64,000 bases of DNA from Candidatus Polarisedimenticolia bacterium (GTDB taxonomy: Bacteria; Acidobacteriota; Polarisedimenticolia; Gp22-AA2), in NCBI GenBank assembly GCA_036001465.1, contig DASYUH010000056.1, forward strand, positions 62,001 through 126,000, in the 5' to 3' direction. The translations under genes and the position numbers were made by a program. Shown here one piece after another: positions 1 to 64,000 of this stretch; positions within the stretch are counted from its first letter, which is position 1; each line of letters opens with the position of its first letter. The notes below the pieces were generated by a model. The model saw nothing but the letters and a program-made list of their open reading frames with translations, was not told where the DNA came from and made no database searches.

Positions 1-1
1 C

Positions 2-1561
2 TCGACCGGGACCCGGACGATCCCCGCCCTGGGGCTTCTGGTGGGCGGCCGGACCTATCGCACCCAGCCGATCGACATCGAGGTGGTTCCGGGAGGCGCC
101 GGCCCCTCGCCTCCGCAGGGCGGCTCCCCTCCGGGACCCGGCGTGGGGGGGCGGCCTGGGCGGCCCGGCGGCACGCAGCGGCCGCCGACGGAGCCCGAGG
201 CCGCCCCGCGCGTGTGGGTGGCCGCCGAGGTGGACACGCGGACCGCGTACGTCGGACAGCAGGTGACGCTGCGCGTCCTGCTCGACACCCAGACGGAAAT
301 CCTCAACCTGGGGACCAAGGATGCGCCGACCTTCCCCGGCTTCTGGGCGGAGGAGATCAAGCTGCCCGAGAACCTCGAGCTGCGGCGCATCCAGCGCGAC
401 GCGGAGGCCTACAACGAGTACACCCTGATGAAGCGGGCGCTCTTTCCGACCGGGAGCGGCCCCCTCGTGATCCCGCCGATGACCTATCAGGTGCAGGTGC
501 GGCGGCGCAGCCAGGACCCGATCGAATCGTTCTTCTTCACCCCGACCGAGACCCTGACCCGCCGCACCGAGCCGATCACCCTTCACGTGCAGCCGCTCCC
601 GGCCACGTCCCGGCCGGACGACTTCACCGGCGCGGTCGGGGCCTTTTCGTTGAGCGTGATCGCCGATCGCAACGAGTCGCGGGTCAACGACGCCATCGGG
701 TTGAAGGTCAAGATAGCCGGTGAGGGGAACCTGAACGCGGTGAACGCCCTGCCGCTCCCCGAGCTGAGCGACTTCAAGCAGTTCGCCCCGAAGGTCTCGA
801 TGTCGACGGCGGTCGTGGGCGACCGGCTGCGCAGCGAGAAGGTCTGGGATTACGTCCTGATCCCGCTGGCGCCGGGGACCCAGACCATCCCGCCGGTGCG
901 CTTTTCGTTTTTCGATCCGAGGGCCGGCGCCTATCGCGCCGTCGCGAGCGCGGCCGTCCCGATCCAGGTGGCCCGTGGGGGAGAGGGGACCGGCGGCGGC
1001 CCGGGCACGGCGGTGGCTCAGAGCGACGTGCGCCAGCTGCGGAGGGACATCCATTTCATCAAGCAGGCGCCGGACGGGCTCAAGGACCGGTCCCGGCCGT
1101 TCTACCGCACCCCCCTGTTCGCCGTGCTCCTGCTCCTGCCGGTGGCCGCGGACCTGGGTGTCTTCGTGGTGGCGCGGACGCGCGACGCCCAGCGGGCCAG
1201 CGTGGGCCAGAGGCGCCGCCGGCGCGCCCGCTCCCTGGCCCTGAGGCGGTTGAAGGAGGCCAGACGGAGGGGAAGCCACTCGAGCGCGAGGGCGTTCTAC
1301 GCCGAAGTCGCCAGCGCCCTCAGCGAGTACGTGGCCGCCAAGTTCGACATCCCTGCCGCCGGACTGACCCACGACCGGATCGAGGAGCTCCTCGCCGGAC
1401 GGGGAGTGCCGGAAGACGCCCGCAGGGCATTCCACCGCTGCCTGGAGGCCTGTGACTACGCGCGCTTCGCTCCCGCCTCCTCGGGCGCCGAGGAGATGCG
1501 GCGCACGGTCGCCGACGCCGAGGAGATCGTGGCGCGGCTCGAGCGGACGCTCGGCGCATGA
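2..1561 (+). CDS. batD: BatD family protein (5' end outside window)
   Basis: Membrane-anchored Bat protein of the aerotolerance (Bat) operon, whose members are thought to form a periplasmic-side complex in stress tolerance; the biochemical role is unknown. The reading frame is open from base 2, so the true start lies upstream; the in-frame GTG at 41 is internal. The visible part holds tandem BatD-type beta domains ending in the pattern IPxLxVGGRTYRTQPI, then a second module around positions 600-970. A single membrane helix lies at about 1102-1170, followed by a basic cytoplasmic tail (KEARRRG region) and a helical C-terminal domain. It overlaps the next gene by 4 bases (ATGA), which suggests translational coupling. 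BatA/BatB and the MoxR ATPase would be expected upstream, outside the window. The family call is firm; the function is inferred from the family. Confidence 0.85.
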   Translation, partial: STGTRTIPALGLLVGGRTYRTQPIDIEVVPGGAGPSPPQGGSPPGPGVGGRPGRPGGTQRPPTEPEAAPRVWVAAEVDTRTAYVGQQVTLRVLLDTQTEILNLGTKDAPTFPGFWAEEIKLPENLELRRIQRDAEAYNEYTLMKRALFPTGSGPLVIPPMTYQVQVRRRSQDPIESFFFTPTETLTRRTEPITLHVQPLPATSRPDDFTGAVGAFSLSVIADRNESRVNDAIGLKVKIAGEGNLNAVNALPLPELSDFKQFAPKVSMSTAVVGDRLRSEKVWDYVLIPLAPGTQTIPPVRFSFFDPRAGAYRAVASAAVPIQVARGGEGTGGGPGTAVAQSDVRQLRRDIHFIKQAPDGLKDRSRPFYRTPLFAVLLLLPVAADLGVFVVARTRDAQRASVGQRRRRRARSLALRRLKEARRRGSHSSARAFYAEVASALSEYVAAKFDIPAAGLTHDRIEELLAGRGVPEDARRAFHRCLEACDYARFAPASSGAEEMRRTVADAEEIVARLERTLGA

Positions 1562-2319
1562 GGCCCCCCGCTCTTGCCATCACGCTCCTGATCCTCGCCT
1601 GCGGCGTGACCACGGCGCATGCCTCGACGGCGCGGGAGCTGTTCGAGAAGGGCAATGGAGCCTACGAGCAGGGCCGCTATGAGGAGGCGGCGGCGGCCTA
1701 CGAGAAGATCCTGGGATACGGAGTGATCGATCCGCGCGTGTTGTACAACCTGGGCAATGCCCATTTCAAGATGGGGCGACTCGGGGCGGCCATCCTCAAC
1801 TACGAACGCGCCCTGCGTCTCGACCCCGCCGACCGGGACGTGCGCGACAACCTCGAGTACGCCCGCGGCCTCATCAGGGACCGGGTCGCGGAAGCGGAGA
1901 TCCCGTACCCGGTGCAGGTGGTGAGGAGCTTCATCGATGGCCTTCCGGCCGATCTGCTGACCGTGCTGTTCCTGATCGTCCTCTACGCCGCGGCGGGGCT
2001 TCTCGGCCTGCTGCCGCTCACGGAGTCGTACGGGGCGCGGCGGGCGCTCGGCTATGGCGCCGCGTGCGCCGCCCTCGCGACCGTCGTCATCGGCACGGCC
2101 CTCGGTTACAGCATCGATCAGAAAACCGCGGGGCGCGCGATCGTGATGGAGGACAAGGTCGACGTCCTGAGCGGGCCCGCGGCCGACAACACCGTCCTGT
2201 TCACCGTCCACGAAGGGGCGAGGCTGGAGCTGAGGAACCGGCGCGACGGCTGGTACCAGGTCAGCCTGCCGAACGCCATGAGCGGCTGGGTTCCGTCGGC
2301 GGCGGTGGAGAAGGTGTGA
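1558..2319 (+). CDS. batE: BatE-like TPR and SH3 protein
   Basis: A 253-residue protein with a signal peptide (about residues 1-22), tetratricopeptide repeats (about 26-100, with the ALRLDPADRDVRDNL type of repeat end), two hydrophobic helices (about 130-152 and 164-186) and a C-terminal SH3b-like domain (about 195-250, ending in GWVPSAAVEKV). This TPR-TM-SH3 layout is that of BatE, the last member of many Bat operons. It likely sits in the inner membrane, with the SH3 domain scaffolding other Bat proteins or touching the cell wall. Its start overlaps the batD stop by 4 bases, and its stop overlaps the hemW GTG start by 4 bases, so the three are probably co-transcribed. Confidence 0.8.
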   Translation: MRPPALAITLLILACGVTTAHASTARELFEKGNGAYEQGRYEEAAAAYEKILGYGVIDPRVLYNLGNAHFKMGRLGAAILNYERALRLDPADRDVRDNLEYARGLIRDRVAEAEIPYPVQVVRSFIDGLPADLLTVLFLIVLYAAAGLLGLLPLTESYGARRALGYGAACAALATVVIGTALGYSIDQKTAGRAIVMEDKVDVLSGPAADNTVLFTVHEGARLELRNRRDGWYQVSLPNAMSGWVPSAAVEKV

Positions 2320-3437
2320 TCGGCCTCTACGTCCACGTCCCCTACTGCAGCGTGCGCTGCTCCTATTGCGACTTCTACCTGGTCACGACGCGCGGGCGCG
2401 ATCTGGGGGCCTTCGTGGACGGCCTGTGCGGAGAGATCGCCGCGGTCGGCCCGCCGCTTCGCGGCCGGGAGGCCGACACGGTTCATTTCGGGGGCGGCAC
2501 GCCATCGCTCCTGACCGTCGACGCGCTCGACCGGGTGCTTCACGCCCTCCGCGCCTCGTTCGTGATCGCCGGGGAGCCTGAAATCACCCTGGAGGTCAAT
2601 CCCGAGGACGTGTCCGATGCGCGGCTCGAGGGCTGGCACGCGCTCGGGGTCAACCGGCTGTCGATTGGCGTGCAGTCCCTGGACGACCCCCTCCTGGAAC
2701 AGATGCGCCGGCCGCATGACGCGCGCCGCGCGCTGGCTGCGGTGGCGGCGGCGCGACGCTCCGCGGTGCGCAGCATCGGGGTGGATCTGATCCTGGGCCT
2801 CCCGGGCCAGACGACCGCCGGGACCCTGGAGGGGGTGGCGCGAGTCCTCGATCTCGGCGTGGACCATGTTTCCCTCTACGCCCTCGAGGTGCACGAGCGG
2901 ACCGCCCTGGGGAGGGCGATCGCGCTGGGGCGGCGCGCGGCGATGGGGGACGACGCGCTGGCGGCGCTCTCCGACGCGGCCGCCGACCTGCTCGCGGCTG
3001 GGGGGCTCGCGCAGTACGAGATCTCCAACTTCGCCCGTCCCGGCCACCGGAGCCGGCACAACCTCAAGTATTGGACGGACGAGGAGTACGTCGGTTTCGG
3101 TCCGTCGGCGCACTCGTATGCGGGGGGCGCCCGCTGGTCGAATCCCGCACGACTGGACGACTACATCGCCGGGAGGGGCGCGGCCCTCGGCCGGGTGGAC
3201 GAGGATCCCTCGCGCGTGCACCGCGCCTCCGAGGCGCTCCTCGCGGGCCTGCGGCTCGTGGACGGCGTGGACCTCGGTTTTCTGCAGGCGCGCTACGGGA
3301 CCGACTTCAAGCGGCCGGGCGGGAGGACCCTCGACGACATGGAAGGGGCCGGCCTTCTGGAGAGCCGTGGCGATCGACTGCGGCTCACCCGCCGGGGCCG
3401 CTTGGTCTCGAACGAAGTCCTGGCGCAGCTCATCTAG
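2316..3437 (+). CDS. hemW: HemW-like radical SAM heme chaperone
   Basis: Radical SAM protein of the HemN/HemW family, 373 residues. The N-terminus carries the cluster motif YCSVRCSYC (Cys11, Cys15, Cys18), followed by GGGTPSLL (SAM binding) and a HemW-type C-terminal domain. The length and the lack of the extra N-terminal region of true HemN favour HemW, which inserts or carries heme rather than oxidising coproporphyrinogen. The GTG at 2316 was chosen because the conserved N-terminus (IGLYVHVPYC) begins there and it overlaps the batE stop as GTGA; a longer upstream reading would run through batE. The cluster and SAM motifs look intact. Annotation as oxygen-independent coproporphyrinogen oxidase is a common alternative. 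Confidence 0.9.
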   Translation: MIGLYVHVPYCSVRCSYCDFYLVTTRGRDLGAFVDGLCGEIAAVGPPLRGREADTVHFGGGTPSLLTVDALDRVLHALRASFVIAGEPEITLEVNPEDVSDARLEGWHALGVNRLSIGVQSLDDPLLEQMRRPHDARRALAAVAAARRSAVRSIGVDLILGLPGQTTAGTLEGVARVLDLGVDHVSLYALEVHERTALGRAIALGRRAAMGDDALAALSDAAADLLAAGGLAQYEISNFARPGHRSRHNLKYWTDEEYVGFGPSAHSYAGGARWSNPARLDDYIAGRGAALGRVDEDPSRVHRASEALLAGLRLVDGVDLGFLQARYGTDFKRPGGRTLDDMEGAGLLESRGDRLRLTRRGRLVSNEVLAQLI

Positions 3438-3439
3438 GA

Positions 3440-3482
3440 GTGCGTCCGAGTCACAGGGTGGGTCGCGTTCCGGACGCCCTGG
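3440..3482 (+). repeat. 43-bp dispersed element, copy 1
   Basis: Lies between the convergent ends of hemW and the sulfatase-like gene. It matches the segment 10160-10202 read on the other strand at 35 of 43 positions, including the shared core CGCGTTCCGGACGCC. The ends can pair (GCGTCCG near the left end with CGGACGC near the right), giving a possible 7-bp stem. Both copies sit between convergent genes, as expected for a REP-like element or bidirectional terminator. No transposase is nearby. Confidence 0.6.
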
Positions 3483-3492
3483 CGTCCCGGCG

Positions 3493-4911
3493 TCAGTTGA
3501 CGTAGCCGAGCGAGCGGAGCCTCTGGAGCTCCTCCGGATCGATGTCGCGCGGCGCGCCCTGTTCGCCCGTCCCATAGTCGACGAAGCGCTGCAGCTCGCC
3601 GAGGAGCCGCACGCGGATCCCGGACTCCCTTCCTTCCTGGACCAGGTTGCGCGATTCGGTCGGATCCCGCTCCAGATCGTACATCTCCAGGAAGGCGCCC
3701 CCGGGCTTTGGAATCTGGATCAGCTTGTAGCGGCCGTCGAACGCCGACGACCACCTGCCCGCGGGCCCCGGAATGAAGAAACGGGGGTTTTCCGGGTGGA
3801 TGAGCTGGTAATCGCTCTCGGCGAACACGACCCTCCGTCCCGGGGCAGGGGCGAATCGGACCCCGCTGCCGGTCCCCGTCGCCGCGCCGGCTACCAGGAG
3901 CGGCCGTCCGTCCACCCCCTGCATCCGGCTGATCCCGGCGAGGGCGAGGAGGGTCGGGGCGACATCGACGTTCTCGGCCAGGGCGTCCGCGCGGGTCCCG
4001 GCGGCGAGGCTCCCGGACAGGGCGAAGATCAACGGGATGCGCAGCGTGTCCTGATACAGGAACTCTCCGTGGGCGAAATGGTAGTCGTGCTCGCCCAGGC
4101 TCTCACCGTGATCGGAGGTGAAGACGGTCAGGAGGGGCCGCGTCCCGGTTCCCCGGAGGGCCTCGAGAAGCTCGCCGATGGCCGCGTCGGACTGGGCGAT
4201 CTCGCCGTCGTACAGCGCCTTGACGTGCTCGACCTGGCGGGGTGGCAGACGGTTCTCGAAGATCACCTGCCCCTTGGTGATCCGGTTCGACTCGAGATCG
4301 TCGTACAGCGTGAAGGGGCCCGCGAAGTCCGGGTCGAACCGGCGGTCGAACGGGGGAGGAGGCTGGTAGGTCCAGTGGGGATCGAGGTAGTGCACCCAGA
4401 GAAAGAAGGGACGATCGGTCGGGCGCGAGCGCAGCCATTCGACCGCCGCCCGGCTGATGGCGGCGGACGAGTTCCCCTCCCAGCGCTGCGGCGGGTTGTC
4501 GTAACGGTCAAACCCCTGCTCGAAACCGCGTCCGGGGCGCAGGAAGAGGTTGGAGGAGAATGCGGCGGTGTCGTACCCGTCCTCCCGCAGGATCTCCGCC
4601 ACGGTGAGATTGGCCGGCGACAGGGACGCAAAGAGCCCGCGTGCTCCATGCACCTTGGGGTATCGGCCGGTCATGATCGAGGCCACGGACTGGGTGGTGC
4701 GGGGGAGGGTGGTGAATGCGCGCTCGAACAGGACGCCGCGCGCCGCCAGACGATCGATGTTCGGAGAGGTGGCCCGGGCGTAGCCGTAACAGCCGAGGCG
4801 GTCGGCGCGCAGCGTGTCGACGGTGATCAGGAGGATATCCGGCCTGGGGGCGCTGGAATGACAAGCGGCCAGGAGCAAGGCCGCAGGCGCCAGAAGCCGC
4901 AGTGTCAACAT
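3493..4911 (-). CDS. lipoprotein of the sulfatase/phosphotransferase superfamily
   Basis: A 472-residue alkaline-phosphatase-fold hydrolase. The N-terminus is a lipoprotein signal ending LLLAAC (lipid-attached Cys17). The fold signature is clear: VDTLRADRLG with metal-ligand Asp32, the nucleophile loop TTLPRTTQS, MTGRYP, and the second metal site TSDHGESLGEH. The canonical sulfatase nucleophile motif is C/S-x-P-x-R; here the equivalent residue is Thr68 and the Arg is missing. Classic formylglycine maturation therefore cannot occur. Thr at this position is known in related phosphoethanolamine and lipoteichoic-acid transferases and in many unassigned bacterial 'sulfatases'. The start at 4911 was chosen because a TATAAT box ends 7 bases before it; an in-frame ATG at 4920 overlaps that box. 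Substrate unknown; likely anchored in the envelope. Confidence 0.75.
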   Translation of the reverse strand: MLTLRLLAPAALLLAACHSSAPRPDILLITVDTLRADRLGCYGYARATSPNIDRLAARGVLFERAFTTLPRTTQSVASIMTGRYPKVHGARGLFASLSPANLTVAEILREDGYDTAAFSSNLFLRPGRGFEQGFDRYDNPPQRWEGNSSAAISRAAVEWLRSRPTDRPFFLWVHYLDPHWTYQPPPPFDRRFDPDFAGPFTLYDDLESNRITKGQVIFENRLPPRQVEHVKALYDGEIAQSDAAIGELLEALRGTGTRPLLTVFTSDHGESLGEHDYHFAHGEFLYQDTLRIPLIFALSGSLAAGTRADALAENVDVAPTLLALAGISRMQGVDGRPLLVAGAATGTGSGVRFAPAPGRRVVFAESDYQLIHPENPRFFIPGPAGRWSSAFDGRYKLIQIPKPGGAFLEMYDLERDPTESRNLVQEGRESGIRVRLLGELQRFVDYGTGEQGAPRDIDPEELQRLRSLGYVN

Positions 4912-4918
4912 GCGGGGC

Positions 4919-4924
4919 ATTATA
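4919..4924 (-). promoter_or_regulatory. -10 box for a leaderless start of the sulfatase-like gene
   Basis: Perfect TATAAT on the minus strand followed by 7 bases and the ATG at 4911, which would place the transcript start at or next to the A of the ATG. No good -35 is visible and there is no clear Shine-Dalgarno before either ATG. It is divergent from the -10 box at 4979-4984. Confidence 0.5.
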
Positions 4925-4978
4925 GAGCGCCCACCCGATGCGGGCCGCGCGCAGAGTGCGGTCCAGCCCGGAGTCATG

Positions 4979-4984
4979 TAGGAT
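4979..4984 (+). promoter_or_regulatory. -10 box before the threonine-aldolase remnant
   Basis: TAGGAT followed by exactly 7 bases and the ATG at 4992, the same geometry as the -10 boxes at 4919-4924, 21209-21214 and 57223-57228. It suggests that the start of the broken gene was, or still is, transcribed without a leader. Confidence 0.4.
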
Positions 4985-4991
4985 CCGCGCC

Positions 4992-5140
4992 ATGAAGGAC
5001 GCCCACGGACCTCCCATCGATCTCCGATCCGACACGGTCACCCGGCCGACCCCCTCGATGCGGCGAGCCATGGCCGAGGTGGGGGCGGTGAGGGGATCGC
5101 GCGGGCGTGCGCCAGCCTGGAGCACATCCTGGGCGGGCAC
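4992..5140 (+). pseudogene. L-threonine aldolase remnant
   Basis: From ATG 4992 the frame reads into IDLRSDTVTRPTPSMRRAMA, the hallmark N-terminus of low-specificity L-threonine aldolases (PLP enzymes of about 340 residues). Recognisable sequence stops after about 27 residues. About 15 codons later, in the +1 frame, GIARACASLEHILGG resembles the C-terminal helix of the same family; that part is a weaker call. The remainder, including the PLP lysine region, is absent, so the simplest reading is a large internal deletion. The in-frame continuation to 5219 runs into the neighbouring terminator and the small heat-shock gene and is not meaningful. Confidence 0.55.
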
Positions 5141-5170
5141 AAAAAAGGCGCCGGCCCGAGGGCCGGCGCC
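5141..5170 (-). terminator. Rho-independent terminator of the small heat-shock gene
   Basis: On the minus strand a perfect 10-bp stem (GGCGCCGGCC / GGCCGGCGCC) with a 4-base loop is followed directly by six Ts. It begins 18 bases after the stop codon of the gene at 5188. This is the clearest intrinsic terminator in the window. Confidence 0.9.
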
Positions 5171-5187
5171 GTCTGAACGAAGCGGCG

Positions 5188-5643
5188 TTACTTCGCGGCA
5201 TCCGCGCCGAGGATCTTGATCTTCTTCGGCTTCACCTCGTCCGCCTTCGGAACGACGACCTCGAGGACGCCGTCCTTGCAGGTCGCCTTGATCTGCTCGG
5301 GATTGATCCGGGTGGACAGGACGAAGCTGCGGGAGAACGTGCCGTAGAAGCGCTCCAGCCGATAGGAGTTCTCGCCGTCCACGACGTTCTCCTGCTTCTT
5401 CTCGCCACGCAGGGTGATCGTGTTGTTCTCGACGCTCACGTCGATGTCGTCGCTGCGGACGCCGGGAATCTCGGCCCGCAGGACGATCCGGTCCGCTTCC
5501 TCGTGGATGTCGACCGGGGGGAACCAGCCGCTCACCGGCTCGGCTGGCGTGAGGACGCGAAACGAGGCGTCGCCCAGCATGCGGTTCATTCTGTCGGAGA
5601 GAGTCAGCACATCGCGGAACGGGTCCCAACGAGTCAGGTTCAT
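5188..5643 (-). CDS. hsp20: small heat-shock protein (Hsp20/alpha-crystallin family)
   Basis: A 151-residue ATP-independent chaperone that holds unfolding proteins. The start MNLTRWDPFRDVLTLSDRMN is the classic Hsp20 N-terminus. The alpha-crystallin domain spans about residues 42-140 (VDIHEEADRIVLRAEIPGV; the FYGTFSRSFVLS strand; KDGVLEVVVPKAD). The C-terminal KIKILG is an IxI-like tail motif used in oligomer assembly. The ATG at 5643 is preceded by AGGAGG 8 bases upstream; the longer open frame to 5748 would run back into the promoter. Transcribed alone: promoter and operator upstream, intrinsic terminator downstream. Its AT-rich control region contrasts with the rest of the window. Confidence 0.95.
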   Translation of the reverse strand: MNLTRWDPFRDVLTLSDRMNRMLGDASFRVLTPAEPVSGWFPPVDIHEEADRIVLRAEIPGVRSDDIDVSVENNTITLRGEKKQENVVDGENSYRLERFYGTFSRSFVLSTRINPEQIKATCKDGVLEVVVPKADEVKPKKIKILGADAAK

Positions 5644-5719
5644 CTTCCAGGCCTCCTTCTGTGAAATCTGGCTCACGGCCGGCTCCATTGAAGCCTTCCC
5701 GATCACCAGGGACGCTGGG

Positions 5720-5748
5720 AATATATAACTTGAGTGTATTGATGTCAA
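5720..5748 (-). promoter_or_regulatory. sigma70-type promoter of hsp20
   Basis: On the minus strand TTGACA (5748-5743), a 17-base spacer and TATATT (5725-5720): a near-consensus housekeeping promoter. The predicted start is near 5712, about 70 bases before the ATG. It coincides with the inverted repeat at 5725-5753, so a repressor bound there would cover both promoter boxes. Confidence 0.8.
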
Positions 5749-5753
5749 GTTAT
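5725..5753. promoter_or_regulatory. HAIR-like inverted repeat (probable HspR-type operator)
   Basis: Two perfect 9-bp arms, ATAACTTGA and TCAAGTTAT, are separated by 11 bases. The known HspR site HAIR is CTTGAGT-N7-ACTCAAG, which contains CTTGA-N11-TCAAG. This site has exactly CTTGA-N11-TCAAG, with a full CTTGAGT left half and two mismatches in the right half. It overlaps the hsp20 promoter. No CIRCE element is seen. No hspR gene is in the window, so the regulator is inferred. Confidence 0.65.
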
Positions 5754-5869
5754 CTTAGTTTAATTAGATAATATTTATTAAGTATCGTATTATCATAATG
5801 TTATAGGTGTACGCGAGTAATGATTGCGGCGCAGCGTGAACATTCTGGGTGAGTTGGGCCCCCGTCTTC

Positions 5870-5898
5870 TTGATCGGGGATCGAGGCTGAACTAGAAT
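5870..5898 (+). promoter_or_regulatory. promoter of the acyl-CoA dehydrogenase operon
   Basis: TTGATC (5870-5875), 17-base spacer, TAGAAT (5893-5898). The predicted start is near 5905, about 30 bases before the gene's TTG start. The stretch 5754-5869 between this promoter and the hsp20 operator is AT-rich, and no gene or other element is recognised in it. Confidence 0.6.
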
Positions 5899-5933
5899 CG
5901 CCCTCTCGTCCCGGTTTTCCTCCGGAGGATGGA

Positions 5934-7094
5934 TTGGATTTCCTTCTGACCGAAGAGCAGAAACTCACGCGCCAGACCGTCCGTGAATTCGCCGAACGGG
6001 AGATCGCCCCCGGGGCGATCGAGCGCGATGAGTCCCAGGAATTCCCGCGCGACATCATGAAGAAGCTCGGAGAGATGGGGATGCTCGGCGTGGTCTTCCC
6101 GCCCCAGTACGGCGGATCCGGCCTCACGTATCTCGATTACATCCTGATCATCGAGGAGCTGGCGCGCGTGGACGGCTCCATCGGACTCTCGGTGGCGGCG
6201 CACAATTCTCTCTGCACCAACCACATTTTCATGACGGGAAGCGAGGAGCAGAAGCGGCGCTTCATGGTGCCTCTGGCCAGGGGAGAGAAGATCGGCGCCT
6301 GGAGCCTGACGGAGCCGACGGCCGGCAGCGATGCCTCCGGGACCCGCTCGACCGCGGTGCGCGCCGCTGGCGACTGGGTCCTGAACGGCAGCAAGACGTT
6401 CGCCACCCACGGCTCGGTCTGCGACGTCGCCGTGGTGTTCGCGGTCACCGACAAGGGGCGGGGCAAGCACGGGATCTCCGCCTTCATCCTGGAGTCCGGG
6501 ATGAAGGGATTCCGGGCCGGCAGGAAGGAGAACAAGATGGGCTGCCGCGCCTCGGACACGGCGGAGATCGTCATGGAGGGGTGCCGCGTGCCCGACGCCA
6601 ACCGTCTCGGCGAGGAAGGGCAGGGATTCATCGACGCCCTGCGAATCCTCGACGGGGGCCGCATCGGAATCGGGGCGCTCGGCGTCGGCATCGCCCAGGG
6701 GGCATTCGAGCAGGCCACGGCCTACGCCAAGAGCCGGCACCAGTTCGACCGCCCGATCGCCGATTTCCAGGCGGTGCAATGGATGCTCGCCGACTCGGCG
6801 ACGGAGATTCACGCCGCGCGGCTCCTGGTCCAGCGTGCCGCGTTCCTGAAAGACACCGGCCAGGACGTCACCCGGGCGGCGTCGATGGCCAAGCTGTACT
6901 CTTCGGAGACCGCGGTGCGCGTCGCCGGCCGGGCGGTCCAGATCCACGGGGGGTACGGATACGTGAAGGAGTACCCGGTGGAGCGCGCCTATCGCGATGC
7001 CCGCATCTGCACCATCGGGGAAGGGACCTCGGAGATCCAGCGCCTGGTGATCGCGCGCCTCCTTCTGGGAGAGCCGCGCGAACGGGCGACCTGA
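5934..7094 (+). CDS. acyl-CoA dehydrogenase (short-chain/butyryl type)
   Basis: A 386-residue FAD enzyme that makes the alpha-beta double bond of acyl-CoA and passes electrons to ETF. Full-length family features: N-terminal helical domain, the FAD-binding pattern [13 protein letters not shown], the middle beta domain, and the C-terminal helices with the family signatures [19 protein letters not shown] and [17 protein letters not shown]. The catalytic Glu lies in IGEGTSEIQ, the position used by short-chain/butyryl enzymes. Start is TTG at 5934, 5 bases after GGAGG; an ATG at 5929 is out of frame and closes after 6 codons. The stop overlaps the next start (TGATG). Context points to catabolism of short acyl-CoAs, branched-chain intermediates or propionate-yielding substrates. 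Confidence 0.9.
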
Positions 7095-8491
7095 TGGACG
7101 ATCTGGCGCGTGCGGTGATCGCCGGAGACCCGGCCTCGCTCGCGCGCGCCATCTCCCTGGCCGAAGAGGGGAGCGCGCGCGGGGAGCGCATCCTTGCCGA
7201 AGTCTACGCGTCCACGGGACGCGCCTCCCTGATTGGCATCACCGGTCCTCCCGGAGCGGGCAAGAGCAGCCTGGTCAACCACCTTCTCGCCTTCTACCGC
7301 TCGCGCGGCGCCTCGCTCGGCGTGGTGGCGGTGGATCCCTCGAGCGCGTTCAGCGGCGGCGCCGTCCTCGGCGACCGGATCCGCATGCAGCAGCACACGC
7401 TCGACGAAGGAATCTTCATCCGATCCATGGCGACCCGCGGTCAGTTCGGAGGGCTGAGCCGGGCGACGCGCGATGCCGTCGATCTGATGGATGCCGCGGG
7501 GCGCGATCCGATCCTGATCGAGACCGTCGGTGTCGGGCAGGACGAAGTGGACATCGTCCGGCTGGCCGACACGGTGCTGGTGGTCCTGACACCCGGCCAG
7601 GGGGACGACGTCCAGGCGATCAAGGCGGGGCTCCTCGAGATCGCCGATTTGTTCGTGGTCAACAAGGCGGACCATCCGGGCGCCGACCGCCTGGCGTCCG
7701 ACCTGGAGGGCATGCTGGCCCTGGGAGGGGTGCGGGCCTGGACTCCCCCCATCGTCAAGACGGTGGCCACGGAAGGGAAGGGGATCGAGGATCTGGGGCG
7801 CGCCGTCGAGGGGCACGGCCGGTTTCTTCGAGAGGGAGATCGGCTCAAGACCCGCCGGCGCGCCGCCGTCTCGGCCCGATTCGCCGAGATCCTGCGCGAT
7901 CGGCTGATGGCGCGGCTGATGGCGGGAGAGTCGGACGGGGCCGCCTGCGAAGCGTACGCCGGGCGCCTCCTGGACAGGGTGATCGATCCGTACAGCGCGG
8001 CGCGGGACGTCCTGGCCACGCTCGGCGATCGGAAGCGTGGGGCCGGCGGGGCCGGAGCCGGCGTCGTCCTCGACCATCTCGGCGTCGCGGTGCGGCGCAT
8101 CGAGGACCGCCTCGCCCTGTACCGCGACGTCCTGGGCCTCGACCTGGAGGAGATCGAGGAGGTGGCCGGGGAGGGCGTGCGGGTGGCGCTCCTGCCGGCC
8201 GGCCGCGCGCGGATCGAGCTCCTCGAGCCGCTGGCGGGCGCCACCACCAACGTGGCGAAGTTCCTCGAGACGCGGGGCGAAGGGATTCACCACGTGTGCT
8301 TCGAGGTGGAGGATCTGGACCGGACGCTCGAGCGCTTCAGGAGCGCGGGACTCCGGGCGACGGGGAGCGGCTCGGGCGCAGGAGACGATGTGCGGACCGG
8401 GGCGGAGGGCTCGCGCATCGCCTTCATCCATCCCCGCTCCGCCGGCGGCGTGCTGATCGAGCTGCGGGAGACGGGCAGGGGGAAGCGATGA
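7094..8491 (+). CDS. meaB: MeaB-type GTPase fused to methylmalonyl-CoA epimerase
   Basis: A 465-residue two-domain protein. Residues about 1-315 are a MeaB/ArgK G3E GTPase that guards B12 loading of methylmalonyl-CoA mutase: Walker A GPPGAGKSS (about 52-60), the DPSSAFSGGAVLGDR signature, the ETVGVGQDEVD switch motif and NKAD. Residues about 323-460 are a VOC-fold methylmalonyl-CoA epimerase: LDHLGVAV (metal His), EGIHHVCFEV (second His) and VLIELRE (catalytic/metal Glu), with the ELLEPL segment between. The frame is open through a short GA-rich linker with no stop, so this looks like a genuine fusion of two enzymes acting in the same route (propionyl-CoA to succinyl-CoA). The mutase itself is not in the window. 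Start ATG overlaps the previous stop; stop overlaps the next ATG. Confidence 0.9.
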   Translation: MDDLARAVIAGDPASLARAISLAEEGSARGERILAEVYASTGRASLIGITGPPGAGKSSLVNHLLAFYRSRGASLGVVAVDPSSAFSGGAVLGDRIRMQQHTLDEGIFIRSMATRGQFGGLSRATRDAVDLMDAAGRDPILIETVGVGQDEVDIVRLADTVLVVLTPGQGDDVQAIKAGLLEIADLFVVNKADHPGADRLASDLEGMLALGGVRAWTPPIVKTVATEGKGIEDLGRAVEGHGRFLREGDRLKTRRRAAVSARFAEILRDRLMARLMAGESDGAACEAYAGRLLDRVIDPYSAARDVLATLGDRKRGAGGAGAGVVLDHLGVAVRRIEDRLALYRDVLGLDLEEIEEVAGEGVRVALLPAGRARIELLEPLAGATTNVAKFLETRGEGIHHVCFEVEDLDRTLERFRSAGLRATGSGSGAGDDVRTGAEGSRIAFIHPRSAGGVLIELRETGRGKR

Positions 8492-9192
8492 ACAAGGTGG
8501 TGCGGGACGCCGACGAGGCGATTCGGGACATACCGGACGGCGCGACGATCATGGTCGGAGGGTTCGGACTCTGCGGCATCCCCGAGAACCTGATCGAAGC
8601 CCTGCGGCGCCGGGGAACGAAGAACCTGACGGTCATGAGCAACAATGCCGGCGTGAGCGACTTCGGTCTCGGTGTCCTCCTCAGGACCCGGCAGATCCGC
8701 AAGATGATCGCCACGTACGTGGGGGAGAACGACGTGTTCGAGAAGCAATTCCTCTCCGGCGAGCTGGAGGTCGAGCTGGTCCCCCAGGGGACTTTTTCCG
8801 AGCGCATCCGGGCCGGCGGGGCCGGCATCGCCGCCTTTTACACCCCCACCGGCTCCGGGACCCTCGTCGCCGAAGGGAAGGAGACGCGCCGATTCGGCGA
8901 CCGGGACTACGTCCTGGAGTCCGCCCTCACGGCCGACTTCGCGCTGATCAAGGCGTTCCGAGGGGACCGGATGGGGAACCTGGCGTACCGCAAGACCGCG
9001 CGCAACTTCAATCCGATGATGGCGACCGCCGCGCGGGTCACCATCGCCGAGGTCGAGCGCCTGGTCGCCCCGGGCGACATCGACCCGGAGCAGGTGCACA
9101 CGCCGGGGGTCTTCGTGACCCGTATCTTCCAGGGGAAGGACCATGAAAAGCGAATCGAGCAGAGAACTCATCGTGAGGCGGGCGGCCGCTGA
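8488..9192 (+). CDS. scoA: 3-oxoacid CoA-transferase, subunit A
   Basis: A 234-residue alpha subunit of a succinyl-CoA:3-ketoacid (or acetoacetate) CoA-transferase. The N-terminal CoA-binding loop [18 protein letters not shown] and the later [25 protein letters not shown] are diagnostic. Works with the B subunit encoded next, whose start lies 50 bases inside this gene, so translation of the two is probably coupled. With the dehydrogenase and epimerase upstream, it would activate or use acetoacetate or similar acids by exchanging CoA with succinyl-CoA. Confidence 0.92.
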
Positions 9193-9823
9193 GCTGCGGG
9201 ACGGCTTCTACGTGAACCTGGGCATCGGCATGCCGACGCTCGTCGCCAATCACGTCCCGGAGGGCATGCACGTCACCTTCCAGTCGGAGAACGGCATGCT
9301 CGGCGTCGGCCCGTTCCCGCTGGCCGGCGAGGAGGACCCCGACCTGATCAACGCCGGCAAGCAGACGGTCACGGAGACTCCCGGGTGCTCCTACTTCAGC
9401 AGCGCCGAGTCCTTCGCCATGATCCGGGGCGGTCACATCGATCTGACCATCCTCGGGGCCCTCGAGGTGGATGCGGAGGGAAACTTGGCCAACTGGATGG
9501 TCCCCGGCAAGATGGTCAAGGGCATGGGGGGGGCGATGGACCTGGTCGCGGGCGCGAAGCGGGTCGTGGTCATGATGACGCACGCGACCCGGGAAGGGGA
9601 GGCCAAGATCCTGCGGCGCTGCCGGCTGCCTCTGACCGGTGTGCGTGTCGTGCACCGGGTCATCACCGACCTCGCGGTGATCGACATCGGGACCGGAGGG
9701 CTCCTCCTGCGCGAGATCGCCCCCGGCACCACGGTGGACCGGGTGCAGGCGCTGACCGAGGCGGCGCTCGTCCCGGACCCGGCGGGCGTCCGCATCATGC
9801 TCGAGGCGGGGGCCTCTGCGTGA
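9143..9823 (+). CDS. scoB: 3-oxoacid CoA-transferase, subunit B
   Basis: A 226-residue beta subunit. It carries the catalytic Glu in [10 protein letters not shown], which forms the glutamyl-CoA thioester, and the family pattern [38 protein letters not shown] is typical of SCOT B subunits. The long overlap with scoA is usual for this pair. Both chains look full length, so an active heteromer is expected. Confidence 0.93.
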
Positions 9824-10152
9824 GCCTGCGCGCCTCCCCGCTCGGCCCCGGCGCCATCGTCATCGCCTATCTCCAGAATCCGCGCGAGCGCTTCTGGGGC
9901 GTCGTGCGACGCCTGGATGCGACCGGGCTGGTGATGGAGGGGATCGAGCTCGGCTCGTTCGACGACTGGGTGCGTCAGGTCGGCGAGGGGGGCTCGGGCC
10001 TGGACCTGTCGACCGTCTTCTACCCGCTCCTCCGGGTGGAAAAGGTCCTGCTCGATGCGGACGACGGGGCGGTCCCTTCCATGGCCTCGCAGTTCGAGAA
10101 ACGGGTGGGTCGATCCCTGCGCGAGGTCCTGGGATGGTCGGGAACGGACTGA
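9820..10152 (+). CDS. unknown 110-residue protein
   Basis: Not recognised. The start is GTG at 9820, overlapping the scoB stop as GTGA, so it belongs to the same operon. The protein reads as one small domain: a beta-rich N-terminus ([21 protein letters not shown]), an aromatic/acidic middle ([12 protein letters not shown]), and a C-terminal strand-helix part ([15 protein letters not shown], then [15 protein letters not shown]). No signal peptide, membrane helix or catalytic motif is visible. Coding is supported by the overlapping junction and the third-position GC bias. The LRRxDATGLVxEGI style suggests an Sm/RNA-binding-like or regulatory beta barrel, but this is only an impression. Confidence 0.6.
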
Positions 10153-10159
10153 TCCGGCC

Positions 10160-10202
10160 CCACGGCGTCCGGAACGCGGCCCGGCCCGCGACCCGGACAC
10201 AC
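10160..10202 (-). repeat. 43-bp dispersed element, copy 2
   Basis: Reverse-complement match of 3440-3482 (35 of 43 positions). It lies between the convergent ends of the 110-residue gene and the GGDEF gene, directly against both stops. One stem position differs from copy 1 but still allows a G-U pair, hinting that the hairpin may be maintained. Confidence 0.6.
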
Positions 10203-10204
10203 CC

Positions 10205-12022
10205 TTATCGGGCGCGGCGCGCGGGATCCGACTGGGCGCCGGTGGAGATGACGCGGTCCCGCCCCGTCTGCTTGGCGAGGTACAGCGCCTGGTCCGCCTT
10301 CTCGATGAACCCCTGAATCGTTCCGGGATAGTCGGCCGGATAGGCGGCGATGCCGACGCTGATGGTCGTCTTGAGGACGTCCTCTCCGGCGCGCGCCTCG
10401 AGCTGGCTGACGCGGGAGCGGATCCGCTCCGCGATGCGCATGGCTCCGTCCAGGTCGGTCTCGGGAAGCAGGACGCAGAATTCCTCGCCGCCGTACCGGC
10501 AGGGAATGTCCGCGGCGCGCATCGTCTCGCGGATCACTTCGCCGACGCGCTCCAGGTAGCGGTCTCCCGCCAGGTGCCCCATCCGGTCGTTGATCTCCTT
10601 GAACGAGTCGAGGTCCAGCATCAGCACGGTGAAGGTGCTGCCGTAGCGCCGCGCACGGGCCTGCTCCTCGGACAGCTTGCGGTAGAAGAAATCGCGCAGG
10701 TACAGGCGCGTCAGCTGGTCGACCGTCGCCATCTGGAAATTGCGGGCGTTTTCCAGGGCCACGGCCGCCTGCTGCGAGATGGTGCTGAAGACCGAGAGAT
10801 GGTCCACGGTGTACGCCCCGGATCGCGGGCTCTCGACGCACAGGACTCCGATCGACTCTCCGTTGAACAGCAGGGGCGAGGACATGATGGACCGGACATC
10901 CGGGGCCAGGATCACCGGCGCGCATGGCAGGGAGTCCCGATCCAGCTCGAGATCGTGGACCAGGAGGGGCCGTCGGGCCTCGACCACCCAGGAGGTGAAC
11001 CCCTGCCCGAGCGCCCGGTCGGGGCGCGGCTGCACCAGGCCGTCCCGCGCCACGTATTCGAGGTACGACTCGTGCGGAGCGCGGTGGTAGAGCGACAGGA
11101 ACAGGTGCGGCGCGTCGAGGATGCGCAGCATGTGGCGTCCGATCTGCGCGAACACCACTTCCGGATCGAGGCTGGAGTTGATCTCCCGGCCGATGGTGTT
11201 CAGGATGCGCAGCTCCCGAGATCGATCCTGCAGCTGCTCGTTGGCATGGCTCAGCTCGTTGCGCGCCTGGTTCAGTTTCTTGAGCAGGCCGCTCGCCAGG
11301 AGGATGGTCGCCGCCAGGGGGACGAACCCCCAGATCCCGGCCGCCGCATAGAGCAGCGCCAGCCCCAGGGTGAGGGGCATCGTGAACACCTCGAGCGACC
11401 CGAGGTAGCGGAAATAGGTCACGAGATGGGAGCGCACCGGCTCCCCCTTGAGGAACATCGCCGTCACCATGATGGCGACGTTCGTCAGGTTGTAGGCCAG
11501 GAAGAGCCCGACCACCGCCTGGACGGTGCTCCACGTCAGGACATCGAACGTCCAGTGCCGGGCCATGAGCAGGGACAGGTACTGGCCCACCAGCGCCGTG
11601 GTGACCATCCCGCCGGTATTCAGGCTCAGAACCTGAAAGAATGGATTCTGCCCCCGCGATTCGCGCACGCGCAGGTGGCATCCGAGGACCGCTCCGCCAA
11701 AGGCCACCATGATCGGCAAGGGGGGGGGCAGCACGCACAGCGCCGTCATCAGGTACGACATGTCCAGAGAAATCGACAGACTGGCGCGCGGGTAGATCGT
11801 GAAGCTGAAATACCAGGCGAAGCCGATGAACATCGAGAAGACGAGCAGCGGCAGGAGCTCGGCGCGCATCAGCTCGCGGCTGTAATAGGCGTGCCACGCG
11901 ACCACCGTCGCGGCGCACGCCCCGAGCGTGTACGTGTAAATCCGGAAGCTTTTTTCGCGGCGCTTGGCGGACAGGCGCTGCTCCATCCTCTCCGTGTCCG
12001 TCATCGATCTCGAAACCGACAC
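10205..12022 (-). CDS. membrane diguanylate cyclase (multi-TM, GAF, GGDEF)
   Basis: A 605-residue enzyme making cyclic di-GMP from GTP. Residues about 25-245 hold a run of hydrophobic helices forming a membrane sensor module. A coiled stretch (about 245-272), a GAF domain (about 275-425) and a GGDEF domain (about 440-595) follow. The active loop is RYGGEEF and is intact. RAAD lies exactly 5 residues before GGEEF, the usual inhibitory I-site spacing (RxxD), so product feedback is expected. Start is GTG at 12022 behind GGGGG; an in-frame ATG at 12004 is an alternative. It has its own promoter. Its product could feed c-di-GMP-linked control of the polysaccharide operon (inference). Confidence 0.9.
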   Translation of the reverse strand: MSVSRSMTDTERMEQRLSAKRREKSFRIYTYTLGACAATVVAWHAYYSRELMRAELLPLLVFSMFIGFAWYFSFTIYPRASLSISLDMSYLMTALCVLPPPLPIMVAFGGAVLGCHLRVRESRGQNPFFQVLSLNTGGMVTTALVGQYLSLLMARHWTFDVLTWSTVQAVVGLFLAYNLTNVAIMVTAMFLKGEPVRSHLVTYFRYLGSLEVFTMPLTLGLALLYAAAGIWGFVPLAATILLASGLLKKLNQARNELSHANEQLQDRSRELRILNTIGREINSSLDPEVVFAQIGRHMLRILDAPHLFLSLYHRAPHESYLEYVARDGLVQPRPDRALGQGFTSWVVEARRPLLVHDLELDRDSLPCAPVILAPDVRSIMSSPLLFNGESIGVLCVESPRSGAYTVDHLSVFSTISQQAAVALENARNFQMATVDQLTRLYLRDFFYRKLSEEQARARRYGSTFTVLMLDLDSFKEINDRMGHLAGDRYLERVGEVIRETMRAADIPCRYGGEEFCVLLPETDLDGAMRIAERIRSRVSQLEARAGEDVLKTTISVGIAAYPADYPGTIQGFIEKADQALYLAKQTGRDRVISTGAQSDPARRAR

Positions 12023-12049
12023 ACGTCCCCCTAAGTCCCTGAAAGCACA

Positions 12050-12078
12050 AATCTAGGTGCCGCACCCGGGGTGCGCAA
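12050..12078 (-). promoter_or_regulatory. promoter of the diguanylate cyclase gene
   Basis: On the minus strand TTGCGC (12078-12073), 17-base spacer, TAGATT (12055-12050), about 30 bases before the GTG start. It is back to back with the plus-strand promoter at 12088-12117. Confidence 0.55.
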
Positions 12079-12087
12079 CCCGGCCGA

Positions 12088-12117
12088 TTGACAGGACCGC
12101 CCGGCGATCCCTAAACT
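12088..12117 (+). promoter_or_regulatory. promoter for the small protein and patatin genes
   Basis: Perfect TTGACA (12088-12093), 18-base spacer, TAAACT (12112-12117). The region 12118-12229 is a leader of about 105 bases, in which no other feature is recognised. Confidence 0.55.
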
Positions 12118-12229
12118 GCCGTCGATTCAAACGTTTCAAGCCCCCGGCGCCGCGGGGGCGGGCGACCGGAGACGTGGGGGGGCCATCCTGGATACACGTC
12201 GCTGCACCGCCGGATGTCAGGGGGGGGCC

Positions 12230-12541
12230 GTGAGATCGGCCGGGCGGGAGACCCTGGTCTTCACGCTTCCGGGCGACCCGGCCCTGTCCCGCCTCGCACG
12301 GCTCGTGGCCTCCCACTTCCTGCGACAGAACGGGATCAAGACGGTCGCCGCGCGCCGCGGGGCTCTTGCCGTGGAGAAAGGACTCCGGAAGATCCTGAAG
12401 AGCGCCGCCCGTTCGGGACGGAGCGGTCGCGGCGTCGTTCTCGTCCTGCAGCCACGGCCTGCCGCCATCGAGGTCACCGGAAGGGCCGTGGGGGGCCCGA
12501 AAACCCGTCTCCTGCGGCTCATGCGCCCCCGGCCATCCTGA
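12230..12541 (+). CDS. small protein resembling an anti-sigma/HATPase fragment
   Basis: A 103-residue basic protein. The opening (TLPGDPALSRLARLVASHFL) and the helix RRGALAVEKGLRKIL resemble the first strand, helix and N-box helix of RsbW-like anti-sigma kinases. The Asn expected for ATP binding is absent, and the protein ends after one more strand (GVVLVLQPRPAAIEVTG) without the G boxes. It could be a degenerate, non-catalytic relative or an unrelated small fold. Start is GTG 12230 right after a run of Gs; only 12 bases separate it from the patatin gene, so the two probably share a transcript. Function not assigned. Confidence 0.5.
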   Translation: MRSAGRETLVFTLPGDPALSRLARLVASHFLRQNGIKTVAARRGALAVEKGLRKILKSAARSGRSGRGVVLVLQPRPAAIEVTGRAVGGPKTRLLRLMRPRPS

Positions 12542-12553
12542 TCGGACCGGCTC

Positions 12554-13411
12554 ATGAGACATGCGGCAGGATTCACGCCGGGGATCACGCTCGTGCTGGG
12601 AGCCGGGGGCGCCCGCGGGGTGGCGCACGCCGCCGTGCTGCGCGGTCTGCGCCGCGAGGGGATCCCGATCGACGCCATCCTCGGCTGCAGCGTGGGCGCC
12701 ATAGTGGGCGGCATGTACGCGGCGGTCGGAATGGAACCGGACGACATGCTCCAGGCGTCCCACAGGCTCACGGCCGGGTCGCTCCTGGCCTTCGCCCTGT
12801 CGCGCTGGCGCGTGCCGGGCGTTTCGGCGGCGGCAGGCCGCCGCGCGGGGGCGATCCCCGAGTACCTGGCGCGCCTGGATGCCGCCTCCTTCGAGACGCT
12901 GCACCACGGCGTGCGGCGTCTCGGGATCCTGACCTTCGACATGGTGCGCCGCGAGGAGGTCCTGGCCCTGGGTGGCCCCGGCCTCCCCGCACCCCTGCCG
13001 CTCGCGTCGGCCGTCAAGGCGTCGGCGGCCATCCCGGTCCTGTTCCCGCCCCTCCGCGCGGACATCGGCGGGAGGCGGCGGTATCTGGCGGACGCCGGCT
13101 GGTTCACCGCGGTCCCTGTCGAGCGCGCCTTCGCGCCTCCGCTCCGATCGCGCCGGGTGATTGCGGTCGACCTGTCCCTCCTGGTGTGCCCCAGGCAGGC
13201 GCGCCGCTCGTACTGGCAGCGCCTCCAGGAAAGCTGCGGCGACAGACTGCTGGTGCTTCGTCCGAACGTGCGCGGCTGCGGCACGATCTTCTCGCGGTCC
13301 GGCGATCCCGCCCGGCTGGCCGAGGCCGGCGAGGCCGCCGTGGCCGGCGCGCTGGGTGTCCTTCGGGCCTGGCGCGTCCCGGCGACGCCCGCCCCGACCC
13401 GCGTTCCTTGA
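12554..13411 (+). CDS. patatin-like phospholipase (RssA type)
   Basis: A 285-residue cytosolic serine hydrolase of the patatin family. It has the oxyanion loop LGAGGARGVAHAAVL, the nucleophile elbow GCSVGAIVGGMYA (Ser in G-x-S-x-G) and the dyad Asp in LADAGW; the usual DG[GA] is DAG here. KASAAIPVLFPP is the conserved patatin segment between them. No signal peptide is seen. Such single-domain patatins hydrolyse acyl chains of phospholipids; the physiological substrate is unknown. The C-terminus is a short Pro/Ala tail. The 3' end contains the -35 box of the next promoter. Confidence 0.85.
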   Translation: MRHAAGFTPGITLVLGAGGARGVAHAAVLRGLRREGIPIDAILGCSVGAIVGGMYAAVGMEPDDMLQASHRLTAGSLLAFALSRWRVPGVSAAAGRRAGAIPEYLARLDAASFETLHHGVRRLGILTFDMVRREEVLALGGPGLPAPLPLASAVKASAAIPVLFPPLRADIGGRRRYLADAGWFTAVPVERAFAPPLRSRRVIAVDLSLLVCPRQARRSYWQRLQESCGDRLLVLRPNVRGCGTIFSRSGDPARLAEAGEAAVAGALGVLRAWRVPATPAPTRVP

Positions 13412-13436
13412 CTCCCTCCGGACCGCTTGCTAGCAT
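13408..13436 (+). promoter_or_regulatory. promoter of the methylthioadenosine phosphorylase operon
   Basis: TTGACT (13408-13413), 17-base spacer, TAGCAT (13431-13436). The predicted start is near 13443, followed by GGAG at 13451 and the ATG at 13461. It overlaps the end of the patatin gene. Confidence 0.6.
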
Positions 13437-13460
13437 CGGCTCCCTTTCTTGGAGCAGCCC

Positions 13461-14318
13461 ATGAGCGCCCTCGGGGTCATCGGCGGCAGCGGTCTGTACC
13501 AGATGGCCGGCCTGGTGGATCGCCGCGAGGAGAGAGTAAGGACTCCGTTCGGCGACCCCTCCGACGCCTATGTCCTGGGCCGGCTGGCGGGCCGCGACAT
13601 CGCCTTCCTGGCGCGACACGGTCGCGGCCATCGCCTCCTGCCCAGCGAAATCAACTTCCGGGCCAACATGTACGGGTTCAAGGCGATCGGGGCCTCTCGC
13701 ATCGTGTCGGTCAGCGCCGTCGGCAGCCTCAAGGAGGACATCCGTCCGCTGGACGTCGTCCTGCCGGACCAGTTCATCGATTGGACGCGGCAGCGGATAT
13801 CAACCTTCTTCGGCGGCGGCATCGTGGCGCACGTCTCGCTGGCGGATCCGATCTGCGGCGCGCTCCACGGGTTCCTGTCCGAGGCGGCCGGAGCCTGCGG
13901 CGCCCGGGTGAGGCGCGGCGGAACCTACCTGTGCATCGAGGGGCCGCAGTTCTCCACCCGCGCCGAGTCGCATCTGTACCGGCTGTTCCAGGCGGACGTG
14001 ATCGGCATGACGAACGTCCAGGAGGCGAAGCTGGCGCGCGAGGCGGAGATCTGCTACGCCACGATGGCGATGGTCACCGACTACGACTGCTGGCGCCCCG
14101 AGAGCGTCCCGGTCACGGTCGAGGAGGTCGTGGCGCGGCTCAAGGACAACGCCGACATGGCCGCGTCGATCCTGGCGCACGCCGCCCCGCGCCTGCCCGA
14201 GGCGCGCGCCTGTCCCTGCGCCGACGCCCTGAAGAACGCCATCCTCACCGACCCCGCGGCGATCCCCCGCGAGTCCCGCGAGCGGCTCCGCCTGCTCGTC
14301 GGGAAGTACCTGGACTGA
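13461..14318 (+). CDS. mtnP: S-methyl-5'-thioadenosine phosphorylase
   Basis: A 285-residue purine nucleoside phosphorylase-family enzyme that splits methylthioadenosine (from polyamine synthesis and SAM use) into adenine and methylthioribose-1-phosphate. Seen: the phosphate loop GVIGGSGLY, the ARHGRGHRLLPSEINFRAN segment, EGPQFSTRAES, GMTNVQEAKLAREAEICYA and VTDYDCW. The Asp residues after VT are the family's 6-aminopurine specificity determinants, favouring MTA over guanosine or inosine. ATG 13461 was preferred to a TTG 12 bases upstream because GGAG is well spaced. A PfkB kinase follows 3 bases later. Confidence 0.93.
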   Translation: MSALGVIGGSGLYQMAGLVDRREERVRTPFGDPSDAYVLGRLAGRDIAFLARHGRGHRLLPSEINFRANMYGFKAIGASRIVSVSAVGSLKEDIRPLDVVLPDQFIDWTRQRISTFFGGGIVAHVSLADPICGALHGFLSEAAGACGARVRRGGTYLCIEGPQFSTRAESHLYRLFQADVIGMTNVQEAKLAREAEICYATMAMVTDYDCWRPESVPVTVEEVVARLKDNADMAASILAHAAPRLPEARACPCADALKNAILTDPAAIPRESRERLRLLVGKYLD

Positions 14319-14321
14319 GGC

Positions 14322-15239
14322 ATGTCCCTCCTGGTCATCGGATCGATGGCGTTCGACACGGTGAAGACCCCCTACGGCGAGGCCAGCGAGGTTTTGGGCG
14401 GCTCCGCGACCTACTGCGCCGTCGCGGCCTCCTACTTCACGGACGTGCGTGTGATCGCGGTCGTGGGACGGGATTTCGGGGAGGAGCCGATGCGCCTCTT
14501 GCGCGAACGGGGAATCGACGTGTCGGGAATCGAGACGGCGCCGGGGAAGACCTTCCGCTGGTCGGGCGTCTATTCGGACGACCTCAATGAGCGCACGACC
14601 CTGTCGACCCACCTGAACGTGTTCGAGTCGTTCAAGCCGAAGATCCGCGAGGCGGACGCCGCCGCTCCCCACGTGTTTCTGGGCAACATCGATCCGGAAT
14701 TGCAAGCCCAGGTGCTGCGGCGCCTGAATCCGCGGCTGAGCGCCTGCGACACGATGAACTTCTGGATCGAAGGGAAGAACGAGGCCCTGAAGCGGCTGCT
14801 CTCCGAGGTGCACGGGCTCCTGATCAACGATTCGGAGGCGCGCCTGCTCGCGGGGGAGCTGAACACCGTGGTGGCGGCGCGGCGCCTGCTGTCCCTCGGG
14901 CTCCGGTTCCTGGTGATCAAGCGGGGAGAGTACGGCGCGGCGCTCTTCGCCGGGGGGCACTATTTCGCCGTTCCGGCCTACCCGATCGAGCGGCCGGTCG
15001 ATCCGACCGGCGCCGGGGACAGCTTTGCCGGCGGCTTCATGGGCCACCTGGCGCGAACCGGCGACCTCTCCGCGAGGAGCCTGAGGGACGCCATGGTGTA
15101 CGGGAGCGTTCTGGCGTCATTCTGCGTCGAGGACTTCAGCCTGCGGCGTCTCGGCGCTCTGAACGCAAGGGAGATCGAGGCGCGGGCCGCCGAGCTGAGA
15201 GACTTCCTCAGTCTCGACGGCCCCGCGGCCCCCCGGTGA
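14322..15239 (+). CDS. PfkB-family carbohydrate/nucleoside kinase
   Basis: A 305-residue ribokinase-fold kinase. It has the N-terminal GGSATYCAVAASYF substrate/lid segment and the ATP/anion-hole signature DPTGAGDSFAGGF, with its catalytic Asp intact. The substrate cannot be told from sequence. Tight linkage to methylthioadenosine phosphorylase suggests a product of that pathway (adenosine-like nucleoside, ribose or methylthioribose-derived sugar). The stop overlaps the next GTG by 4 bases. Family call certain, substrate open. Confidence 0.85.
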   Translation: MSLLVIGSMAFDTVKTPYGEASEVLGGSATYCAVAASYFTDVRVIAVVGRDFGEEPMRLLRERGIDVSGIETAPGKTFRWSGVYSDDLNERTTLSTHLNVFESFKPKIREADAAAPHVFLGNIDPELQAQVLRRLNPRLSACDTMNFWIEGKNEALKRLLSEVHGLLINDSEARLLAGELNTVVAARRLLSLGLRFLVIKRGEYGAALFAGGHYFAVPAYPIERPVDPTGAGDSFAGGFMGHLARTGDLSARSLRDAMVYGSVLASFCVEDFSLRRLGALNAREIEARAAELRDFLSLDGPAAPR

Positions 15240-16021
15240 CCGGGGCGACCCCGTCCGCCCCGGGGCCCCCCTCCGCCTTCGCGGCGGCCATCCTTCCGGC
15301 GATCCTGGCCCCTGCCGCCGTCCTGCTGGCACGCGCCTCATCGGGACCTGTCCTTCTCCCGATTCTCGCGACCCTCGCCATCTACCCGGTCCTGGCGCTC
15401 CTCGTCGTGCGACGCCGGCGCAGGGCGGCGGCCATCGCGACGCTCCTGTGGGCGGCCAGCCTGTCGGTCTCCGTGATCGGTCTGACGGCGCGCCGGCCCG
15501 AAGCCATGGAGCCGATCGTCTTCAACGGCGCGGACTACAGGGACGAGATGTTTGGCTTCATCCGGAGCGGCCACGGAAGGGAGGGCGACCCGAGCCGCTT
15601 CCTGCCACAGCATGTCCTGCATCTCGCCGCGTTCTGTCTTCTGGCCTGGCTCTCCGCCGGGCTCCTGGGGATTGCCCTCGGGGCCGTCCTGGTCGCGTAC
15701 ATGTCGTTCTACGTCGGATCCCTGGCGGCCGCGGGAGCGGCTCCCGCCCTGGCCTTCGCGATCGGCTGGCCGCCGTGGGCGATCCTGCGGGTGGTCGCCT
15801 TCGTCCTGCTGGGTGTGACCCTGGCCGAGCCACTTCTCCTCGCCGCGATGCGCCGGATGCGATCCACGGCAACAGGGACTCCGAACCGGCCCGCGCGGCC
15901 CGAGGGACGCCTCGACCCCTGGTACCTGACCGCGGCGGCGCTCCTTCTGGCGGACGTGGTCCTCAAATACCTGATGGCCCCGGGCTGGGCGGCGCTGCTG
16001 CGCCGCTGCCTCCAACCTTGA
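15236..16021 (+). CDS. unknown multi-pass membrane protein
   Basis: A 261-residue protein with about six hydrophobic helices: near residues 13-33, 40-58, 68-84, 126-155, 163-200 and 228-248. A hydrophilic loop between the third and fourth (VFNGADYRDEMFGFIRSGHGREGDP) is likely outside or at a boundary. No family motif recognised. Start GTG 15236 overlaps the PfkB stop, so it belongs to the mtnP-pfkB transcript. Its last codons contain the -35 of the ribH promoter. Coding is supported by the overlap and helix pattern; function unknown. Confidence 0.65.
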   Translation: MTGATPSAPGPPSAFAAAILPAILAPAAVLLARASSGPVLLPILATLAIYPVLALLVVRRRRRAAAIATLLWAASLSVSVIGLTARRPEAMEPIVFNGADYRDEMFGFIRSGHGREGDPSRFLPQHVLHLAAFCLLAWLSAGLLGIALGAVLVAYMSFYVGSLAAAGAAPALAFAIGWPPWAILRVVAFVLLGVTLAEPLLLAAMRRMRSTATGTPNRPARPEGRLDPWYLTAAALLLADVVLKYLMAPGWAALLRRCLQP

Positions 16022-16047
16022 CAGTCCGCTCGGCAGGCCGCTACGAT
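16018..16047 (+). promoter_or_regulatory. promoter of ribH-nusB
   Basis: TTGACA (16018-16023), 18-base spacer, TACGAT (16042-16047). The -35 overlaps the stop codon of the preceding membrane-protein gene. The predicted start is near 16054, about 30 bases before the ribH ATG. No FMN riboswitch is visible in this short leader. Confidence 0.6.
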
Positions 16048-16083
16048 GCCGGTCTCGCTGGAAATCCACAGGGAAAGGTGCGC

Positions 16084-16560
16084 ATGACGGCGCGGGTCGT
16101 GAGCGGCAACCTGGACGGAAAGGGGCTCCGGATCGGCCTCGTCGTCAGCCGCTTCAACGATTTCATCAGCGAGCGGCTGCTCGCGGGGGCGCTCGACTGC
16201 CTCGGGCGCCACGGCGTGGCCGAGAAAGACATCCTGGTCGCGCGGGTCCCGGGCGCCCTGGAGATCCCGGTGGCGGCTCGCCAGTTGGCACTGTCCGGAC
16301 GGCACGACGCCGTCGTCTGCGTCGGCTGTGTCATCCGAGGCGAGACCTCGCACTACGAGCAGGTCTGCGCCGAGGTGGCCCGCGGCGTGGCGGCGGTGGC
16401 GCTCGAAGCCGGATTGCCCGTGACGTTCGGCGTCCTGAGCACCGAGAACCTGCACCAGGCGATCGAGCGGGCCGGCGCCAAGGAAGGGAACAAGGGCTGG
16501 GACGCCGCCCTGGCCGCCATCGAGATGGTCACGCTGTTCCGGAGCCTCAAGCAGGCGTAG
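16084..16560 (+). CDS. ribH: 6,7-dimethyl-8-ribityllumazine synthase
   Basis: A 158-residue lumazine synthase, the penultimate enzyme of riboflavin synthesis; it condenses the ribityl-aminouracil with dihydroxybutanone phosphate. Motifs: VSRFND (substrate), VPGALEIPVAARQLA, VCVGCVIRGETSHYEQV with the catalytic-site His, and GVLSTENLHQAIERAG. Full length. ATG 16084 follows the predicted start by about 30 bases; the long open frame upstream is a shadow of the previous gene. The nusB gene follows 9 bases later, a pairing found in many bacteria. Confidence 0.95.
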   Translation: MTARVVSGNLDGKGLRIGLVVSRFNDFISERLLAGALDCLGRHGVAEKDILVARVPGALEIPVAARQLALSGRHDAVVCVGCVIRGETSHYEQVCAEVARGVAAVALEAGLPVTFGVLSTENLHQAIERAGAKEGNKGWDAALAAIEMVTLFRSLKQA

Positions 16561-16569
16561 GAGCCAGAG

Positions 16570-16995
16570 ATGGGCGCGCGCCATCGGGCGAGGGAGTATG
16601 CGCTCCAGATGCTGTACCAGGCGGAGGCCTCCGGTGCGGCCATGCACGAGGTCAAGGCGTCCTTCTGGGCCGATCGGGAGGTGCCTCCGGAGGTCCGGGC
16701 CTTCGCGGAGCGCCTGGCCGGGGGCGCAGCCGGGGCGCGACACGAGTGCGACGAGCTTCTGACCGGAAGCCTCGAGAACTGGCGACTGGAACGCCTGGCC
16801 ATCGTGGACCGGAACATCCTCAGGCTGGCGGTCTATGAATTCCTGTACGAGCCCGAAACCCCTCCGATCGTCGTGATCGACGAGGCGATCGAGCTCGCCC
16901 GCTGCTTCGGAGGGGAGGATTCCTGGCAATTCACCAACGGGATCCTGGACGCCGTCCGCAAGAAGCTCGATGCGGCCGGCACATTCAAACGCTGA
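16570..16995 (+). CDS. nusB: transcription antitermination factor NusB
   Basis: A 141-residue all-helical RNA-binding protein that, with NusE/S10, acts on boxA of rRNA leaders. Family features: N-terminal RHRAREYALQMLYQAE, the central LENWRLERLAIVDRNILRLAVYEFLY and the C-terminal VVIDEAIELARCFGGEDSWQFTNGILDAV. Full length, intact. Second gene of the ribH operon. Confidence 0.95.
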   Translation: MGARHRAREYALQMLYQAEASGAAMHEVKASFWADREVPPEVRAFAERLAGGAAGARHECDELLTGSLENWRLERLAIVDRNILRLAVYEFLYEPETPPIVVIDEAIELARCFGGEDSWQFTNGILDAVRKKLDAAGTFKR

Positions 16996-17004
16996 CCCCC
17001 CCTG

Positions 17005-17018
17005 TTACAGTCCTGTAA
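17005..17018. repeat. short palindrome upstream of cheA
   Basis: TTACAG-TC-CTGTAA, 14 bases, in the 234-base gap between nusB and cheA. It could be a small operator or part of a weak nusB terminator; neither can be decided. The rest of the gap (to 17229) has a possible -10 (TAGATT, 17055-17060) without a good -35, and a doubtful 30-codon frame. Confidence 0.3.
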
Positions 17019-17229
17019 TTCAGTCTCTCGAGTGGCGATAGCCGCAATTCTGCCTAGATTTTATCCCGTGATTTCACCCCGCCGCGGGAACGGCCGTGCG
17101 GTCGCCGCCTGCCCGACGGGCGGGGTGCGCCGGATGGAGACACGTTGAGCGAGATCGTCAGCCACGGGGACCTCGCGCTGAAGCGGCGCCTGTCGGAGCG
17201 GTCGGCCGCGTCCGGGGGAGGCGGCGCGC

Positions 17230-19245
17230 ATGCCTGACGATGGACTCGGCCGTCCCGAGAACGAGCGCAGCCGGAGCGATTTCGTCTCGGAGGCGGAGGA
17301 AATCCTCGAGACCCTGTCGGACCGCCTGCGCGAGCTGGAGAGCGTCTTCGCCGCCGGACGGCCCCACGCCGAGTCGATCAACACCATCTTCAGGGAAGTG
17401 CACTCGCTCAAGGGGTTCGCCTCGCTTCTCGGGTTTCCCGACATCGCGGCCATGACCCACGAGCTCGAGGATCTCCTCGCCCGGTTGCGCCTGGGCGGGA
17501 GGCTCGAGGGGCCCATCCTCGACCTGCTGCACGACAGCCTGGACGCCCTGCTCGAGGCGCTCCGACGTCTGAGGGCCGGGGGAGGGGCGGATCTCGAAGC
17601 CGTCCGGGAGCGCCTGCGGCGGGCGGCCGCCTCGATCCTCGTCCCGACGGTGCCTGCCTCCGCCGACCTCGATGTGCCGGCCGAAGTCCGCGCGGTTCTC
17701 ACGGAGTTCGAAGAGCGCCGGATAGGGGAGCTCCGTCGGCGGGGTCGCCTGCTGTCACTCGTCAGGCTGCACTTCGAACCGGATCATCTCGAGTCCCAGC
17801 TCCAGGAGGCGGTGCGCCAGGCGGGGGAGATCGGCGAGGTGATCGCCCGAATCCCCCTTCCCGGCGTCGGAGGAGGGATCTCCTTCGATCTCATGATGGC
17901 CAGCGACCGGCCGCTCCGGGTGGACGATTTCCCCGCGGGGCGGTCGACGTCCATCCGGCCGATCGCGTCGGGGACCTCCGTCGCGGACGTGGCGTCCCGG
18001 GGGCCTGCAGGGGCCACGCAGGGGGATCTGGAGGACCTCGTGGGCCTGTCGGGCTCGCTGCGAGTGCCGGTGGCGCGCCTCGACGATGTCCTGGCCCAGG
18101 TCGGAGACCTGTCCATCGCCGTCGCGGCGCTGGAGCAGGGACTGCGCGCGGTACGCGAAGTGCATCCGGACGACCGGCGGGTGCGCGAGCTGGCACCGCG
18201 GATCCAGGGGATCGTGAAGCGGCTGCGCGGCCTGCAGCGCAGCGCCATCGAAGCGCGCCTGGTCCCGCTCGAGCAGATGTTCCGGGGCGCCGAGCGGCTG
18301 GTCGCCCGCACGGCGCGCGCCTCCGGCAGGGAAGTCACCTTGCACACCCTCGGGGCGAATACGAAGATCGACAAGGCGGTGATGGACGGGCTCGCCCCCT
18401 CCCTGATTCATCTCGTCACCAACGCCCTCGTCCATGGGATCGAGGCGCCGCGGGAGCGCGAGCGGGCGGGAAAGCCCCGGCAGGGGCGCCTGGTCCTCAG
18501 CGCCTTCCGCCGCGGGGGGGCGGTCGTGATCGATGTCATCGACGATGGACGGGGCATTTCCATGCCGTCGGTGCGCGCGGCGGCGGAGGCGCGTGGCCTG
18601 CTTCGACCGGGGGAGCCGTTCACCTTGGCGCAGGCCTGCGACCTGATCTTCCTGCCGGGCTTCAGCACGGAGACGAAGGTGAGCCAGCTCTCGGGGCGAG
18701 GGGTGGGGATGGACGTGGTGCGCCGCTCCCTGAGGCGCCTCAAGGGGACCATCGGAGTCCGCTCGATCGAGGGGAAGGGGACGACGTTCACGATGACCGT
18801 GCCGATCAGCCTGGCCCTGGTGCCTGCGCTCATCGTGCAGGCGCAGGGGCAGCGCTTCGCCATCCCGCTCGGATCGATCCGCGAGAACGTGCGGCTCCAG
18901 TGGTCGCGTCGCCGCCGGGACAGCGGCGGGGACGTCTACGACCACCCGGACGGCCCGCTCCGACTGGTCCGCCTCGACAGGCTCCTCGAGGGGGTCGGCG
19001 AGGACGGCGGCGACGAGCCCACCGGTCGATTCGCCCTGGTGACCCTGTCGGGCGGCCGGCGTGTCGGCATCGTCGTGGACGGGTTCCTGGGCCGCCAGGA
19101 CGTCGTGGTCAAGCCGGTCGGGCGCTGGGTGCGCGACGTGACGGGGGTGGCGGGGGCGACCGATCTCGGCGACGCGAGCGCCGTCCTCGTTCTCGATCCC
19201 GAAGCCCTGGTGGCCGGAGCCCCGGAGGATCGCGTCGGTGCCTGA
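17230..19245 (+). CDS. cheA: chemotaxis-type histidine kinase CheA
   Basis: A 671-residue hybrid-free CheA. The P1/Hpt domain (about 12-120) has the phospho-His58 in REVHSLKGFASLLGF. The long middle (about 120-265) has no obvious P2 domain. The P3 dimerisation helices (about 270-345) are followed by the P4 ATPase with N box HLVTNALVHGIE (from about 394), G1 DDGRGIS (about 438), the STETKVSQLSGRGVGMDVV box and GKGTTFTMTVP. A CheW-like P5 domain (about 530-665) ends the protein. All catalytic boxes look intact. It overlaps cheW by 8 bases. No methyl-accepting receptor is encoded nearby, so the input is unknown; such clusters often control twitching, development or polysaccharide rather than flagella. 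Confidence 0.92.
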   Translation: MPDDGLGRPENERSRSDFVSEAEEILETLSDRLRELESVFAAGRPHAESINTIFREVHSLKGFASLLGFPDIAAMTHELEDLLARLRLGGRLEGPILDLLHDSLDALLEALRRLRAGGGADLEAVRERLRRAAASILVPTVPASADLDVPAEVRAVLTEFEERRIGELRRRGRLLSLVRLHFEPDHLESQLQEAVRQAGEIGEVIARIPLPGVGGGISFDLMMASDRPLRVDDFPAGRSTSIRPIASGTSVADVASRGPAGATQGDLEDLVGLSGSLRVPVARLDDVLAQVGDLSIAVAALEQGLRAVREVHPDDRRVRELAPRIQGIVKRLRGLQRSAIEARLVPLEQMFRGAERLVARTARASGREVTLHTLGANTKIDKAVMDGLAPSLIHLVTNALVHGIEAPRERERAGKPRQGRLVLSAFRRGGAVVIDVIDDGRGISMPSVRAAAEARGLLRPGEPFTLAQACDLIFLPGFSTETKVSQLSGRGVGMDVVRRSLRRLKGTIGVRSIEGKGTTFTMTVPISLALVPALIVQAQGQRFAIPLGSIRENVRLQWSRRRRDSGGDVYDHPDGPLRLVRLDRLLEGVGEDGGDEPTGRFALVTLSGGRRVGIVVDGFLGRQDVVVKPVGRWVRDVTGVAGATDLGDASAVLVLDPEALVAGAPEDRVGA

Positions 19246-19699
19246 CGCCGCCGCGGTCGAGACGGGACATCGGGAGCAGGGGAGGATCCTCGTCTTCATG
19301 GTCGACGGGCAGGAGTACGGTGTGTCCCTCCAGCCGATCGTCGAAATCGTGCGCCACCGGGGCGCCACGCCGGTGCCTTTCGCCGACAAGGCGATCGAGG
19401 GCATCGTGCCGCTGCGCGGGCGCATGGTGACCCTGTTCGACCTGCGCCGTTGTCTGGCCCGCCCGCCGCGTCCTCCCGATCGGCGCGCCCAGGTCGTGGT
19501 CGTCGAATCGTCGGGGGACCTCCTCGGGCTGGTGGTCGATTCGGTGTCGCGGGTGACGGCGGTGCCCGGCGACGCCCTGGAGCCTCTGCCGTCCGGGCTG
19601 CGCCACGGACCTCCCGGAGTGCTCGGCGGTGTCCTGCGCCACAAAGAGGGGTACGTGATTCTCCTGGAGCTCGATGCCATGGTGAAGAGGCTCTCATGA
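19238..19699 (+). CDS. cheW: CheW-type coupling protein
   Basis: A 153-residue single CheW domain (ILVFMVDGQEYGVSLQPIVEIVRHRG; GIVPLRGRMVTLFDLRRCL; VVVVESSGDLLGLVVDSVSRV) that links receptors to CheA. Start GTG 19238 lies inside the end of cheA; the stop overlaps the next ATG as ATGA. Full length. The partner receptor is not in the window. Confidence 0.9.
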   Translation: MPDAAAVETGHREQGRILVFMVDGQEYGVSLQPIVEIVRHRGATPVPFADKAIEGIVPLRGRMVTLFDLRRCLARPPRPPDRRAQVVVVESSGDLLGLVVDSVSRVTAVPGDALEPLPSGLRHGPPGVLGGVLRHKEGYVILLELDAMVKRLS

Positions 19700-20583
19700 T
19701 CGTGGCCTGTCCGGGCTGTGGGCGGCGTTACCGCGTCCCCGACGGCGGAGGGGCGCATGCCGGGCGGCGCCTGCGCTGCTCCGCCTGCCAGCGCGTCTTC
19801 GATCCCGTGTCGCCGCCGGGCGGCCAGCCGGACACTCGCGGCGAGCGCGCCGCGGGGCCGGTGCTGGTGCTGGTCGGGGACGAGGATCGCGAGTTCCGGC
19901 ACCTGGTGCGGCGCACGCTCGAATCGTTCGGGTGCAGGGTCGAGGTGACCGACGATGGGGAGGCGGCCTTCCGCTATGCGGTGGCCCGCCGGCCGGCGCT
20001 CATGGTCCTGAATGTCTACCTGAAGCGGCTCCTGGGTGTGGCTGTGTGTGAAGGGGTGAAGGGGAGCCCGGATCTGAGGGGGACCCGGGTCGTCCTGGTC
20101 GGTTCGGTGTTCAAGTCCGGCCGGTTCATGCGCACTCCCGGGAACCTTTATGGCGCCGACGATTATTTCGAGGACGTCATTCCGGAGGCGCAGCTGCGCA
20201 CCAGGCTGCAGGGGCATCTCGGCCGGCGGGCGGCGCCGCCGGGGAACGCGACGGGAGCGGAGACGCTGGGTTCGCCCGCGGTCGAGCCGGCGGCCCTGGC
20301 CCCGAACGGTGCCGATGAGCCGATCGACCCGCGCTCGGAGATCCGGCGCCTGGCGCGCATCATGATCTCGGACCTCCGGATCTACTACCCGGACGGGTTC
20401 GTCAGGGCGGTCCAGGAGCGACGCTTCTCGGAGGAGTTCCGCGAGGAACTGGCGCAGGCGAAGGATCTCATCGGCAGGCGCTTTCCCAGCCTGCCGGACA
20501 GGATGACGGTCCTGACGGAGGCCTTGAAGGAGCAGATCGCCGAAGTGCGCGCCGAGGCCGCGCCGCGCCGCGCGGGCCCGTGA
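19696..20583 (+). CDS. zinc-ribbon protein with degenerate receiver domain
   Basis: A 295-residue protein with three parts. Residues 1-36 form an MJ0042-type zinc ribbon (CPGC ... CSAC). Residues about 54-175 are a receiver-fold domain. It keeps the acidic pocket (GDED) but the phosphoacceptor Asp is replaced by Asn106 (MVLNVYLK), so it should not be phosphorylated in the usual way. Residues about 200-290 are a helical domain (RIMISDLRIYYPDGF) of a kind seen at the C-terminus of some delta-proteobacterial regulators. Placed between cheW and cheB, it is a candidate scaffold or output protein of the chemosensory pathway. Start ATG 19696 overlaps cheW; stop overlaps cheB. Confidence 0.75.
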   Translation: MIVACPGCGRRYRVPDGGGAHAGRRLRCSACQRVFDPVSPPGGQPDTRGERAAGPVLVLVGDEDREFRHLVRRTLESFGCRVEVTDDGEAAFRYAVARRPALMVLNVYLKRLLGVAVCEGVKGSPDLRGTRVVLVGSVFKSGRFMRTPGNLYGADDYFEDVIPEAQLRTRLQGHLGRRAAPPGNATGAETLGSPAVEPAALAPNGADEPIDPRSEIRRLARIMISDLRIYYPDGFVRAVQERRFSEEFREELAQAKDLIGRRFPSLPDRMTVLTEALKEQIAEVRAEAAPRRAGP

Positions 20584-21170
20584 CCGTCTCCGACCCGCAG
20601 GATCTCATCGTGATCGGCTGCTCCACGGGCGGACCTCCGGCGCTTCAAGAAATCCTCCCCGAGCTGCCCCGCGAGACGACCGCCGCGGTCGTGGTGGCCC
20701 AGCACATGCCCCAGCGGTTCACCTCCCTGTTCGCCGGCAGGCTCCACCGCCTTTGCGCCCTGCCGGTCTCGGAGCCCAAGGAGGGGGACCGCCTGGCGGC
20801 CGGCCGAATCTACATCGCCGCAGGCGGGCAGCAGACGACCCTCGACAGGAAGGGGCGCGGCATCCTGTTCAGCGTCCGGCCGCGCGAGGCGTCCGAGCGA
20901 TATGCCCCGTCGGCCGACCTACTGATGACGTCGGCCGCCGGCCTGTTCGGCGCGCGGATTCTGGCCGTGCTGATGAGCGGCATGGGGGGGGACGGGGTCG
21001 CCGGCCTGCGCGCCGTGAAGGAGAGCCGCGGCCGGACGATCGTCGAATCGGAGGAGAGCGCCGCCGTCTTCGGAATGCCGCGCGGCGCGATCCGCGCCGG
21101 GCTGGCCGATCGCGTGCTCCCCCGCCGGGACATCGCGCTCGAGATGGTCCGCGTCTGCCGCCGTCCCTGA
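20580..21170 (+). CDS. cheB: receiver-less CheB-type methylesterase
   Basis: A 196-residue catalytic domain of protein-glutamate methylesterase. The triad is present: Ser in GCSTGGPPAL, His in VVAQHMPQRFT and Asp in MSGMGGDG. The N-terminal receiver domain of classical CheB is missing, so activity would not be gated by phosphorylation on the same chain; the neighbouring pseudo-receiver or CheY-like protein might act in trans (inference). No cheR lies alongside. Start GTG 20580 overlaps the previous stop. Confidence 0.85.
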   Translation: MTVSDPQDLIVIGCSTGGPPALQEILPELPRETTAAVVVAQHMPQRFTSLFAGRLHRLCALPVSEPKEGDRLAAGRIYIAAGGQQTTLDRKGRGILFSVRPREASERYAPSADLLMTSAAGLFGARILAVLMSGMGGDGVAGLRAVKESRGRTIVESEESAAVFGMPRGAIRAGLADRVLPRRDIALEMVRVCRRP

Positions 21171-21185
21171 CCCCCGGTTACAGGA

Positions 21186-21214
21186 TTGCACCGGCGGGGA
21201 GCGGGACCTATATT
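21186..21214 (+). promoter_or_regulatory. promoter giving a leaderless GAF-protein mRNA
   Basis: TTGCAC (21186-21191), 17-base spacer, TATATT (21209-21214), then 7 bases and the ATG at 21222. Transcription would start at or one base before the A of the ATG. No Shine-Dalgarno is present, consistent with leaderless translation. Confidence 0.6.
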
Positions 21215-21221
21215 CTGAGCC

Positions 21222-22103
21222 ATGAACCGGAGCCGCGACGCCGGCCCCCAGCCGGGGGAGCGCGACGACATCTCGGCGCGCGGCGAAGAACTGCGGAACA
21301 TGTTCAGCCGGGCACGCGCCTTCACCGAGGAGCTCCTGCGCGAGAACGAACGGCTGCGCTTTCGCGTCTCCGGCCTGCAGCGCGAGGTGGAGCAGGCCGC
21401 GACCCAGGGATCGGCCGCCGGCTCTCCGGCCCTTGCCCAGTTGAACGAGCGGGTGCGCGCGCTGGAGGAGGAGCGGAACGAGCTTCTGGGCCGTTTCCGC
21501 CAGGTGGAGGAGATGAACCGGAGCGTCGCGGCGCGCTATGACGAGATCGACGCCCAGAACAACCACCTCGCGAATCTCTACGTCGCGTCCTACCAGCTGC
21601 ATGCGACGCTGAACTTCGCCGAGGTCCTGGTCACGGTGAAGGAAATCCTGATCAACCTGATCGGGGCGGATGCCTTCGGCATCTTCTGGGTGGACGAGCG
21701 CCACCATCATCTGAAAACGGAAGCCAGCCAGGGGATGGGGGACTCGGTCCCCGAGACGATCCGTCCGGATCGCGGGCCGCTGCAACGGGCCGCCGCGGGC
21801 GAGTCCTACTACGCGGATCCGCTGCCGGAGTCCGGAGACATCGATCCCGCCCGCCCGATCGCCTGCGTGCCTCTGCGGATCGGCGCGCGCGTCATCGGCG
21901 TGATCGCCATCTACCGGCTGCTGACGCAGAAGGAACGCTTCGAGCCGCTCGACTTCGAGCTGTTCACCCTCCTGGCGGGCCACGCCGCCACGGCCCTGTT
22001 CAGCTCGAAGCTGTACCAGCGCTCGGAGAAGAAGCTCTCGGAAATCCAGGGGTTCCTGGACCTGCTGACGGCCCCTTCGCCGCAGAGGGCGGGGACGTCA
22101 TGA
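21222..22103 (+). CDS. coiled-coil GAF-domain protein
   Basis: A 293-residue soluble protein. Residues about 18-115 are a long charged coiled coil (heptads rich in Leu, Glu and Arg, with ERNELLGRFRQVEEMN). Residues about 118-265 form a GAF domain (LYVASYQLHATLNFAEVLVTVKEI; IACVPLRIGARVIGVIAIYRL; ALFSSKLYQRS). No transmembrane segment and no catalytic output domain. It probably senses a small molecule or acts as a scaffold, and it overlaps the CheY-like gene by 4 bases. Given the missing receptor in this cluster it could supply input, but it lacks the methyl-accepting signalling hairpin, so that is speculation. Confidence 0.75.
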   Translation: MNRSRDAGPQPGERDDISARGEELRNMFSRARAFTEELLRENERLRFRVSGLQREVEQAATQGSAAGSPALAQLNERVRALEEERNELLGRFRQVEEMNRSVAARYDEIDAQNNHLANLYVASYQLHATLNFAEVLVTVKEILINLIGADAFGIFWVDERHHHLKTEASQGMGDSVPETIRPDRGPLQRAAAGESYYADPLPESGDIDPARPIACVPLRIGARVIGVIAIYRLLTQKERFEPLDFELFTLLAGHAATALFSSKLYQRSEKKLSEIQGFLDLLTAPSPQRAGTS

Positions 22104-22483
22104 GCGCCGCCACCTTCCTGATTGTCGAGGATTCACCCACCATGCGCCAGCTGCTGGCCTTCTCGCTCCGCCGCCTGAAGGAATGCCGGATCATCGAGGC
22201 GGTCGACGGCGTGGACGCCCTGAAGAAGCTGACCACGGAGCGTGTCGATCTGGTCATCACCGACATCAACATGCCGATGATGGACGGGCTGAAGCTGATC
22301 TCGCTGATCCGCGGGAATCCCCGCACCAAGACCCTTCCGATCATCATCGTGACGACGGAGGGGGCGGAGGAGGACCGCAAGCGCGGCCTGGCCCTCGGGG
22401 CGAACGCCTACATTCCGAAGCCGATTCAGCCCTCCGACCTCCTCAGGACAATCGCGTCCCTTCTCGAGTCGTCCCGCAACTGA
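22100..22483 (+). CDS. CheY-like single-domain response regulator
   Basis: A 127-residue receiver domain with all key residues: acidic pair in VEDS, phospho-Asp55 in VITDINMPMMDG, Thr in IIVTTEG and Lys in PKPIQPSD. Likely phospho-target of the CheA above. The 3' end overlaps the convergent asparagine-synthetase-like gene by 58 bases, so the two transcripts are antisense to each other there. Confidence 0.9.
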   Translation: MSAATFLIVEDSPTMRQLLAFSLRRLKECRIIEAVDGVDALKKLTTERVDLVITDINMPMMDGLKLISLIRGNPRTKTLPIIIVTTEGAEEDRKRGLALGANAYIPKPIQPSDLLRTIASLLESSRN

Positions 22484-24456
22484 CCGCCGGCCTCCGCCGC
22501 GTCCTTCAGATGGATCCGGTGCGGGCCGCGATGCCAGTAGCACAGCGCGAACAGCGCCCACAGGACGGCGCCTCGATCGTGCAGGCGCAGCCGGTGGTCC
22601 TCGAGCCACCCCGCGGCCACCCGGTGATCCGCGCCGGCGAGGATGTCGAGCGCCTGCGGCGTCACCACCTCGCGGTACAGGCCCGCCAGGGGCCCGGCCA
22701 GCCAGTGACCGACCGGCACCTCGAAGCCGCGCTTCGGGGCGCGCCTCACGTGGCCCGGCACGATGCCGCGCAGCGCCCGGCGCAACAGGCGCTTTCCCGA
22801 GAAGGGAGAGAAGTGCTCGCGGCTCGGAAGCGACAGCGCCAGCTCGACCAGGGCCGGGTCGAGAAAGGGGGCGCGCACCTCCAGGGCGTGGCGCATGCTG
22901 GTGCGGTCGACCTTGGCGAGCATGTCGTCGACGAGAGGCAGGTCGATCTCCACCGCCAGGGTCGCGTCGAGTCCCCCCCCGAACCGCCGGTAGCGCTCCT
23001 CCACCAGGGCCCGTCCAAGGTCGTGGTCCACCGTCCCGGGGCGCAGGGCGCGACGTGCCGGTGCGTCCGTGGCCGACATCCAGAGCGCATGGGCGGCGGC
23101 CAGATCGGACGACAGTCCGGACAGGAGGCGGCGCGCCCGTCGCGCGGCCCCCGCGGCCCCGCCGCCGTGTCGCGCGGGGAAGGGGGCGAGGAGCGCCGCC
23201 AGGGCGGAGACGGCCTGGGCCGGCAGGGCGTGCAGGAGCCGGTGCGCCGACAAGGCGCGATACAGGCGGTATCCTCCGAAGACCTCGTCCCCTCCGTCGC
23301 CCGACAGGGCCACGGTCAGGTCGCCTCGGGCTTCGCGCGCGATGATCGACGAGGCCAGGGCGGAAGAATCCGCAAAGGGCTCGTCGAGGCGATCGAGGAC
23401 GAACGGAATCTCCGCCTGCAGGCGCGCCGCATCCACCGGCACCTCGCGATGCACCGTGCCGAGGAGAGAGGCGGTGCGCCGGGCACGCGGCGACTCGTCG
23501 AAGTACTCGAGGCCCGGGACCGCCATGGAGTAGGTGCGGGGGGGCGCCTTGCGCAGCTGCGCCATCAGCGCCACGACCGCGGACGAGTCCAGCCCGCCGG
23601 ACAGGAAGGCCCCGAGCGGCACGTCGGCTTCCAGCCGGCAGGCGACCGCGGCGCGCAGCGTGTCGCGGACCGCCTCGTCGACCTTCGGCGGGGCGGGCAG
23701 CCGCAGCCGCTCCTCGAGCCGATAGTAGCGCGCGAGGCGCGGCTCGGCGTGCGGGCGCGCCTCGAGATAGGACGCGTGCGGGAGCTTCCTGATCTCGCGA
23801 TAGATGGTCCAGGGGGCCGGAATGAAGCCGAACGTCAGGTACAGCTCGATGGCCTCCGGATCCACGGTCAGGGCCAGCCCGCCGTGACGCACCAGCGCCC
23901 CGATCTCGGAGGCGAAGATCAGGAGACCGCCGGCGCGCGCGTAGTAGAGCGGCTTCTCGCCGAATCGATCGCGGGCCAGGATCAGCCGTCGTTCGCCGGG
24001 CCGCCAGTAGGCGAGGGCGAACATGCCGTTGAACCGTGACAGCGCCTCCGGCCCCCAGGCGGAGAGGGCCTCGAGGACCACTTCGGTGTCGGACCGCGAT
24101 CGGAAGCGTACGCCGCGGGCCATGAGGTCGCGACGCAGCTCGGAGGTATTGTAGAGCTCGCCGTTGTAAACCAGCCAGCCCGTGCCGCCGGCGGCGCGCA
24201 TCGGCTGCGCCGCGGCGCCGCTGAGGTCGATCACCCTGAGCCGGCGATGCCCGAGCCCGACGATCGCAGCGACCGATCCGGCAGGCCGGCGCTCGTGGGC
24301 GTCGGGACCTCCGGTCACGGCGCCCCTCTCCGGCCCCAGAAGGACCACGGCCCCTTCGTCCGGCCCGCGGTGCAGGAGGGCCTGCGTCATGGCCTTCACG
24401 GCGAGGTGCCGCACCGGAGACCCATCCAGGCTGAAGGCGCCGGCCACGCCGCACAT
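22426..24456 (-). CDS. asnB: glutamine-dependent asparagine synthetase-like amidotransferase
   Basis: A 676-residue AsnB-type enzyme. The N-terminal glutaminase domain begins MCGVAGAF with the catalytic Cys2 and has LLHRGPDEG and VYNGELYN. The synthetase domain has the PP-loop FLSGGLDSS, ALSGDGGDEVFGGY and the DDMLAKVDRTSMRHALEVRAPFLD signature. As the last gene of the polysaccharide operon it probably amidates a sugar uronate or another acid group of the polymer rather than making free asparagine; both are possible. Lasso-peptide cyclases share this fold, but the intact glutaminase half and the distance from the precursor-like gene make that reading unlikely. Confidence 0.88.
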   Translation of the reverse strand: MCGVAGAFSLDGSPVRHLAVKAMTQALLHRGPDEGAVVLLGPERGAVTGGPDAHERRPAGSVAAIVGLGHRRLRVIDLSGAAAQPMRAAGGTGWLVYNGELYNTSELRRDLMARGVRFRSRSDTEVVLEALSAWGPEALSRFNGMFALAYWRPGERRLILARDRFGEKPLYYARAGGLLIFASEIGALVRHGGLALTVDPEAIELYLTFGFIPAPWTIYREIRKLPHASYLEARPHAEPRLARYYRLEERLRLPAPPKVDEAVRDTLRAAVACRLEADVPLGAFLSGGLDSSAVVALMAQLRKAPPRTYSMAVPGLEYFDESPRARRTASLLGTVHREVPVDAARLQAEIPFVLDRLDEPFADSSALASSIIAREARGDLTVALSGDGGDEVFGGYRLYRALSAHRLLHALPAQAVSALAALLAPFPARHGGGAAGAARRARRLLSGLSSDLAAAHALWMSATDAPARRALRPGTVDHDLGRALVEERYRRFGGGLDATLAVEIDLPLVDDMLAKVDRTSMRHALEVRAPFLDPALVELALSLPSREHFSPFSGKRLLRRALRGIVPGHVRRAPKRGFEVPVGHWLAGPLAGLYREVVTPQALDILAGADHRVAAGWLEDHRLRLHDRGAVLWALFALCYWHRGPHRIHLKDAAEAGGQLRDDSRRDAIVLRRSEG

Positions 24457-24462
24457 GAGCGA

Positions 24463-25614
24463 TCAGCCTCCGTTTCCGAGAGAGCGCAGGCAGCGGGCCG
24501 TGGCCTCCCAGGGATGAGAGGCCGCCCAGCGGCGCGCACCGTCGGCAAGCCGCTTCAGCTCCACGGGACGGGAGAGGAGGCGCTCCACCTGGACGGCGAA
24601 CGTCTCCACGTCCTCCGGAGGGACCAGGAGGCCGCTCTCCCCCTCGGCGACCGCCTCCGATACGCCCCCCGTGCGGCCGGCCACGCTCGGCACGCCGAAG
24701 CTGGCGGCTTCCAGGAGGCTCAGGCCGAACCCTTCCAGACCGTCATAGCGCCCCGTTTCGCGGCTGAGCTGCACGAAGAGCGTCGCCAGCGCGTAGTGCG
24801 CCGGAAGCGCTCCAGGCGGGACGCGGCCGGCGAAGATCACGCGCGCCGAGACACCGCGGGCCCGCGCCAGATCCTGGAGGGCCGCCCGGTTCGGACCGTC
24901 CCCGACGATGAGGAAGGACAGATCCGGGAACCGCCCGAGCAGGCGGGGGAGGGCCTCGATCACGATGTCGTGCCCTTTCATCGGGATCAGGCGGGACACC
25001 GAGAGAAGGACCGGCCCCTCGCCGAGCGCGTACTCGCTGCGCAGCGCCCGGACCCGCTCGGGGGAGACGGTCGGAGCGGGATCGACCCCCATCGGCAGGA
25101 CGATGATCCGCCGCGCCGCCCCCGGGAGGAGCCGATCGACCAGCGAGGCGGTGAAGCGGCTGTTGGCGACCACGGTGTGGGCATGGCTCAGGATGAAGCG
25201 CGCCAGACGTCGCCAGGGCTCCCGGTCGGCGTAGTCGGCCAGGTCGGCCCCGTGCACGAGCACGGCATAGCGGACGTGCCACAGGCGCGCCAGGACGGCC
25301 ATGGGGGCGCCAATCGAGAGGAGCTGGCCGCAGACCAGATAGTCGAACCGCCGCCTGAGGAGAAGCGCCGTCAGGTGGATCCCGCCGAACAGGGCGCGAG
25401 CCACTCGTCGGATCCCGCCGCCGTGACCGGGGAGCCAGCGGCGCACGACCTCGATCGGCAGCCCGGCGTCGATCGCCTGATCGCCGGCGGCGCGGGGCGC
25501 CAGGACGAGCGCTTCCTCCCGCCCGAGGTGCCGGGCCAGGCCGTGGTAGAGGGTGGCCTCGCCCCCCAGAAGCGGCGGAAAGTCGTTGACCGCCAGGAGC
25601 AGCATGCGGCTCAC
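24463..25614 (-). CDS. glycosyltransferase family 4 (1)
   Basis: A 383-residue GT-B fold retaining glycosyltransferase. N-terminal acceptor domain (LLAVNDFPPLLGGEATLYHGLARHL), then the donor domain (SVSRLIPMKGHDIVIEALPRL) and the family E-x7-E motif region DGLEGFGLSLLEAASFGVPSVA. Cytosolic or membrane-peripheral, adding one sugar to the lipid-linked repeat unit. Start chosen as GTG 25614 because it overlaps the preceding stop in the GTGA style of this operon; ATG 25605 is an alternative. Donor and linkage unknown. Confidence 0.87.
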   Translation of the reverse strand: MSRMLLLAVNDFPPLLGGEATLYHGLARHLGREEALVLAPRAAGDQAIDAGLPIEVVRRWLPGHGGGIRRVARALFGGIHLTALLLRRRFDYLVCGQLLSIGAPMAVLARLWHVRYAVLVHGADLADYADREPWRRLARFILSHAHTVVANSRFTASLVDRLLPGAARRIIVLPMGVDPAPTVSPERVRALRSEYALGEGPVLLSVSRLIPMKGHDIVIEALPRLLGRFPDLSFLIVGDGPNRAALQDLARARGVSARVIFAGRVPPGALPAHYALATLFVQLSRETGRYDGLEGFGLSLLEAASFGVPSVAGRTGGVSEAVAEGESGLLVPPEDVETFAVQVERLLSRPVELKRLADGARRWAASHPWEATARCLRSLGNGG

Positions 25615-26744
25615 CGGCCCTCGCGGCCCGAAGCGCCGCCGGGTGACGGCGGCGATCGCCGCGATCCGGTGCGCGCGGCCGACCCTTCCAGCACGGCGAC
25701 CACCAGGAGCACCAGGGCCCCGTGCACCAGGAAGATGAACGCCACGGGGCCGTCGCCCCGGCGCAGGCCGAGCGCCGAGAGCCCGAGGCCGAGCGCCAGG
25801 GCCAGGATCAGCGCCAGGGCGCGCTTCTGGTTCCCGAGGAGGTCGGCGAATCGATGGTGGATGTGGTCGCGCCCCACGAAATCGATCCACTGGCGGAAGC
25901 TCCGGACCCGCCCCGAGGCCACGCGCGACACCGTGGTCTGGATCATGTCGTAGATCAGGACGCTGAAGATCAGCACCGGGGTGGCCAGCGCGACGAGGGG
26001 ATCCCCCTCGGCCCAGTCTTCCTTGATCGCCAGGGAGGCGAGGAGGAAGCCGACGCTGGCGCTTCCGGAGTCGCCCAGGAAGATGCTGGCGGGACGGGTG
26101 GCGCGCAGGTTGTGCGGGAGGAACCCGAGAAGGGCCCCGGCGAGCGCCGCGCACGCCGCCGCCAGCCCCCCCTGGCCCGAGGACTGGGCGACCAGCCCGA
26201 GGAGCATGGCGATGAGCGCCCCCAGGGAGGCCGCCAGGCCGTCCATGCCGTCGATGAAGTTGTAGGCGTTCGTGATGCCGACGATCCACACGATCGACAG
26301 GAGGACGTTCGCTGCGGCGCCGGCGGCCCCGGGGAGGAGATTGAGCCGCACCCCCGCGCCGATCACCAGGAGGGCGCACACGAGCTGCAAGCCGAGACGC
26401 AGGCGGGCCGAAAGCCCGCGCGTGTCGTCCACCGCCCCCGCCAGCATCAGGGCGAGCGCCGCCGCCGCGATGCAGAGCATGGTGCGGTCGATGGTCGAGG
26501 TGCGTCCCATCGCCAGGACGAAGGCCGAGATCACCGCCACACCGCCGAGCTTGGGGGTCGGCGCACCGTGCTTCTTGCGCGCATCCGGAAGGTCGAGGGC
26601 GCCGCCGCGCCGCGCCACCAGGCTCACGAAAGGCGTCAGGCCGAAGGCCGCGAGAAAGGCGACCAGGGCGATCTCCGGGGCGCCGCCGCCGGGCGGGCGC
26701 GCCAGGAGCCACACCCCGACCGCGAGGAGAGCTAGGACAGGCAC
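25611..26744 (-). CDS. WecA/MraY-family sugar-phosphate transferase
   Basis: A 377-residue polytopic enzyme that moves a HexNAc-1-phosphate from UDP-sugar to undecaprenyl phosphate, the step that starts a repeat unit. Motifs: KKHGAPTPKLGGVAV, AGAVDDTRGLS (catalytic Asp pair), NAYNFIDGMDGLAA, IFLGDSGSASVGF and RDHIHHRFAD (the WecA-type HIHH). About ten hydrophobic helices. Start GTG 26744 lies 13 bases inside the previous gene. The C-terminal 25 residues are a basic, disordered tail. This is the only initiating transferase visible in the operon. Confidence 0.9.
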   Translation of the reverse strand: MPVLALLAVGVWLLARPPGGGAPEIALVAFLAAFGLTPFVSLVARRGGALDLPDARKKHGAPTPKLGGVAVISAFVLAMGRTSTIDRTMLCIAAAALALMLAGAVDDTRGLSARLRLGLQLVCALLVIGAGVRLNLLPGAAGAAANVLLSIVWIVGITNAYNFIDGMDGLAASLGALIAMLLGLVAQSSGQGGLAAACAALAGALLGFLPHNLRATRPASIFLGDSGSASVGFLLASLAIKEDWAEGDPLVALATPVLIFSVLIYDMIQTTVSRVASGRVRSFRQWIDFVGRDHIHHRFADLLGNQKRALALILALALGLGLSALGLRRGDGPVAFIFLVHGALVLLVVAVLEGSAARTGSRRSPPSPGGASGREGR

Positions 26745-27811
26745 TGCCGCACCTCCGTGATGACCCGCTCCACCTCCCGATCGGTCAGGGCGGGGAAGAT
26801 CGGCAGGGAGACCATCTCCCGCTGCGCCCGTTCGGCGTGGGGGAACGGCTCCCGCAGGCCGAGCAGGACGTGCAGCGGCGTGTGCACAGGTCTTCGGGCC
26901 ACGATGCCGCGCCGGTTCAGCTCGCGGAGACAGCGATCGGCGTCCGGGAGGCGCACGCCATACCGGTAGACCAGCGGATCGATGCCGGGAGGGGAGGGAG
27001 GGCGGGCGAGTCCGAGCGGGGCGAACGCCTCGTCGTAACGCCGGGCAATGGCGGCGCGCCTGTCGCGAAACGCCCCCAAGCGTCCCAGCTGCACCCGCAG
27101 AATCGCCGCGTGCAGGTCCCCCATGAGGCCGTTCACCCTTGGACGGTCGTCGGGCTGCTCGTCGTGGGACGCCAGATCGACGACGGACGCCAGGAGGCGA
27201 GCCGGCGTGGCCGCCACGCCCCCTCCCGGACCGCCGCAGGTCAGGGGCTTGGTCGGGCCGAACGAGAAGACCGCCAGGTCTCCGCGCGAGCCGACCGGCG
27301 CTCGATCGACGGAGGCCCCGATCGCCTGCGCGCAGTCCTCGACGACCCGGATCCCCCGGGCCCTGAACGGCTCGATCCGGACCGGCACGCCGAACGGATG
27401 CACCACGATGGCGGCGCCGACCGGCCCCCGGGCGCGCCGATCCAGGTCTTCGAGGGACAGGCCGAGGGTCTGCGGGTCGATGTCGCACACCAGGGGGCGC
27501 GCCGGGACGGCCCGGACCGCGTGGAGGAGGGCGGCGCAGGCATAGCTCGGCAGGGCCACCTGATCGCGCGGCTGGACGCCGATCGCCCGCAGAGCCAGGG
27601 TCAGCGCCGTGGTCCCCGAGGAGAGCAGCACCGCGCCGGTGCAGCCGGCCAGGCCGGCGAGCCGCTCCGCGGCCGCCGCGGCCTGCGCCCCGGGGGCCAG
27701 CCAGCCGGAGCGCAGGACGCCCAGGGCGGCCCCCTCCTCCTCCCGGCCCAGGCAGGGGCGCGCATGGGGCACCGGCGTCTCGGCGTGCGGTACCCGGAGC
27801 GCCTGCCGCAT
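26732..27811 (-). CDS. DegT/DnrJ/EryC1-family aminotransferase
   Basis: A 359-residue PLP enzyme of the sugar-aminotransferase family. Signatures: LLSSGTTALTLALRAIGV, LPSYACAALLHAV, VVEDCAQAIGA (PLP-ring Asp) and FSFGPTKPLTCGGPGG with the Schiff-base Lys. Such enzymes make amino sugars from keto-sugar nucleotides. The operon lacks the dehydratase/epimerase genes that usually make the substrate, so those must be encoded elsewhere. The start overlaps the preceding stop by 1 base. Confidence 0.87.
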   Translation of the reverse strand: MRQALRVPHAETPVPHARPCLGREEEGAALGVLRSGWLAPGAQAAAAAERLAGLAGCTGAVLLSSGTTALTLALRAIGVQPRDQVALPSYACAALLHAVRAVPARPLVCDIDPQTLGLSLEDLDRRARGPVGAAIVVHPFGVPVRIEPFRARGIRVVEDCAQAIGASVDRAPVGSRGDLAVFSFGPTKPLTCGGPGGGVAATPARLLASVVDLASHDEQPDDRPRVNGLMGDLHAAILRVQLGRLGAFRDRRAAIARRYDEAFAPLGLARPPSPPGIDPLVYRYGVRLPDADRCLRELNRRGIVARRPVHTPLHVLLGLREPFPHAERAQREMVSLPIFPALTDREVERVITEVRQCLS

Positions 27812-28476
27812 CAGCGCCCCCGCCTGCGGCGAGAGAGGGCGCGATGGGCCGCCGGGGTCTCCGTGACGTTGATGAACAATCGCAGCGGCGCGAACCCTTC
27901 GGCCCAGCGCACGCGTCCCTGCACGCCGCGGAAATGGGCGGAGGCCTCGGCGATCTCGCAGATGGCGGTCCCCTCGATGCGGGTCTTCATGACCTGGCTC
28001 CGGTGAGTCTGGAGCGCGCGGATCTTCCCGCGGATCTCGTCGGCGATGTCGATGAACACGGTGGGGGTGAATTCGACGGTCGTCGGCCCTTCATAGAAGA
28101 GGACGTTGCGCGCGTGGCGTGTCGCCGACACGGCGGCGCGCGCCACCTGGCGGTGATCCTGGTGGGTGTCCTCGGGGTAATTGACGAAGATGAAGTCGGG
28201 CCGGACCGCCGCCAGGGCGCGCTCGATGCGGTCGATCAGGTGCCGCACCGTCGGGAGCAGGGTGTCGCGATAGCCGCCCCAGTGGACCCGCCCCGCCCCC
28301 AGCACGCGCGCCGCCGCGAGCTGCTCGCGGCGGCGGATGCGGGCGTCGCCGCCGCGCGAGCCGTCGGTCATGACCAGGAGTTCGATGCGGGCCCCCTTCC
28401 CCGCATACTTCATGAGCGTGCCGCCGCAGCCGAATTCGACGTCGTCGGGATGGGCGCCGATCGCCAGGATGTTCAC
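27811..28476 (-). CDS. PIG-L/LmbE-family deacetylase
   Basis: A 221-residue zinc-dependent N-deacetylase. The zinc motif AIGAHPDDVEFGCGG opens the protein and the third ligand is in PEDTHQDHRQV. It probably removes an acetyl group from a GlcNAc-like residue of a sugar or lipid-linked intermediate. Start GTG 28476 overlaps the WbqC stop. The basic tail after about residue 200 may be non-essential. Confidence 0.87.
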   Translation of the reverse strand: MNILAIGAHPDDVEFGCGGTLMKYAGKGARIELLVMTDGSRGGDARIRRREQLAAARVLGAGRVHWGGYRDTLLPTVRHLIDRIERALAAVRPDFIFVNYPEDTHQDHRQVARAAVSATRHARNVLFYEGPTTVEFTPTVFIDIADEIRGKIRALQTHRSQVMKTRIEGTAICEIAEASAHFRGVQGRVRWAEGFAPLRLFINVTETPAAHRALSRRRRGR

Positions 28477-29168
28477 GCCGCCTCCCGGGTGGCGCGGATG
28501 CGCGCGATGCTGCCGGGGCCGCAATTGCAAAGCAGATCGAGGGCGGAGAGATGCGGCTCGAATCCGGGGTACGACTGCGGGTACACCGGATGACGGAAAT
28601 CCTGGAAGTCGACCCGGACATCCGCCCGCCGCCAGGCCTCCAGATCCATGTAGGCCGCCCCTCCGGCCCCCGCCAGGTACTCGGAGCAGGCGAAATGGCG
28701 GCAGAGCGCGATCAGCCTCTCGTCCGCCCCGTCGGGGAGGCCCGGGACGTCCGAGGCGAGGGAGATCGGAGTGCGCGCGCCGAGCAGGTCGGCGAGCAGC
28801 CGCACGGTGCGCTGGTTGAGGTGCGCCAGGCTCGGGTGGGTCTCGTCCAGGAGGGCCTCGAGCGCCGGCATCACCGCCGCACGATAAGGGGAGCGGGCGT
28901 AGTGGGTGCGCAGCGCCTCGCGGTGCTTCCGGCGCCACCGGCCGCCTTCGTCGTCCAGCGTGACCTCGCGGATCGACATCGGGAAGCGGTAGTGGACCGG
29001 GACCGTCAGCCACTGCCAGCCGTCCCGCGTGCGGATCCGGTTGCGGTTCTGCCACTCGTTCTTCTTGTACTGCACGACATCGAGCAGGACGAACCTGTCG
29101 ACGCGATCCAGCTTGTCGAAATACCCCAGCCACGGCAGATACTGCGGCTGGTGCGCCGCCAGCCTCAT
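28473..29168 (-). CDS. WbqC family protein
   Basis: A 231-residue protein of the WbqC family, found almost only in O-antigen and capsule clusters. The opening AAHQPQYLPWLGYFDKLD and the segment LLDVVQYKKNEWQNRNRI are diagnostic. The biochemical role is not firmly established; it is proposed to act in modification of amino-sugars. No signal peptide. The start overlaps the PHP-protein stop as ATGA. Confidence 0.85.
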   Translation of the reverse strand: MRLAAHQPQYLPWLGYFDKLDRVDRFVLLDVVQYKKNEWQNRNRIRTRDGWQWLTVPVHYRFPMSIREVTLDDEGGRWRRKHREALRTHYARSPYRAAVMPALEALLDETHPSLAHLNQRTVRLLADLLGARTPISLASDVPGLPDGADERLIALCRHFACSEYLAGAGGAAYMDLEAWRRADVRVDFQDFRHPVYPQSYPGFEPHLSALDLLCNCGPGSIARIRATREAA

Positions 29169-30688
29169 GCCCCCTCCTCGGCGCCCCGAACGACGAAGAT
29201 CGGATTGCTGATCAGCCGGTAGGGATAGGCCCCCTCGACGTCCAGGCGGTACGACGTCGCGCCCGGTGTGTCGTCCTCGACGGCCGCCTCGAACGGGGGG
29301 GACGCGCGGTTCGACCAGATGACGCGTCCGTCGCGCACCAGACGCGCCATGGCGGGGGCGCCGTCGCCGCCGGACACCGCCAGGCGGATGGTCACCGGCC
29401 CGCGGGAGCGCAGGGTCGCTCCGGCGATCGCTTCCGCTTCGTCGGACCTCACGCTCCACTCCGTCAGGCCGAGGGGAGGCTTCCGGTCGGGCGTCCAGCG
29501 CCCGTACATTCTTCCCTCCTTCATGGCTTCCAGGACGCCGGCGTGCGTCCGCTCCTGCACCTGCATGACCGTCTGCAGGATTCCCAGGTCGATCGCCCCG
29601 GCCGCGCGGTGCTCGTCGAGCTCCGCCAGAGCGAACGGCGCGCTCCTTCGCCGGCCCTGGAGATGGTCGCGGAGCGCCTGGTCCCACAAGCCCCCGGCCG
29701 GCAGGAGCGATTTCACCCCTTCGGGCATGGCGCCGAAGGCGTCCGCGTCCGTCTTCAAGAGCAGACCGCCGTAAGACTCCGTGGACAGGCGGACCCCCAG
29801 GAATTCCTTGTCAGCCGCCGCCTCCGGGTGGGCCCAGGCGATGAAGCCTCCGAGATCGTGGACCCGATCCTCCAGCAGGCGGAACGGCGCCTCGCCGGGA
29901 TCCCCGGCCACCGGGCTGAAGCGCTCCACCTTGAATGGGAAGCCGAGGACGAGCAGCACGAGCGCCGTCGACCCCAGGAGGGTCTCGCCGATCGGCAGCC
30001 GCCTCCGCCGCAGGCGGAACTGTCGTATCCGGGTTTCGTGGTAGACGGGCCGCAGGGCGCGCCGGCCCGACCAGGCGAGGGCGATGGCGGGCAGCAGGTA
30101 GAGGAGGGACCAGGCGGCATAGCGCCCGCCGGAGAGATTGCCGGCCACGGGAAGGCGCGCCAGCTCGCCGGCGTTCTCGATGCCAATCACCAGAGCGTGG
30201 CGGTGCCAGCCTTCCAGGCGCAGCGTGCGCGTCAGGAGCGAGCCGCTCCAGCGGGCGTACGGACTGACTTCGATTCCGGGCAGGACCAGGATGCCGGTCT
30301 CCGCTTCGGCCGCGGCGAGGGACTTCAGGTAGCTCGCGATCCCACGCGACTTCACGGAGGGGCGGGACAGGGCGACCCCCGTGACGTTCCCCAGGGGCCA
30401 GGGGGCGTAGGCCACTCGCTCCAGGAAATGGTCGGTGACGATCAGAGCGTCGACCCCGGCGAGGCGCGCCGCGCGCGCCATCTCGACCGGCGTGGCGAGA
30501 CCGTCGCTCAGGGTGGTGTGCAGGTGCACCACGGCCACGAGGTCGGAGTACCTCGCGCCGCCCGCGCGGCCAGGCGCCTCCGCCGCGCGGGCGTCGAACA
30601 TGGCGCACGCCGTCAGGAGGGCCAGCGCCAGGCCCCGCAGCGCGCGGGGGCGCCGGTCCCGGGGGGAACCGCCGGAGGCAGCGGTCAT
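29165..30688 (-). CDS. PHP-domain protein with membrane segments
   Basis: A 507-residue protein. A signal-like N-terminal helix (about 18-35) leads into a PHP-type metallo-hydrolase domain (VVHLHTTLSDGL; LIVTDHFLERV; the later AWAHPEAA). Hydrophobic helices at about 175-195 and 225-245 interrupt it, and the C-terminal part (about 400-500) is beta-rich (VTIRLAVSGGD; AMARLVRDGRVIWSN). PHP domains act as phosphoesterases; in capsule operons they include tyrosine phosphatases for Wzc. That role would fit the autokinase in this operon, but the active site here appears to face outside the membrane, which argues against it. Substrate unknown. Confidence 0.7.
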   Translation of the reverse strand: MTAASGGSPRDRRPRALRGLALALLTACAMFDARAAEAPGRAGGARYSDLVAVVHLHTTLSDGLATPVEMARAARLAGVDALIVTDHFLERVAYAPWPLGNVTGVALSRPSVKSRGIASYLKSLAAAEAETGILVLPGIEVSPYARWSGSLLTRTLRLEGWHRHALVIGIENAGELARLPVAGNLSGGRYAAWSLLYLLPAIALAWSGRRALRPVYHETRIRQFRLRRRRLPIGETLLGSTALVLLVLGFPFKVERFSPVAGDPGEAPFRLLEDRVHDLGGFIAWAHPEAAADKEFLGVRLSTESYGGLLLKTDADAFGAMPEGVKSLLPAGGLWDQALRDHLQGRRRSAPFALAELDEHRAAGAIDLGILQTVMQVQERTHAGVLEAMKEGRMYGRWTPDRKPPLGLTEWSVRSDEAEAIAGATLRSRGPVTIRLAVSGGDGAPAMARLVRDGRVIWSNRASPPFEAAVEDDTPGATSYRLDVEGAYPYRLISNPIFVVRGAEEGA

Positions 30689-31911
30689 CGGATCACCTTG
30701 CGGTAGATCTTCAGGAGGGCGTGGTTCATTCTGCCGGCGCCGAAGGCCACCGCGCGGGACCTGGCGCGTCGCCCGTAGTGGGCCGCCAGACGCTCGTCCG
30801 CCGCCAGCCTCGAGATCGCCGCGGCCAGCGCCTCGGGGTCGCCCGGGGGGACCAGGATGCCGGCCCCTCCCTCCTCCAGGACCTCCGGAACGCCGCCGAC
30901 CGCGGTGCCGACGACCGGGAGGCCCACCGCCATGGCTTCGATGAGGGCCCTTCCCATCCCCTCGTTTCTCGATGCGAGCACGAACAGGTCGAGGGCCGGG
31001 AGGACGTCCTCGGGCCTCACCCACGATCCTCCGACCACCACACGCTCCGCCATGCCGGCGTCCCTTGCCCGCTCCAGGAGGCGGCCCCGCAGGGGCCCGT
31101 CCCCGCCGACCACCAGGCGCAGACGGGGCGTGGACGATGCCGCCAGGAGGAAGGCGTCCAGGAGCTCTGCGACCCCCTTCACGGGCTCGAGCCGGCACAG
31201 CGTTCCGACCACGAAATCCTCGGGGGAAAACCGCCAGCGACGCCGGCATTCGGGCCGGCGGGCACGGGCGCGTCGATAGGGCCGCAAATCGATCCCGGAG
31301 CGCACGACGGTGAAATCGCCGGGACGGCCGATGCCACGGCACAGGTGCTCCTCGGCGCCGCGCCAGGACAGGGCGATCTGGCGACTTGCCAGAGGCGCGA
31401 GGAGGCGCTCGGCCAGGACCACGAGCGCCGTCCCGATCGGTCCGTGGTAGCCGTAGAACAGGTGTCCGTGGGGCTGGTGGACGAGCGGCGGGCGGCCGCC
31501 CAGGAATGCCGCCAGGCGGCCGAGGGCGCCGGCCTTCGAGGTGTGCGTGTGCACGACGTCGAAGCGCCGGTCGCGCACGAGCCTCCGGATCGCGCCGAGC
31601 GCCCTCAGGTCCTGCAGGGGGGACGGCCGGCGCACCAGGAAATCGATCTGGAGAATTTCGAGACCGGGCTGCGTCCGGGCTGCGGCCAGAAGGGGGCTGG
31701 GGATCGCGGACGGTCCGGAGACCAGGGTCACGCGGTGACCGCGCCGCGCGGCCCCCATCGCCTGCAGCAGCGTGCAGTCGGAGGAGCCGCCGCGGTCGAG
31801 CCGTGTGATGACATGCAGGATGGCGAGGGAACGCGCACGGGCGCGCGGGCGCGGGACACGGCGCGCGGGCACGGCCGACGCGGCTGCCGGGCGGGGCGCG
31901 ACGGCGCTCAT
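30685..31911 (-). CDS. glycosyltransferase family 4 (2)
   Basis: A 408-residue GT-B glycosyltransferase. After a basic, Pro/Ala-rich leader (about 1-28) comes LAILHVITRLDRGGSSDCTLL. The mid-protein VVHTHTSKAGALGRLAA and HQPHGHLFYGY resemble GT4 enzymes of the WbpY/PslF group. The donor site shows TLCRLEPVKGVAELLDAF and SRNEGMGRALIEAMAVGLPVV. ATG 31911 chosen because it overlaps the previous stop (ATGA). Sugar specificity unknown. Confidence 0.87.
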   Translation of the reverse strand: MSAVAPRPAAASAVPARRVPRPRARARSLAILHVITRLDRGGSSDCTLLQAMGAARRGHRVTLVSGPSAIPSPLLAAARTQPGLEILQIDFLVRRPSPLQDLRALGAIRRLVRDRRFDVVHTHTSKAGALGRLAAFLGGRPPLVHQPHGHLFYGYHGPIGTALVVLAERLLAPLASRQIALSWRGAEEHLCRGIGRPGDFTVVRSGIDLRPYRRARARRPECRRRWRFSPEDFVVGTLCRLEPVKGVAELLDAFLLAASSTPRLRLVVGGDGPLRGRLLERARDAGMAERVVVGGSWVRPEDVLPALDLFVLASRNEGMGRALIEAMAVGLPVVGTAVGGVPEVLEEGGAGILVPPGDPEALAAAISRLAADERLAAHYGRRARSRAVAFGAGRMNHALLKIYRKVIR

Positions 31912-33074
31912 CGGGCCTCCTGCTGCGGCAGGAGGGCCGCCACGACCGCCTCCGCCTGCGCCAGGACATCCTCGGGCTCGATCGAGCGCAGGCAAGTGTG
32001 GTGCCAGCAGCGCCCCCTGTGGCACGGGGAGCACGGCAGATCACGGCGCACGACGCGATCGGCCGGCCCGCGCGGCGCGAAGCGCAGGGGATCGGTCGGC
32101 CCCATCACGGACACGGTGGGAAGCCCGAGCGCCGACGCGATATGCAGAGGCCCGGAGTTGTTGCCGATGAACAGATCGCAGGCCGAGAGGACCGCCATCA
32201 TCTCGCGCACGCTCAAGGGTCCGGTGGACAGAGCGTCCGGCGTGGCGGCGCAGATGCGCTCCACGAGGTCCTGTTCATCCGGTCCCGCCACCACGATGCA
32301 CGCCGCCCCGATTCTTCCGGTGAGACCGCTCACCAGCTCGGCGAAGCGCTCTGCCGGCCAGCGCTGGCTGGGGAAATGGCCTCCGGGGTGGACGGCGACG
32401 CGCGGTGCGGCCGCCCCGAGCGCGGCCAAGTGGGCCTGGGCGGCGCCGCGCTCCTCCGGGGTGACGTGGATCACCGGCCGTCGATTTCCCGGCTCGATCC
32501 CGAGCGAGGCGATCAGATCGCGATTCAGGTCGACGACGTGCCGGCGCGGATCGGCCCTGGGACCGCGCAGGCTGAAGAACGCCTGCCGCCCGAAGGCGCA
32601 GAATCCGGCGCGGAGCGGCGCGCGGGTGGCGCGCGCCAGGAGAGCCCCGCGCAGGTCCTCGTCGGGGGTGAAATCGATGACCAGGTCGAATCGTCCGAGG
32701 AGGTCCGCCGGCAGCCGCCGGTCGATCAGGGGCGCCCGCCGGTCGACTGCCGGGTGGGCCTCGAGCAGGGCCAGTGCCCCGGGGGGCGCCAGGACGGTGA
32801 TCTCGGCGCGGCGAAAATGGTCCTTCAAATCCTGAAGGGCCGGGGTGGTCAGGGCCATGTCACCGAGCCGGTCGCACCGGATGACCAGGATGCGGGAGAC
32901 CCGCGACGGCGACGGCATGCGGCGGACCCGACGCCGCAGGAGGCCGAGGGGCAGGAGGACGGCCGAGCGCAGAGCCAGCCAGGCGAGGCGCGCCGCGCGC
33001 CGCGCGCGGTCGGCGATCATCCGGTCGGGGGGCCGCACGACCTCGAGACGGATCCGGGCATCCGAAGGGATCAT
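31908..33074 (-). CDS. glycosyltransferase family 9 (heptosyltransferase-like)
   Basis: A 388-residue member of the ADP-heptose:LPS heptosyltransferase family. Signatures: ILVIRCDRLGDMALTTPAL near the start, VAVHPGGHFPSQRWPAERFA and DLFIGNNSGPLHIASALGLPTVSVMGPTDP. The extended N-terminus (about 50 residues, one hydrophobic stretch) may attach it to the membrane. The C-terminal Cys/His group (CSPCHRGRCWHHTC) is also seen in relatives. Either heptose or another sugar may be the donor. Confidence 0.87.
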   Translation of the reverse strand: MIPSDARIRLEVVRPPDRMIADRARRAARLAWLALRSAVLLPLGLLRRRVRRMPSPSRVSRILVIRCDRLGDMALTTPALQDLKDHFRRAEITVLAPPGALALLEAHPAVDRRAPLIDRRLPADLLGRFDLVIDFTPDEDLRGALLARATRAPLRAGFCAFGRQAFFSLRGPRADPRRHVVDLNRDLIASLGIEPGNRRPVIHVTPEERGAAQAHLAALGAAAPRVAVHPGGHFPSQRWPAERFAELVSGLTGRIGAACIVVAGPDEQDLVERICAATPDALSTGPLSVREMMAVLSACDLFIGNNSGPLHIASALGLPTVSVMGPTDPLRFAPRGPADRVVRRDLPCSPCHRGRCWHHTCLRSIEPEDVLAQAEAVVAALLPQQEAR

Positions 33075-33967
33075 CAGGGCCTCCGGCAGAACGCGACCAT
33101 GGCGTCGGTCAGAAGACGGCGCGACACGATCGACAGGAAGGCCGCCAGGGCATCGATCCCCCGCTTCGGCAGAGTCAGGGCGCAGCGGTCCGGCCGCAGC
33201 TCGACGGTGGTGAAGCCCCGGCGCGCGAGGAATGCGGGAAGCGTCCGGGGATCGAAATGGCTGATGTGCGGCTCGCGCGCGCCGGTCTCGTACAGCGGCA
33301 GAGGCCGGCCGCGCGCCAGCCGGTAGGCGGCCCGCATCGGAAGGTTGTCGAGGTTGGGCACGGCCACGACCAGCAGACCCCCGGGGCGCAGACGGGCGCG
33401 CGCGGCGTCGAGCATCGTCCCCGGATCCACCAGGTGCTCGAGGACGTGCCACAGCGTGACCACGTCGAACGGGCCCCGCAGGCCCCGCTCGCGCGCCAGG
33501 TCTCCGACCGCCACCGGCCGCCCGAGACGCTGGGACGATCGTCGCGCCCCTTCGGGGGAGAATTCGATGCCGTCGACGCGCCACCCCGCCTCGCGGGCCA
33601 CGCTCAGGAAGAGCCCGTCGCCGCAGCCGACGTCGAGGAGCGTCCCGAGACGCGACCGCGCTTCGATCAGGCCCAGGCGCCGTCTCCAGAGACGCAGGCG
33701 GGATCGGGCCTCTCGCCCCTGCCACGGCTCGTAGTACACGGGGCCGTAAGACTGGTGCGTGATGGCCTCCGCCGGGACGGGATCGATGTAGACCAGGCGG
33801 CATTGCAGGCAGCGGACGGCGTGGCTCTCGGAGGGGAGGGACACGGGGCCGCGCGCCCCGCAGCCCGGGCAGGGGCGCGCGGGGGAGGCCGGCGGTTGGA
33901 TGTCCGGTACCCGTCGCCCTGCGGCGTCCACGGGCGCGGGCTGTGGGCCCCGATCGGGATCGGTCAT
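33074..33967 (-). CDS. class I SAM methyltransferase with zinc-ribbon N-terminus
   Basis: A 297-residue methyltransferase. A short zinc ribbon (CPGC ... CLQC, about residues 33-60) precedes the Rossmann fold: GTLLDVGCGDGLFLSVA (SAM binding), VDGIEFSPEGARRS and VVTLWHVLEHLVDPGTML, the last being typical of the Methyltransf_23 group. Such enzymes methylate sugars or lipid-linked glycans in capsule clusters. The start overlaps the previous gene's stop; its stop overlaps the GT9 start by 1 base. Confidence 0.87.
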   Translation of the reverse strand: MTDPDRGPQPAPVDAAGRRVPDIQPPASPARPCPGCGARGPVSLPSESHAVRCLQCRLVYIDPVPAEAITHQSYGPVYYEPWQGREARSRLRLWRRRLGLIEARSRLGTLLDVGCGDGLFLSVAREAGWRVDGIEFSPEGARRSSQRLGRPVAVGDLARERGLRGPFDVVTLWHVLEHLVDPGTMLDAARARLRPGGLLVVAVPNLDNLPMRAAYRLARGRPLPLYETGAREPHISHFDPRTLPAFLARRGFTTVELRPDRCALTLPKRGIDALAAFLSIVSRRLLTDAMVAFCRRP

Positions 33968-35154
33968 GGCATCACCTCCCGGGCCCGGCCCCCGACCTTC
34001 CCGCCCGGCCCGGCCAGGGTGGGGGCCTGGCGCGGCCGCAGCAGCTCGTCGTAGACGGCGGTCGTTTCGTCGATCATCCGCTCGATGCCGAAATGGGTCC
34101 GCGCCCGCGCGACGCCGGCGGTCGCGAGGCTGCGGCCGAGCTCCGGACTGGAGGCGATCCTCGCCGCGGCGCGTCCCAGGGCATCCGGGTCCCCGGAAGG
34201 GACCAGGAGCCCGCTCAGGCCCGGTTCGATGATCTCGGGGATGCCACCCACGGCCGACGCCACGACCGGCACCTCGGCGAACAGCGCTTCGATCACCACC
34301 CGGGGAAGCGCCTCGTGACGCGACGGGTGCAGCAGGAGATCGAACGCCCGAAGGAGCCGTCCCGCGTCGGGGCGGTCGCCGGCGAGACGCACCGCGCCGG
34401 CCGCCCCGGCGGCGGCAGCGCGCAGCGAGCAGGTGTGGGCCCACCGGCCGTCGACATCGAGCGGGCCGAGGAAGGTGAGAAGGGCAGACGGAGCGACCCG
34501 CCGGATGGCGAACAGGGCCGCGAGGGCATCGTCCCGCCCCTTGTCCTCCTCCACCCGGCCGACCACGCCGCAGACGAACGGATCGGGCGGCAGGCCGAGG
34601 GCGGCGCGGGCGTCGGCCCGCGGCAGGAAGTGGATGTCCGGAAGCCCGGTGCGCACGACGCGCATCGCGGGGGAGCGCCGCACCGCCGCGCTCCGCTCGG
34701 AGGCGGCGCGGGAGACGGAGATGATCCTGTCGGACAGCGACACCAGAAGGCGATCGGACACCGCGGATGAAGGACGCGAAGCGCGCACGTGCCAGACGTG
34801 CGGGCGGCGCAGGAATCGCCCGGCGAGGCCGCCGTACACGGCGGTGCGAGGCGAGTCGCTGTGCAGGAGGTCGGCCCCCAGCCGGCGCGCCAGCCGGACC
34901 AGGCGCTCCAGGGCGATCAGGGGGCCGAACCCGCCCCGGGACAGCAGCGGCGGCAGGGGCAGGGCCGCCCACTCCGTCCCCTGGCCTTCCAGGGCGTCCG
35001 TGAGAGGTCCCGGCCCGGGGACGACCGCCAGCGGCCGCAGGCCGCGGGGGCGCAGCCGGCTCGAGAGATCGCACAGGCTCCGCTGCCCCCCGCCGTAGAG
35101 ATCGGAGCGCTCGCTCAGGAACAGAATGGTCCTCTCAGGCCGCGCGCCGCTCAC
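33964..35154 (-). CDS. glycosyltransferase family 4 (3)
   Basis: A 396-residue GT-B enzyme. N-terminal FLSERSDLYGGGQRSLCDL; HSDSPRTAVYGGLAGRF and HVWHVRASRPSS (acceptor side); donor side VVGRVEEDKGRDDAL and SRHEALPRVVIEALFAEVPVVAS with the conserved Glu residues. Start GTG 35154 lies 20 bases inside the preceding gene. One of four consecutive sugar-transfer genes between methyltransferase and flippase. Confidence 0.87.
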   Translation of the reverse strand: MSGARPERTILFLSERSDLYGGGQRSLCDLSSRLRPRGLRPLAVVPGPGPLTDALEGQGTEWAALPLPPLLSRGGFGPLIALERLVRLARRLGADLLHSDSPRTAVYGGLAGRFLRRPHVWHVRASRPSSAVSDRLLVSLSDRIISVSRAASERSAAVRRSPAMRVVRTGLPDIHFLPRADARAALGLPPDPFVCGVVGRVEEDKGRDDALAALFAIRRVAPSALLTFLGPLDVDGRWAHTCSLRAAAAGAAGAVRLAGDRPDAGRLLRAFDLLLHPSRHEALPRVVIEALFAEVPVVASAVGGIPEIIEPGLSGLLVPSGDPDALGRAAARIASSPELGRSLATAGVARARTHFGIERMIDETTAVYDELLRPRQAPTLAGPGGKVGGRAREVMP

Positions 35155-36253
35155 TCAGGACCTCCTCGTACACGCTCTCCACCCGCCTCGTCATCGAGGC
35201 GGCCCGGAAGCGCGACTCGACCCGTCTCTTCCCCGCCGCCCCCAGCGCGCGGCGTTCCGCCGGACTCGCCAGCAGGCGCCCGATCGCCAGGGACAGGGCC
35301 CGGACGTCGCCGGGCGGCACCAGGAGTCCCGTCCGGCCGTCCTCCACGGCTTCAGGCAGCCCGCCCAGGCGGCTTGCGATGACCGGAAGGCCGGCGTCCA
35401 TTCCCTCGAGCGCCGCCAGACCGAACCCCTCCCGCTCGATGGAGGGCGCGACCAGGAGATCGAAAGCCGGCAGGAGGGCGCGGGCGTCGGGCCGCTCGCC
35501 GGCGAAGACAACCCGGACCCGCCCCTGCAGGGTGACGGCCTCCGACTCGAGCCTGGGGCGCTCGGGGCCTTCGCCGACCAGCACCAGGGTCGGGCTCGGC
35601 GGCCCGCCGGAGAGCTGTCCCGCGGCGTGCATCAGGATGAGCTGCCCCTTGTGGCGCGACAGTCCTCCCACGCATCCGACGATCGGACCGGCTCCCGGAT
35701 TCAATCCGAGGCGCTCGAACGCTTGGGCCCGGCTGGCTGGCGGAGGGGGATCGATGCCGTTCGGAATGACCGACAGGAGGTGGGGCGGCGCATCCAGATC
35801 CCGCCTCGCGTGGCGGGCCACCGATTCCGAACAGCACACGACACGCCGGGTCAGGCGGAGGAGGAAGTGCTCGCGCCGGCGATGCCTCGCCTCGAAGGTG
35901 GAATCGACCGTGTGCAGGTGGTGCACGGCAACCGCTCCGCCCGCCCACCACCTCGCGACCCGTCCCACGACGCCGGCGAAGTGACCGTGGGAGTGCACCA
36001 CGTCGGCCCCCGATTCCCTGATCGCCCGGGCCGCCGACAGAATGTCGCGCGGACCGTAACCGCGCCCGCCCAGGATCCGCACCCGCGTTCCGAGCGCCTC
36101 GATCTCGCGCGCCACGGGGCCCCCCTTCACCGCGCAGAGGACCTCCACTTCGAAGCGACGCCCGTCGGCGTGCCGCACGAGCGCCTGCACCACACGCTCC
36201 AGACCGCCCGTCCCCAGCGCCTCCACCAGGTGGACGATGCGCACGACCCTCAT
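35135..36253 (-). CDS. glycosyltransferase family 4 (4)
   Basis: A 372-residue GT-B glycosyltransferase with the opening VRIVHLVEALGTGGLERVV, VVHSHGHFAGVVGRVA, a nucleotide-binding CVGGLSRHKGQLILM and IEREGFGLAALEGMDAGLPVIAS. The GTGGLERV start is common in capsule and exopolysaccharide transferases. ATG 36253 overlaps the previous stop as ATGA. Specificity unknown. Confidence 0.88.
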   Translation of the reverse strand: MRVVRIVHLVEALGTGGLERVVQALVRHADGRRFEVEVLCAVKGGPVAREIEALGTRVRILGGRGYGPRDILSAARAIRESGADVVHSHGHFAGVVGRVARWWAGGAVAVHHLHTVDSTFEARHRRREHFLLRLTRRVVCCSESVARHARRDLDAPPHLLSVIPNGIDPPPPASRAQAFERLGLNPGAGPIVGCVGGLSRHKGQLILMHAAGQLSGGPPSPTLVLVGEGPERPRLESEAVTLQGRVRVVFAGERPDARALLPAFDLLVAPSIEREGFGLAALEGMDAGLPVIASRLGGLPEAVEDGRTGLLVPPGDVRALSLAIGRLLASPAERRALGAAGKRRVESRFRAASMTRRVESVYEEVLSERRAA

Positions 36254-37332
36254 CGGGATCCTCCCGCCGCCCCGGACCGCGCCGGGGGCCAGGTGGCCGC
36301 CGCCGGGACGAAGTCCTTCGCCGCCGGATCGAGGAGGACGCTCGCCCGGTGCCCGTAGGTGTGCCGGGCCAGTACCTCGGCCCGCCCCGCCCGCGCCACG
36401 GCCAGGCGGAGGGCGTCGTCTGCCAGCGCCTGCTCGACGCGGGCGCGCATCTCCTCGCCGCTCGAGAACACGGACAGATGCTCCCCGTCCCGGAACAGGC
36501 GCAGGACATCCCCCTGCCGGTTGACGACCTGGAAGGCGCCGCACGCCAGGATCTCGAAGACGCGGGTACTGGCCAGATCTCCCGACGCCTCGATCGGCCC
36601 GAACGCGCCGTAATGGATATTCAGGACGACCTTGGATCGCGCGTAGAGCCGGCGCCAGGCGGCGGGCCTCAGGGGGCCGCCCCGGATCATCGGGCGCACG
36701 ATGGGATCGTCCGCCGCCCGCTCCCAGCCGGGTCCCCAGACGCCGACGGACAGGCCGCGCAGGAACCTAAGGAGAACCTGGCGCTCCGGATAATGTGAGC
36801 CGATGAAGACGACCGGCGGCACCGTCTCGGGGCCCCGCCACGCGGGGGCCGCCTCCACCGCTTCGGGACGGTGCGCCTCCGGGTCGCAGCCGAACGGGAG
36901 CCAGAAGGAACGCGCGAGGCCGGCCTCGCGATGCCGGGCCGCGGCGAACGACGAGCCGAGAAAGAAGGAGTCGTACGCGTCGGCCATCCGGAGCCCCGCG
37001 TGGAATTCGGCCGGATAGTCCGAGAACCAGTTCACGCAGCGGACGCCTTGGTCGCGCAGCCGCTCGATGGTCCTCCGGGTCAGGACGGCCCCTTGATTGA
37101 CAATCAGGAGATCGGGCCGCACGCGGCGCGCCAGCCGAAGGAGGCGCGCGTTCAGCCGGTCCCGATCGAGCCGATCCAGGGTGGGCCAGCGCTGGCGCAG
37201 GCGGCCGGGCAGGAGGAAGTCGCGGTGATCGAACCGCGTCACCTCGTGACCGAGGCGCGACAGCGCGGCGGCGAGATAGTCCGGGAGCGCCTCGAAGCGG
37301 GGGTTGGAGGCCCCAGACAGGATGGTCTTCAT
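36250..37332 (-). CDS. CgeB-family glycosyltransferase (5)
   Basis: A 360-residue protein of the CgeB/DUF3880-like group of GT-B glycosyltransferases. Seen: LPDYLAAALSRLGHEV, DLLIVNQGAVLTRRTIERL, VNWFSDYP and the C-terminal STRVFEILACGAFQVVNRQ, which is the hallmark of the group (the RxFEIxACGA pattern), followed by a Glu-rich donor site. It likely adds a sugar to the repeat unit. The start overlaps the flippase stop. Confidence 0.8.
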   Translation of the reverse strand: MKTILSGASNPRFEALPDYLAAALSRLGHEVTRFDHRDFLLPGRLRQRWPTLDRLDRDRLNARLLRLARRVRPDLLIVNQGAVLTRRTIERLRDQGVRCVNWFSDYPAEFHAGLRMADAYDSFFLGSSFAAARHREAGLARSFWLPFGCDPEAHRPEAVEAAPAWRGPETVPPVVFIGSHYPERQVLLRFLRGLSVGVWGPGWERAADDPIVRPMIRGGPLRPAAWRRLYARSKVVLNIHYGAFGPIEASGDLASTRVFEILACGAFQVVNRQGDVLRLFRDGEHLSVFSSGEEMRARVEQALADDALRLAVARAGRAEVLARHTYGHRASVLLDPAAKDFVPAAATWPPARSGAAGGSR

Positions 37333-38972
37333 GTTCGCCCCGCCGCGCCGAGCGCCGCGTGCGGGCCCGCCGGCCCGGAGGCGCGCGGGCCGGCCGCGCG
37401 GCCGGCGCCGGGCAGCGCCCCGGCGAGCGCGGCGAGATCGTCGCGCGTGAACGCCCGCAGCCAGACCGCGAGCAGGAACGCGGCGGACACGAGGACGATC
37501 CCCTCTGGGAGGAGGCGCGTCAGCGCCGCGGTCCGCGTCGCGACCGGCAGGTGCGCTCCCAGCACGGCCAGGCGCAACGCACCGCCGGCGAGCAGGCCGC
37601 CGAGCCCGGCCAGGACGGGAGCGGGGACGGCGAGACCGGTGGGACGAACGAGACGTGGAGCGATCCGGAGCGCGCCCCGGGTGAGCAGGGCCGCGGCCAG
37701 CGCCGCCCCGAGAAGCGCCGCGGCGGCCACGCCGGGGGCCCCGTACGGGGCCGCCAGGCCCGCGGCCAGGCCGACGTGCACGAGCGACCCGCCGAGCGCG
37801 GCGCGGGCCTCGGGTCCCGGTCGGCCCATCCCCCGCAGGACGAGACGAAGCGGCGACACCATGAAGCTCAGGGCCGCGGCCGCGGCGAGCAATCGCGCCG
37901 CGGTGGCCGAGGCCTGCGGAATGTCGCGTCCCGTCCAGGCCCTGAGGACCGCCTCGGCGTCGAGCAGGACCAATGCGAGACAGGGGACGGCCAGAAGCGC
38001 CACGTAACGCGTGGCACGCTCGACGAGGGCGCGGACACTCTGATCGTCGCCGCGCGCATCGAGCCGCCCCGCCAGGGGCTGGATGACAGGCAGGGGCAGG
38101 GCCGCGATCTGCAGGATCCCGGCGATCTTCGCGCCCAGATCGTAGAGGCCCGCGGCGACGAATCCGGACGCTCCGGCCAGGAGAAGGCGGGGGAGGTGCG
38201 CGCCGAGGATCTCCGAGACGCGCACGATCTGGATGCGCATGCCAAACGACAGGAGCTCCCGCCATTCGGCTCTCCCTGCCGCGAACGGCACGGGCCTCAG
38301 ACCCGGCACGAGACGGTGCGCCGCCGTCGCTTCGAGGAACGACGCCAGCCCGGCGGCCAGAAGCGAGTTGAGCGCCATGCCACGAAGCCCGAAGCCGCCA
38401 GAGAGCGCCAGGGCGGCGCCGCACCCCTCCAGCAGAGAGACGGTCGATCCGATTCGTCCGAGCCGGTCCAGGCGCTGCGCCCCGGCGACCACGCCGCGGT
38501 AGCCCGAGAGGACCGTGCGCAGCACCACGGTGGCCAGCGTGCAGCCGAAGACGGTGGCGGCCTGCCCCGCGAGGGGTCCGCCGGGCACGACGAGCCCCAG
38601 GGCGCGCGGACCGCACACCAGGGCGATCGCCGACAGGAGGATCCCCAGGCCCAGGTGGAATCCCATTCCGGCCCCCAGAATCCGGTTGAGGCCGGCCGTG
38701 TCGGAGATCGCGATCGCCTTCGACGTGAACCGGCTGTAGGACGCCCCGACGCCGAGATCCAGGAGATGGGTCGTGTGGGCGAGCGACCAGGACGCCCCCC
38801 AGAGCCCGAGCCCCTCGATCCCGCAGGCGCGTACGACGAAGGGGGTCAGGACCAGCCCGACGAGCGCCGAGGTGGCCGACTCGATCCCGCCCCAGGCGAC
38901 CCCCCTGGCGGCCGCGGTCTTCTCGCCGTGCGCGTCGAGTCCGCGAGCGTCGGGACGGCCCGTGCGCTCCAT
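37329..38972 (-). CDS. Wzx-type oligosaccharide flippase
   Basis: A 547-residue polytopic protein of the MOP/polysaccharide-transport family with about 12-14 hydrophobic helices. The N-terminal region ARGVAWGGIESATSALVGLVLTPFVVRACG and the LLDLGVGASYSRFTSKAIA segment are typical of Wzx-like transporters. It would move the undecaprenyl-linked repeat unit across the inner membrane. The C-terminal Gly/Ala/Pro tail is low-complexity. Two bases separate it from the polymerase/ligase-like gene. Confidence 0.88.
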   Translation of the reverse strand: MERTGRPDARGLDAHGEKTAAARGVAWGGIESATSALVGLVLTPFVVRACGIEGLGLWGASWSLAHTTHLLDLGVGASYSRFTSKAIAISDTAGLNRILGAGMGFHLGLGILLSAIALVCGPRALGLVVPGGPLAGQAATVFGCTLATVVLRTVLSGYRGVVAGAQRLDRLGRIGSTVSLLEGCGAALALSGGFGLRGMALNSLLAAGLASFLEATAAHRLVPGLRPVPFAAGRAEWRELLSFGMRIQIVRVSEILGAHLPRLLLAGASGFVAAGLYDLGAKIAGILQIAALPLPVIQPLAGRLDARGDDQSVRALVERATRYVALLAVPCLALVLLDAEAVLRAWTGRDIPQASATAARLLAAAAALSFMVSPLRLVLRGMGRPGPEARAALGGSLVHVGLAAGLAAPYGAPGVAAAALLGAALAAALLTRGALRIAPRLVRPTGLAVPAPVLAGLGGLLAGGALRLAVLGAHLPVATRTAALTRLLPEGIVLVSAAFLLAVWLRAFTRDDLAALAGALPGAGRAAGPRASGPAGPHAALGAAGRT

Positions 38973-38974
38973 GC

Positions 38975-40354
38975 TCAGGCCTCCTGCGCCGGCGCCGAGG
39001 CGGCCACCACGAGACCGGTCAGGAGCCAGAACGGCTCCATCACCCGGATCAGCATGAAGGTGTTGGTGCCGACGGCATGCACCAGGAGACCCGCGAGTCC
39101 GGCGGTCATCCCGAGGCCGAGCCCGCGCACCAGGGGATCGGCCTGGCCCGTGGCGACCCGGTAGAACAGGGCCGCGGCGCTCCCGACGAGGAGGGCGAAG
39201 GCGGTGAAGCCGATGGCGCCGATCTCCACCAGGAGGCGGAAGTACTGGGCGTCGAGGAACCCGTATCCCGTGACGCCCCATCCCGCGACGGGGTGCTTCA
39301 CGAAGGCCCGCAGCGCCTCGCCCCACGACGTCAGCCTGGCCGAGGCGGAGGGATCGAGCTTCACGTGGCCGACCTGCACCGAGTCGTCCTCTCCCTGAAA
39401 GGTGTACAGGATGCGATCCTCGACGCTCGCGGGATGGACGAAGAACAGCAGGGCCGCCGCCAGGGACGCCGCCGCGAACAGCCGCCGGCGTGCCGGCGAC
39501 AGGGCCATGAGCGTCGCCAGGGAAGCGGACAGACCGATCCACGAGCTCCGCGACAGGGTCGCCAGAAGCGGCGGGATGACGAAGAGGGCGAGCGCCGCGC
39601 AGCCTCGCTTCCAGCGCCTCCACCCGTCCGGCAGGGTCAGGGCGATGGCGCAGGACACGCTGAACACCAGCACCAGGTACCCGCCGAGGGTGTTCGGTTC
39701 TCCTTCCCGGCCCTCGAACGGCGCCGACGGGCGGGTCCCCGAGGGGATCTGCCACCAGCCGTAGGCGGCGATGAGGGCCGCGGTGATCAGGGCGGCGGCG
39801 AGCAGGCGCCGGAATCGATCGCCGCCGCGCACGTAGTTCAGCGTGATGAAGAAGATGATGAAGTACTCGAGGTACTTGGCGACGAAGCACAGGCCGACCA
39901 TCGGCCGGACGCGGTCCGCCTCGATGCCGATCAGGGTGGAGAACAGGCAGCAGGCGGCGTAGGCGAAGATGCACGTGTTCAGAGTGTTGCGACGGATGGC
40001 TCCGAGGTCCTTGTGGATCGCCATCCGGGCGATCCAGGCGAAGCCGACCAGGAGGAGAAGCAGGTCCTCCGTTCGAAGCATGACCTCGCGGGTCCCTTCC
40101 AGGCCCGCGCCGCCGCCCCCCCCGATCGAGATTTCGGGGGAGAGCAGCATCGAGAGGATCAGGATGATCAGGCCCGCCTCGGCGCGCAGGATCGTGGCCA
40201 GGAACAGGATGGCCGCGACCGCGGCCACGATGGGAAGCTTCAGCGGCGCGCTGGTGATCCAGAGCGCCAGAAGGACGAGGGCCGTCGCGACCCCCGCGAG
40301 CAGGGCCGCACTCCGTGCCGGAAGGACACCGGCCGTCCCCGGAGAGGCGTTCAT
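38975..40354 (-). CDS. O-antigen polymerase/ligase-like membrane protein (Wzy/WaaL)
   Basis: A 459-residue protein with about 11-12 hydrophobic helices and the Wzy_C-type large loop. The loop includes LLATLSRSSWIGL and HPVAGWGVTGYGFLDAQYF, the latter matching the conserved H/P-x-x-G-x-G motif of O-antigen ligases. With flippase, autokinase and export protein alongside, it is most likely the Wzy polymerase of this pathway. Start ATG 40354, 6 bases after the autokinase stop. Confidence 0.85.
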   Translation of the reverse strand: MNASPGTAGVLPARSAALLAGVATALVLLALWITSAPLKLPIVAAVAAILFLATILRAEAGLIILILSMLLSPEISIGGGGGAGLEGTREVMLRTEDLLLLLVGFAWIARMAIHKDLGAIRRNTLNTCIFAYAACCLFSTLIGIEADRVRPMVGLCFVAKYLEYFIIFFITLNYVRGGDRFRRLLAAALITAALIAAYGWWQIPSGTRPSAPFEGREGEPNTLGGYLVLVFSVSCAIALTLPDGWRRWKRGCAALALFVIPPLLATLSRSSWIGLSASLATLMALSPARRRLFAAASLAAALLFFVHPASVEDRILYTFQGEDDSVQVGHVKLDPSASARLTSWGEALRAFVKHPVAGWGVTGYGFLDAQYFRLLVEIGAIGFTAFALLVGSAAALFYRVATGQADPLVRGLGLGMTAGLAGLLVHAVGTNTFMLIRVMEPFWLLTGLVVAASAPAQEA

Positions 40355-40360
40355 GGGAGG

Positions 40361-42547
40361 CTAGCGTTCGCCGCCGGCGGCTCGGATCCCGGACCGCGTC
40401 CCGGTGGCCTCCGTGACGGCTGGCACGGCGTCGACCGGCTTGCCCGCGTAACGATGGTAGATGTACTGCATCTCGGGGCTGTACGTGCTGACCTCCGCCT
40501 TCACGTCGTTCAGCACGATGCCGCGAATGGCGGCATGGACGTTGTCCAGGTGGGTCTTGGCGCGCTTCAGCACGGCACGACCGATCCGCCCGAGCTGGTA
40601 GACGAGCACGACCCCGTCGACGCGCGTCGACAGCACCACCGCGTCAGTGACCGGCAGGATCGGCGGCGCGTCGATCAGGATGACGTCGAAACGCGAGGCC
40701 ACCTCCACGATGAAATCGGTGAACAAAGGGGACGCCAGGAGCTCCGACGGATTGGGGGGCAGCGCCCCGGCGGTCAGGATGCGCAGGTTTTCGAGACCGG
40801 CCGAGGTCAGCATCGACTGCATGTCGACACGCCCGAGGAAGACCTCCGAGAACCGGTGCAGGACGTCGTCCAGCCGGTTCATGCCGAGCGCGACGTGCGT
40901 GAATCCCGGCTCCCGGGGCACCCCGAAGATGCGGTTGAGCGAGGGGCTTCTCAGGTCGCAGTCCCACACCAGCGTCTTCATCCCCATCTGGGCCATGGCG
41001 ACCCCCAGGTTCGCCACCGTCGTCGACTTCCCCTCGCTGGGAGACGCGGAGGTGAACAGGAAGGTGCGGCCCGCCTTGCCGATGCGCGAGAACTCGATGT
41101 TGGTCCGGAGCGATCGGAACGCTTCGGCCGCCGGAGACTGGGGAGCGAACTGGGTCACCAGAGCGCCCAGGCCCTCCAGGTTCGGATCGGACGCCAGCGT
41201 GGGGTTGCGCTGCAGGATCTCGCGGCGCGTGGAGTCCGGGTCGATGTGCGGGACGACGCCGATCACGGGCAGTCCCAGATACTCCTCGACGTCCTCGATG
41301 CTGCCGATGGAGGTGTCCAGGGTCTCGGCCAGGAAGGCGGCGACCAGCCCGAGGAGGAGACCGACAATAAGCCCCACCAGGGACCTCAGGATCCGGCCGG
41401 GGGCGTGGCGCGGGATGGCGGCCGTCGACTCCTCGACGACGCTGAGCTCCTGCACCTTGTCGGCCTCCTTGATCAGCGCCTCCTGGTGCTTGCGCATGAG
41501 CATCTGGTAGGCCTCGGTGTTGACCGCCACCTCGCGTTGCAGCTCCATCAGCGTCTGCTCGGCGCGGGGGAAGCGCGCCAGCTTCGAATCCAGGTCCCGC
41601 TTGCGGGCGCGCGCCAGGCCGAGCGCCGAGTGCGCCTCGCGCCTCAGGCGGGCGGTGAGCAGGTCGATCTGCTCCTTGATCGACTTCACCTCGGGGGCGT
41701 CCTCTTTCTGGAAGGACAGGATCTGGCGCTTCCGATCCTCGAGCTTCGCGAGCTCCAGCCTGAGGCCCGCGAGCCCCTCCTCGGGCAGGTCCACCAGGAG
41801 GAGCTCGGGGGACGAGCCGGGGTCGCCGGGATGGTCCAGGAGGTCGACGAGCTGCTGCATCGACGAGAGCCGGGCCTCGGTCCGGCCCGCTTCGTCCTGG
41901 AAGAACTGGATCTCCTTGGCGTCCGGCATGCTGGCGCCGACGTTGGCCTCCTTGAATCGTGTCAGGCGCTCCTCGGCCGCGCGCAGGCGGGCGCTCACTT
42001 CGGCGACCTGGCGCTCCACGAACTCGCGCGCCTCGATCGCCTGGCGATTGCGCTCGAAGGTGTGGCGGATGATGTATTCCTGCATGACGGCATTGACGAA
42101 CTGCACCGCCTCCTCGGCGGTCGGGCAGGCGCTCCGGATCTCGATCAGGCTCGTGTTGTCGATCGGCTTGGCGGTGTAGGTGGCGAGCATCGCGTCGAGA
42201 GCCGCCGCCATCTTGGGGTCGGCCAGGACGGTCTCGATCGTCGCGGACACCGGGATGCGGCCGAGCCGCTGCGCCGCCTTCAGGGCGACCGGCTTGCTGG
42301 TGATGATCTGCGCCTGGGTCGCGAGATCGTCCCCCGGGCTCCAGGTGAATGCCTCGAGGAACAGCCCCGTGACGCTGTCGGTCCGGCTCCACTTGACGCG
42401 GGCGTTCGCCTCGTACACCGGCCGGGCCCGCGGCGTCATGATCAGGGTCAGGGCCCCCAGCGCCAGGCAGCAGCCCGCCACGATCTTCCAGCGCCGGCGC
42501 AGGATGCGGAGGTAGTCCTGGAGGTTCAGGTCGTACTGGGCGGCCAT
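40361..42547 (-). CDS. Wzc-type chain-length regulator and tyrosine autokinase
   Basis: A 728-residue inner-membrane co-polymerase. The N-terminal Wzz domain follows a first TM (about 20-38), with a long periplasmic coiled coil (about 150-350). A second TM (about 385-408) leads to a cytosolic BY-kinase domain: Walker A SASPSEGKSTT, Walker A' VWDCDLRSP and Walker B VILIDAPP. The tail has several Tyr (YSPEMQYIYHRY), fewer than in enterobacterial Wzc but enough for autophosphorylation. It sets chain length and works with the export protein encoded 1 base upstream. A phosphatase partner is not obvious; the PHP protein is one candidate. Confidence 0.92.
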   Translation of the reverse strand: MAAQYDLNLQDYLRILRRRWKIVAGCCLALGALTLIMTPRARPVYEANARVKWSRTDSVTGLFLEAFTWSPGDDLATQAQIITSKPVALKAAQRLGRIPVSATIETVLADPKMAAALDAMLATYTAKPIDNTSLIEIRSACPTAEEAVQFVNAVMQEYIIRHTFERNRQAIEAREFVERQVAEVSARLRAAEERLTRFKEANVGASMPDAKEIQFFQDEAGRTEARLSSMQQLVDLLDHPGDPGSSPELLLVDLPEEGLAGLRLELAKLEDRKRQILSFQKEDAPEVKSIKEQIDLLTARLRREAHSALGLARARKRDLDSKLARFPRAEQTLMELQREVAVNTEAYQMLMRKHQEALIKEADKVQELSVVEESTAAIPRHAPGRILRSLVGLIVGLLLGLVAAFLAETLDTSIGSIEDVEEYLGLPVIGVVPHIDPDSTRREILQRNPTLASDPNLEGLGALVTQFAPQSPAAEAFRSLRTNIEFSRIGKAGRTFLFTSASPSEGKSTTVANLGVAMAQMGMKTLVWDCDLRSPSLNRIFGVPREPGFTHVALGMNRLDDVLHRFSEVFLGRVDMQSMLTSAGLENLRILTAGALPPNPSELLASPLFTDFIVEVASRFDVILIDAPPILPVTDAVVLSTRVDGVVLVYQLGRIGRAVLKRAKTHLDNVHAAIRGIVLNDVKAEVSTYSPEMQYIYHRYAGKPVDAVPAVTEATGTRSGIRAAGGER

Positions 42548-42548
42548 G

Positions 42549-44000
42549 TCAGTCCTTCTGGAAGTTGTCGATGATGTAGATCGACTCGATGATCCCGAGG
42601 GCGGGGGCGATGATCGACATGACCTCCTGGAGCGTCGCGATGGCGCGGCGGGGCACGAACACGATGTCGCCCGGAGCCAGCGGCACGTCCGCCTCGAGGT
42701 CCCCCTCCTTGAACATCTCCTTGAAGTTGGCGATCTTCATCTCCGCCTGGCCGCCGTCGCCGCGTTTCAGCACCACGACCCCCTTCATGTACCCCTTGGA
42801 GCTGAACCCTCCGGAGCGGGAGATCGCCTCGACCAGGCCCATCTTGTCGATGATGTTCACGACCCCCGGCTGGTTGACTTCCCCGAGGACGAACACCTTG
42901 CGGTTGCCCATCGAGAGGGACGGGACGAACACGAGGTCGCCGTGGCGCAGCCACGGATCGTCGCTCTCGTTTCCCTGAAAGACGGCGCGAAACAGGTTCA
43001 GCTCGCGGCGCGGCGACCCCGGCCGGATAACCTGGATGCGCATCACGTCCGCGTCCTGCGAGGGACCGCCGTGCGCCGAGAGGAACTCCACGAGGCGGGT
43101 CGGGCCTTCGAGGGCCCAGGAGCCCGGGCCGCTGTCGTTTCTGGCGGTGGTCTTCACCTCCCCCATCAGGCTCACCCGGTGGCCGGCGTACTTGGTGATC
43201 AGGAGCTCGACGTGCGTCTCCCTGTAGATCGCCTGGAAGCGCTTCTCGATGTCCTTCTTGAGGTCGACGACGGTGCGGCCGGCCACCGGCAGCGCGCCGA
43301 TTCCCATGACCGGAAGGAAGGCCTCTCCGTCGCTCTGCACGGTCAGCTTGAGCTCGTCGATCTTCTGTCCGTTCCAGATCCGGAGGCTCAGGACGTCGCC
43401 CGGTCCGAACAGGTAGTCGGCGGCGGGGGCGATGGTCTCCTCCTGCGCGACCCCGGTGGCGGGCGCCTCCTGCGCGGCCACGACACCGAACAGGCAGAGA
43501 ATGGCCAGGATGACGATGCCGGCGCCGCGCAGCATCCGGCGGGCGCGGCGGACCGCGGCGAGGCGCCGCGCCCCGGGCGAAGGAGCGAAGCAGGGATCGT
43601 CGATCGGCAACCGGCGTCCATTGCGCACGACCGCGGTCACGCGCCCGAGCAAGTCCTCCCGAAGCACCCCCGCGTCGGGTCCCCCCTCCGCGTCCCCCTG
43701 GAGACGGTAGACGCGACGGCCGGCGCGCATCTCCACGAGGACCAGCCGGTGCACCACGAGGAGATCCGGAGAGGAGCGCGCCAGGACGATCTGCCCCGGT
43801 CGAGGCAGGCCGAGGAACGGGGAGACCACCGCCACATCTCCCTGGACGAGGGCCGGTCGCATGCTCGCGCCCCTGACCGGAACCAGCGCCGCGTGCCCCC
43901 CCAGGAGCAGCGCATCGAGGACCGGTGCGGCCTCGCGCTCGACCTCGGGCAGGGACCCTCCGGGCGTTGCGCCGGGGCCGCGGCCGCGTGCGGCGGTCAT
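42549..44000 (-). CDS. SipW-like peptidase domain fused to polysaccharide export protein
   Basis: A 483-residue protein with an unusual layout. Residues about 30-135 match a SipW/ER-type S26 signal-peptidase fold: nucleophile Ser46 in RGASMRPAL, QGD, His84 in LLVVHRLVL (His replaces the usual Lys in this class), Asp103 in QGDAEGGPD and EDLLGRV. A membrane helix (about 159-177, ILAILCLFGVVAAQ) follows, then a Wza-type export domain (from about 188: FGPGDVLSLRIWNG) and SLBB domains (VSLMGEV; VFVLGEVNQPGVVNI). Met156 with the helix would make an ordinary signal peptide, so an export protein starting at 43535 is possible. The frame is nevertheless open from ATG 44000, which overlaps the previous stop (ATGA). 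As drawn, the peptidase domain is cytosolic. Confidence 0.8.
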   Translation of the reverse strand: MTAARGRGPGATPGGSLPEVEREAAPVLDALLLGGHAALVPVRGASMRPALVQGDVAVVSPFLGLPRPGQIVLARSSPDLLVVHRLVLVEMRAGRRVYRLQGDAEGGPDAGVLREDLLGRVTAVVRNGRRLPIDDPCFAPSPGARRLAAVRRARRMLRGAGIVILAILCLFGVVAAQEAPATGVAQEETIAPAADYLFGPGDVLSLRIWNGQKIDELKLTVQSDGEAFLPVMGIGALPVAGRTVVDLKKDIEKRFQAIYRETHVELLITKYAGHRVSLMGEVKTTARNDSGPGSWALEGPTRLVEFLSAHGGPSQDADVMRIQVIRPGSPRRELNLFRAVFQGNESDDPWLRHGDLVFVPSLSMGNRKVFVLGEVNQPGVVNIIDKMGLVEAISRSGGFSSKGYMKGVVVLKRGDGGQAEMKIANFKEMFKEGDLEADVPLAPGDIVFVPRRAIATLQEVMSIIAPALGIIESIYIIDNFQKD

Positions 44001-46333
44001 ACGGCGACCTGCGCGGGGGGCGCGCCGACGCCCTTCACCCGGTGCCGGATGTGGAGGAACGGAGCGCGCGCCAGGTCGATGACCCGTCTCTCGCCCGGGT
44101 CGTGCCCGCCGGCCGAGGCGGTGATCTCGACGCGCGGCCGGAAGTGGTTGTCTTCGTTCAGAGAGACCACGCACGCCAGGTCGCCGCTGCTGAGCTCCAC
44201 CAGGGCGCCGATGGGGAAGATTGGGATCGCCTTCAGGAGGGCGCGGAACAGGGCGGGAGAGAATCGCCGGCCGTGCTGCTCCATGACCAGCGAGGTCACG
44301 TCGTGAAGGTCGGACTCCGGACGATCGTCCGATCCGTGCGTGTGCATCTCGAGGAGGCTCGCGAGGGCGACGACCTGGGCGGCCGTGTCGGCGCGGGAGC
44401 GCTCCGAAGGGGTCGGCAGGTCGAACCGCAGGAGACCGTGCACCTCGCGGATCGACTCCAGGAGCCCCGCGGCGTCCGCCCCGAGGACCTTCAGGATCGG
44501 CCCCGGATTCTCGCGCTCCCCCTTCGGGTCGAGCGCCTCCTCCGAGCCGATGGACGGAAGTTCGGCATCCGGATCGATCCCGGCCCGCATCAGGCCGGCA
44601 TCATGGAGAAGCGCCAGGAGGCCCACCCGAGGGTCCGCCTCGAGTCCGAGCGCGCACCAGATGCGGGCCGCGATGAAGGCGACGTTGACCGAGTGGGTGG
44701 CCAGGCGGAAGCCGCCGACGGCGGCCAGCAGGTCCGGCAGGGGAGTCGTCGATCGGCCGCTCGCGACGATCGAGCCCGCCAGTTCCGTCAGTCCTTTCGC
44801 GTCGACCGGTCTCTGGACGTGCGCATCCCGGAGGATCTTCGACAGGGTCTGCGCGCCGTCCACGGCGGCCGCCGGGCGCGGCCCGGAGACGACCGCGGGC
44901 CCCTTCAGGAGTGCGACCGCGGGGGCGCTTCCCGAAGCGGCGGGGGAGCCCTCCGCGACGACCGGTGCCACTCCCGCGTGCACCATGATCTCGCGCAGGC
45001 TCCGCATGCCCCGCTGCGCGCCCGGCAGGGTGGCCACGTCGTCCACGCAGGCGTGACCCTGGATCGCCTTCCGCCAGCCCTCCTCGCGCAGGCGCGGAAG
45101 GGAACCGGGGCCGGCTTCGGGGTCGACCAGCTCAAAGACCCCCGTCAGCCCGGAAGCGCCCGTGCCGGCGCAGTCGTTGCATCCCTGTGCCCGGGCGACG
45201 GACAGGCCACCCCGCCCCTCCATCGATTCGACGTCGCGGCGATGGAAACCGAAACGGCGCGCCTTCTCGGCCGACAGCATCGACCAGCCGATGCAGCCGC
45301 GGCAGACCGTCCGGACGAGAGTCTGCGCCAGGACCGCCACCGGAACGGCGGGCGCCGACCCGGCTTCGAGCGCCCGACCGACGCTTCTCGACAGGGACTC
45401 CGGGTCGGCCGCGGGGGCCCCGGCGAGCACCAGGCAGCCGCTCGCGGCGAGGCGCGCCGCCAGGACCAGGTCGGCGGCCCCCTCGAGGCTCTCGACCAGC
45501 ACGAACTCGGGCGCGGCCTGCAGCAGGCTGTCGGGGAAAGGCCAATCGGACAGGGTCCCCGCCAGCCAGGGGAGCTCGGGCCGCGCCTGGCGGGCTCGCG
45601 GGCCGATGCGCCCGCCGGCGTGGCCGCGGGACACCAGCGTCTGGGCCATGAGGTCGAGGGTCGTGGTCCTCCCAGTCGCCGGCCCCCCGGAAACGAGCAG
45701 GATGCCGGCGCGACGATCCAGGCTATCGAGGAGAAGCTCGAGGACCGCCGGCGAGAACCCGATGTCGGCGAGCGTGGCGGGAGACGCCGATTCGACGACG
45801 CCCGTCACCCGCACGCGGTACTCCTGCGGTCGCGGAGCCGGTCGCACGCTGAGGAGCACCCGCCGGGCCCGCCCTCCGGCGGTCTTCACGACGCCTCGCG
45901 GCACCTGCTGGAAGACCGCCGCCAGGAAACCGAGGGCATCCTTGGGGGCGACCGGAAGGGGCTGCTCCTCGCCCGAGGAGGTGAGGAGGGTCGCGCGCAG
46001 CCCGTCGCGCCCCGGCTGCAGGCTGAGCTCGACGTGCTCGCCCCCCATGAGCCGGGACAGCGCCGGCGCCAGGGCGTCCGGCCGCGTCACCACCCGCGGC
46101 CAGGTCCCGGCCTCGGAGGCGGGGAGGACTTCCGTTCCGCGCACCTCCTCGTCGCTCACCGGGATCGCCACGACCCCGACCTGCATGCCCCAGTAGCGCC
46201 GGGGTACACGCAGGCTCTCGATGCCGCGGGGCGTCGCCACGAAGACGACCTCCTGGCGATCGGCGAGCAGGACGGGCAGGGCGAGTGGCGCCTTACCGCG
46301 ACCGGTGTCCGGTGCGTCGTCCGCCTTCACCAT
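43997..46333 (-). CDS. GspE/PilB-like pseudo-ATPase fused to HD domain
   Basis: A 778-residue protein not matching any standard architecture. Residues about 90-460 follow the GspE/PilB plan: IGFSPAVLELLLDSLDRRAG, a Walker A region GGPATGRTTT with Arg222 where the essential Lys should be, a weakened Walker B (VLVESLEG), LAQTLVRTVCRGC and the GspE zinc site (Cys344, Cys347, Cys385, Cys388), then TGVFELVDPE. ATP hydrolysis is therefore doubtful. Residues about 535-760 resemble an HD-GYP-type domain (His547; His577-Asp578 in LALLHDAGLM) with the closing PIGALVELSSGDLACVV, but the GYP motif is not seen. Likely a regulator; some GspE/PilB N-domains bind c-di-GMP, though this one was not shown to. 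It overlaps the response regulator by 41 bases. Confidence 0.75.
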   Translation of the reverse strand: MVKADDAPDTGRGKAPLALPVLLADRQEVVFVATPRGIESLRVPRRYWGMQVGVVAIPVSDEEVRGTEVLPASEAGTWPRVVTRPDALAPALSRLMGGEHVELSLQPGRDGLRATLLTSSGEEQPLPVAPKDALGFLAAVFQQVPRGVVKTAGGRARRVLLSVRPAPRPQEYRVRVTGVVESASPATLADIGFSPAVLELLLDSLDRRAGILLVSGGPATGRTTTLDLMAQTLVSRGHAGGRIGPRARQARPELPWLAGTLSDWPFPDSLLQAAPEFVLVESLEGAADLVLAARLAASGCLVLAGAPAADPESLSRSVGRALEAGSAPAVPVAVLAQTLVRTVCRGCIGWSMLSAEKARRFGFHRRDVESMEGRGGLSVARAQGCNDCAGTGASGLTGVFELVDPEAGPGSLPRLREEGWRKAIQGHACVDDVATLPGAQRGMRSLREIMVHAGVAPVVAEGSPAASGSAPAVALLKGPAVVSGPRPAAAVDGAQTLSKILRDAHVQRPVDAKGLTELAGSIVASGRSTTPLPDLLAAVGGFRLATHSVNVAFIAARIWCALGLEADPRVGLLALLHDAGLMRAGIDPDAELPSIGSEEALDPKGERENPGPILKVLGADAAGLLESIREVHGLLRFDLPTPSERSRADTAAQVVALASLLEMHTHGSDDRPESDLHDVTSLVMEQHGRRFSPALFRALLKAIPIFPIGALVELSSGDLACVVSLNEDNHFRPRVEITASAGGHDPGERRVIDLARAPFLHIRHRVKGVGAPPAQVAV

Positions 46334-46730
46334 CCGTCTCCCTGGCCGCAGACTCGCCGGCCTCCGGTTCGAGTGTCACGATCTTCGCGAGCAGCGTCCG
46401 CTCCAGGTAGCGGAAATCGAGGGGCTTCTGGATGAAATCGTAGGCTCCGAGATCCAGGGCCTGCAGGGCCATGTCGTTGTCGGCGTGGCCGCTGATCATG
46501 ATGACCGCCGCCTGGGGGATCTCCTGGCGCAGCTTCTTCAGGGTCTCGATCCCGTTCATGCCGGGCATGGCGATGTCGAGGAGGATGATCTGGGGCCTGA
46601 GCGTCCGGACCATCATGAGCGCCTCGCGACCGTTCTCGGCGCCGGTCGCCGCATACCCGTGGTCGGAGAGAAACTCGATCAGGACATCGCGGATTGCCGC
46701 CTCGTCGTCCACCACCAGGATCTGGTTCAT
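46293..46730 (-). CDS. response regulator (receiver plus short tail)
   Basis: A 145-residue protein. The receiver has VVDDE, phospho-Asp in IILLDIAMPGMNG, Ser in VIMISGHA and Lys in IQKPLD, all intact. A basic tail of about 25 residues follows with no DNA-binding domain. It may regulate the neighbouring pseudo-ATPase/HD protein by contact. No cognate histidine kinase lies in the operon. ATG 46730 overlaps the kinase-like gene's stop. Confidence 0.88.
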   Translation of the reverse strand: MNQILVVDDEAAIRDVLIEFLSDHGYAATGAENGREALMMVRTLRPQIILLDIAMPGMNGIETLKKLRQEIPQAAVIMISGHADNDMALQALDLGAYDFIQKPLDFRYLERTLLAKIVTLEPEAGESAARETDGEGGRRTGHRSR

Positions 46731-47689
46731 TCGTCGTCCCTCATCCGGACAGACCGCGCCTCGTCCGCCCGGCCCCGTGCGGGCAGGTCGCCGCCCTGGA
46801 GGGATTCCAGGACGCAGTCCACCGCGGTTCGGTCCGGGAGAAACTGCAGGCGCCTCACCGGGACTCTGCCCGTGAGGTCGGCCAGGAATTTCACTGCGAA
46901 CTCGAGACCCTGCTGATCCCACATCGCCGGGAAGGCGCGCACCATCATCTGGGCGACGGCCGTCGAGGGGGTCATCTCCTGGATCCGGTTGCGCGGAGCC
47001 TGGTCCAGGATGAACACCGCATCGAGCCTCGCCGAGGACGGGGTCTCCCAACCGTCCTCTCCATGCCAGGGCGTGCCGTAGATGCGATAGCCGTCCCCTT
47101 CGGACCGGATGACGATGCGGTCGTCCGAGAGGATGGTCACGCCGCCGCGCTCTTTCCACAGGCGGGCGGTGGTGCTCTTGCCGGCCCCCGAGGTCCCGAG
47201 GAACAGCAGACCGCGCCCGCCGATGACCAGACCGCAGGCGTGCACCAGAACGCCGCGCCCGCGCGACAGCCGGGCCAGGAAGACGACCTCGTCGAACGGA
47301 TAGACGAAAGGGTGGAGCTCGTTCTGGTTGAGGATCGGGCCCCCGACGAGGGTCTCTCCCTCCCCCCGGGTGTATTCACGGTCGAATTCGACCGCCAGAT
47401 ACGGCTCCCGTCCGAAAATGGCCGAACGGAAGGTCAGCAGGCGCTGCTCGCCGACCTCCTCCAGCCGCCAGACCGATCCGGTTTCGAACAGGGTGCGGCC
47501 GGGCTGCCGTGCGGCCCTGCCGGAAGCCGGCCCGAGCAGCACCCGGGCGCAGTCCTCCACGGACGCCTCGGCCAGGAACGGCACGTGCGCCGGCTCGGCG
47601 ACCAGGCGGATCGAAGGATCGGCCGTGCGCACCTCGAGGCCGATGCGGGCCACCTCCAGGACCAGCGGGCGCACGCAGTCAGCTGGCAT
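46727..47689 (-). CDS. HPr-kinase-like P-loop protein
   Basis: A 320-residue protein of the HPr Ser kinase/PEP-carboxykinase-like fold. VLVHACGLVI (His150) precedes Walker A GTSGAGKST (about 165-173), with the catalytic Asp pair in TILSDDRIVI. It lacks the N-terminal domain of true HprK. Homologues beside peptide precursors, known best from paeninodin-type lasso clusters, phosphorylate the C-terminal Ser of the precursor. The precursor-like peptide encoded immediately upstream ends in Ser. Its ATG lies 11 bases inside that gene. An HPr-directed role is unlikely because no PTS gene is near. Confidence 0.8.
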   Translation of the reverse strand: MPADCVRPLVLEVARIGLEVRTADPSIRLVAEPAHVPFLAEASVEDCARVLLGPASGRAARQPGRTLFETGSVWRLEEVGEQRLLTFRSAIFGREPYLAVEFDREYTRGEGETLVGGPILNQNELHPFVYPFDEVVFLARLSRGRGVLVHACGLVIGGRGLLFLGTSGAGKSTTARLWKERGGVTILSDDRIVIRSEGDGYRIYGTPWHGEDGWETPSSARLDAVFILDQAPRNRIQEMTPSTAVAQMMVRAFPAMWDQQGLEFAVKFLADLTGRVPVRRLQFLPDRTAVDCVLESLQGGDLPARGRADEARSVRMRDDE

Positions 47690-47873
47690 TGTGCGAGCAC
47701 AGCGCTGGATTGGCCGAGCACTTGTTGATCGGGCCGCCGGGGCCGGCCGTGACGTTGCTCTTGCAGGACGCGAGGACCGCCTCGTCCGGCACCAGCCGGA
47801 CGCGGCTCAATCTCGGTGTCTCGTAAGGCCTGCGGGCCGCGTGGCCCCGCCGGGAATCATTGTGGTTCGTCAT
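47679..47873 (-). CDS. candidate RiPP precursor peptide
   Basis: A 64-residue peptide. The leader-like half holds Y17-x-x-P20-x-L22 (PYETPRLSRVRL), a motif recognised by PqqD-type domains in lasso and some radical SAM pathways. VPDEAVLASCKSN follows, then a Gly/Pro/Asn-rich core-like half with three Cys (37, 52, 59) and a C-terminal Ser64. No signal peptide and no double-Gly cut site. It is translated from a strong Shine-Dalgarno and overlaps the radical SAM gene upstream and the kinase gene downstream. The residues that would be modified are not known; Cys thioethers, a phospho-Ser64 or a different outcome are all possible. Confidence 0.75.
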   Translation of the reverse strand: MTNHNDSRRGHAARRPYETPRLSRVRLVPDEAVLASCKSNVTAGPGGPINKCSANPALCSHNAS

Positions 47874-49174
47874 GCGACCTCCTCAAGAGAGCCGGCTGTT
47901 GGTGTCGTGGGACGTTCAATCTGAAGCAGTCGTTTCGCCGTCTTCGTGCCGGTGGCGGCCTTGGTGCATCCGCCCGCGGCGCAGCCCCCTGACGCGCAGC
48001 CGCCGGCGGCCGATCCGATCGCCGAGGCACGAGGCAGGATGGCCCCCTCGGGCGTCCAGCCGGAGCGCACCCGGTCGGCGTGCTCGCGGTATCGCGCCGC
48101 GGTCTCGGGGCGGCCGATCTCCTCCTCGAGAAGGGCGGCGCGCCGGTGCGTGACCTCGCAGTAGTAGGGGATCCAGCCGTCGGGGCTGCCGGTCTCGAGC
48201 GTGGCGGTGGCCGGGCAGCGATCGCACATGGCCCGCAGCTCGCACGAGGCGCAGACGTTGGCCGCTCCCGCGGGGCGGCGGCGGATGTCCCCGACCGGGC
48301 CGTACCACCCCTCGCGGAAGCTCCCGTTCCTGAGGTCGTACCCGTTCAGCGGGAGCGCCTCGCACGACAGGAGCGTTCCCTGCGGGGTGACGTGGAAGCT
48401 GTTGATCCCCGCCCCGCAGGACATCAGGTAGGCGGACGGCTGCGTCGGCTTCACGAACTTCTCGTAGAAGGCCTTCCAGTCCTTAAGCCGACCCGGGTCG
48501 GAGGCGTCGTACCCGACGACCGTCTCGGGCGCCGATCGAACGCTGGTCGGGGCGAGGGACCCGTCCAGGCGCCCGTGCACCATCGCGTCGTACCGGAAGC
48601 GCACGCCGAGCGACTCGCTCCAGGCGGCCATCTGCTCGATCTCGCCGGCGAGGGGCTCCATCGCCACCGCCTTCAGGCTCAGCGGGACCCCACGCTCGAG
48701 CAGGAGCTCGATGGCCCGGCGCACCCGGGTGAAGCGTCCCGGGAACCCGGTGGTCTTGAGATAGGTCTCGTCCGACATGCCGTACAGGGTGAACTCGATG
48801 CCGAACGGCGGGTACTCCGCGAGCAGGTCGGCGACCCGCTCGTCCACGAGCGTGCCGTTGCTGAACACCGTCAGGAGAAACCCGAGCCGCTTGGCGTGCA
48901 GGTAGATCTCCGGGAAATCGCTGCGGCACAGGACCTCGCCGCCGGTGAGCAGCATCCACAGGCAGCCCTCGTCCGCCGCCTCGCTCAGGATTCGCTTGAT
49001 CTCACCGGTGCTCATCTCGTTGCGCCCGGAGTAGTCCGGGATGTAGCAATGGACGCAGCGCAGGTTGCACTTGAAGGTGATCTCCATCGAGCCGGACAGG
49101 GGCACGCGCTCCGCCGCCCCGGCCCGCATCAGCCGGGACCCCAGCTCGGCGTAGGACAGCTCGGGAAGCGTCAT
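47870..49174 (-). CDS. radical SAM/SPASM peptide-maturase-like enzyme
   Basis: A 434-residue radical SAM enzyme. The SAM cluster motif is CNLRCVHCY (Cys36, Cys40, Cys43), followed by LTGGEVL. A C-terminal SPASM domain with auxiliary cluster cysteines (SCGAGINSF; LLSCEAL; CASCELRAMCDRC; YYCEV) follows. This architecture is typical of peptide-modifying enzymes (sactipeptide, ranthipeptide, PqqE and related types) and of some heme/anaerobic factors. After the SPASM domain comes an unusual tail: GGCASGGCAAGGC, with Cys393, Cys398 and Cys403 at regular spacing of five. Flanked by a PqqD-like protein and the precursor-like peptide with overlapping starts and stops, it is most likely the peptide's maturase. 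Confidence 0.88.
   Translation of the reverse strand: MTLPELSYAELGSRLMRAGAAERVPLSGSMEITFKCNLRCVHCYIPDYSGRNEMSTGEIKRILSEAADEGCLWMLLTGGEVLCRSDFPEIYLHAKRLGFLLTVFSNGTLVDERVADLLAEYPPFGIEFTLYGMSDETYLKTTGFPGRFTRVRRAIELLLERGVPLSLKAVAMEPLAGEIEQMAAWSESLGVRFRYDAMVHGRLDGSLAPTSVRSAPETVVGYDASDPGRLKDWKAFYEKFVKPTQPSAYLMSCGAGINSFHVTPQGTLLSCEALPLNGYDLRNGSFREGWYGPVGDIRRRPAGAANVCASCELRAMCDRCPATATLETGSPDGWIPYYCEVTHRRAALLEEEIGRPETAARYREHADRVRSGWTPEGAILPRASAIGSAAGGCASGGCAAGGCTKAATGTKTAKRLLQIERPTTPTAGSLEEVA
47878..47884 (-). promoter_or_regulatory. strong ribosome binding site of the precursor gene
   Basis: GAGGAGG on the minus strand, 4 bases before the ATG at 47873 and inside the end of the radical SAM gene. It is one of the strongest Shine-Dalgarno sites in the operon, as expected for a peptide needed in excess over its enzymes. 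Confidence 0.7.
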
Positions 49175-49488
49175 GGTCCCTCGGTCGCTATGGCGGGGCG
49201 CGCCAGGCGCGCCTCGACGAGTCCGCGTAGGAACTCGATCACCTCGTCGTAGGCGCGCTCCTCCTCCACGTCGTACTCCAAGCTGACCAGGCGGGCGATG
49301 GTGCGCGCGTCGCGACGCCCGTCGAGAAGGCGGAAGATGTGGCTGCCGATCTCGTTGGCGGTGAAGATGAAATCCATTTCCGCCGCCCCCTTGAACACCG
49401 GCACCAGCAGGTACTCGCCTGCCACGCGCCTCGCCACGACGTCGGGGGAGGGCACGAGCGGCAGGGTGACCATCGTATCGAGGTTCAT
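49171..49488 (-). CDS. PqqD-like peptide-recognition protein
   Basis: A 105-residue winged-helix protein of the PqqD family (RiPP recognition element). VARRVAGEYLLVPV forms the first strands, FTANEIGSHIFRLLDG the typical N-x-x-G/A-xx-I-W/F helix, and RTIARLVSLEYDVEEERAYDEVIEFLRGLVEARL the C-terminal helices. Such domains bind the leader of a precursor and hold it to the radical SAM enzyme. Strong Shine-Dalgarno (AAGGAGG, 5 bases before ATG 49488). Overlaps the nucleotidyltransferase stop and the radical SAM start by 4 bases each. Confidence 0.88.
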   Translation of the reverse strand: MNLDTMVTLPLVPSPDVVARRVAGEYLLVPVFKGAAEMDFIFTANEIGSHIFRLLDGRRDARTIARLVSLEYDVEEERAYDEVIEFLRGLVEARLARPAIATEGP

Positions 49489-50609
49489 CGCGCCCTCCTT
49501 CTCGCGGCGGCCTGGCGGGTCCCGCTCACGGCAAGATCGAAGACCCTGCGCGGCAGCGCCTTGGCGCGTCTCCAGCCGCGCGGTTTCACCTCTCCCGCGG
49601 GCCAGAAGGCGTCGACCAGAAAGCGCAGCCGGGTCCCCAGACCGCGCGTCGCGAGCATCATGAGAATCTCGCCTGACCAGGGGAGCGGGCGCAGCGCCAT
49701 GGCGCGGGCCATCAGGTGGCGCTCGAGGGCTCCATCCGCCTCCGTCGCCGGTCGGTCGATGGCGCGCACGCCGACACCCAGGATGCCCGCGGACTGCAGG
49801 GCCCAGCCGAGGAGCTTCGAGGCCCCGCAGGACTCGGAGCGCCGTCCCAGGACGCTCCAGTCGAGCAGGCCGCGTTTGTGGAACACGAAGTGGGACAGGT
49901 CGGCGATCCGGACGAGGCGGTCGAAGGAGTGCTTGATCAGGTGGATAGCCAGGAGGAGCAGGCTGTCCTCCGGCTGGAGAAGGAGCGCGGGCGCCCCCGC
50001 GACCCGGCCGCGCGAAGCCCGCGCGAAGAGGTCCGGCACCGAGACGGGAAAGGCCGCCCGGCGCGTGGGCCGACGGCGGGCGCCGAGCGGGTCCGTGTGC
50101 AGGTCGAGAATCACTCCGCCGCGGCGGAACAGAGTGCGGGACTGCTCCGCGAACCGGAGCCTTTCGAGGGCACGGCGCGCCCCGGGCTCGTCCTCCGGCA
50201 GGACCAGCAGATCATGATCCTCGAAAGGTCGGAGCGACGGGTCGCCGTAGACCGTCTCCACCGTCTCGACGCCGCGCATCACCATGACCGGGATGCGGCT
50301 GCGATCGAGCTCTTCGAGGACCTCCGCCAGAGCCAGCGCCTGGGAGAGGGTCGCGGCCGTGAACCGCTGTGCGCGCCTCTTGAGCGCCGAGCGCAGCCAC
50401 GGATCGATGTTCCGCTGCGGCAAGCGGGAAACCGCCCGGTAGGCCAGGCCGTCGATCCGGTGGAAGGCGATTCGATCGAGCAGGGCGGCCAGGGCGGCCG
50501 GCTCGAGTGTCCGTAGCGATTCGCCGAGCCGGTCATCCTGGGGGATGGGGGACGCCAGCAGACCGAGCACGCCGATTGCGGGGGAGATCGTCCCTTCCAC
50601 GACTCGCAT
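49485..50609 (-). CDS. NTP_transf_5 family nucleotidyltransferase
   Basis: A 374-residue protein of the nucleotidyltransferase family often found in lasso-peptide and other peptide clusters. Signature: IPVMVMRGVETVETVYGDPSLRPFEDHDLLVL, the family's pol-beta-type metal site with paired Asp, and VILDLHTDPL; a helical C-terminus (LLLLAIHLIKHSFDRLVRIADL) follows. The frame is open to 50795, but a promoter lies at 50710-50737, so ATG 50609 is preferred; an in-frame ATG at 50729 sits upstream of the expected transcript start. First gene of the 24-gene operon. Its substrate could be the phosphorylated peptide or a sugar; this is not determined. Confidence 0.75.
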   Translation of the reverse strand: MRVVEGTISPAIGVLGLLASPIPQDDRLGESLRTLEPAALAALLDRIAFHRIDGLAYRAVSRLPQRNIDPWLRSALKRRAQRFTAATLSQALALAEVLEELDRSRIPVMVMRGVETVETVYGDPSLRPFEDHDLLVLPEDEPGARRALERLRFAEQSRTLFRRGGVILDLHTDPLGARRRPTRRAAFPVSVPDLFARASRGRVAGAPALLLQPEDSLLLLAIHLIKHSFDRLVRIADLSHFVFHKRGLLDWSVLGRRSESCGASKLLGWALQSAGILGVGVRAIDRPATEADGALERHLMARAMALRPLPWSGEILMMLATRGLGTRLRFLVDAFWPAGEVKPRGWRRAKALPRRVFDLAVSGTRQAAARRRAR

Positions 50610-50709
50610 GCCTGGTGAGGTCGCCGCGTTATGCACCGGACGCTCCGTTCCCTGCCCGGACGGCCCGCCCGCCGCCTGTCGAACGGGCCTCTTCCCGCCG
50701 GGCGGAGCG

Positions 50710-50737
50710 AATATAGGTTCCCGGCGCATCACCGCAA
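50710..50737 (-). promoter_or_regulatory. promoter of the 24-gene peptide/polysaccharide operon
   Basis: On the minus strand TTGCGG (50737-50732), 16-base spacer, TATATT (50715-50710). The local sequence GGGAACCTATATTC resembles GGGACCTATATTC in the promoter at 21186-21214. The predicted start is near 50702, leaving a leader of about 90 bases. Only about 80 bases separate it from the divergent leuS promoter. Confidence 0.55.
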
Positions 50738-50816
50738 GTTCGCGGTCTACCTGTATTTGCGGGTTACGAAAGTGCAATGCTCTCGGCCGCATCACGCGGC
50801 CGGCGGGTGAGGATCC

Positions 50817-50825
50817 TGCTAGAAT
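50817..50825 (+). promoter_or_regulatory. extended -10 promoter of leuS
   Basis: TGCTAGAAT, an extended -10 (TGn before TAGAAT). No matching -35 at the usual distance. The predicted start near 50832 leaves about 30 bases before the leuS ATG, including AGGAGG at 50848-50853. Confidence 0.5.
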
Positions 50826-50863
50826 GGCCGCCCGTTTCAGGAACGCGAGGAGGACTTCGGACC

Positions 50864-53368
50864 ATGCACGGGGAGTACCGCGGGCAATTCGACGCCATCG
50901 AGCGCAAATGGCAGGACCACTGGCGCCGGGCGGACGCCTTCGGGGCCGGTCCCAGGCCCCGGGGAATGAAGTTCTACTGCCTGGAGATGCTCCCGTACCC
51001 GTCCGGGCGGCTGCACATGGGTCACGTGCGGAACTACTCCATTGGCGACGCCGTCGCCCGCTTCCAGAGGATGCGCGGACGGGATGTTCTTCATCCCATG
51101 GGATGGGACTCCTTCGGCCTGCCGGCCGAGAACGCCGCCATCAAGCACGGCATCCACCCGGCCCGCTGGACCAACGAAAACATCGACCACATGGGGCAGC
51201 AGCTCCGGCGTCTCGGACTGGCGTACGACTGGCGCCGCGAGATCGCCGCACACCGGCCGGACTACTACCGCTGGAACCAGTGGTTCTTCCTGAAGATGCT
51301 GGAGCGCGGCCTGGCCTACAAGAGCCGGCGCTGGGTGAACTGGTGCGGCTCCTGCCGGACCGTCCTGGCGAACGAGCAGGTGGAGGGGGGACGCTGCTGG
51401 CGCTGCGAGTCGGTGGTCGGGCGCACCGAGCTCGATCAGTGGTTCCTGAAGACCACCGCCTACGCCGAGGAGCTGGATCGGGAGCTCGACGCCATGGTCG
51501 GCTGGCCGGAGCGCGTGCGCACCATGCAGCGCAACTGGATCGGCCGGAGCGAAGGGGCGGTCGTCCGCTTTCCGATCGTCGAGCCCGCCACAGGGCCCGG
51601 AGAGGGGATCCTCGAGGTGTTCACCACGCGCCTCGACACGATCTTCGGCGCGACGTTCTGCGTCGTCGCCCCGCGCCATCCGGTCCTCGGGCGCATCCCC
51701 GCTTCAAGCCCCGCGCGTCCTAGGCTGGACGACTTCCTGCGCCGGATCGACGCCCGCGACGTGACACGCGCCGGAATGGAGCCGGAAGAGAAGGACGGGA
51801 TCGACACCGGCCTGCGGGTGCGCAATCCGTACAATGGCGACATCCTGCCGGTCTGGACCGCGAATTTCGTCCTCATGGAGTACGGAACCGGGGCCGTCAT
51901 GGCGGTGCCGGCGCACGACGAGCGCGACTTCGAGTTCGCGACGAAGTACGGCCTGCCCATGCGGACCGTCGTCGTTCCGGACGGCGGGGGGACGGGCGAC
52001 GTCAGGCCGCAGGCCGCGATGGTGGCCGACGGGAGGCTGGTCGCCTCGGGGGCGTTCTCCGGCCAGGATTCGGCCACCGCCCGGAGTTCGATGCTCAGGG
52101 ACGGCGAGGCCGGCGGCTATGCGCGCGGCACGCTGCACTACCGGCTGCTGGACTGGGGGATCTCCCGGCAGCGTTACTGGGGCACGCCGATCCCGATCAT
52201 CGAGTGCGCGGGATGCGGCACAGTCCCCGTTCCCGAGGCGGACCTCCCGGTCCTGCTGCCCGAGGACGTGCCGCTGACGGGGGAAGGGGGATCGCCCCTC
52301 GCCCGCGTCGCGTCGTTCGTGAACGCCCCCTGCCCGCGCTGTGGCGGACCCGGGCGGCGCGAAACCGACACCATGGACACGTTCGTCGATTCGGCCTGGT
52401 ACTTCTACCGCTATGCCGATCCGCGCAATTCGAAAGCCCCGTTCGACCCCGGGATCATCGAGGCATGGTTCCCGATCGATCTGTACATCGGGGGGATCAC
52501 CCACGCCACCATGCACCTGATCTACTGCCGCTTTTTCGCGAAGGTGCTGCGTGACCTGGGCCTTACGCGCCTGGACGAGCCGGTCAGGAACCTCCTCTGC
52601 CAGGGGATGGTGCTCAAGGGGGGGACGGCGATGTCCAAGTCGAAGGGGAACATCGTCGACCCGGACGAAATGGTTCGCCGCTATGGCGCCGATACGACGC
52701 GCCTGTTCACCCTGTTCGCGGCGCCGCCCGAGAAGGACCTGGAGTGGAACGAGAAGGGGGTCGAGGGCTGTTTCCGGTTTCTGGAACGAATCTGGCGGCT
52801 GCTGGAGCCGCGCGCCCCCGCGCTCACGAGCGCGTCCCTGCCCGGAGACCAGGACGGTGCGGACGACCCACGCAAGGCCGCGCTGCGCCGCCGGGTCCAT
52901 CGGACCATCGAGCGGGTCACCATCGACATCGACAGGCGCTTGCACCTCAACACACCCGTGGCCGCGCTGATGGAGCTCCTGAACGATCTTCAGGACTTCT
53001 GCCGGGACGCGACGGAGCCGGATCTGCCCTACATCAAAGAGGCCGGTCTCGCGATGGCGCTTCTCCTGCAGCCGTTCGCGCCGCACATCTCGGAGGAGCT
53101 GTGGGAAGGGCTCGGCGGCAAGGGGAGCGCCGTCCGCCAGGCGTGGCCGGCCCCCTCGCCTCGCTGGCTGGCCGAAGACGAGGTGGAGATCGTCGTGCAG
53201 GTCAACGGCCGGGTGCGCGGCCGCCTCCTGGCCCCCCCCTCCCTGTCCGAGTCCGATGCGGTGGCACAGGCTCGCGCCGATGCCCGCGTCGCCCCCCACC
53301 TGGAAGGGCGCGCGATCCGCAAGATCGTCTTCCTGCCCGGCCGGCTGCTGAACCTGGTCGTCGGCTGA
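50864..53368 (+). CDS. leuS: leucyl-tRNA synthetase
   Basis: An 834-residue class I aminoacyl-tRNA synthetase. HIGH signature PYPSGRLHMGHVRNYS, the zinc-knuckle-like pair near residues 160-185 (CGSC, CWRC), the editing domain (TRLDTIFGATF; GTGAVMAVPAHDERD), KMSKS-type AMSKSKGN and the C-terminal anticodon-binding and extension domains (VQVNGRVRGRL). ATG 50864 follows AGGAGG by 10 bases; the longer frame from 50777 would begin before the promoter. The editing-domain linker is slightly shorter than in E. coli. The 114 bases after the stop hold no recognised terminator. Confidence 0.97.
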   Translation: MHGEYRGQFDAIERKWQDHWRRADAFGAGPRPRGMKFYCLEMLPYPSGRLHMGHVRNYSIGDAVARFQRMRGRDVLHPMGWDSFGLPAENAAIKHGIHPARWTNENIDHMGQQLRRLGLAYDWRREIAAHRPDYYRWNQWFFLKMLERGLAYKSRRWVNWCGSCRTVLANEQVEGGRCWRCESVVGRTELDQWFLKTTAYAEELDRELDAMVGWPERVRTMQRNWIGRSEGAVVRFPIVEPATGPGEGILEVFTTRLDTIFGATFCVVAPRHPVLGRIPASSPARPRLDDFLRRIDARDVTRAGMEPEEKDGIDTGLRVRNPYNGDILPVWTANFVLMEYGTGAVMAVPAHDERDFEFATKYGLPMRTVVVPDGGGTGDVRPQAAMVADGRLVASGAFSGQDSATARSSMLRDGEAGGYARGTLHYRLLDWGISRQRYWGTPIPIIECAGCGTVPVPEADLPVLLPEDVPLTGEGGSPLARVASFVNAPCPRCGGPGRRETDTMDTFVDSAWYFYRYADPRNSKAPFDPGIIEAWFPIDLYIGGITHATMHLIYCRFFAKVLRDLGLTRLDEPVRNLLCQGMVLKGGTAMSKSKGNIVDPDEMVRRYGADTTRLFTLFAAPPEKDLEWNEKGVEGCFRFLERIWRLLEPRAPALTSASLPGDQDGADDPRKAALRRRVHRTIERVTIDIDRRLHLNTPVAALMELLNDLQDFCRDATEPDLPYIKEAGLAMALLLQPFAPHISEELWEGLGGKGSAVRQAWPAPSPRWLAEDEVEIVVQVNGRVRGRLLAPPSLSESDAVAQARADARVAPHLEGRAIRKIVFLPGRLLNLVVG

Positions 53369-53482
53369 ACCGCCCCGACCCGGTCTCGCGGCCCAGAATG
53401 GCCTTGCATGATCCAGGCCATCGGAGTACGCTTCCGGGCAAGCGCCGCTCTGTGCCCCGCGGTTCGGGATGAGTTGTGTAAC

Positions 53483-56400
53483 ATGTCGTCTCTCTTTCAG
53501 TTAGGCCGGATTCTGATCCGCGCGCTCGTGCTGTGCGGGCTCACGGTCTTCCCCGTCCAGGCCCAGACGACCGGCTTCCTGCACGGGCTCGTCAGCAGCG
53601 ACAAGGGGGACCCTCTTCCGGGGGTCGTCATCCTGGTCACGAGCGGCGGCGAGGGAGTCGCGGGCCGGGGCGCGGTGACGGACAAGTCGGGCACCTTCCA
53701 GATCGCCGGAATGCCGCCGGCCCATGACTACTCGGTGCGTGCCAGCCTGCCTGGATTCGCGACGGTGACCCTGTCCGATGTCGATGTGTCGGCCGGCGAG
53801 GTCAGCAGGATCCACATCACCCTGTCCCCCGAGACCGCCCTCAGGGAGCACGTGGAGGTGCGCGCCAAACCGGGGATGATCGACCTCGCCGAGACGACGA
53901 CGTCGACGCAGATCACCTCGGAGTTCATCGACGCCCTGCCGCTGTTCGGAAGGAACTACCAGGAGGTCCTGACGCTGGCGCCGGGAGTGAGCGACGACGA
54001 CGGGGACGGCAATCCGAACATCCACGGGGCCCGCGACACCGACATGATCACCTTCGTGGATGGCGTGAGCACGACCGACCCGCTCACCGGAAAAGCCGGC
54101 GCGCAGCTGAACCTGGAATCGATCCAGGAGATCGAGATCAAGACCTCGGGAGCCACGGCGGAATTCAGCCGGGCCCAGGGGGGCTTCGCGAACATCATCA
54201 CCAAGTCGGGAGGCAACGAGTTCGAGGGGGCCTTCAAGATGTTCTGGCGGGGCTCCCTCCTCGACGGCAACGGCGCCGGCATCGACGACGCGCGCCTGCA
54301 CGCCGGGGTGGGGGAAGTGGAGCTGCGCGATCTGCGGTTCAACGATTACCTTCCGTTCATCTCTCTCGGCGGGCCCCTCGTCAAGGATCGCGCCTGGTTC
54401 TTCGTGACCAGCGAGTACATCCAGAAGCAGGACCCGGTCAACGCGTTGAGCTCGTCGTTCGTCCGTGAGCTGCGCGAATACCGCCAGTTCGTGAAGCTGA
54501 CCTGGCAGGCGACCGCGACCCAGCGCCTGTCGCTGTCCTTGAACTACGACCCGCAGGAGTTCCTCAACGAGGGACTGAACGGCTTCACCCGGCAGGAGAG
54601 CGGCTACTCGACGAAGGCGGGGGGGACGGTCCTGACGCTCAAGGCCACGTCGATCCTGAGCCCGATGATCGCCCTGGAATCGTCCCTCTCGAGCTTCGAT
54701 GGACGGCCGGCCCTCGTGCCGAACCTCGGCCGGGACACCAACGGCAACGGCCTCCTGTACGACGACCGCAACAACAACGGGTTCGCGGACGCTTCCGAGC
54801 GCGATTCGGGGTCTGACTACGACCAGGACGGCGCCTGGGACGTCTTCGAGGACCTCAACCAGAACCACAGGCTCGATCCCGGCGAGGACCGCGACGGCGA
54901 CGGGCGCGTGACGCCGGACTTCGGATGCGAAGGGGATGCGCGGGAAGACACGGACTGCGACGGCCATCTCGACAACATTCCTGAGGTGGAAGGTGAGTAC
55001 GGCTTCTTCCATTCATGTTATTGCGACTTGAACAACGATCTCGATCACGATCGACGGCAGGACCCCGGCACGGAGGACCGGAACAACAACCGGATCCTGG
55101 ACGACATGGCCCGGCCGACAGGCATCTATCCCTACGGTCGCCTGGTGCCTGTGCTGCCCGATCGCGACTACAGCTACGGCCAGTCGATCGGCATCATCAG
55201 CGGGCCGTACTACAAGGACCTCGACGATCGCCGCAGGCGGGTGACGCTGCGCCAGGACCTGAGCATGTACGTGCCCGACGCGAGCGGAAGCCACGACGTC
55301 AAGGTAGGCTGGAGCTTCGAGCGGGAGCAGTTCAAGAGAACCACGAAGGCGGGAGATATCCTCGCGACCATCGACGACGTCTGCGGCGGTCAGGCCACGG
55401 TCACGCCGTCCGACTCCGTCGGCGATCCCTCGATCACCTGCATCTCCTCGTATCAGCCGACGGTGAAAGCGCTGCTGCCGACCGAATCCAGCGTCGACAA
55501 CAAGGCGACCGGGATGACCGGCGGGCTCTACGTCCAGGACGGCTTCAAGCCGCTCCCCAACCTGAGCCTGGGGTTCGGCCTGCGGTTCGACCGCGAAAGG
55601 ACCGACTCCTTCGGCTACACCTCCTTCGACCCCGCCGCCCAGCGCGCCCCGTTCGATCGCATCGGCTCCCTGATGGGTACCGAGAAATACCTCGATGATT
55701 TCCTGCAGGGGAACAACGACAAGCTTAGGAACTTCGGCATCCTGGCGGACCCGATCTTCCAGGGATCGACCAGTTCGGAACAGGCCACCGCCTATCTCAC
55801 CGATCCCATGCGCCTCGCCGCCGCCGGGCGGCTGACCAGGCACCACAGCGAGAACTCCTTCCTGTCCTCGCGGCTCGGGGCCCTGTTACCCGAGATCTTC
55901 AGCGGCGGAGAGATGAATCTGCAGCAGCTTCATGAGCTGGGGATCCTTCCGCAGCTGCGCGAGTCGTTCGCGATCACCAACAACAACCTGGCGCCGCGGC
56001 TTTCCGTGTCGTGGGATCCGCTGGCGGACGGGCGGACCAAGCTGTTCGCCACCTGGGGGCGTTACTACGACAAGCTGTTCCTGGGGACCATCGTCGGCGA
56101 GGAGGGACCGGACTACCTGGGGCGCTACTACGACTTCGCGCCGTCGGGTATCTCGGTGCAGTACGACAATCCATTCAACCCGAGGGCGCTTGGAGCCGTG
56201 CCGAACCACTACATCGGCCGGTACCTGTCGAAATCGGCCCCGTCCGCCACCCAGGTCGATCGCAGCCTTCAGACGCCGTTCAGCGACGAGCTCACGCTGG
56301 GGTTCGAGAGGGAAATCGCTCCGGAGGTGGCCCTGTCCGTCTCCTACATCAGCCGCAGCTACCGCGACCAGATCCAGGACATCGACGTCAACCACGCCCT

Positions 56401-57196
56401 TCGAATCGATGATGAGACCGGTGAGCCTTTCGATGACTTCGGCCAGATGCAAGTCCTTCCCGGAGGAAGCCGGCGGCCCATCAAGGATGGCCGTCCGGAC
56501 CTCTTCCTCCTGAATCCCTTCTTCAACCAGGTGCTGCGGATCGGCAATTCCAACGAGGCGCGGTACAAGGGGATCGAGGTGGCGCTCAAGAAACGGCTGT
56601 CGCGCCGCTGGCAGATGCAGGGTTCCTACACCTATTCGCGGGCGATCGGCGCCGCCGAAGATTTCCAGTCGCGCCTGGGGAACGACCCCTCGACGGTCGA
56701 GTCCGAGTTCGGCTACCTCGACTACGACCAGCGACATGTGGTGAAGCTCTTCGCCACGACCTACCTGCCGCGCGACTGGCAGGTCGGCTCCTCGATGACC
56801 TGGGCCTCCGGCCTGCCGTACTCGATCGTGTCGCGCTTCTTCGCCCTGGACAACGAGGGCTTTCAGCAGTTCAGGACGCGATTCGGATACACGGCGATCG
56901 ATCCGGACTCGGGGCCCCGTTTCGTGCAGATGGCGAGGAACAGCGAGCGCAACGAATCGACGCTCGATCTCAACCTGAATCTCCGGAAGAGCTTCGTGAT
57001 GGGGCGGACGTCGGCCGCCGCCGTCCTCGAGATCTTCAACGTCCTGAACACGGACGACCTGCGCGTCTTCACGTACGAGCCGAACAAGGGGGAGTTCAAG
57101 CCGGGGGAGGGGATCCTCCTGGCGACTCCGCTCCAGCTCGACGCCGAACGGCGGTTCGGCCGGCGCTTCCAGATCGGTCTCCAGCTGGAGTTCTAG
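53483..57196 (+). CDS. Oar-like TonB-dependent receptor with Ca-binding-type repeats
   Basis: A 1237-residue outer-membrane protein. Signal peptide about 1-28 (cut after VQAQ), a carboxypeptidase-regulatory-like beta domain (about 30-120), the plug domain (about 135-260; YQEVLTLAPGVSDDDGDGNPNIHGARD, FVDGVSTTD, GGFANIITKSGGNEFEGA) and a large beta barrel. One outer loop (about residues 418-545) carries six or more acidic DxDxDG/DxNxNG-type loops (DTNGNG, DYDQDG, DRDGDG, DTDCDG and others) like dockerin or thrombospondin-3 repeats, plus four Cys. Transported ligand unknown; the C-terminal barrel strand ends FQIGLQLEF. No TonB box was pinned down. The ORF can be extended upstream to 53408, but ATG 53483 gives the proper signal peptide. 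Confidence 0.85.
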   Translation: MSSLFQLGRILIRALVLCGLTVFPVQAQTTGFLHGLVSSDKGDPLPGVVILVTSGGEGVAGRGAVTDKSGTFQIAGMPPAHDYSVRASLPGFATVTLSDVDVSAGEVSRIHITLSPETALREHVEVRAKPGMIDLAETTTSTQITSEFIDALPLFGRNYQEVLTLAPGVSDDDGDGNPNIHGARDTDMITFVDGVSTTDPLTGKAGAQLNLESIQEIEIKTSGATAEFSRAQGGFANIITKSGGNEFEGAFKMFWRGSLLDGNGAGIDDARLHAGVGEVELRDLRFNDYLPFISLGGPLVKDRAWFFVTSEYIQKQDPVNALSSSFVRELREYRQFVKLTWQATATQRLSLSLNYDPQEFLNEGLNGFTRQESGYSTKAGGTVLTLKATSILSPMIALESSLSSFDGRPALVPNLGRDTNGNGLLYDDRNNNGFADASERDSGSDYDQDGAWDVFEDLNQNHRLDPGEDRDGDGRVTPDFGCEGDAREDTDCDGHLDNIPEVEGEYGFFHSCYCDLNNDLDHDRRQDPGTEDRNNNRILDDMARPTGIYPYGRLVPVLPDRDYSYGQSIGIISGPYYKDLDDRRRRVTLRQDLSMYVPDASGSHDVKVGWSFEREQFKRTTKAGDILATIDDVCGGQATVTPSDSVGDPSITCISSYQPTVKALLPTESSVDNKATGMTGGLYVQDGFKPLPNLSLGFGLRFDRERTDSFGYTSFDPAAQRAPFDRIGSLMGTEKYLDDFLQGNNDKLRNFGILADPIFQGSTSSEQATAYLTDPMRLAAAGRLTRHHSENSFLSSRLGALLPEIFSGGEMNLQQLHELGILPQLRESFAITNNNLAPRLSVSWDPLADGRTKLFATWGRYYDKLFLGTIVGEEGPDYLGRYYDFAPSGISVQYDNPFNPRALGAVPNHYIGRYLSKSAPSATQVDRSLQTPFSDELTLGFEREIAPEVALSVSYISRSYRDQIQDIDVNHALRIDDETGEPFDDFGQMQVLPGGSRRPIKDGRPDLFLLNPFFNQVLRIGNSNEARYKGIEVALKKRLSRRWQMQGSYTYSRAIGAAEDFQSRLGNDPSTVESEFGYLDYDQRHVVKLFATTYLPRDWQVGSSMTWASGLPYSIVSRFFALDNEGFQQFRTRFGYTAIDPDSGPRFVQMARNSERNESTLDLNLNLRKSFVMGRTSAAAVLEIFNVLNTDDLRVFTYEPNKGEFKPGEGILLATPLQLDAERRFGRRFQIGLQLEF

Positions 57197-57222
57197 GGCG
57201 TCCGGGGCGCCGCCGCATCATC

Positions 57223-57228
57223 TATAAT
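57223..57228 (+). promoter_or_regulatory. -10 box for a leaderless lptE start
   Basis: Perfect TATAAT followed by 7 bases (GCGGGCG) and the ATG at 57236. An in-frame ATG at 57227 overlaps the box itself, exactly as for the sulfatase-like gene. No Shine-Dalgarno is visible before either ATG. Confidence 0.55.
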
Positions 57229-57235
57229 GCGGGCG

Positions 57236-57805
57236 ATGACGCCGGCGCCCCGCTCCGAACGCAACCCGGGATCGACCAGGAGAGTGTCCGGGCGGAATGG
57301 CGTCGCGTCCGTCCTGGCCCTGGCGCCGCTCCTCGCCGCCTGCGGGTACCACCTGGCCGGCCACTCGACCACCCTGCCGCCCGGCATCACGACGATCGGC
57401 ATCCCGACCTTCGTGAACCGCACCAACCGGCCGGAGCTGGAGCAACGGGTGACCGAGCACATCATCGACGAATTCACCACGCGGGGCCGGGTGCGCATCG
57501 TGCCCGGGGAGGAGGGGGCGCAGGCGATCCTGCGCGGGGAGATCCTGAGCTACGTCGTCACGCCGGTGGTCATCAGCCAGCTGGGTCGCGCCACCCGCTA
57601 CGAGATCCTGATCACCGCCCACGTCGCCCTGAGCGAAACCACCACGGACCGGGCCCTGTGGGAGGACGACCACTTCCTGTTCAAGCGGCAGTACGACGTG
57701 CAGAGCGATCCGCAGGCGTTCATCGACCAGGAGATCGTGGCGATCGACGACGTCGCCACCGACTTCTCTCGCAGCGTCGTCACGTCGATCCTCGAGGGAT
57801 TCTGA
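57236..57805 (+). CDS. lptE: LPS-assembly lipoprotein LptE
   Basis: A 189-residue outer-membrane lipoprotein that plugs the LptD translocon and helps insert lipopolysaccharide. Signal region with lipobox LLAACGYHLAG (Cys35). The TTIGIPTFVNRTNRPELEQRVTEHIIDEF segment matches LptE. The signal is preceded by an unusually long basic N-terminus of about 24 residues, so translation may start at a later codon, but none is supported better than the leaderless ATG 57236. The holA gene follows 7 bases on, a common pairing. LptD and other Lpt genes lie outside the window. Confidence 0.87.
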   Translation: MTPAPRSERNPGSTRRVSGRNGVASVLALAPLLAACGYHLAGHSTTLPPGITTIGIPTFVNRTNRPELEQRVTEHIIDEFTTRGRVRIVPGEEGAQAILRGEILSYVVTPVVISQLGRATRYEILITAHVALSETTTDRALWEDDHFLFKRQYDVQSDPQAFIDQEIVAIDDVATDFSRSVVTSILEGF

Positions 57806-57812
57806 AGCCGCC

Positions 57813-58838
57813 GTGCCCGCGTCCCTGAGCTTCGAAGGGTTCCAGGAGAGCCTGAAACAGGGGAAGGTGTCTCCCGCCTACCTGTTCGAGGGGGCGGAGG
57901 CCCATTTCCACGACGAGGGCATCCGCCTGCTGGAATCGGCCTGCGTGCCCGGCGAGGCGCTGTCGATCGATCGCGAGTCCCTGCGCGGCAGCGAGATCTC
58001 CCTCGCGGCGATTCTCGACCTGGCTTCGACCTACCCGATGGGAGGCGGCCTCCGCCTGGTGATCGTCCGCCAGGCGGGGGAGGTCCGGTGCGACGACGCC
58101 GCGCCGATCAAGGCGTATCTGAAAGCGCCCAACCCGAAGGCCTGCCTGGTGTTCAGCGATCCCGGGTTCGATCGGCGCCGGACCTTGTACCGGACCCTCC
58201 TCGACCTGGCCGTGCGGGTCGACTGCTCTCCCCTCGACGAAACGCGGACGGCGACCTGGGTGCGGGAGCGGCTGCGCGGGCGGGGATTCGGCCTCAGCCC
58301 CGACCTGGCCGCGGCGGTCGCCGCGGGCCTGGCCGGCGCGGGGCTCGCGCGCGTGAGCTCCGAAATGGACAGGCTGATGAACGCCATCGGCAGTCCCCGT
58401 CCCGTCGAGGCGTCCGACCTGGTGCTCGTGGCGGACGTGCCGCGCGTCGAGGACGCCTTCCGTCTGGCGGCCCACCTCGTGCGCGGCGAGAGGGGAGAGG
58501 CGATCGGCATCGCTCGCGCCCTGCTCCGGTCGGGCGAGGAGCCGGTCAAGCTCCTGGGAGGCATCTCGTGGTACGTCCGGAACGCGCTCCGGGCGCGCGC
58601 CGCCGAGACTCGCCGGCTTCCTCCCCACGAATCCACCCGCCTGTACGGCATCGACCGGGGCCGGATCGAGCGCTTCTCCCGCGAGATGGGCCGGGCGAGC
58701 GTCGACGATCTGCGGGACGCCCTGGCCCTCTGCCTGCGGACCGATCGCGAGCTCAAGGGGCGGGGCGCGAGGGACCCGCTCCACGCCCTGGAGCGCCTGG
58801 TGCACCACGCCGGGCGGCGCCCCCGGAGATCGGCATGA
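57813..58838 (+). CDS. holA: DNA polymerase III subunit delta
   Basis: A 341-residue clamp-loader subunit that opens the beta clamp. Seen: [20 protein letters not shown] at the start, the AAA-like core ([27 protein letters not shown]) and the C-terminal collar domain ([45 protein letters not shown]). No Walker A, as expected for delta. Start GTG 57813; the stop overlaps guaA as ATGA. Confidence 0.92.
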
Positions 58839-60385
58839 GTCGCGCCGCCGCTCCGGCGCGCGAGACGATCGTCGTCCTGGACTTCGGCGCGCAGTACTCC
58901 CAGCTGATCGCCCGGCGAGTGCGGGAGCTGTCCGTGTACAGCGAGATCCTGCCCTTCGACACCCCTCCCGAGAGCCTGCGCGGGGCGCGCGGCATCATCC
59001 TCTCGGGCGGCCCCGACTCCGTCGACGCTCCGGGCGCGCCGCGGCTCGATCCGGCGCTGTACCGGCTCGGCGTGCCGATCCTGGGGATCTGCTACGGCAT
59101 GCAGCTCATGGCGCACGATCTCGGCGGCAAGGTCGTCCGCGCCCGGGAGCGCGAATTCGGCCCGTCGCATCTGCGCGTCCTGCGCTCGAGCGGCCTGTTC
59201 GCCGGGCTGCCGGCCGAGCAGAGGGTCTGGATGAGCCATGGGGACGAGGTGATCGAGGTGCCCTCCGGCTTCGAGCGCACTGCGACCAGCACCAACTCCG
59301 ACTGCGCGGCCATGGCCGACGAGTCGCGCCGCATGCACGCCATCCAGTTCCATCCCGAGGTGGCGCACACCGAGCATGGCCGGGAGATGTTGCGCCGTTT
59401 CGTCCTCGGCGTCTGCGGCTGCGCGGGGACATGGAAGATGTCGTCGTTCATCGAGGAGTCGACGCAGGCGGTGCGCGAGAAAGTCGGCTGCGGGCGGGTG
59501 GTGGCCGGGCTCAGCGGCGGGGTCGATTCCGCCGTCGCGGCGCTCCTGATCCACCGGGCGATCGGCGACCGGATGCACGCCCTGTTCGTGGACAACGGCC
59601 TGTTGCGCCGCGACGAGGCGGCGGCGGTCCTTCAGACCTTCGAGCGCTCCTTTCATCTGCCGGTCCGATCGGTCGACGCCTCCGCGCGGTTCCTGAAGTC
59701 TCTCAACGGGGTCGCCGATCCCGAGGAGAAGCGGCGCATCGTCGGCCGGGTCTTCGTCGAGGTGTTCGAGGAAGCGGCCCGGGCCCTCGGACCGGTCGAG
59801 TTCCTCGCGCAGGGGACCCTGTATCCGGACCTGATCGAGTCCACCTCGCACAAGGGCCCCTCCGCCGTCATCAAGACGCACCACAATGTCGGCGGCCTGC
59901 CGGCGCACATGAAGCTGCGGCTGGTGGAGCCTCTGCGCGAGCTGTTCAAGGACGAGGTCCGTGCGGTCGGGCGGGAGCTGGGGCTGGATGACCGTATTCT
60001 GATGCGCCATCCCTTTCCGGGTCCCGGCCTGGCGGTCCGCGTCCTCGGCGAGGTGACCCGGGAGCGCCTCGATATCCTGCGCGCGGTGGATGCCATCTTC
60101 CTCGAAGAGCTGCAGGCGGCCGGACTCTATGGGTCGACCTCCCAAGCGTTCGCCGTCCTGCTGCCCGTGCGCAGCGTCGGCGTGATGGGGGACGGGAGGA
60201 CCTACGAGAACGTCGCGGCCCTGCGAGCGGTGTCCACGGACGATTTCATGACGGCCGACTGGACCCGCCTGCCGCAGGACTTTCTCGCCAGGGTCAGCGC
60301 CCGCATCGTCAACGAGGCGCGGGGAGTCAACCGGGTCGTCTACGACATCAGCAGCAAGCCTCCGGCCACCATCGAGTGGGAATAG
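58835..60385 (+). CDS. guaA: GMP synthase (glutamine-hydrolysing)
   Basis: A 516-residue two-domain enzyme turning XMP to GMP. The glutaminase half has [18 protein letters not shown], the catalytic Cys in [11 protein letters not shown] and the triad His-Glu in [10 protein letters not shown]. The synthetase half has the PP-loop [11 protein letters not shown] and the dimerisation end ([32 protein letters not shown]). Complete. The dnaE gene starts 5 bases after the stop. Confidence 0.97.
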
Positions 60386-60390
60386 GGGCG

Positions 60391-63300
60391 ATGGCCACCC
60401 GGAGCTTCGTCCACCTGCATAACCACTCGCAGTACTCCCTCCTCGACGGCGCCTCCAAGCTGGAGGAGCTGGTGGAGCGCGCGGCGCGTTTCGAGATGCC
60501 CGCCGTGGCGATCACCGACCACGGCAACCTGTTCGGCGCGATCCCGTTCTTCGAAGCCGCCGCGGAGAAGGGGATCAAGCCGATCCTTGGGTGCGAGACG
60601 TATCTCGCCCCCGGCAGCCGCACCGACAAGACCCCCTCGGCAGGCAGGAAGCCTTACTACCACCTGCTTCTCCTGGCACGCGACGCGGAGGGATACCGGA
60701 ACCTCATGCGCCTGTCGACCGCCGGGTTCCTGGACGGGTATTACTACCGGCCGCGCATCGACCGGGAGCTCCTCGCGAGGCACGCCGGCGGGCTGATCGC
60801 CACCTCCACCTGCCTCGGCGGGGAGATCCCCCAGCTGATCCTGTCCGGGCGGCGGGCCGACGCGGAGCGCGTCGCGGGCGAGTACCGCGAGCTGTTCGGC
60901 GCCGACAATTTCTTCCTCGAGATCCAGGACCAGGGGATTCCCGAGGAGAAATCCCTGAACGAGATCCTGGTCCCGCTCGGGCGGCGGCTCAAGATCCCGC
61001 TCCTGGCCACCAACGACTGCCACTTCCTGTCGCGTGAGGACCATTTCGCGCACGACATCCTGATCTGCATCCAGACCGGGAAGACGGTGAAGGAGGCGGA
61101 GCGGATGCGCTTCACCGCGGAGCACTACTTCAAGTCGCCGGAGGAGATGTGGGGGACCTTCCGCGACCTTCCCGACGCCGCGGAGAACACGCTTCGGGTG
61201 GCCGAGCGCTGCAACCTCACGATCGAGAAGGGGGGCAACCTCCTGCCCCACTTCCGGGTGCCCGAAGGAAAGACCGTGGAAGCCTACTTCCGCGAGGTGG
61301 CCGGCCGCGGCTTCGAGGAGAGGCTCGCGGCCTGGAGCGAGCTCGAACGGAAGGGAAGGCTCCGCGTGCCGCTGGACGAGTACCGCCGCCGGCTCGAGAG
61401 CGAGATCGAGATGGTGGTGCGCATGGGGTTCGCCGGCTACTTTCTGATCGTCTGGGACTTCATCAAGCACGCGCGCGACCGCGGCATTCCGGTCGGTCCG
61501 GGACGCGGCTCGGCGGCCGGATCCCTGGCGGCCTACTGCCTGCGCATCACGGACATCGATCCGCTGGAGTACGACCTCCTGTTCGAGCGCTTCCTCAACC
61601 CGGAGAGGGTCACGATGCCCGACATCGACATCGACTTCTGCATCCGCGGGCGGGGCGAGGTGATCGATTACGTGCGCGACAAGTACGGGCGGGACAACGT
61701 GGCGCAGATCATCACGTTCGCCACCATGGGCGCCAAGGCCGTCATCCGCGACGCCGGCCGCGGGCTGGACGTGCCGTACGGCGACTGCGACCGGATCGCC
61801 AAGATGATCCCCGCCGAGCCGGACATGACCATCGACAAGGCCTTGCAGCAGGTGCCGGCGCTGCGCCAGATGCACGAGAAGGACGAGCGCATCCGGCAGC
61901 TCCTGGACGTGTCCCGGAGGCTGGAAGGACTGACCCGGCACGCCTCGGTGCACGCCGCCGGAGTGGTGATCTCGCCCCGGCCCATCGTCGAATTCTCGCC
62001 CCTGGCGCGCACCCGCGACGACGAGATCGTCACCCAGTATGCGATGGACGAGATCGGCAGCATCGGCCTCCTGAAGATGGACTTCCTGGGGCTGAAGACG
62101 CTGACCCTCATCCACGACTGCGTGGCGAGGCTGCGTGAGGAGGAGGGGGCCACCATCGACATCGAGGCGCTCCCCCTGGACGATCCGGGAACGTACGCGC
62201 TGTTCCAGGCCGCGCGCACGGCGGGCGTGTTCCAGTTCGAGTCCTCGGGCATGCAGGACATCCTGCGCAAGCTCAAGCCCGATCGGTTCGACGATCTCAT
62301 CGCGCTCAACGCGCTGTTCCGGCCGGGTCCCATCGGATCGGGAATGATCGACGACTACATCGAGCGCCGGCACGGGCGCAAGGCCATCGAGTACATCGTG
62401 CCGCAGCTCGAGGAGATTCTGGGCGTGACGTACGGAGTCATCGTGTATCAGGAGCAGGTGATGCAGATCGCCTCCCGCCTGGCGGGTTTTTCCCTGGGTG
62501 AGGCCGACATCCTTCGCCGCGCCATGGGGAAGAAGAAAAAGGACGTCATGGCGGCGCAGCGGGAGGCGTTCATCAAAGGGTGCCGCGCGCGCGGAGTCGG
62601 GGACAAGGACGCCCGGCGCATCTTCGAGCTGATGGAGTATTTCGCCGGGTACGGGTTCAACAAGGCGCATTCGACCGCCTACGCCCTGATCGCCTACCAG
62701 ACCGCCTGGCTCAAGTCGGGCTACCCGAGGCACTTCATGGCGGCCCTGCTGACCGCCGAAAAGGACAACACCGACAACATCGTCAAATACATCGGTGAGT
62801 GCCGGGACATGGGGATTGCCGTGTTGCCGCCGCACGTGAATCGATCCGGAGTCGATTTCTCGGTCGAGGAGGGGGGGATCCGGTTCGGGCTGGGAGCGGT
62901 CAAGAACGTCGGGGAGGGGGCGGCGCGCATGATGGTCGAGACTCGCGGGCGGGTCGGCCCCTTCGGGTCGCTCGCGGCCCTGTGCCGCGAGGTCGATCTC
63001 AAGACGGTCAACAAGCGCACCCTCGAGTCGCTGGTCAAGGCGGGCGCCCTCGAAGGCCTGGGCCCCAACCGGGCGACGCTGTGCGCGGGCGTGGACGCGG
63101 CCATCGACGCCAGCCAGAAGGCGACCCGCGACCGCGAGAGCGGTCAGGCGGGTCTGTTCGGGGGCGGACACGGACCGGCGGACCCGCGCGCGCCGAACCC
63201 TCTTCCGGAGTGGCCCGAAAAGGAGCTTCTCGCCTTCGAGAAGGAAACGCTCGGCTTCTACATGGCCGGCCATCCCTTCCGGGAGTACGCGACGCGCATC

Positions 63301-63846
63301 GGCGGCCTGGTGACCCACACGTCGCAGACCCTGAAGGAAGTCCAGAAGCCGCGCAAGGCGACGATCGCCGGCATCGTGTCCTCCCTGAAGCGCCGCAAGA
63401 CGCGCCGCGGCGACATGATGGCGGTGATGAACCTGGAGGATCTCGACGGGGCGGTCGAGATCGTGGTGTTTCCCGACCTCTACGCCCGCCACAAATCGCT
63501 CCTGGCGGACGAGGCGGCCCTTCTGGTCACCGGAAACGTCGAGATCGCGGACGAGCAGCGGCGCCTGATCGCGGAAACCTTCCTCCCCCTGGATCGGGCC
63601 GAGGACCGGGTCAGGGAGATCGTCATCTCCATCCCGTCCGCCGGCCTGGAAGAGTCGGCCGTCGGGCGCGTGCGCGACCTGCTGCGAGATCGGCCCGGGC
63701 CATGTCCGGTCTTTCTCGAGGTCACGCAGCCGAGCGGCTTTCGGGCCACCCTGAAAGCGTCCCAGGCCCTCAAAGTCTCGCCCAGTCCCGATCTCACCTC
63801 GGCCCTGGAGCAGCTTCTCGGGAAAGGAGCCGTAAGATTCCGTTGA
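60391..63846 (+). CDS. dnaE: DNA polymerase III subunit alpha
   Basis: A 1151-residue replicative polymerase of the DnaE1 type. N-terminal PHP domain ([26 protein letters not shown]), palm with the catalytic Asp pair in [16 protein letters not shown], fingers ([51 protein letters not shown]), helix-hairpin-helix region and a C-terminal OB fold ([31 protein letters not shown]). No proofreading exonuclease domain, which sets it apart from PolC. ATG 60391 was chosen over a GTG at 60376 because it sits right at the conserved start. The 3' end contains the metK -35. Confidence 0.96.
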
Positions 63847-63871
63847 CTTCAGCCCGGAACCCCCGTATTAT
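63843..63871 (+). promoter_or_regulatory. promoter of metK
   Basis: TTGACT (63843-63848), 17-base spacer, TATTAT (63866-63871). Predicted start near 63879, giving a leader of about 52 bases, too short for a typical SAM riboswitch and without its conserved helices. Confidence 0.65.
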
Positions 63872-63931
63872 GTACACTTTCCAAGACCAAGTGGAACGCA
63901 CGAAAAGGGGCGCACCGTATGGGGACCGTGC

Positions 63932-64000
63932 ATGACGAAGGGTAGATTCCTGTTCACTTCCGAATCGGTGACCGAGGGTCACCCGGACAAGGTCGCCGAT
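63932..64000 (+). CDS. metK: S-adenosylmethionine synthetase, N-terminus only
   Basis: Only the first 23 codons are in the window. [16 protein letters not shown] is the diagnostic N-terminus of MetK, including the ATP-phosphate-contacting His of GHPDK. The enzyme makes SAM from methionine and ATP, the cosubstrate used by the radical SAM enzymes and the methyltransferase found in this window. A short out-of-frame ATG frame (63919-63945) overlaps the start. The remainder lies beyond the window end. Confidence 0.92.

Follow-up and report, generated by a model that had tools for sequence, protein, structure and literature searches.

A putative radical SAM-containing RiPP cassette at the head of an exopolysaccharide operon in Acidobacteriota

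Introduction

Why would a set of genes for peptide maturation head an exopolysaccharide export operon? We examined this question at a locus of a soil Acidobacteriota genome, lying within a window of 64,000 nucleotides, by which we mean the whole stretch of DNA that was analysed. The role of RiPPs modified by HprK-like kinases and NTP transferases is an open question, on which this module bears. Two kinds are paeninodin and the linear polyphosphorylated peptides (LPP) from Bacilli, with the genes LppA/K/B/S/D/N (Popov et al. 2026, PMC13381572). LPP were reported as restricted to Bacillota, and their clusters also occur in capsule loci, where the authors could only speculate on a role (PMC13381572). 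A C-terminal Ser is the residue that HprK homologues phosphorylate, and a nucleotidyltransferase then adds hexose to that phosphate (PMC8498205). We propose, with a probability of roughly 0.72, that the locus is a RiPP cassette, a radical SAM-containing relative of LPP/paeninodin, which heads an exopolysaccharide operon of the Wza/Wzc/Wzy type and works by the mechanism set out in the Discussion.

Results

Five genes lie on the minus strand, like all features described here, in the order NTP_transf_5 nucleotidyltransferase, PqqD-like RiPP recognition element (RRE), radical SAM/SPASM enzyme, 64-aa peptide and HprK-like kinase, with the positions and overlaps reported in an earlier sequence-only reading of this DNA. 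The starts of the PqqD, radical SAM and peptide genes each fall within the stop of the preceding gene (4-nt ATGA overlaps), the peptide and kinase genes overlap by 11 nt, and the kinase and response regulator genes by 4 nt. These overlaps suggest a single transcript; scans of 46-51 kb for promoters and terminators found none, which is neutral on this point. In the Pfam scan the operon continues with a CheY-like response regulator (46293..46730; Response_reg 2e-32), co-conserved in most family genomes, and a T2SSE-like ATPase with an HD domain (43997..46333; T2SSE 3e-11, HD weak), also co-conserved. These are followed by an S24-Wza fusion, a Wzc-like chain-length determinant/tyrosine kinase (40361..42547; Wzz, GNVR, AAA_31), a Wzy/O-antigen ligase-like protein (38975..40354; Wzy_C 4e-13), a Wzx-like flippase region (37329..38960, exact start not fixed; Polysacc_synt_3 8e-7) and glycosyltransferases. 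The block is syntenic in six relatives, which with the window's own genome make up the seven family genomes.

The precursor peptide gene (47679..47873) encodes a YETPRL leader motif, E31, the cysteines C37, C52 and C59, and a C-terminal S64. Its Shine-Dalgarno, described earlier as strong, is AGGAGGT within TTGAGGAGGTCGC-ATG. The gene is genuine and under purifying selection: all seven genomes of the family conserve the peptide, with pairwise dN/dS of 0.01-0.70. The sequence-only reading had proposed aligning homologues at the three cysteines and S64, and in our alignment all four residues are conserved. A peptide HMM, whose matches were obtained without use of neighbouring genes, finds homologues in 43 of 396 Acidobacteriota genomes. 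Among the 40 complete homologues the last residue is Ser in 38 and Thr in 2, consistent with the earlier suggestion that the terminal Ser is a likely kinase target; three cysteines occur in 33, and the leader spacing from Y to E is 14 residues in 34. E31 stands in the register of LPP E-2. The LPP leader reads YxxPxVLxHQxIxFETxxS with a phosphorylated S3 (PMC13381572), a pattern of which the module peptides keep YxxP and the E-2 register (34 of 40) but not the rest: the segment HQxIxFET was not seen in the homologue alignment, and core position S3, the LPP acceptor, is Ser in only 1 of 40 homologues. Since S3 is not conserved, the predicted kinase site rests on the C-terminal conservation together with the analogy to paeninodin. 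The distant Clostridia versions do not all have a terminal Ser.

Turning to the enzymes, the RRE (49171..49488; LppB/B1-like) matches Pfam PqqD at 3e-12, and the NCBIfam lasso and PQQ PqqD models match it at about 1e-5, under their cut-offs. The radical SAM/SPASM protein, a putative peptide maturase (47870..49174; Pfam Radical_SAM 7e-24), carries CxxxCxxC at 36/40/43 and SPASM cysteines at 253, 271, 308, 311, 317, 320 and 339, the latter invariant among the 26 homologues aligned. Its nearest solved relatives by sequence are SkfB and PqqE, its best named match is the mycofactocin maturase (79 bits against a cut-off of 265), and a search of plasmids returned distant PqqE-like matches only. The RiPP logic proposed earlier and the set of PqqD, leader and radical SAM enzyme are both supported. 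The HprK-like kinase (46727..47689) has a Walker A motif, GTSGAGKST, that is conserved in the kinase alignment, an SDDR motif and an invariant H150. It scores 21.5 bits with Pfam Hpr_kinase_C, under the gathering cut-off of 33.3, and matches NCBIfam HprK_rel_B (1e-9) and ScmC (8e-7), both under cut-off. Its AlphaFold (AF2) model (pLDDT 90.6) is matched by Foldseek to PEPCK and HPr kinases with probability 1.00. The P-loop and the PEPCK/HprK fold are both present. For the NTP_transf_5 protein (PF14907; 49485..50609; Pfam 1.2e-34; syntenic in the six relatives), the reading frame is open to 50795, and a start at about 50609 is probably correct because homology begins only at about residues 54-63.

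No protease had been recognised in the sequence-only reading, and here it has to be amended: an SpI/S24-S26-type serine peptidase domain (43491..44000; Peptidase_S24 3.6e-5; triad S46, H84, D103) is a module member, fused in this operon to a Wza-like polysaccharide export protein (42549..43490; Poly_export and SLBB by Pfam), which forms the C-terminal part of the same reading frame. The peptidase takes up the N-terminal ~170 residues, followed by one hydrophobic segment and then the Wza part. All 15 homologues aligned, among them standalone module members and one from Clostridia, have this triad, which matches the S/H/D triad mutated in LppS of the LPP system (PMC13381572). In distant clusters this SipW-like Ser/His/Asp domain is standalone, whereas in 7/7 family genomes it forms the N-terminal part of a fusion with Wza. 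The junction is open in all seven, although one of them (G005) has a frameshift farther along, in the Wza part. The S24 part is absent from the Wza of the sister family and from paralogues. An AlphaFold model of the fusion, built with six sequences, reached a pLDDT of 49 and was not used. We conclude that the S24 domain is probably the leader peptidase of the module and, because it is fused to Wza in the window's family, leader processing is probably coupled there to the polysaccharide export machine.

Next, we considered the neighbourhoods of the peptide. Within 5 kb of 33 homologues outside the family we count radical SAM genes at 30, HprK at 29, PqqD at 26, SpI/S24 at 20 and NTP_transf_5 at 8, counts inflated by kinship of the sequences and obtained with models built partly from the scanned loci. 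PF14907 lies within 10 kb of 9 of 30 peptide loci outside the family (0.29 expected), which bears out its association with the module. Neither outcome that the sequence-only reading named as refuting was observed: peptide homologues are present and conserved in related operons, and across the phylum the PqqD/radical SAM pair stays with this peptide, not with another substrate gene. The response regulator is not a module member in distant loci. In one Clostridia locus (L018), PqqD, radical SAM, a peptide ending in GS, HprK, SpI, an MsbA-like ABC exporter and a polysaccharide dehydratase are consecutive. A Poly_export gene occurs within 10 kb at 3 of 30 loci outside the window's family (P about 0.0015). 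The polysaccharide linkage is therefore strong in the window's family and recurrent, not universal, elsewhere; the link drawn earlier stands for the block at the head of the operon across the family, but not as a fixed property of the module. Because the other 27 of the 30 distant loci have no Wza within that distance, a polysaccharide role may be limited to some lineages.

Among known systems, the module most resembles LPP/paeninodin and looks like a radical SAM-containing relative of them. With LPP it has in common a discrete RRE, an HprK-like kinase, an NTP transferase and a SipW-like SpI with an S/H/D triad, all within one cluster in the window, as well as a leader that has YxxP and, in equal register (Y-16 to E-2), E at position -2, occurrence in polysaccharide loci and no macrolactam cyclase. 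It differs in adding a radical SAM/SPASM enzyme, a class not mentioned in the LPP report (PMC13381572), in having a tri-Cys core and a C-terminal Ser where LPP has core S3, in occurring in Acidobacteriota and in the fusion of SpI to Wza. LPP clusters carry an MsbA-like exporter (PMC13381572), whereas no MsbA-like or other ABC exporter was found among the scanned operon genes of the window. The radical SAM enzyme, the tri-Cys core, the predicted C-terminal acceptor instead of core S3 and the occurrence beyond Bacillota are new.

The module also shares an RRE, a [Y/W]xxPxL leader, HprK and NTP_transf_5 with paeninodin/pseudomycoidin, in which HprK acts on the C-terminal Ser and NTP_transf_5 decorates that phosphate, but it has a radical SAM gene in place of an adjacent macrolactam cyclase or B2 protease. 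We find no Transglut_core3 in the genome and no lasso cyclase adjoining the module, in agreement with the earlier statement that a lasso B2 protease is absent; the distinction then drawn from lasso clusters holds, although the nearer relative is the LPP family. The SynChlorMet cassette (NCBIfam ScmC/D/E/F) likewise brings together HprK-like, PqqD-like and radical SAM/SPASM proteins, but the module scores far under the cut-offs of these models. Literature searches found no papers on SynChlorMet, and nothing relevant on radical SAM, HPr kinase and PqqD combined. As in sactipeptides and ranthipeptides (SkfB, AlbA, PapB), a radical SAM/SPASM maturase accompanies a Cys-bearing precursor, with the thioether being a prediction here. 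To our knowledge, a kinase, an NTP transferase and SpI are not among the components of those systems.

Discussion

From these genes we infer the following chemistry. The PqqD/RRE protein would bind the YxxPxL leader, and the radical SAM/SPASM enzyme would act on the tri-Cys core, probably forming Cys thioether links. The HprK-like kinase would place a phosphate on Ser64, to which the NTP_transf_5 protein may add either a sugar or a nucleotidyl moiety. The SpI-type peptidase would remove the leader, probably just past E31-A32 by analogy to LPP, and in the window's family this cleavage is probably tied to polysaccharide export via the Wza fusion. The peptide may then act in or on the polysaccharide as an anchor, cap, decoration or signal.

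The alternative that deserves most weight, possible although we doubt it, is that the module makes a peptide, sactipeptide- or ranthipeptide-like and also phosphorylated, that is exported in free form as a bioactive compound or a signal, with its operon position due to co-regulation or chance and no part in the polymer. The distant loci without Wza fit this, as do the MsbA-like exporter that adjoins the module in Clostridia L018 and that of LPP clusters, whereas the family-wide conservation of the block, the fusion of the leader peptidase to Wza, the lack of an ABC exporter among the scanned operon genes and the capsule loci of LPP (PMC13381572) argue against it. It is improbable that the polysaccharide operon is regulated by a circuit of the HprK-like protein and the response regulator, with the peptide as regulatory substrate and not a natural product: the response regulator and T2SSE-HD genes are directly downstream and co-conserved in the family, but in distant loci the regulator falls outside the module while radical SAM, PqqD and SpI belong to it.

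A small redox cofactor precursor, as in PQQ or mycofactocin, would agree with the nearest named and solved relatives of the radical SAM protein; the mycofactocin score is, however, far under its cut-off, the block has no dedicated oxidoreductase, and the conserved core cysteines and terminal Ser, the kinase and the leader peptidase suggest that the peptide is retained, so that we consider this very improbable. Hardly any credence is left for a lasso cluster of the phospho-lasso type. It would explain the leader, RRE, HprK and NTP_transf_5, an Asn-synthase gene lies ~23 kb off in the same polysaccharide region, and Transglut_core3 genes occur near three distant peptides; against it, no Asn_synthase match adjoins the module in the checked genomes, Transglut_core3 is missing from the window's genome, and a radical SAM gene is conserved instead. 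In lasso peptides the ring is closed by an acidic residue early in the core, but in the module peptides no such residue is conserved there, and three cysteines are present. Searches with PF00733 and PF13471 reject lasso membership, which would become tenable again only with a cyclase acting in trans from a distant locus.

The reading as a radical SAM-containing relative of LPP/paeninodin would extend the HprK/NTP-transferase RiPP logic to a second phylum and add a radical SAM enzyme to it. The gene fusion ties the leader peptidase to a polysaccharide exporter, and a polysaccharide function is therefore directly testable; the conserved substrate family, with its almost invariant C-terminal Ser, is a resource for enzymology. 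A more specific version, which we think decidedly unlikely, is that the peptide serves as a ribosomally made anchor, cap or primer, its C-terminal Ser covalently joined by a phospho-sugar bond to the exopolysaccharide, with the kinase and NTP_transf_5 building the link and the Wza-fused peptidase freeing the leader at the channel entry. If true, this would be a peptide-polysaccharide conjugate made by a RiPP pathway.

We also observed in the same genome, and left aside, a second HprK-PqqD-radical SAM trio, which stands without a recognisable YxxP peptide.

Gene organization and conservation of the module

All five genes that the sequence-only reading had described, encoding an NTP_transf_5 nucleotidyltransferase, a PqqD-like protein, a radical SAM/SPASM enzyme, a 64-residue peptide and an HprK-like kinase, were located on the minus strand as it had claimed, and the strong Shine-Dalgarno it had reported was found upstream of the peptide gene. 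Neighboring genes overlap by 4 nt at the NTP_transf_5/PqqD, PqqD/radical SAM and radical SAM/peptide junctions and by 11 nt between the peptide and kinase genes. Pfam matches to NTP_transf_5, PqqD and Radical_SAM exceed their cut-offs. The kinase scores under the Hpr_kinase_C cut-off; its confident AlphaFold model (pLDDT 90.6) gives a match probability of 1.00 to both PEPCK and HPr kinases, and an alignment of homologues shows conservation of its Walker A and DDR motifs. We also observe a Gly/Cys-rich tail at the C-terminus of the radical SAM protein, GGCASGGCAAGGC (47870-48010), a variable form of which is common to relatives and which is a possible extra metal site.

Downstream of the kinase, the operon continues with a response regulator and, ahead of Wza, a protein that unites a T2SSE-like ATPase with an HD domain (43997-46333); then come Wza, Wzc, Wzy, a Wzx-like flippase and glycosyltransferases. 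The HD part of the T2SSE-HD protein also matches near the module at two other loci, L068 and L086.

The window sits within a 189-kb contig of an Acidobacteriota genome; gp22 Acidobacteria MAGs represent the near relatives of this genome within the named collection. The genes from NTP_transf_5 through Wzc are collinear in six other genomes belonging to the same genus or family, with exceptions at contig ends and at one locus (L026), where the response regulator had no match. All seven family genomes share a conserved peptide, with pairwise dN/dS of 0.01-0.70 (48 aligned codons), and we therefore regard it as a real gene.

The peptide family and its genomic neighborhood

A search with a peptide HMM detected homologues in 43 of the 396 Acidobacteriota genomes; their majority consensus reads YxKPxxxxVxLxPEEAVLxxCKxxxxxGPxxxxCxxxxxCxxxGS. 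Among the 40 complete homologues, the C-terminal residue is Ser in 38 and Thr in two, and 33 carry exactly three cysteines.

The initial matches came from tblastn with the window proteins. At the 33 loci detected through the peptide alone, radical SAM (30/33), HprK (29/33), PqqD (26/33), SpI (SipW-like leader peptidase)/S24 peptidase (20/33) and NTP_transf_5 (8/33) genes lie within 5 kb, counts that are not independent, given that the sequences share ancestry and that the adjacency models drew partly on these loci. NTP_transf_5 occurs within 10 kb of the peptide nine times versus 0.29 expected under a Poisson estimate that assumes random gene positions. At L086, PqqD, radical SAM, peptide, HprK, SpI and NTP_transf_5 genes form a single same-strand run, and in a Clostridia locus (L018) PqqD, radical SAM, a GS-ending peptide, HprK, SpI, an ABC exporter and a polysaccharide dehydratase are consecutive.

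Several further arrangements were observed. Three orphan peptide homologues (L087, L088, L094) have no module genes within 5 kb, which suggests maturation in trans. Clostridia clusters at L096/L103, L097, L099, L100 and L101 encode HprK-like kinases and a variety of short YxxP peptides, of which several lack a C-terminal Ser; most of these clusters encode radical SAM or PqqD as well. The window genome itself contains a second HprK-like/PqqD-like/radical SAM trio (L020:8500-10850; G000:C56 ~12.5-14.9 kb), near which no YxxP peptide was recognised and after which lies a gene that by eye resembles a C25-type protease.

Relationship to linear polyphosphorylated and lasso peptides

Linear polyphosphorylated peptides (LPP), described in 2026 by Popov et al. 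(PMC13381572), combine a RiPP recognition element (RRE), an HprK-like kinase, an NTP transferase, an SpI leader peptidase (S29/H68/D93) and an MsbA-like exporter; their clusters, reported to be restricted to Bacillota, often lie in capsule loci (PMC13381572). The leader spacing from Y to E is 14 residues in 34 of 40 peptides here, and this register equals LPP Y-16 to E-2, which suggests leader cleavage directly after E31-A32. In contrast, the LPP phosphosite S3 is unconserved in this peptide family, in which the C-terminal Ser is conserved instead. The module does not belong to LPP, as its leader motif differs and a radical SAM enzyme is present; the LPP paper makes no mention of such an enzyme (PMC13381572).

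Among lasso peptides, paeninodin precursors are phosphorylated at the C-terminal Ser by HprK homologues, and in pseudomycoidin a nucleotidyltransferase places a hexose on the C-terminal Ser phosphate (PMC8498205). The module is not a lasso cluster either, since no cyclase is adjacent to it and the window genome has no lasso B2 protease; the sequence-only reading had already remarked upon the lack of one in the window. Elsewhere, B2-like Transglut_core3 genes occur 1-2.5 kb from the peptide in three genomes (G384:C152:20106-20441, G199:C111:185844-186140 and G112:C22:10649-10903), have no adjacent cyclase and perhaps encode an alternative leader protease.

Given the LPP-like leader register, the conserved C-terminal Ser and the known chemistry of HprK and nucleotidyltransferase proteins, the module therefore combines LPP-type processing and paeninodin-type C-terminal tailoring with a radical SAM maturase, and by inference would work like both LPP and lasso peptides.

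Peptidase-Wza fusion and proposed maturation

The Wza-encoding ORF (42549-44000) begins with a peptidase domain, which the earlier reading had overlooked. Residues S46, H84 and D103 of this domain are invariant in 15 homologues, including standalone peptidases of distant modules. The peptidase-Wza junction is open, with no stop, in all seven family genomes; a frameshift in one (G005) falls in the Wza part, beyond the junction. Such a domain is absent from the Wza homologues of the sister family, where a search at E 1e-60 recovered no copy of the module's radical SAM gene, and from the Wza paralogues of three module-bearing genomes. The gene fusion is evidence for cooperation between peptide maturation and polysaccharide export in the window family.

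From the gene anatomy, which alone is directly observed, we infer the chemistry of all maturation steps, proposed to run in this order: the RRE would bind the peptide, the radical SAM enzyme would modify the Cys core, Ser64 would be phosphorylated, a sugar or nucleotidyl transfer would follow, and the SpI domain would take off the leader at the exporter. Outside the family, a Poly_export gene occurs within 10 kb at 3 of 30 loci (0.22 expected, P ~0.0015, again assuming random positions). The polysaccharide association is thus recurrent there but not general, and for this reason we propose a polysaccharide role for the peptide in the window family only.
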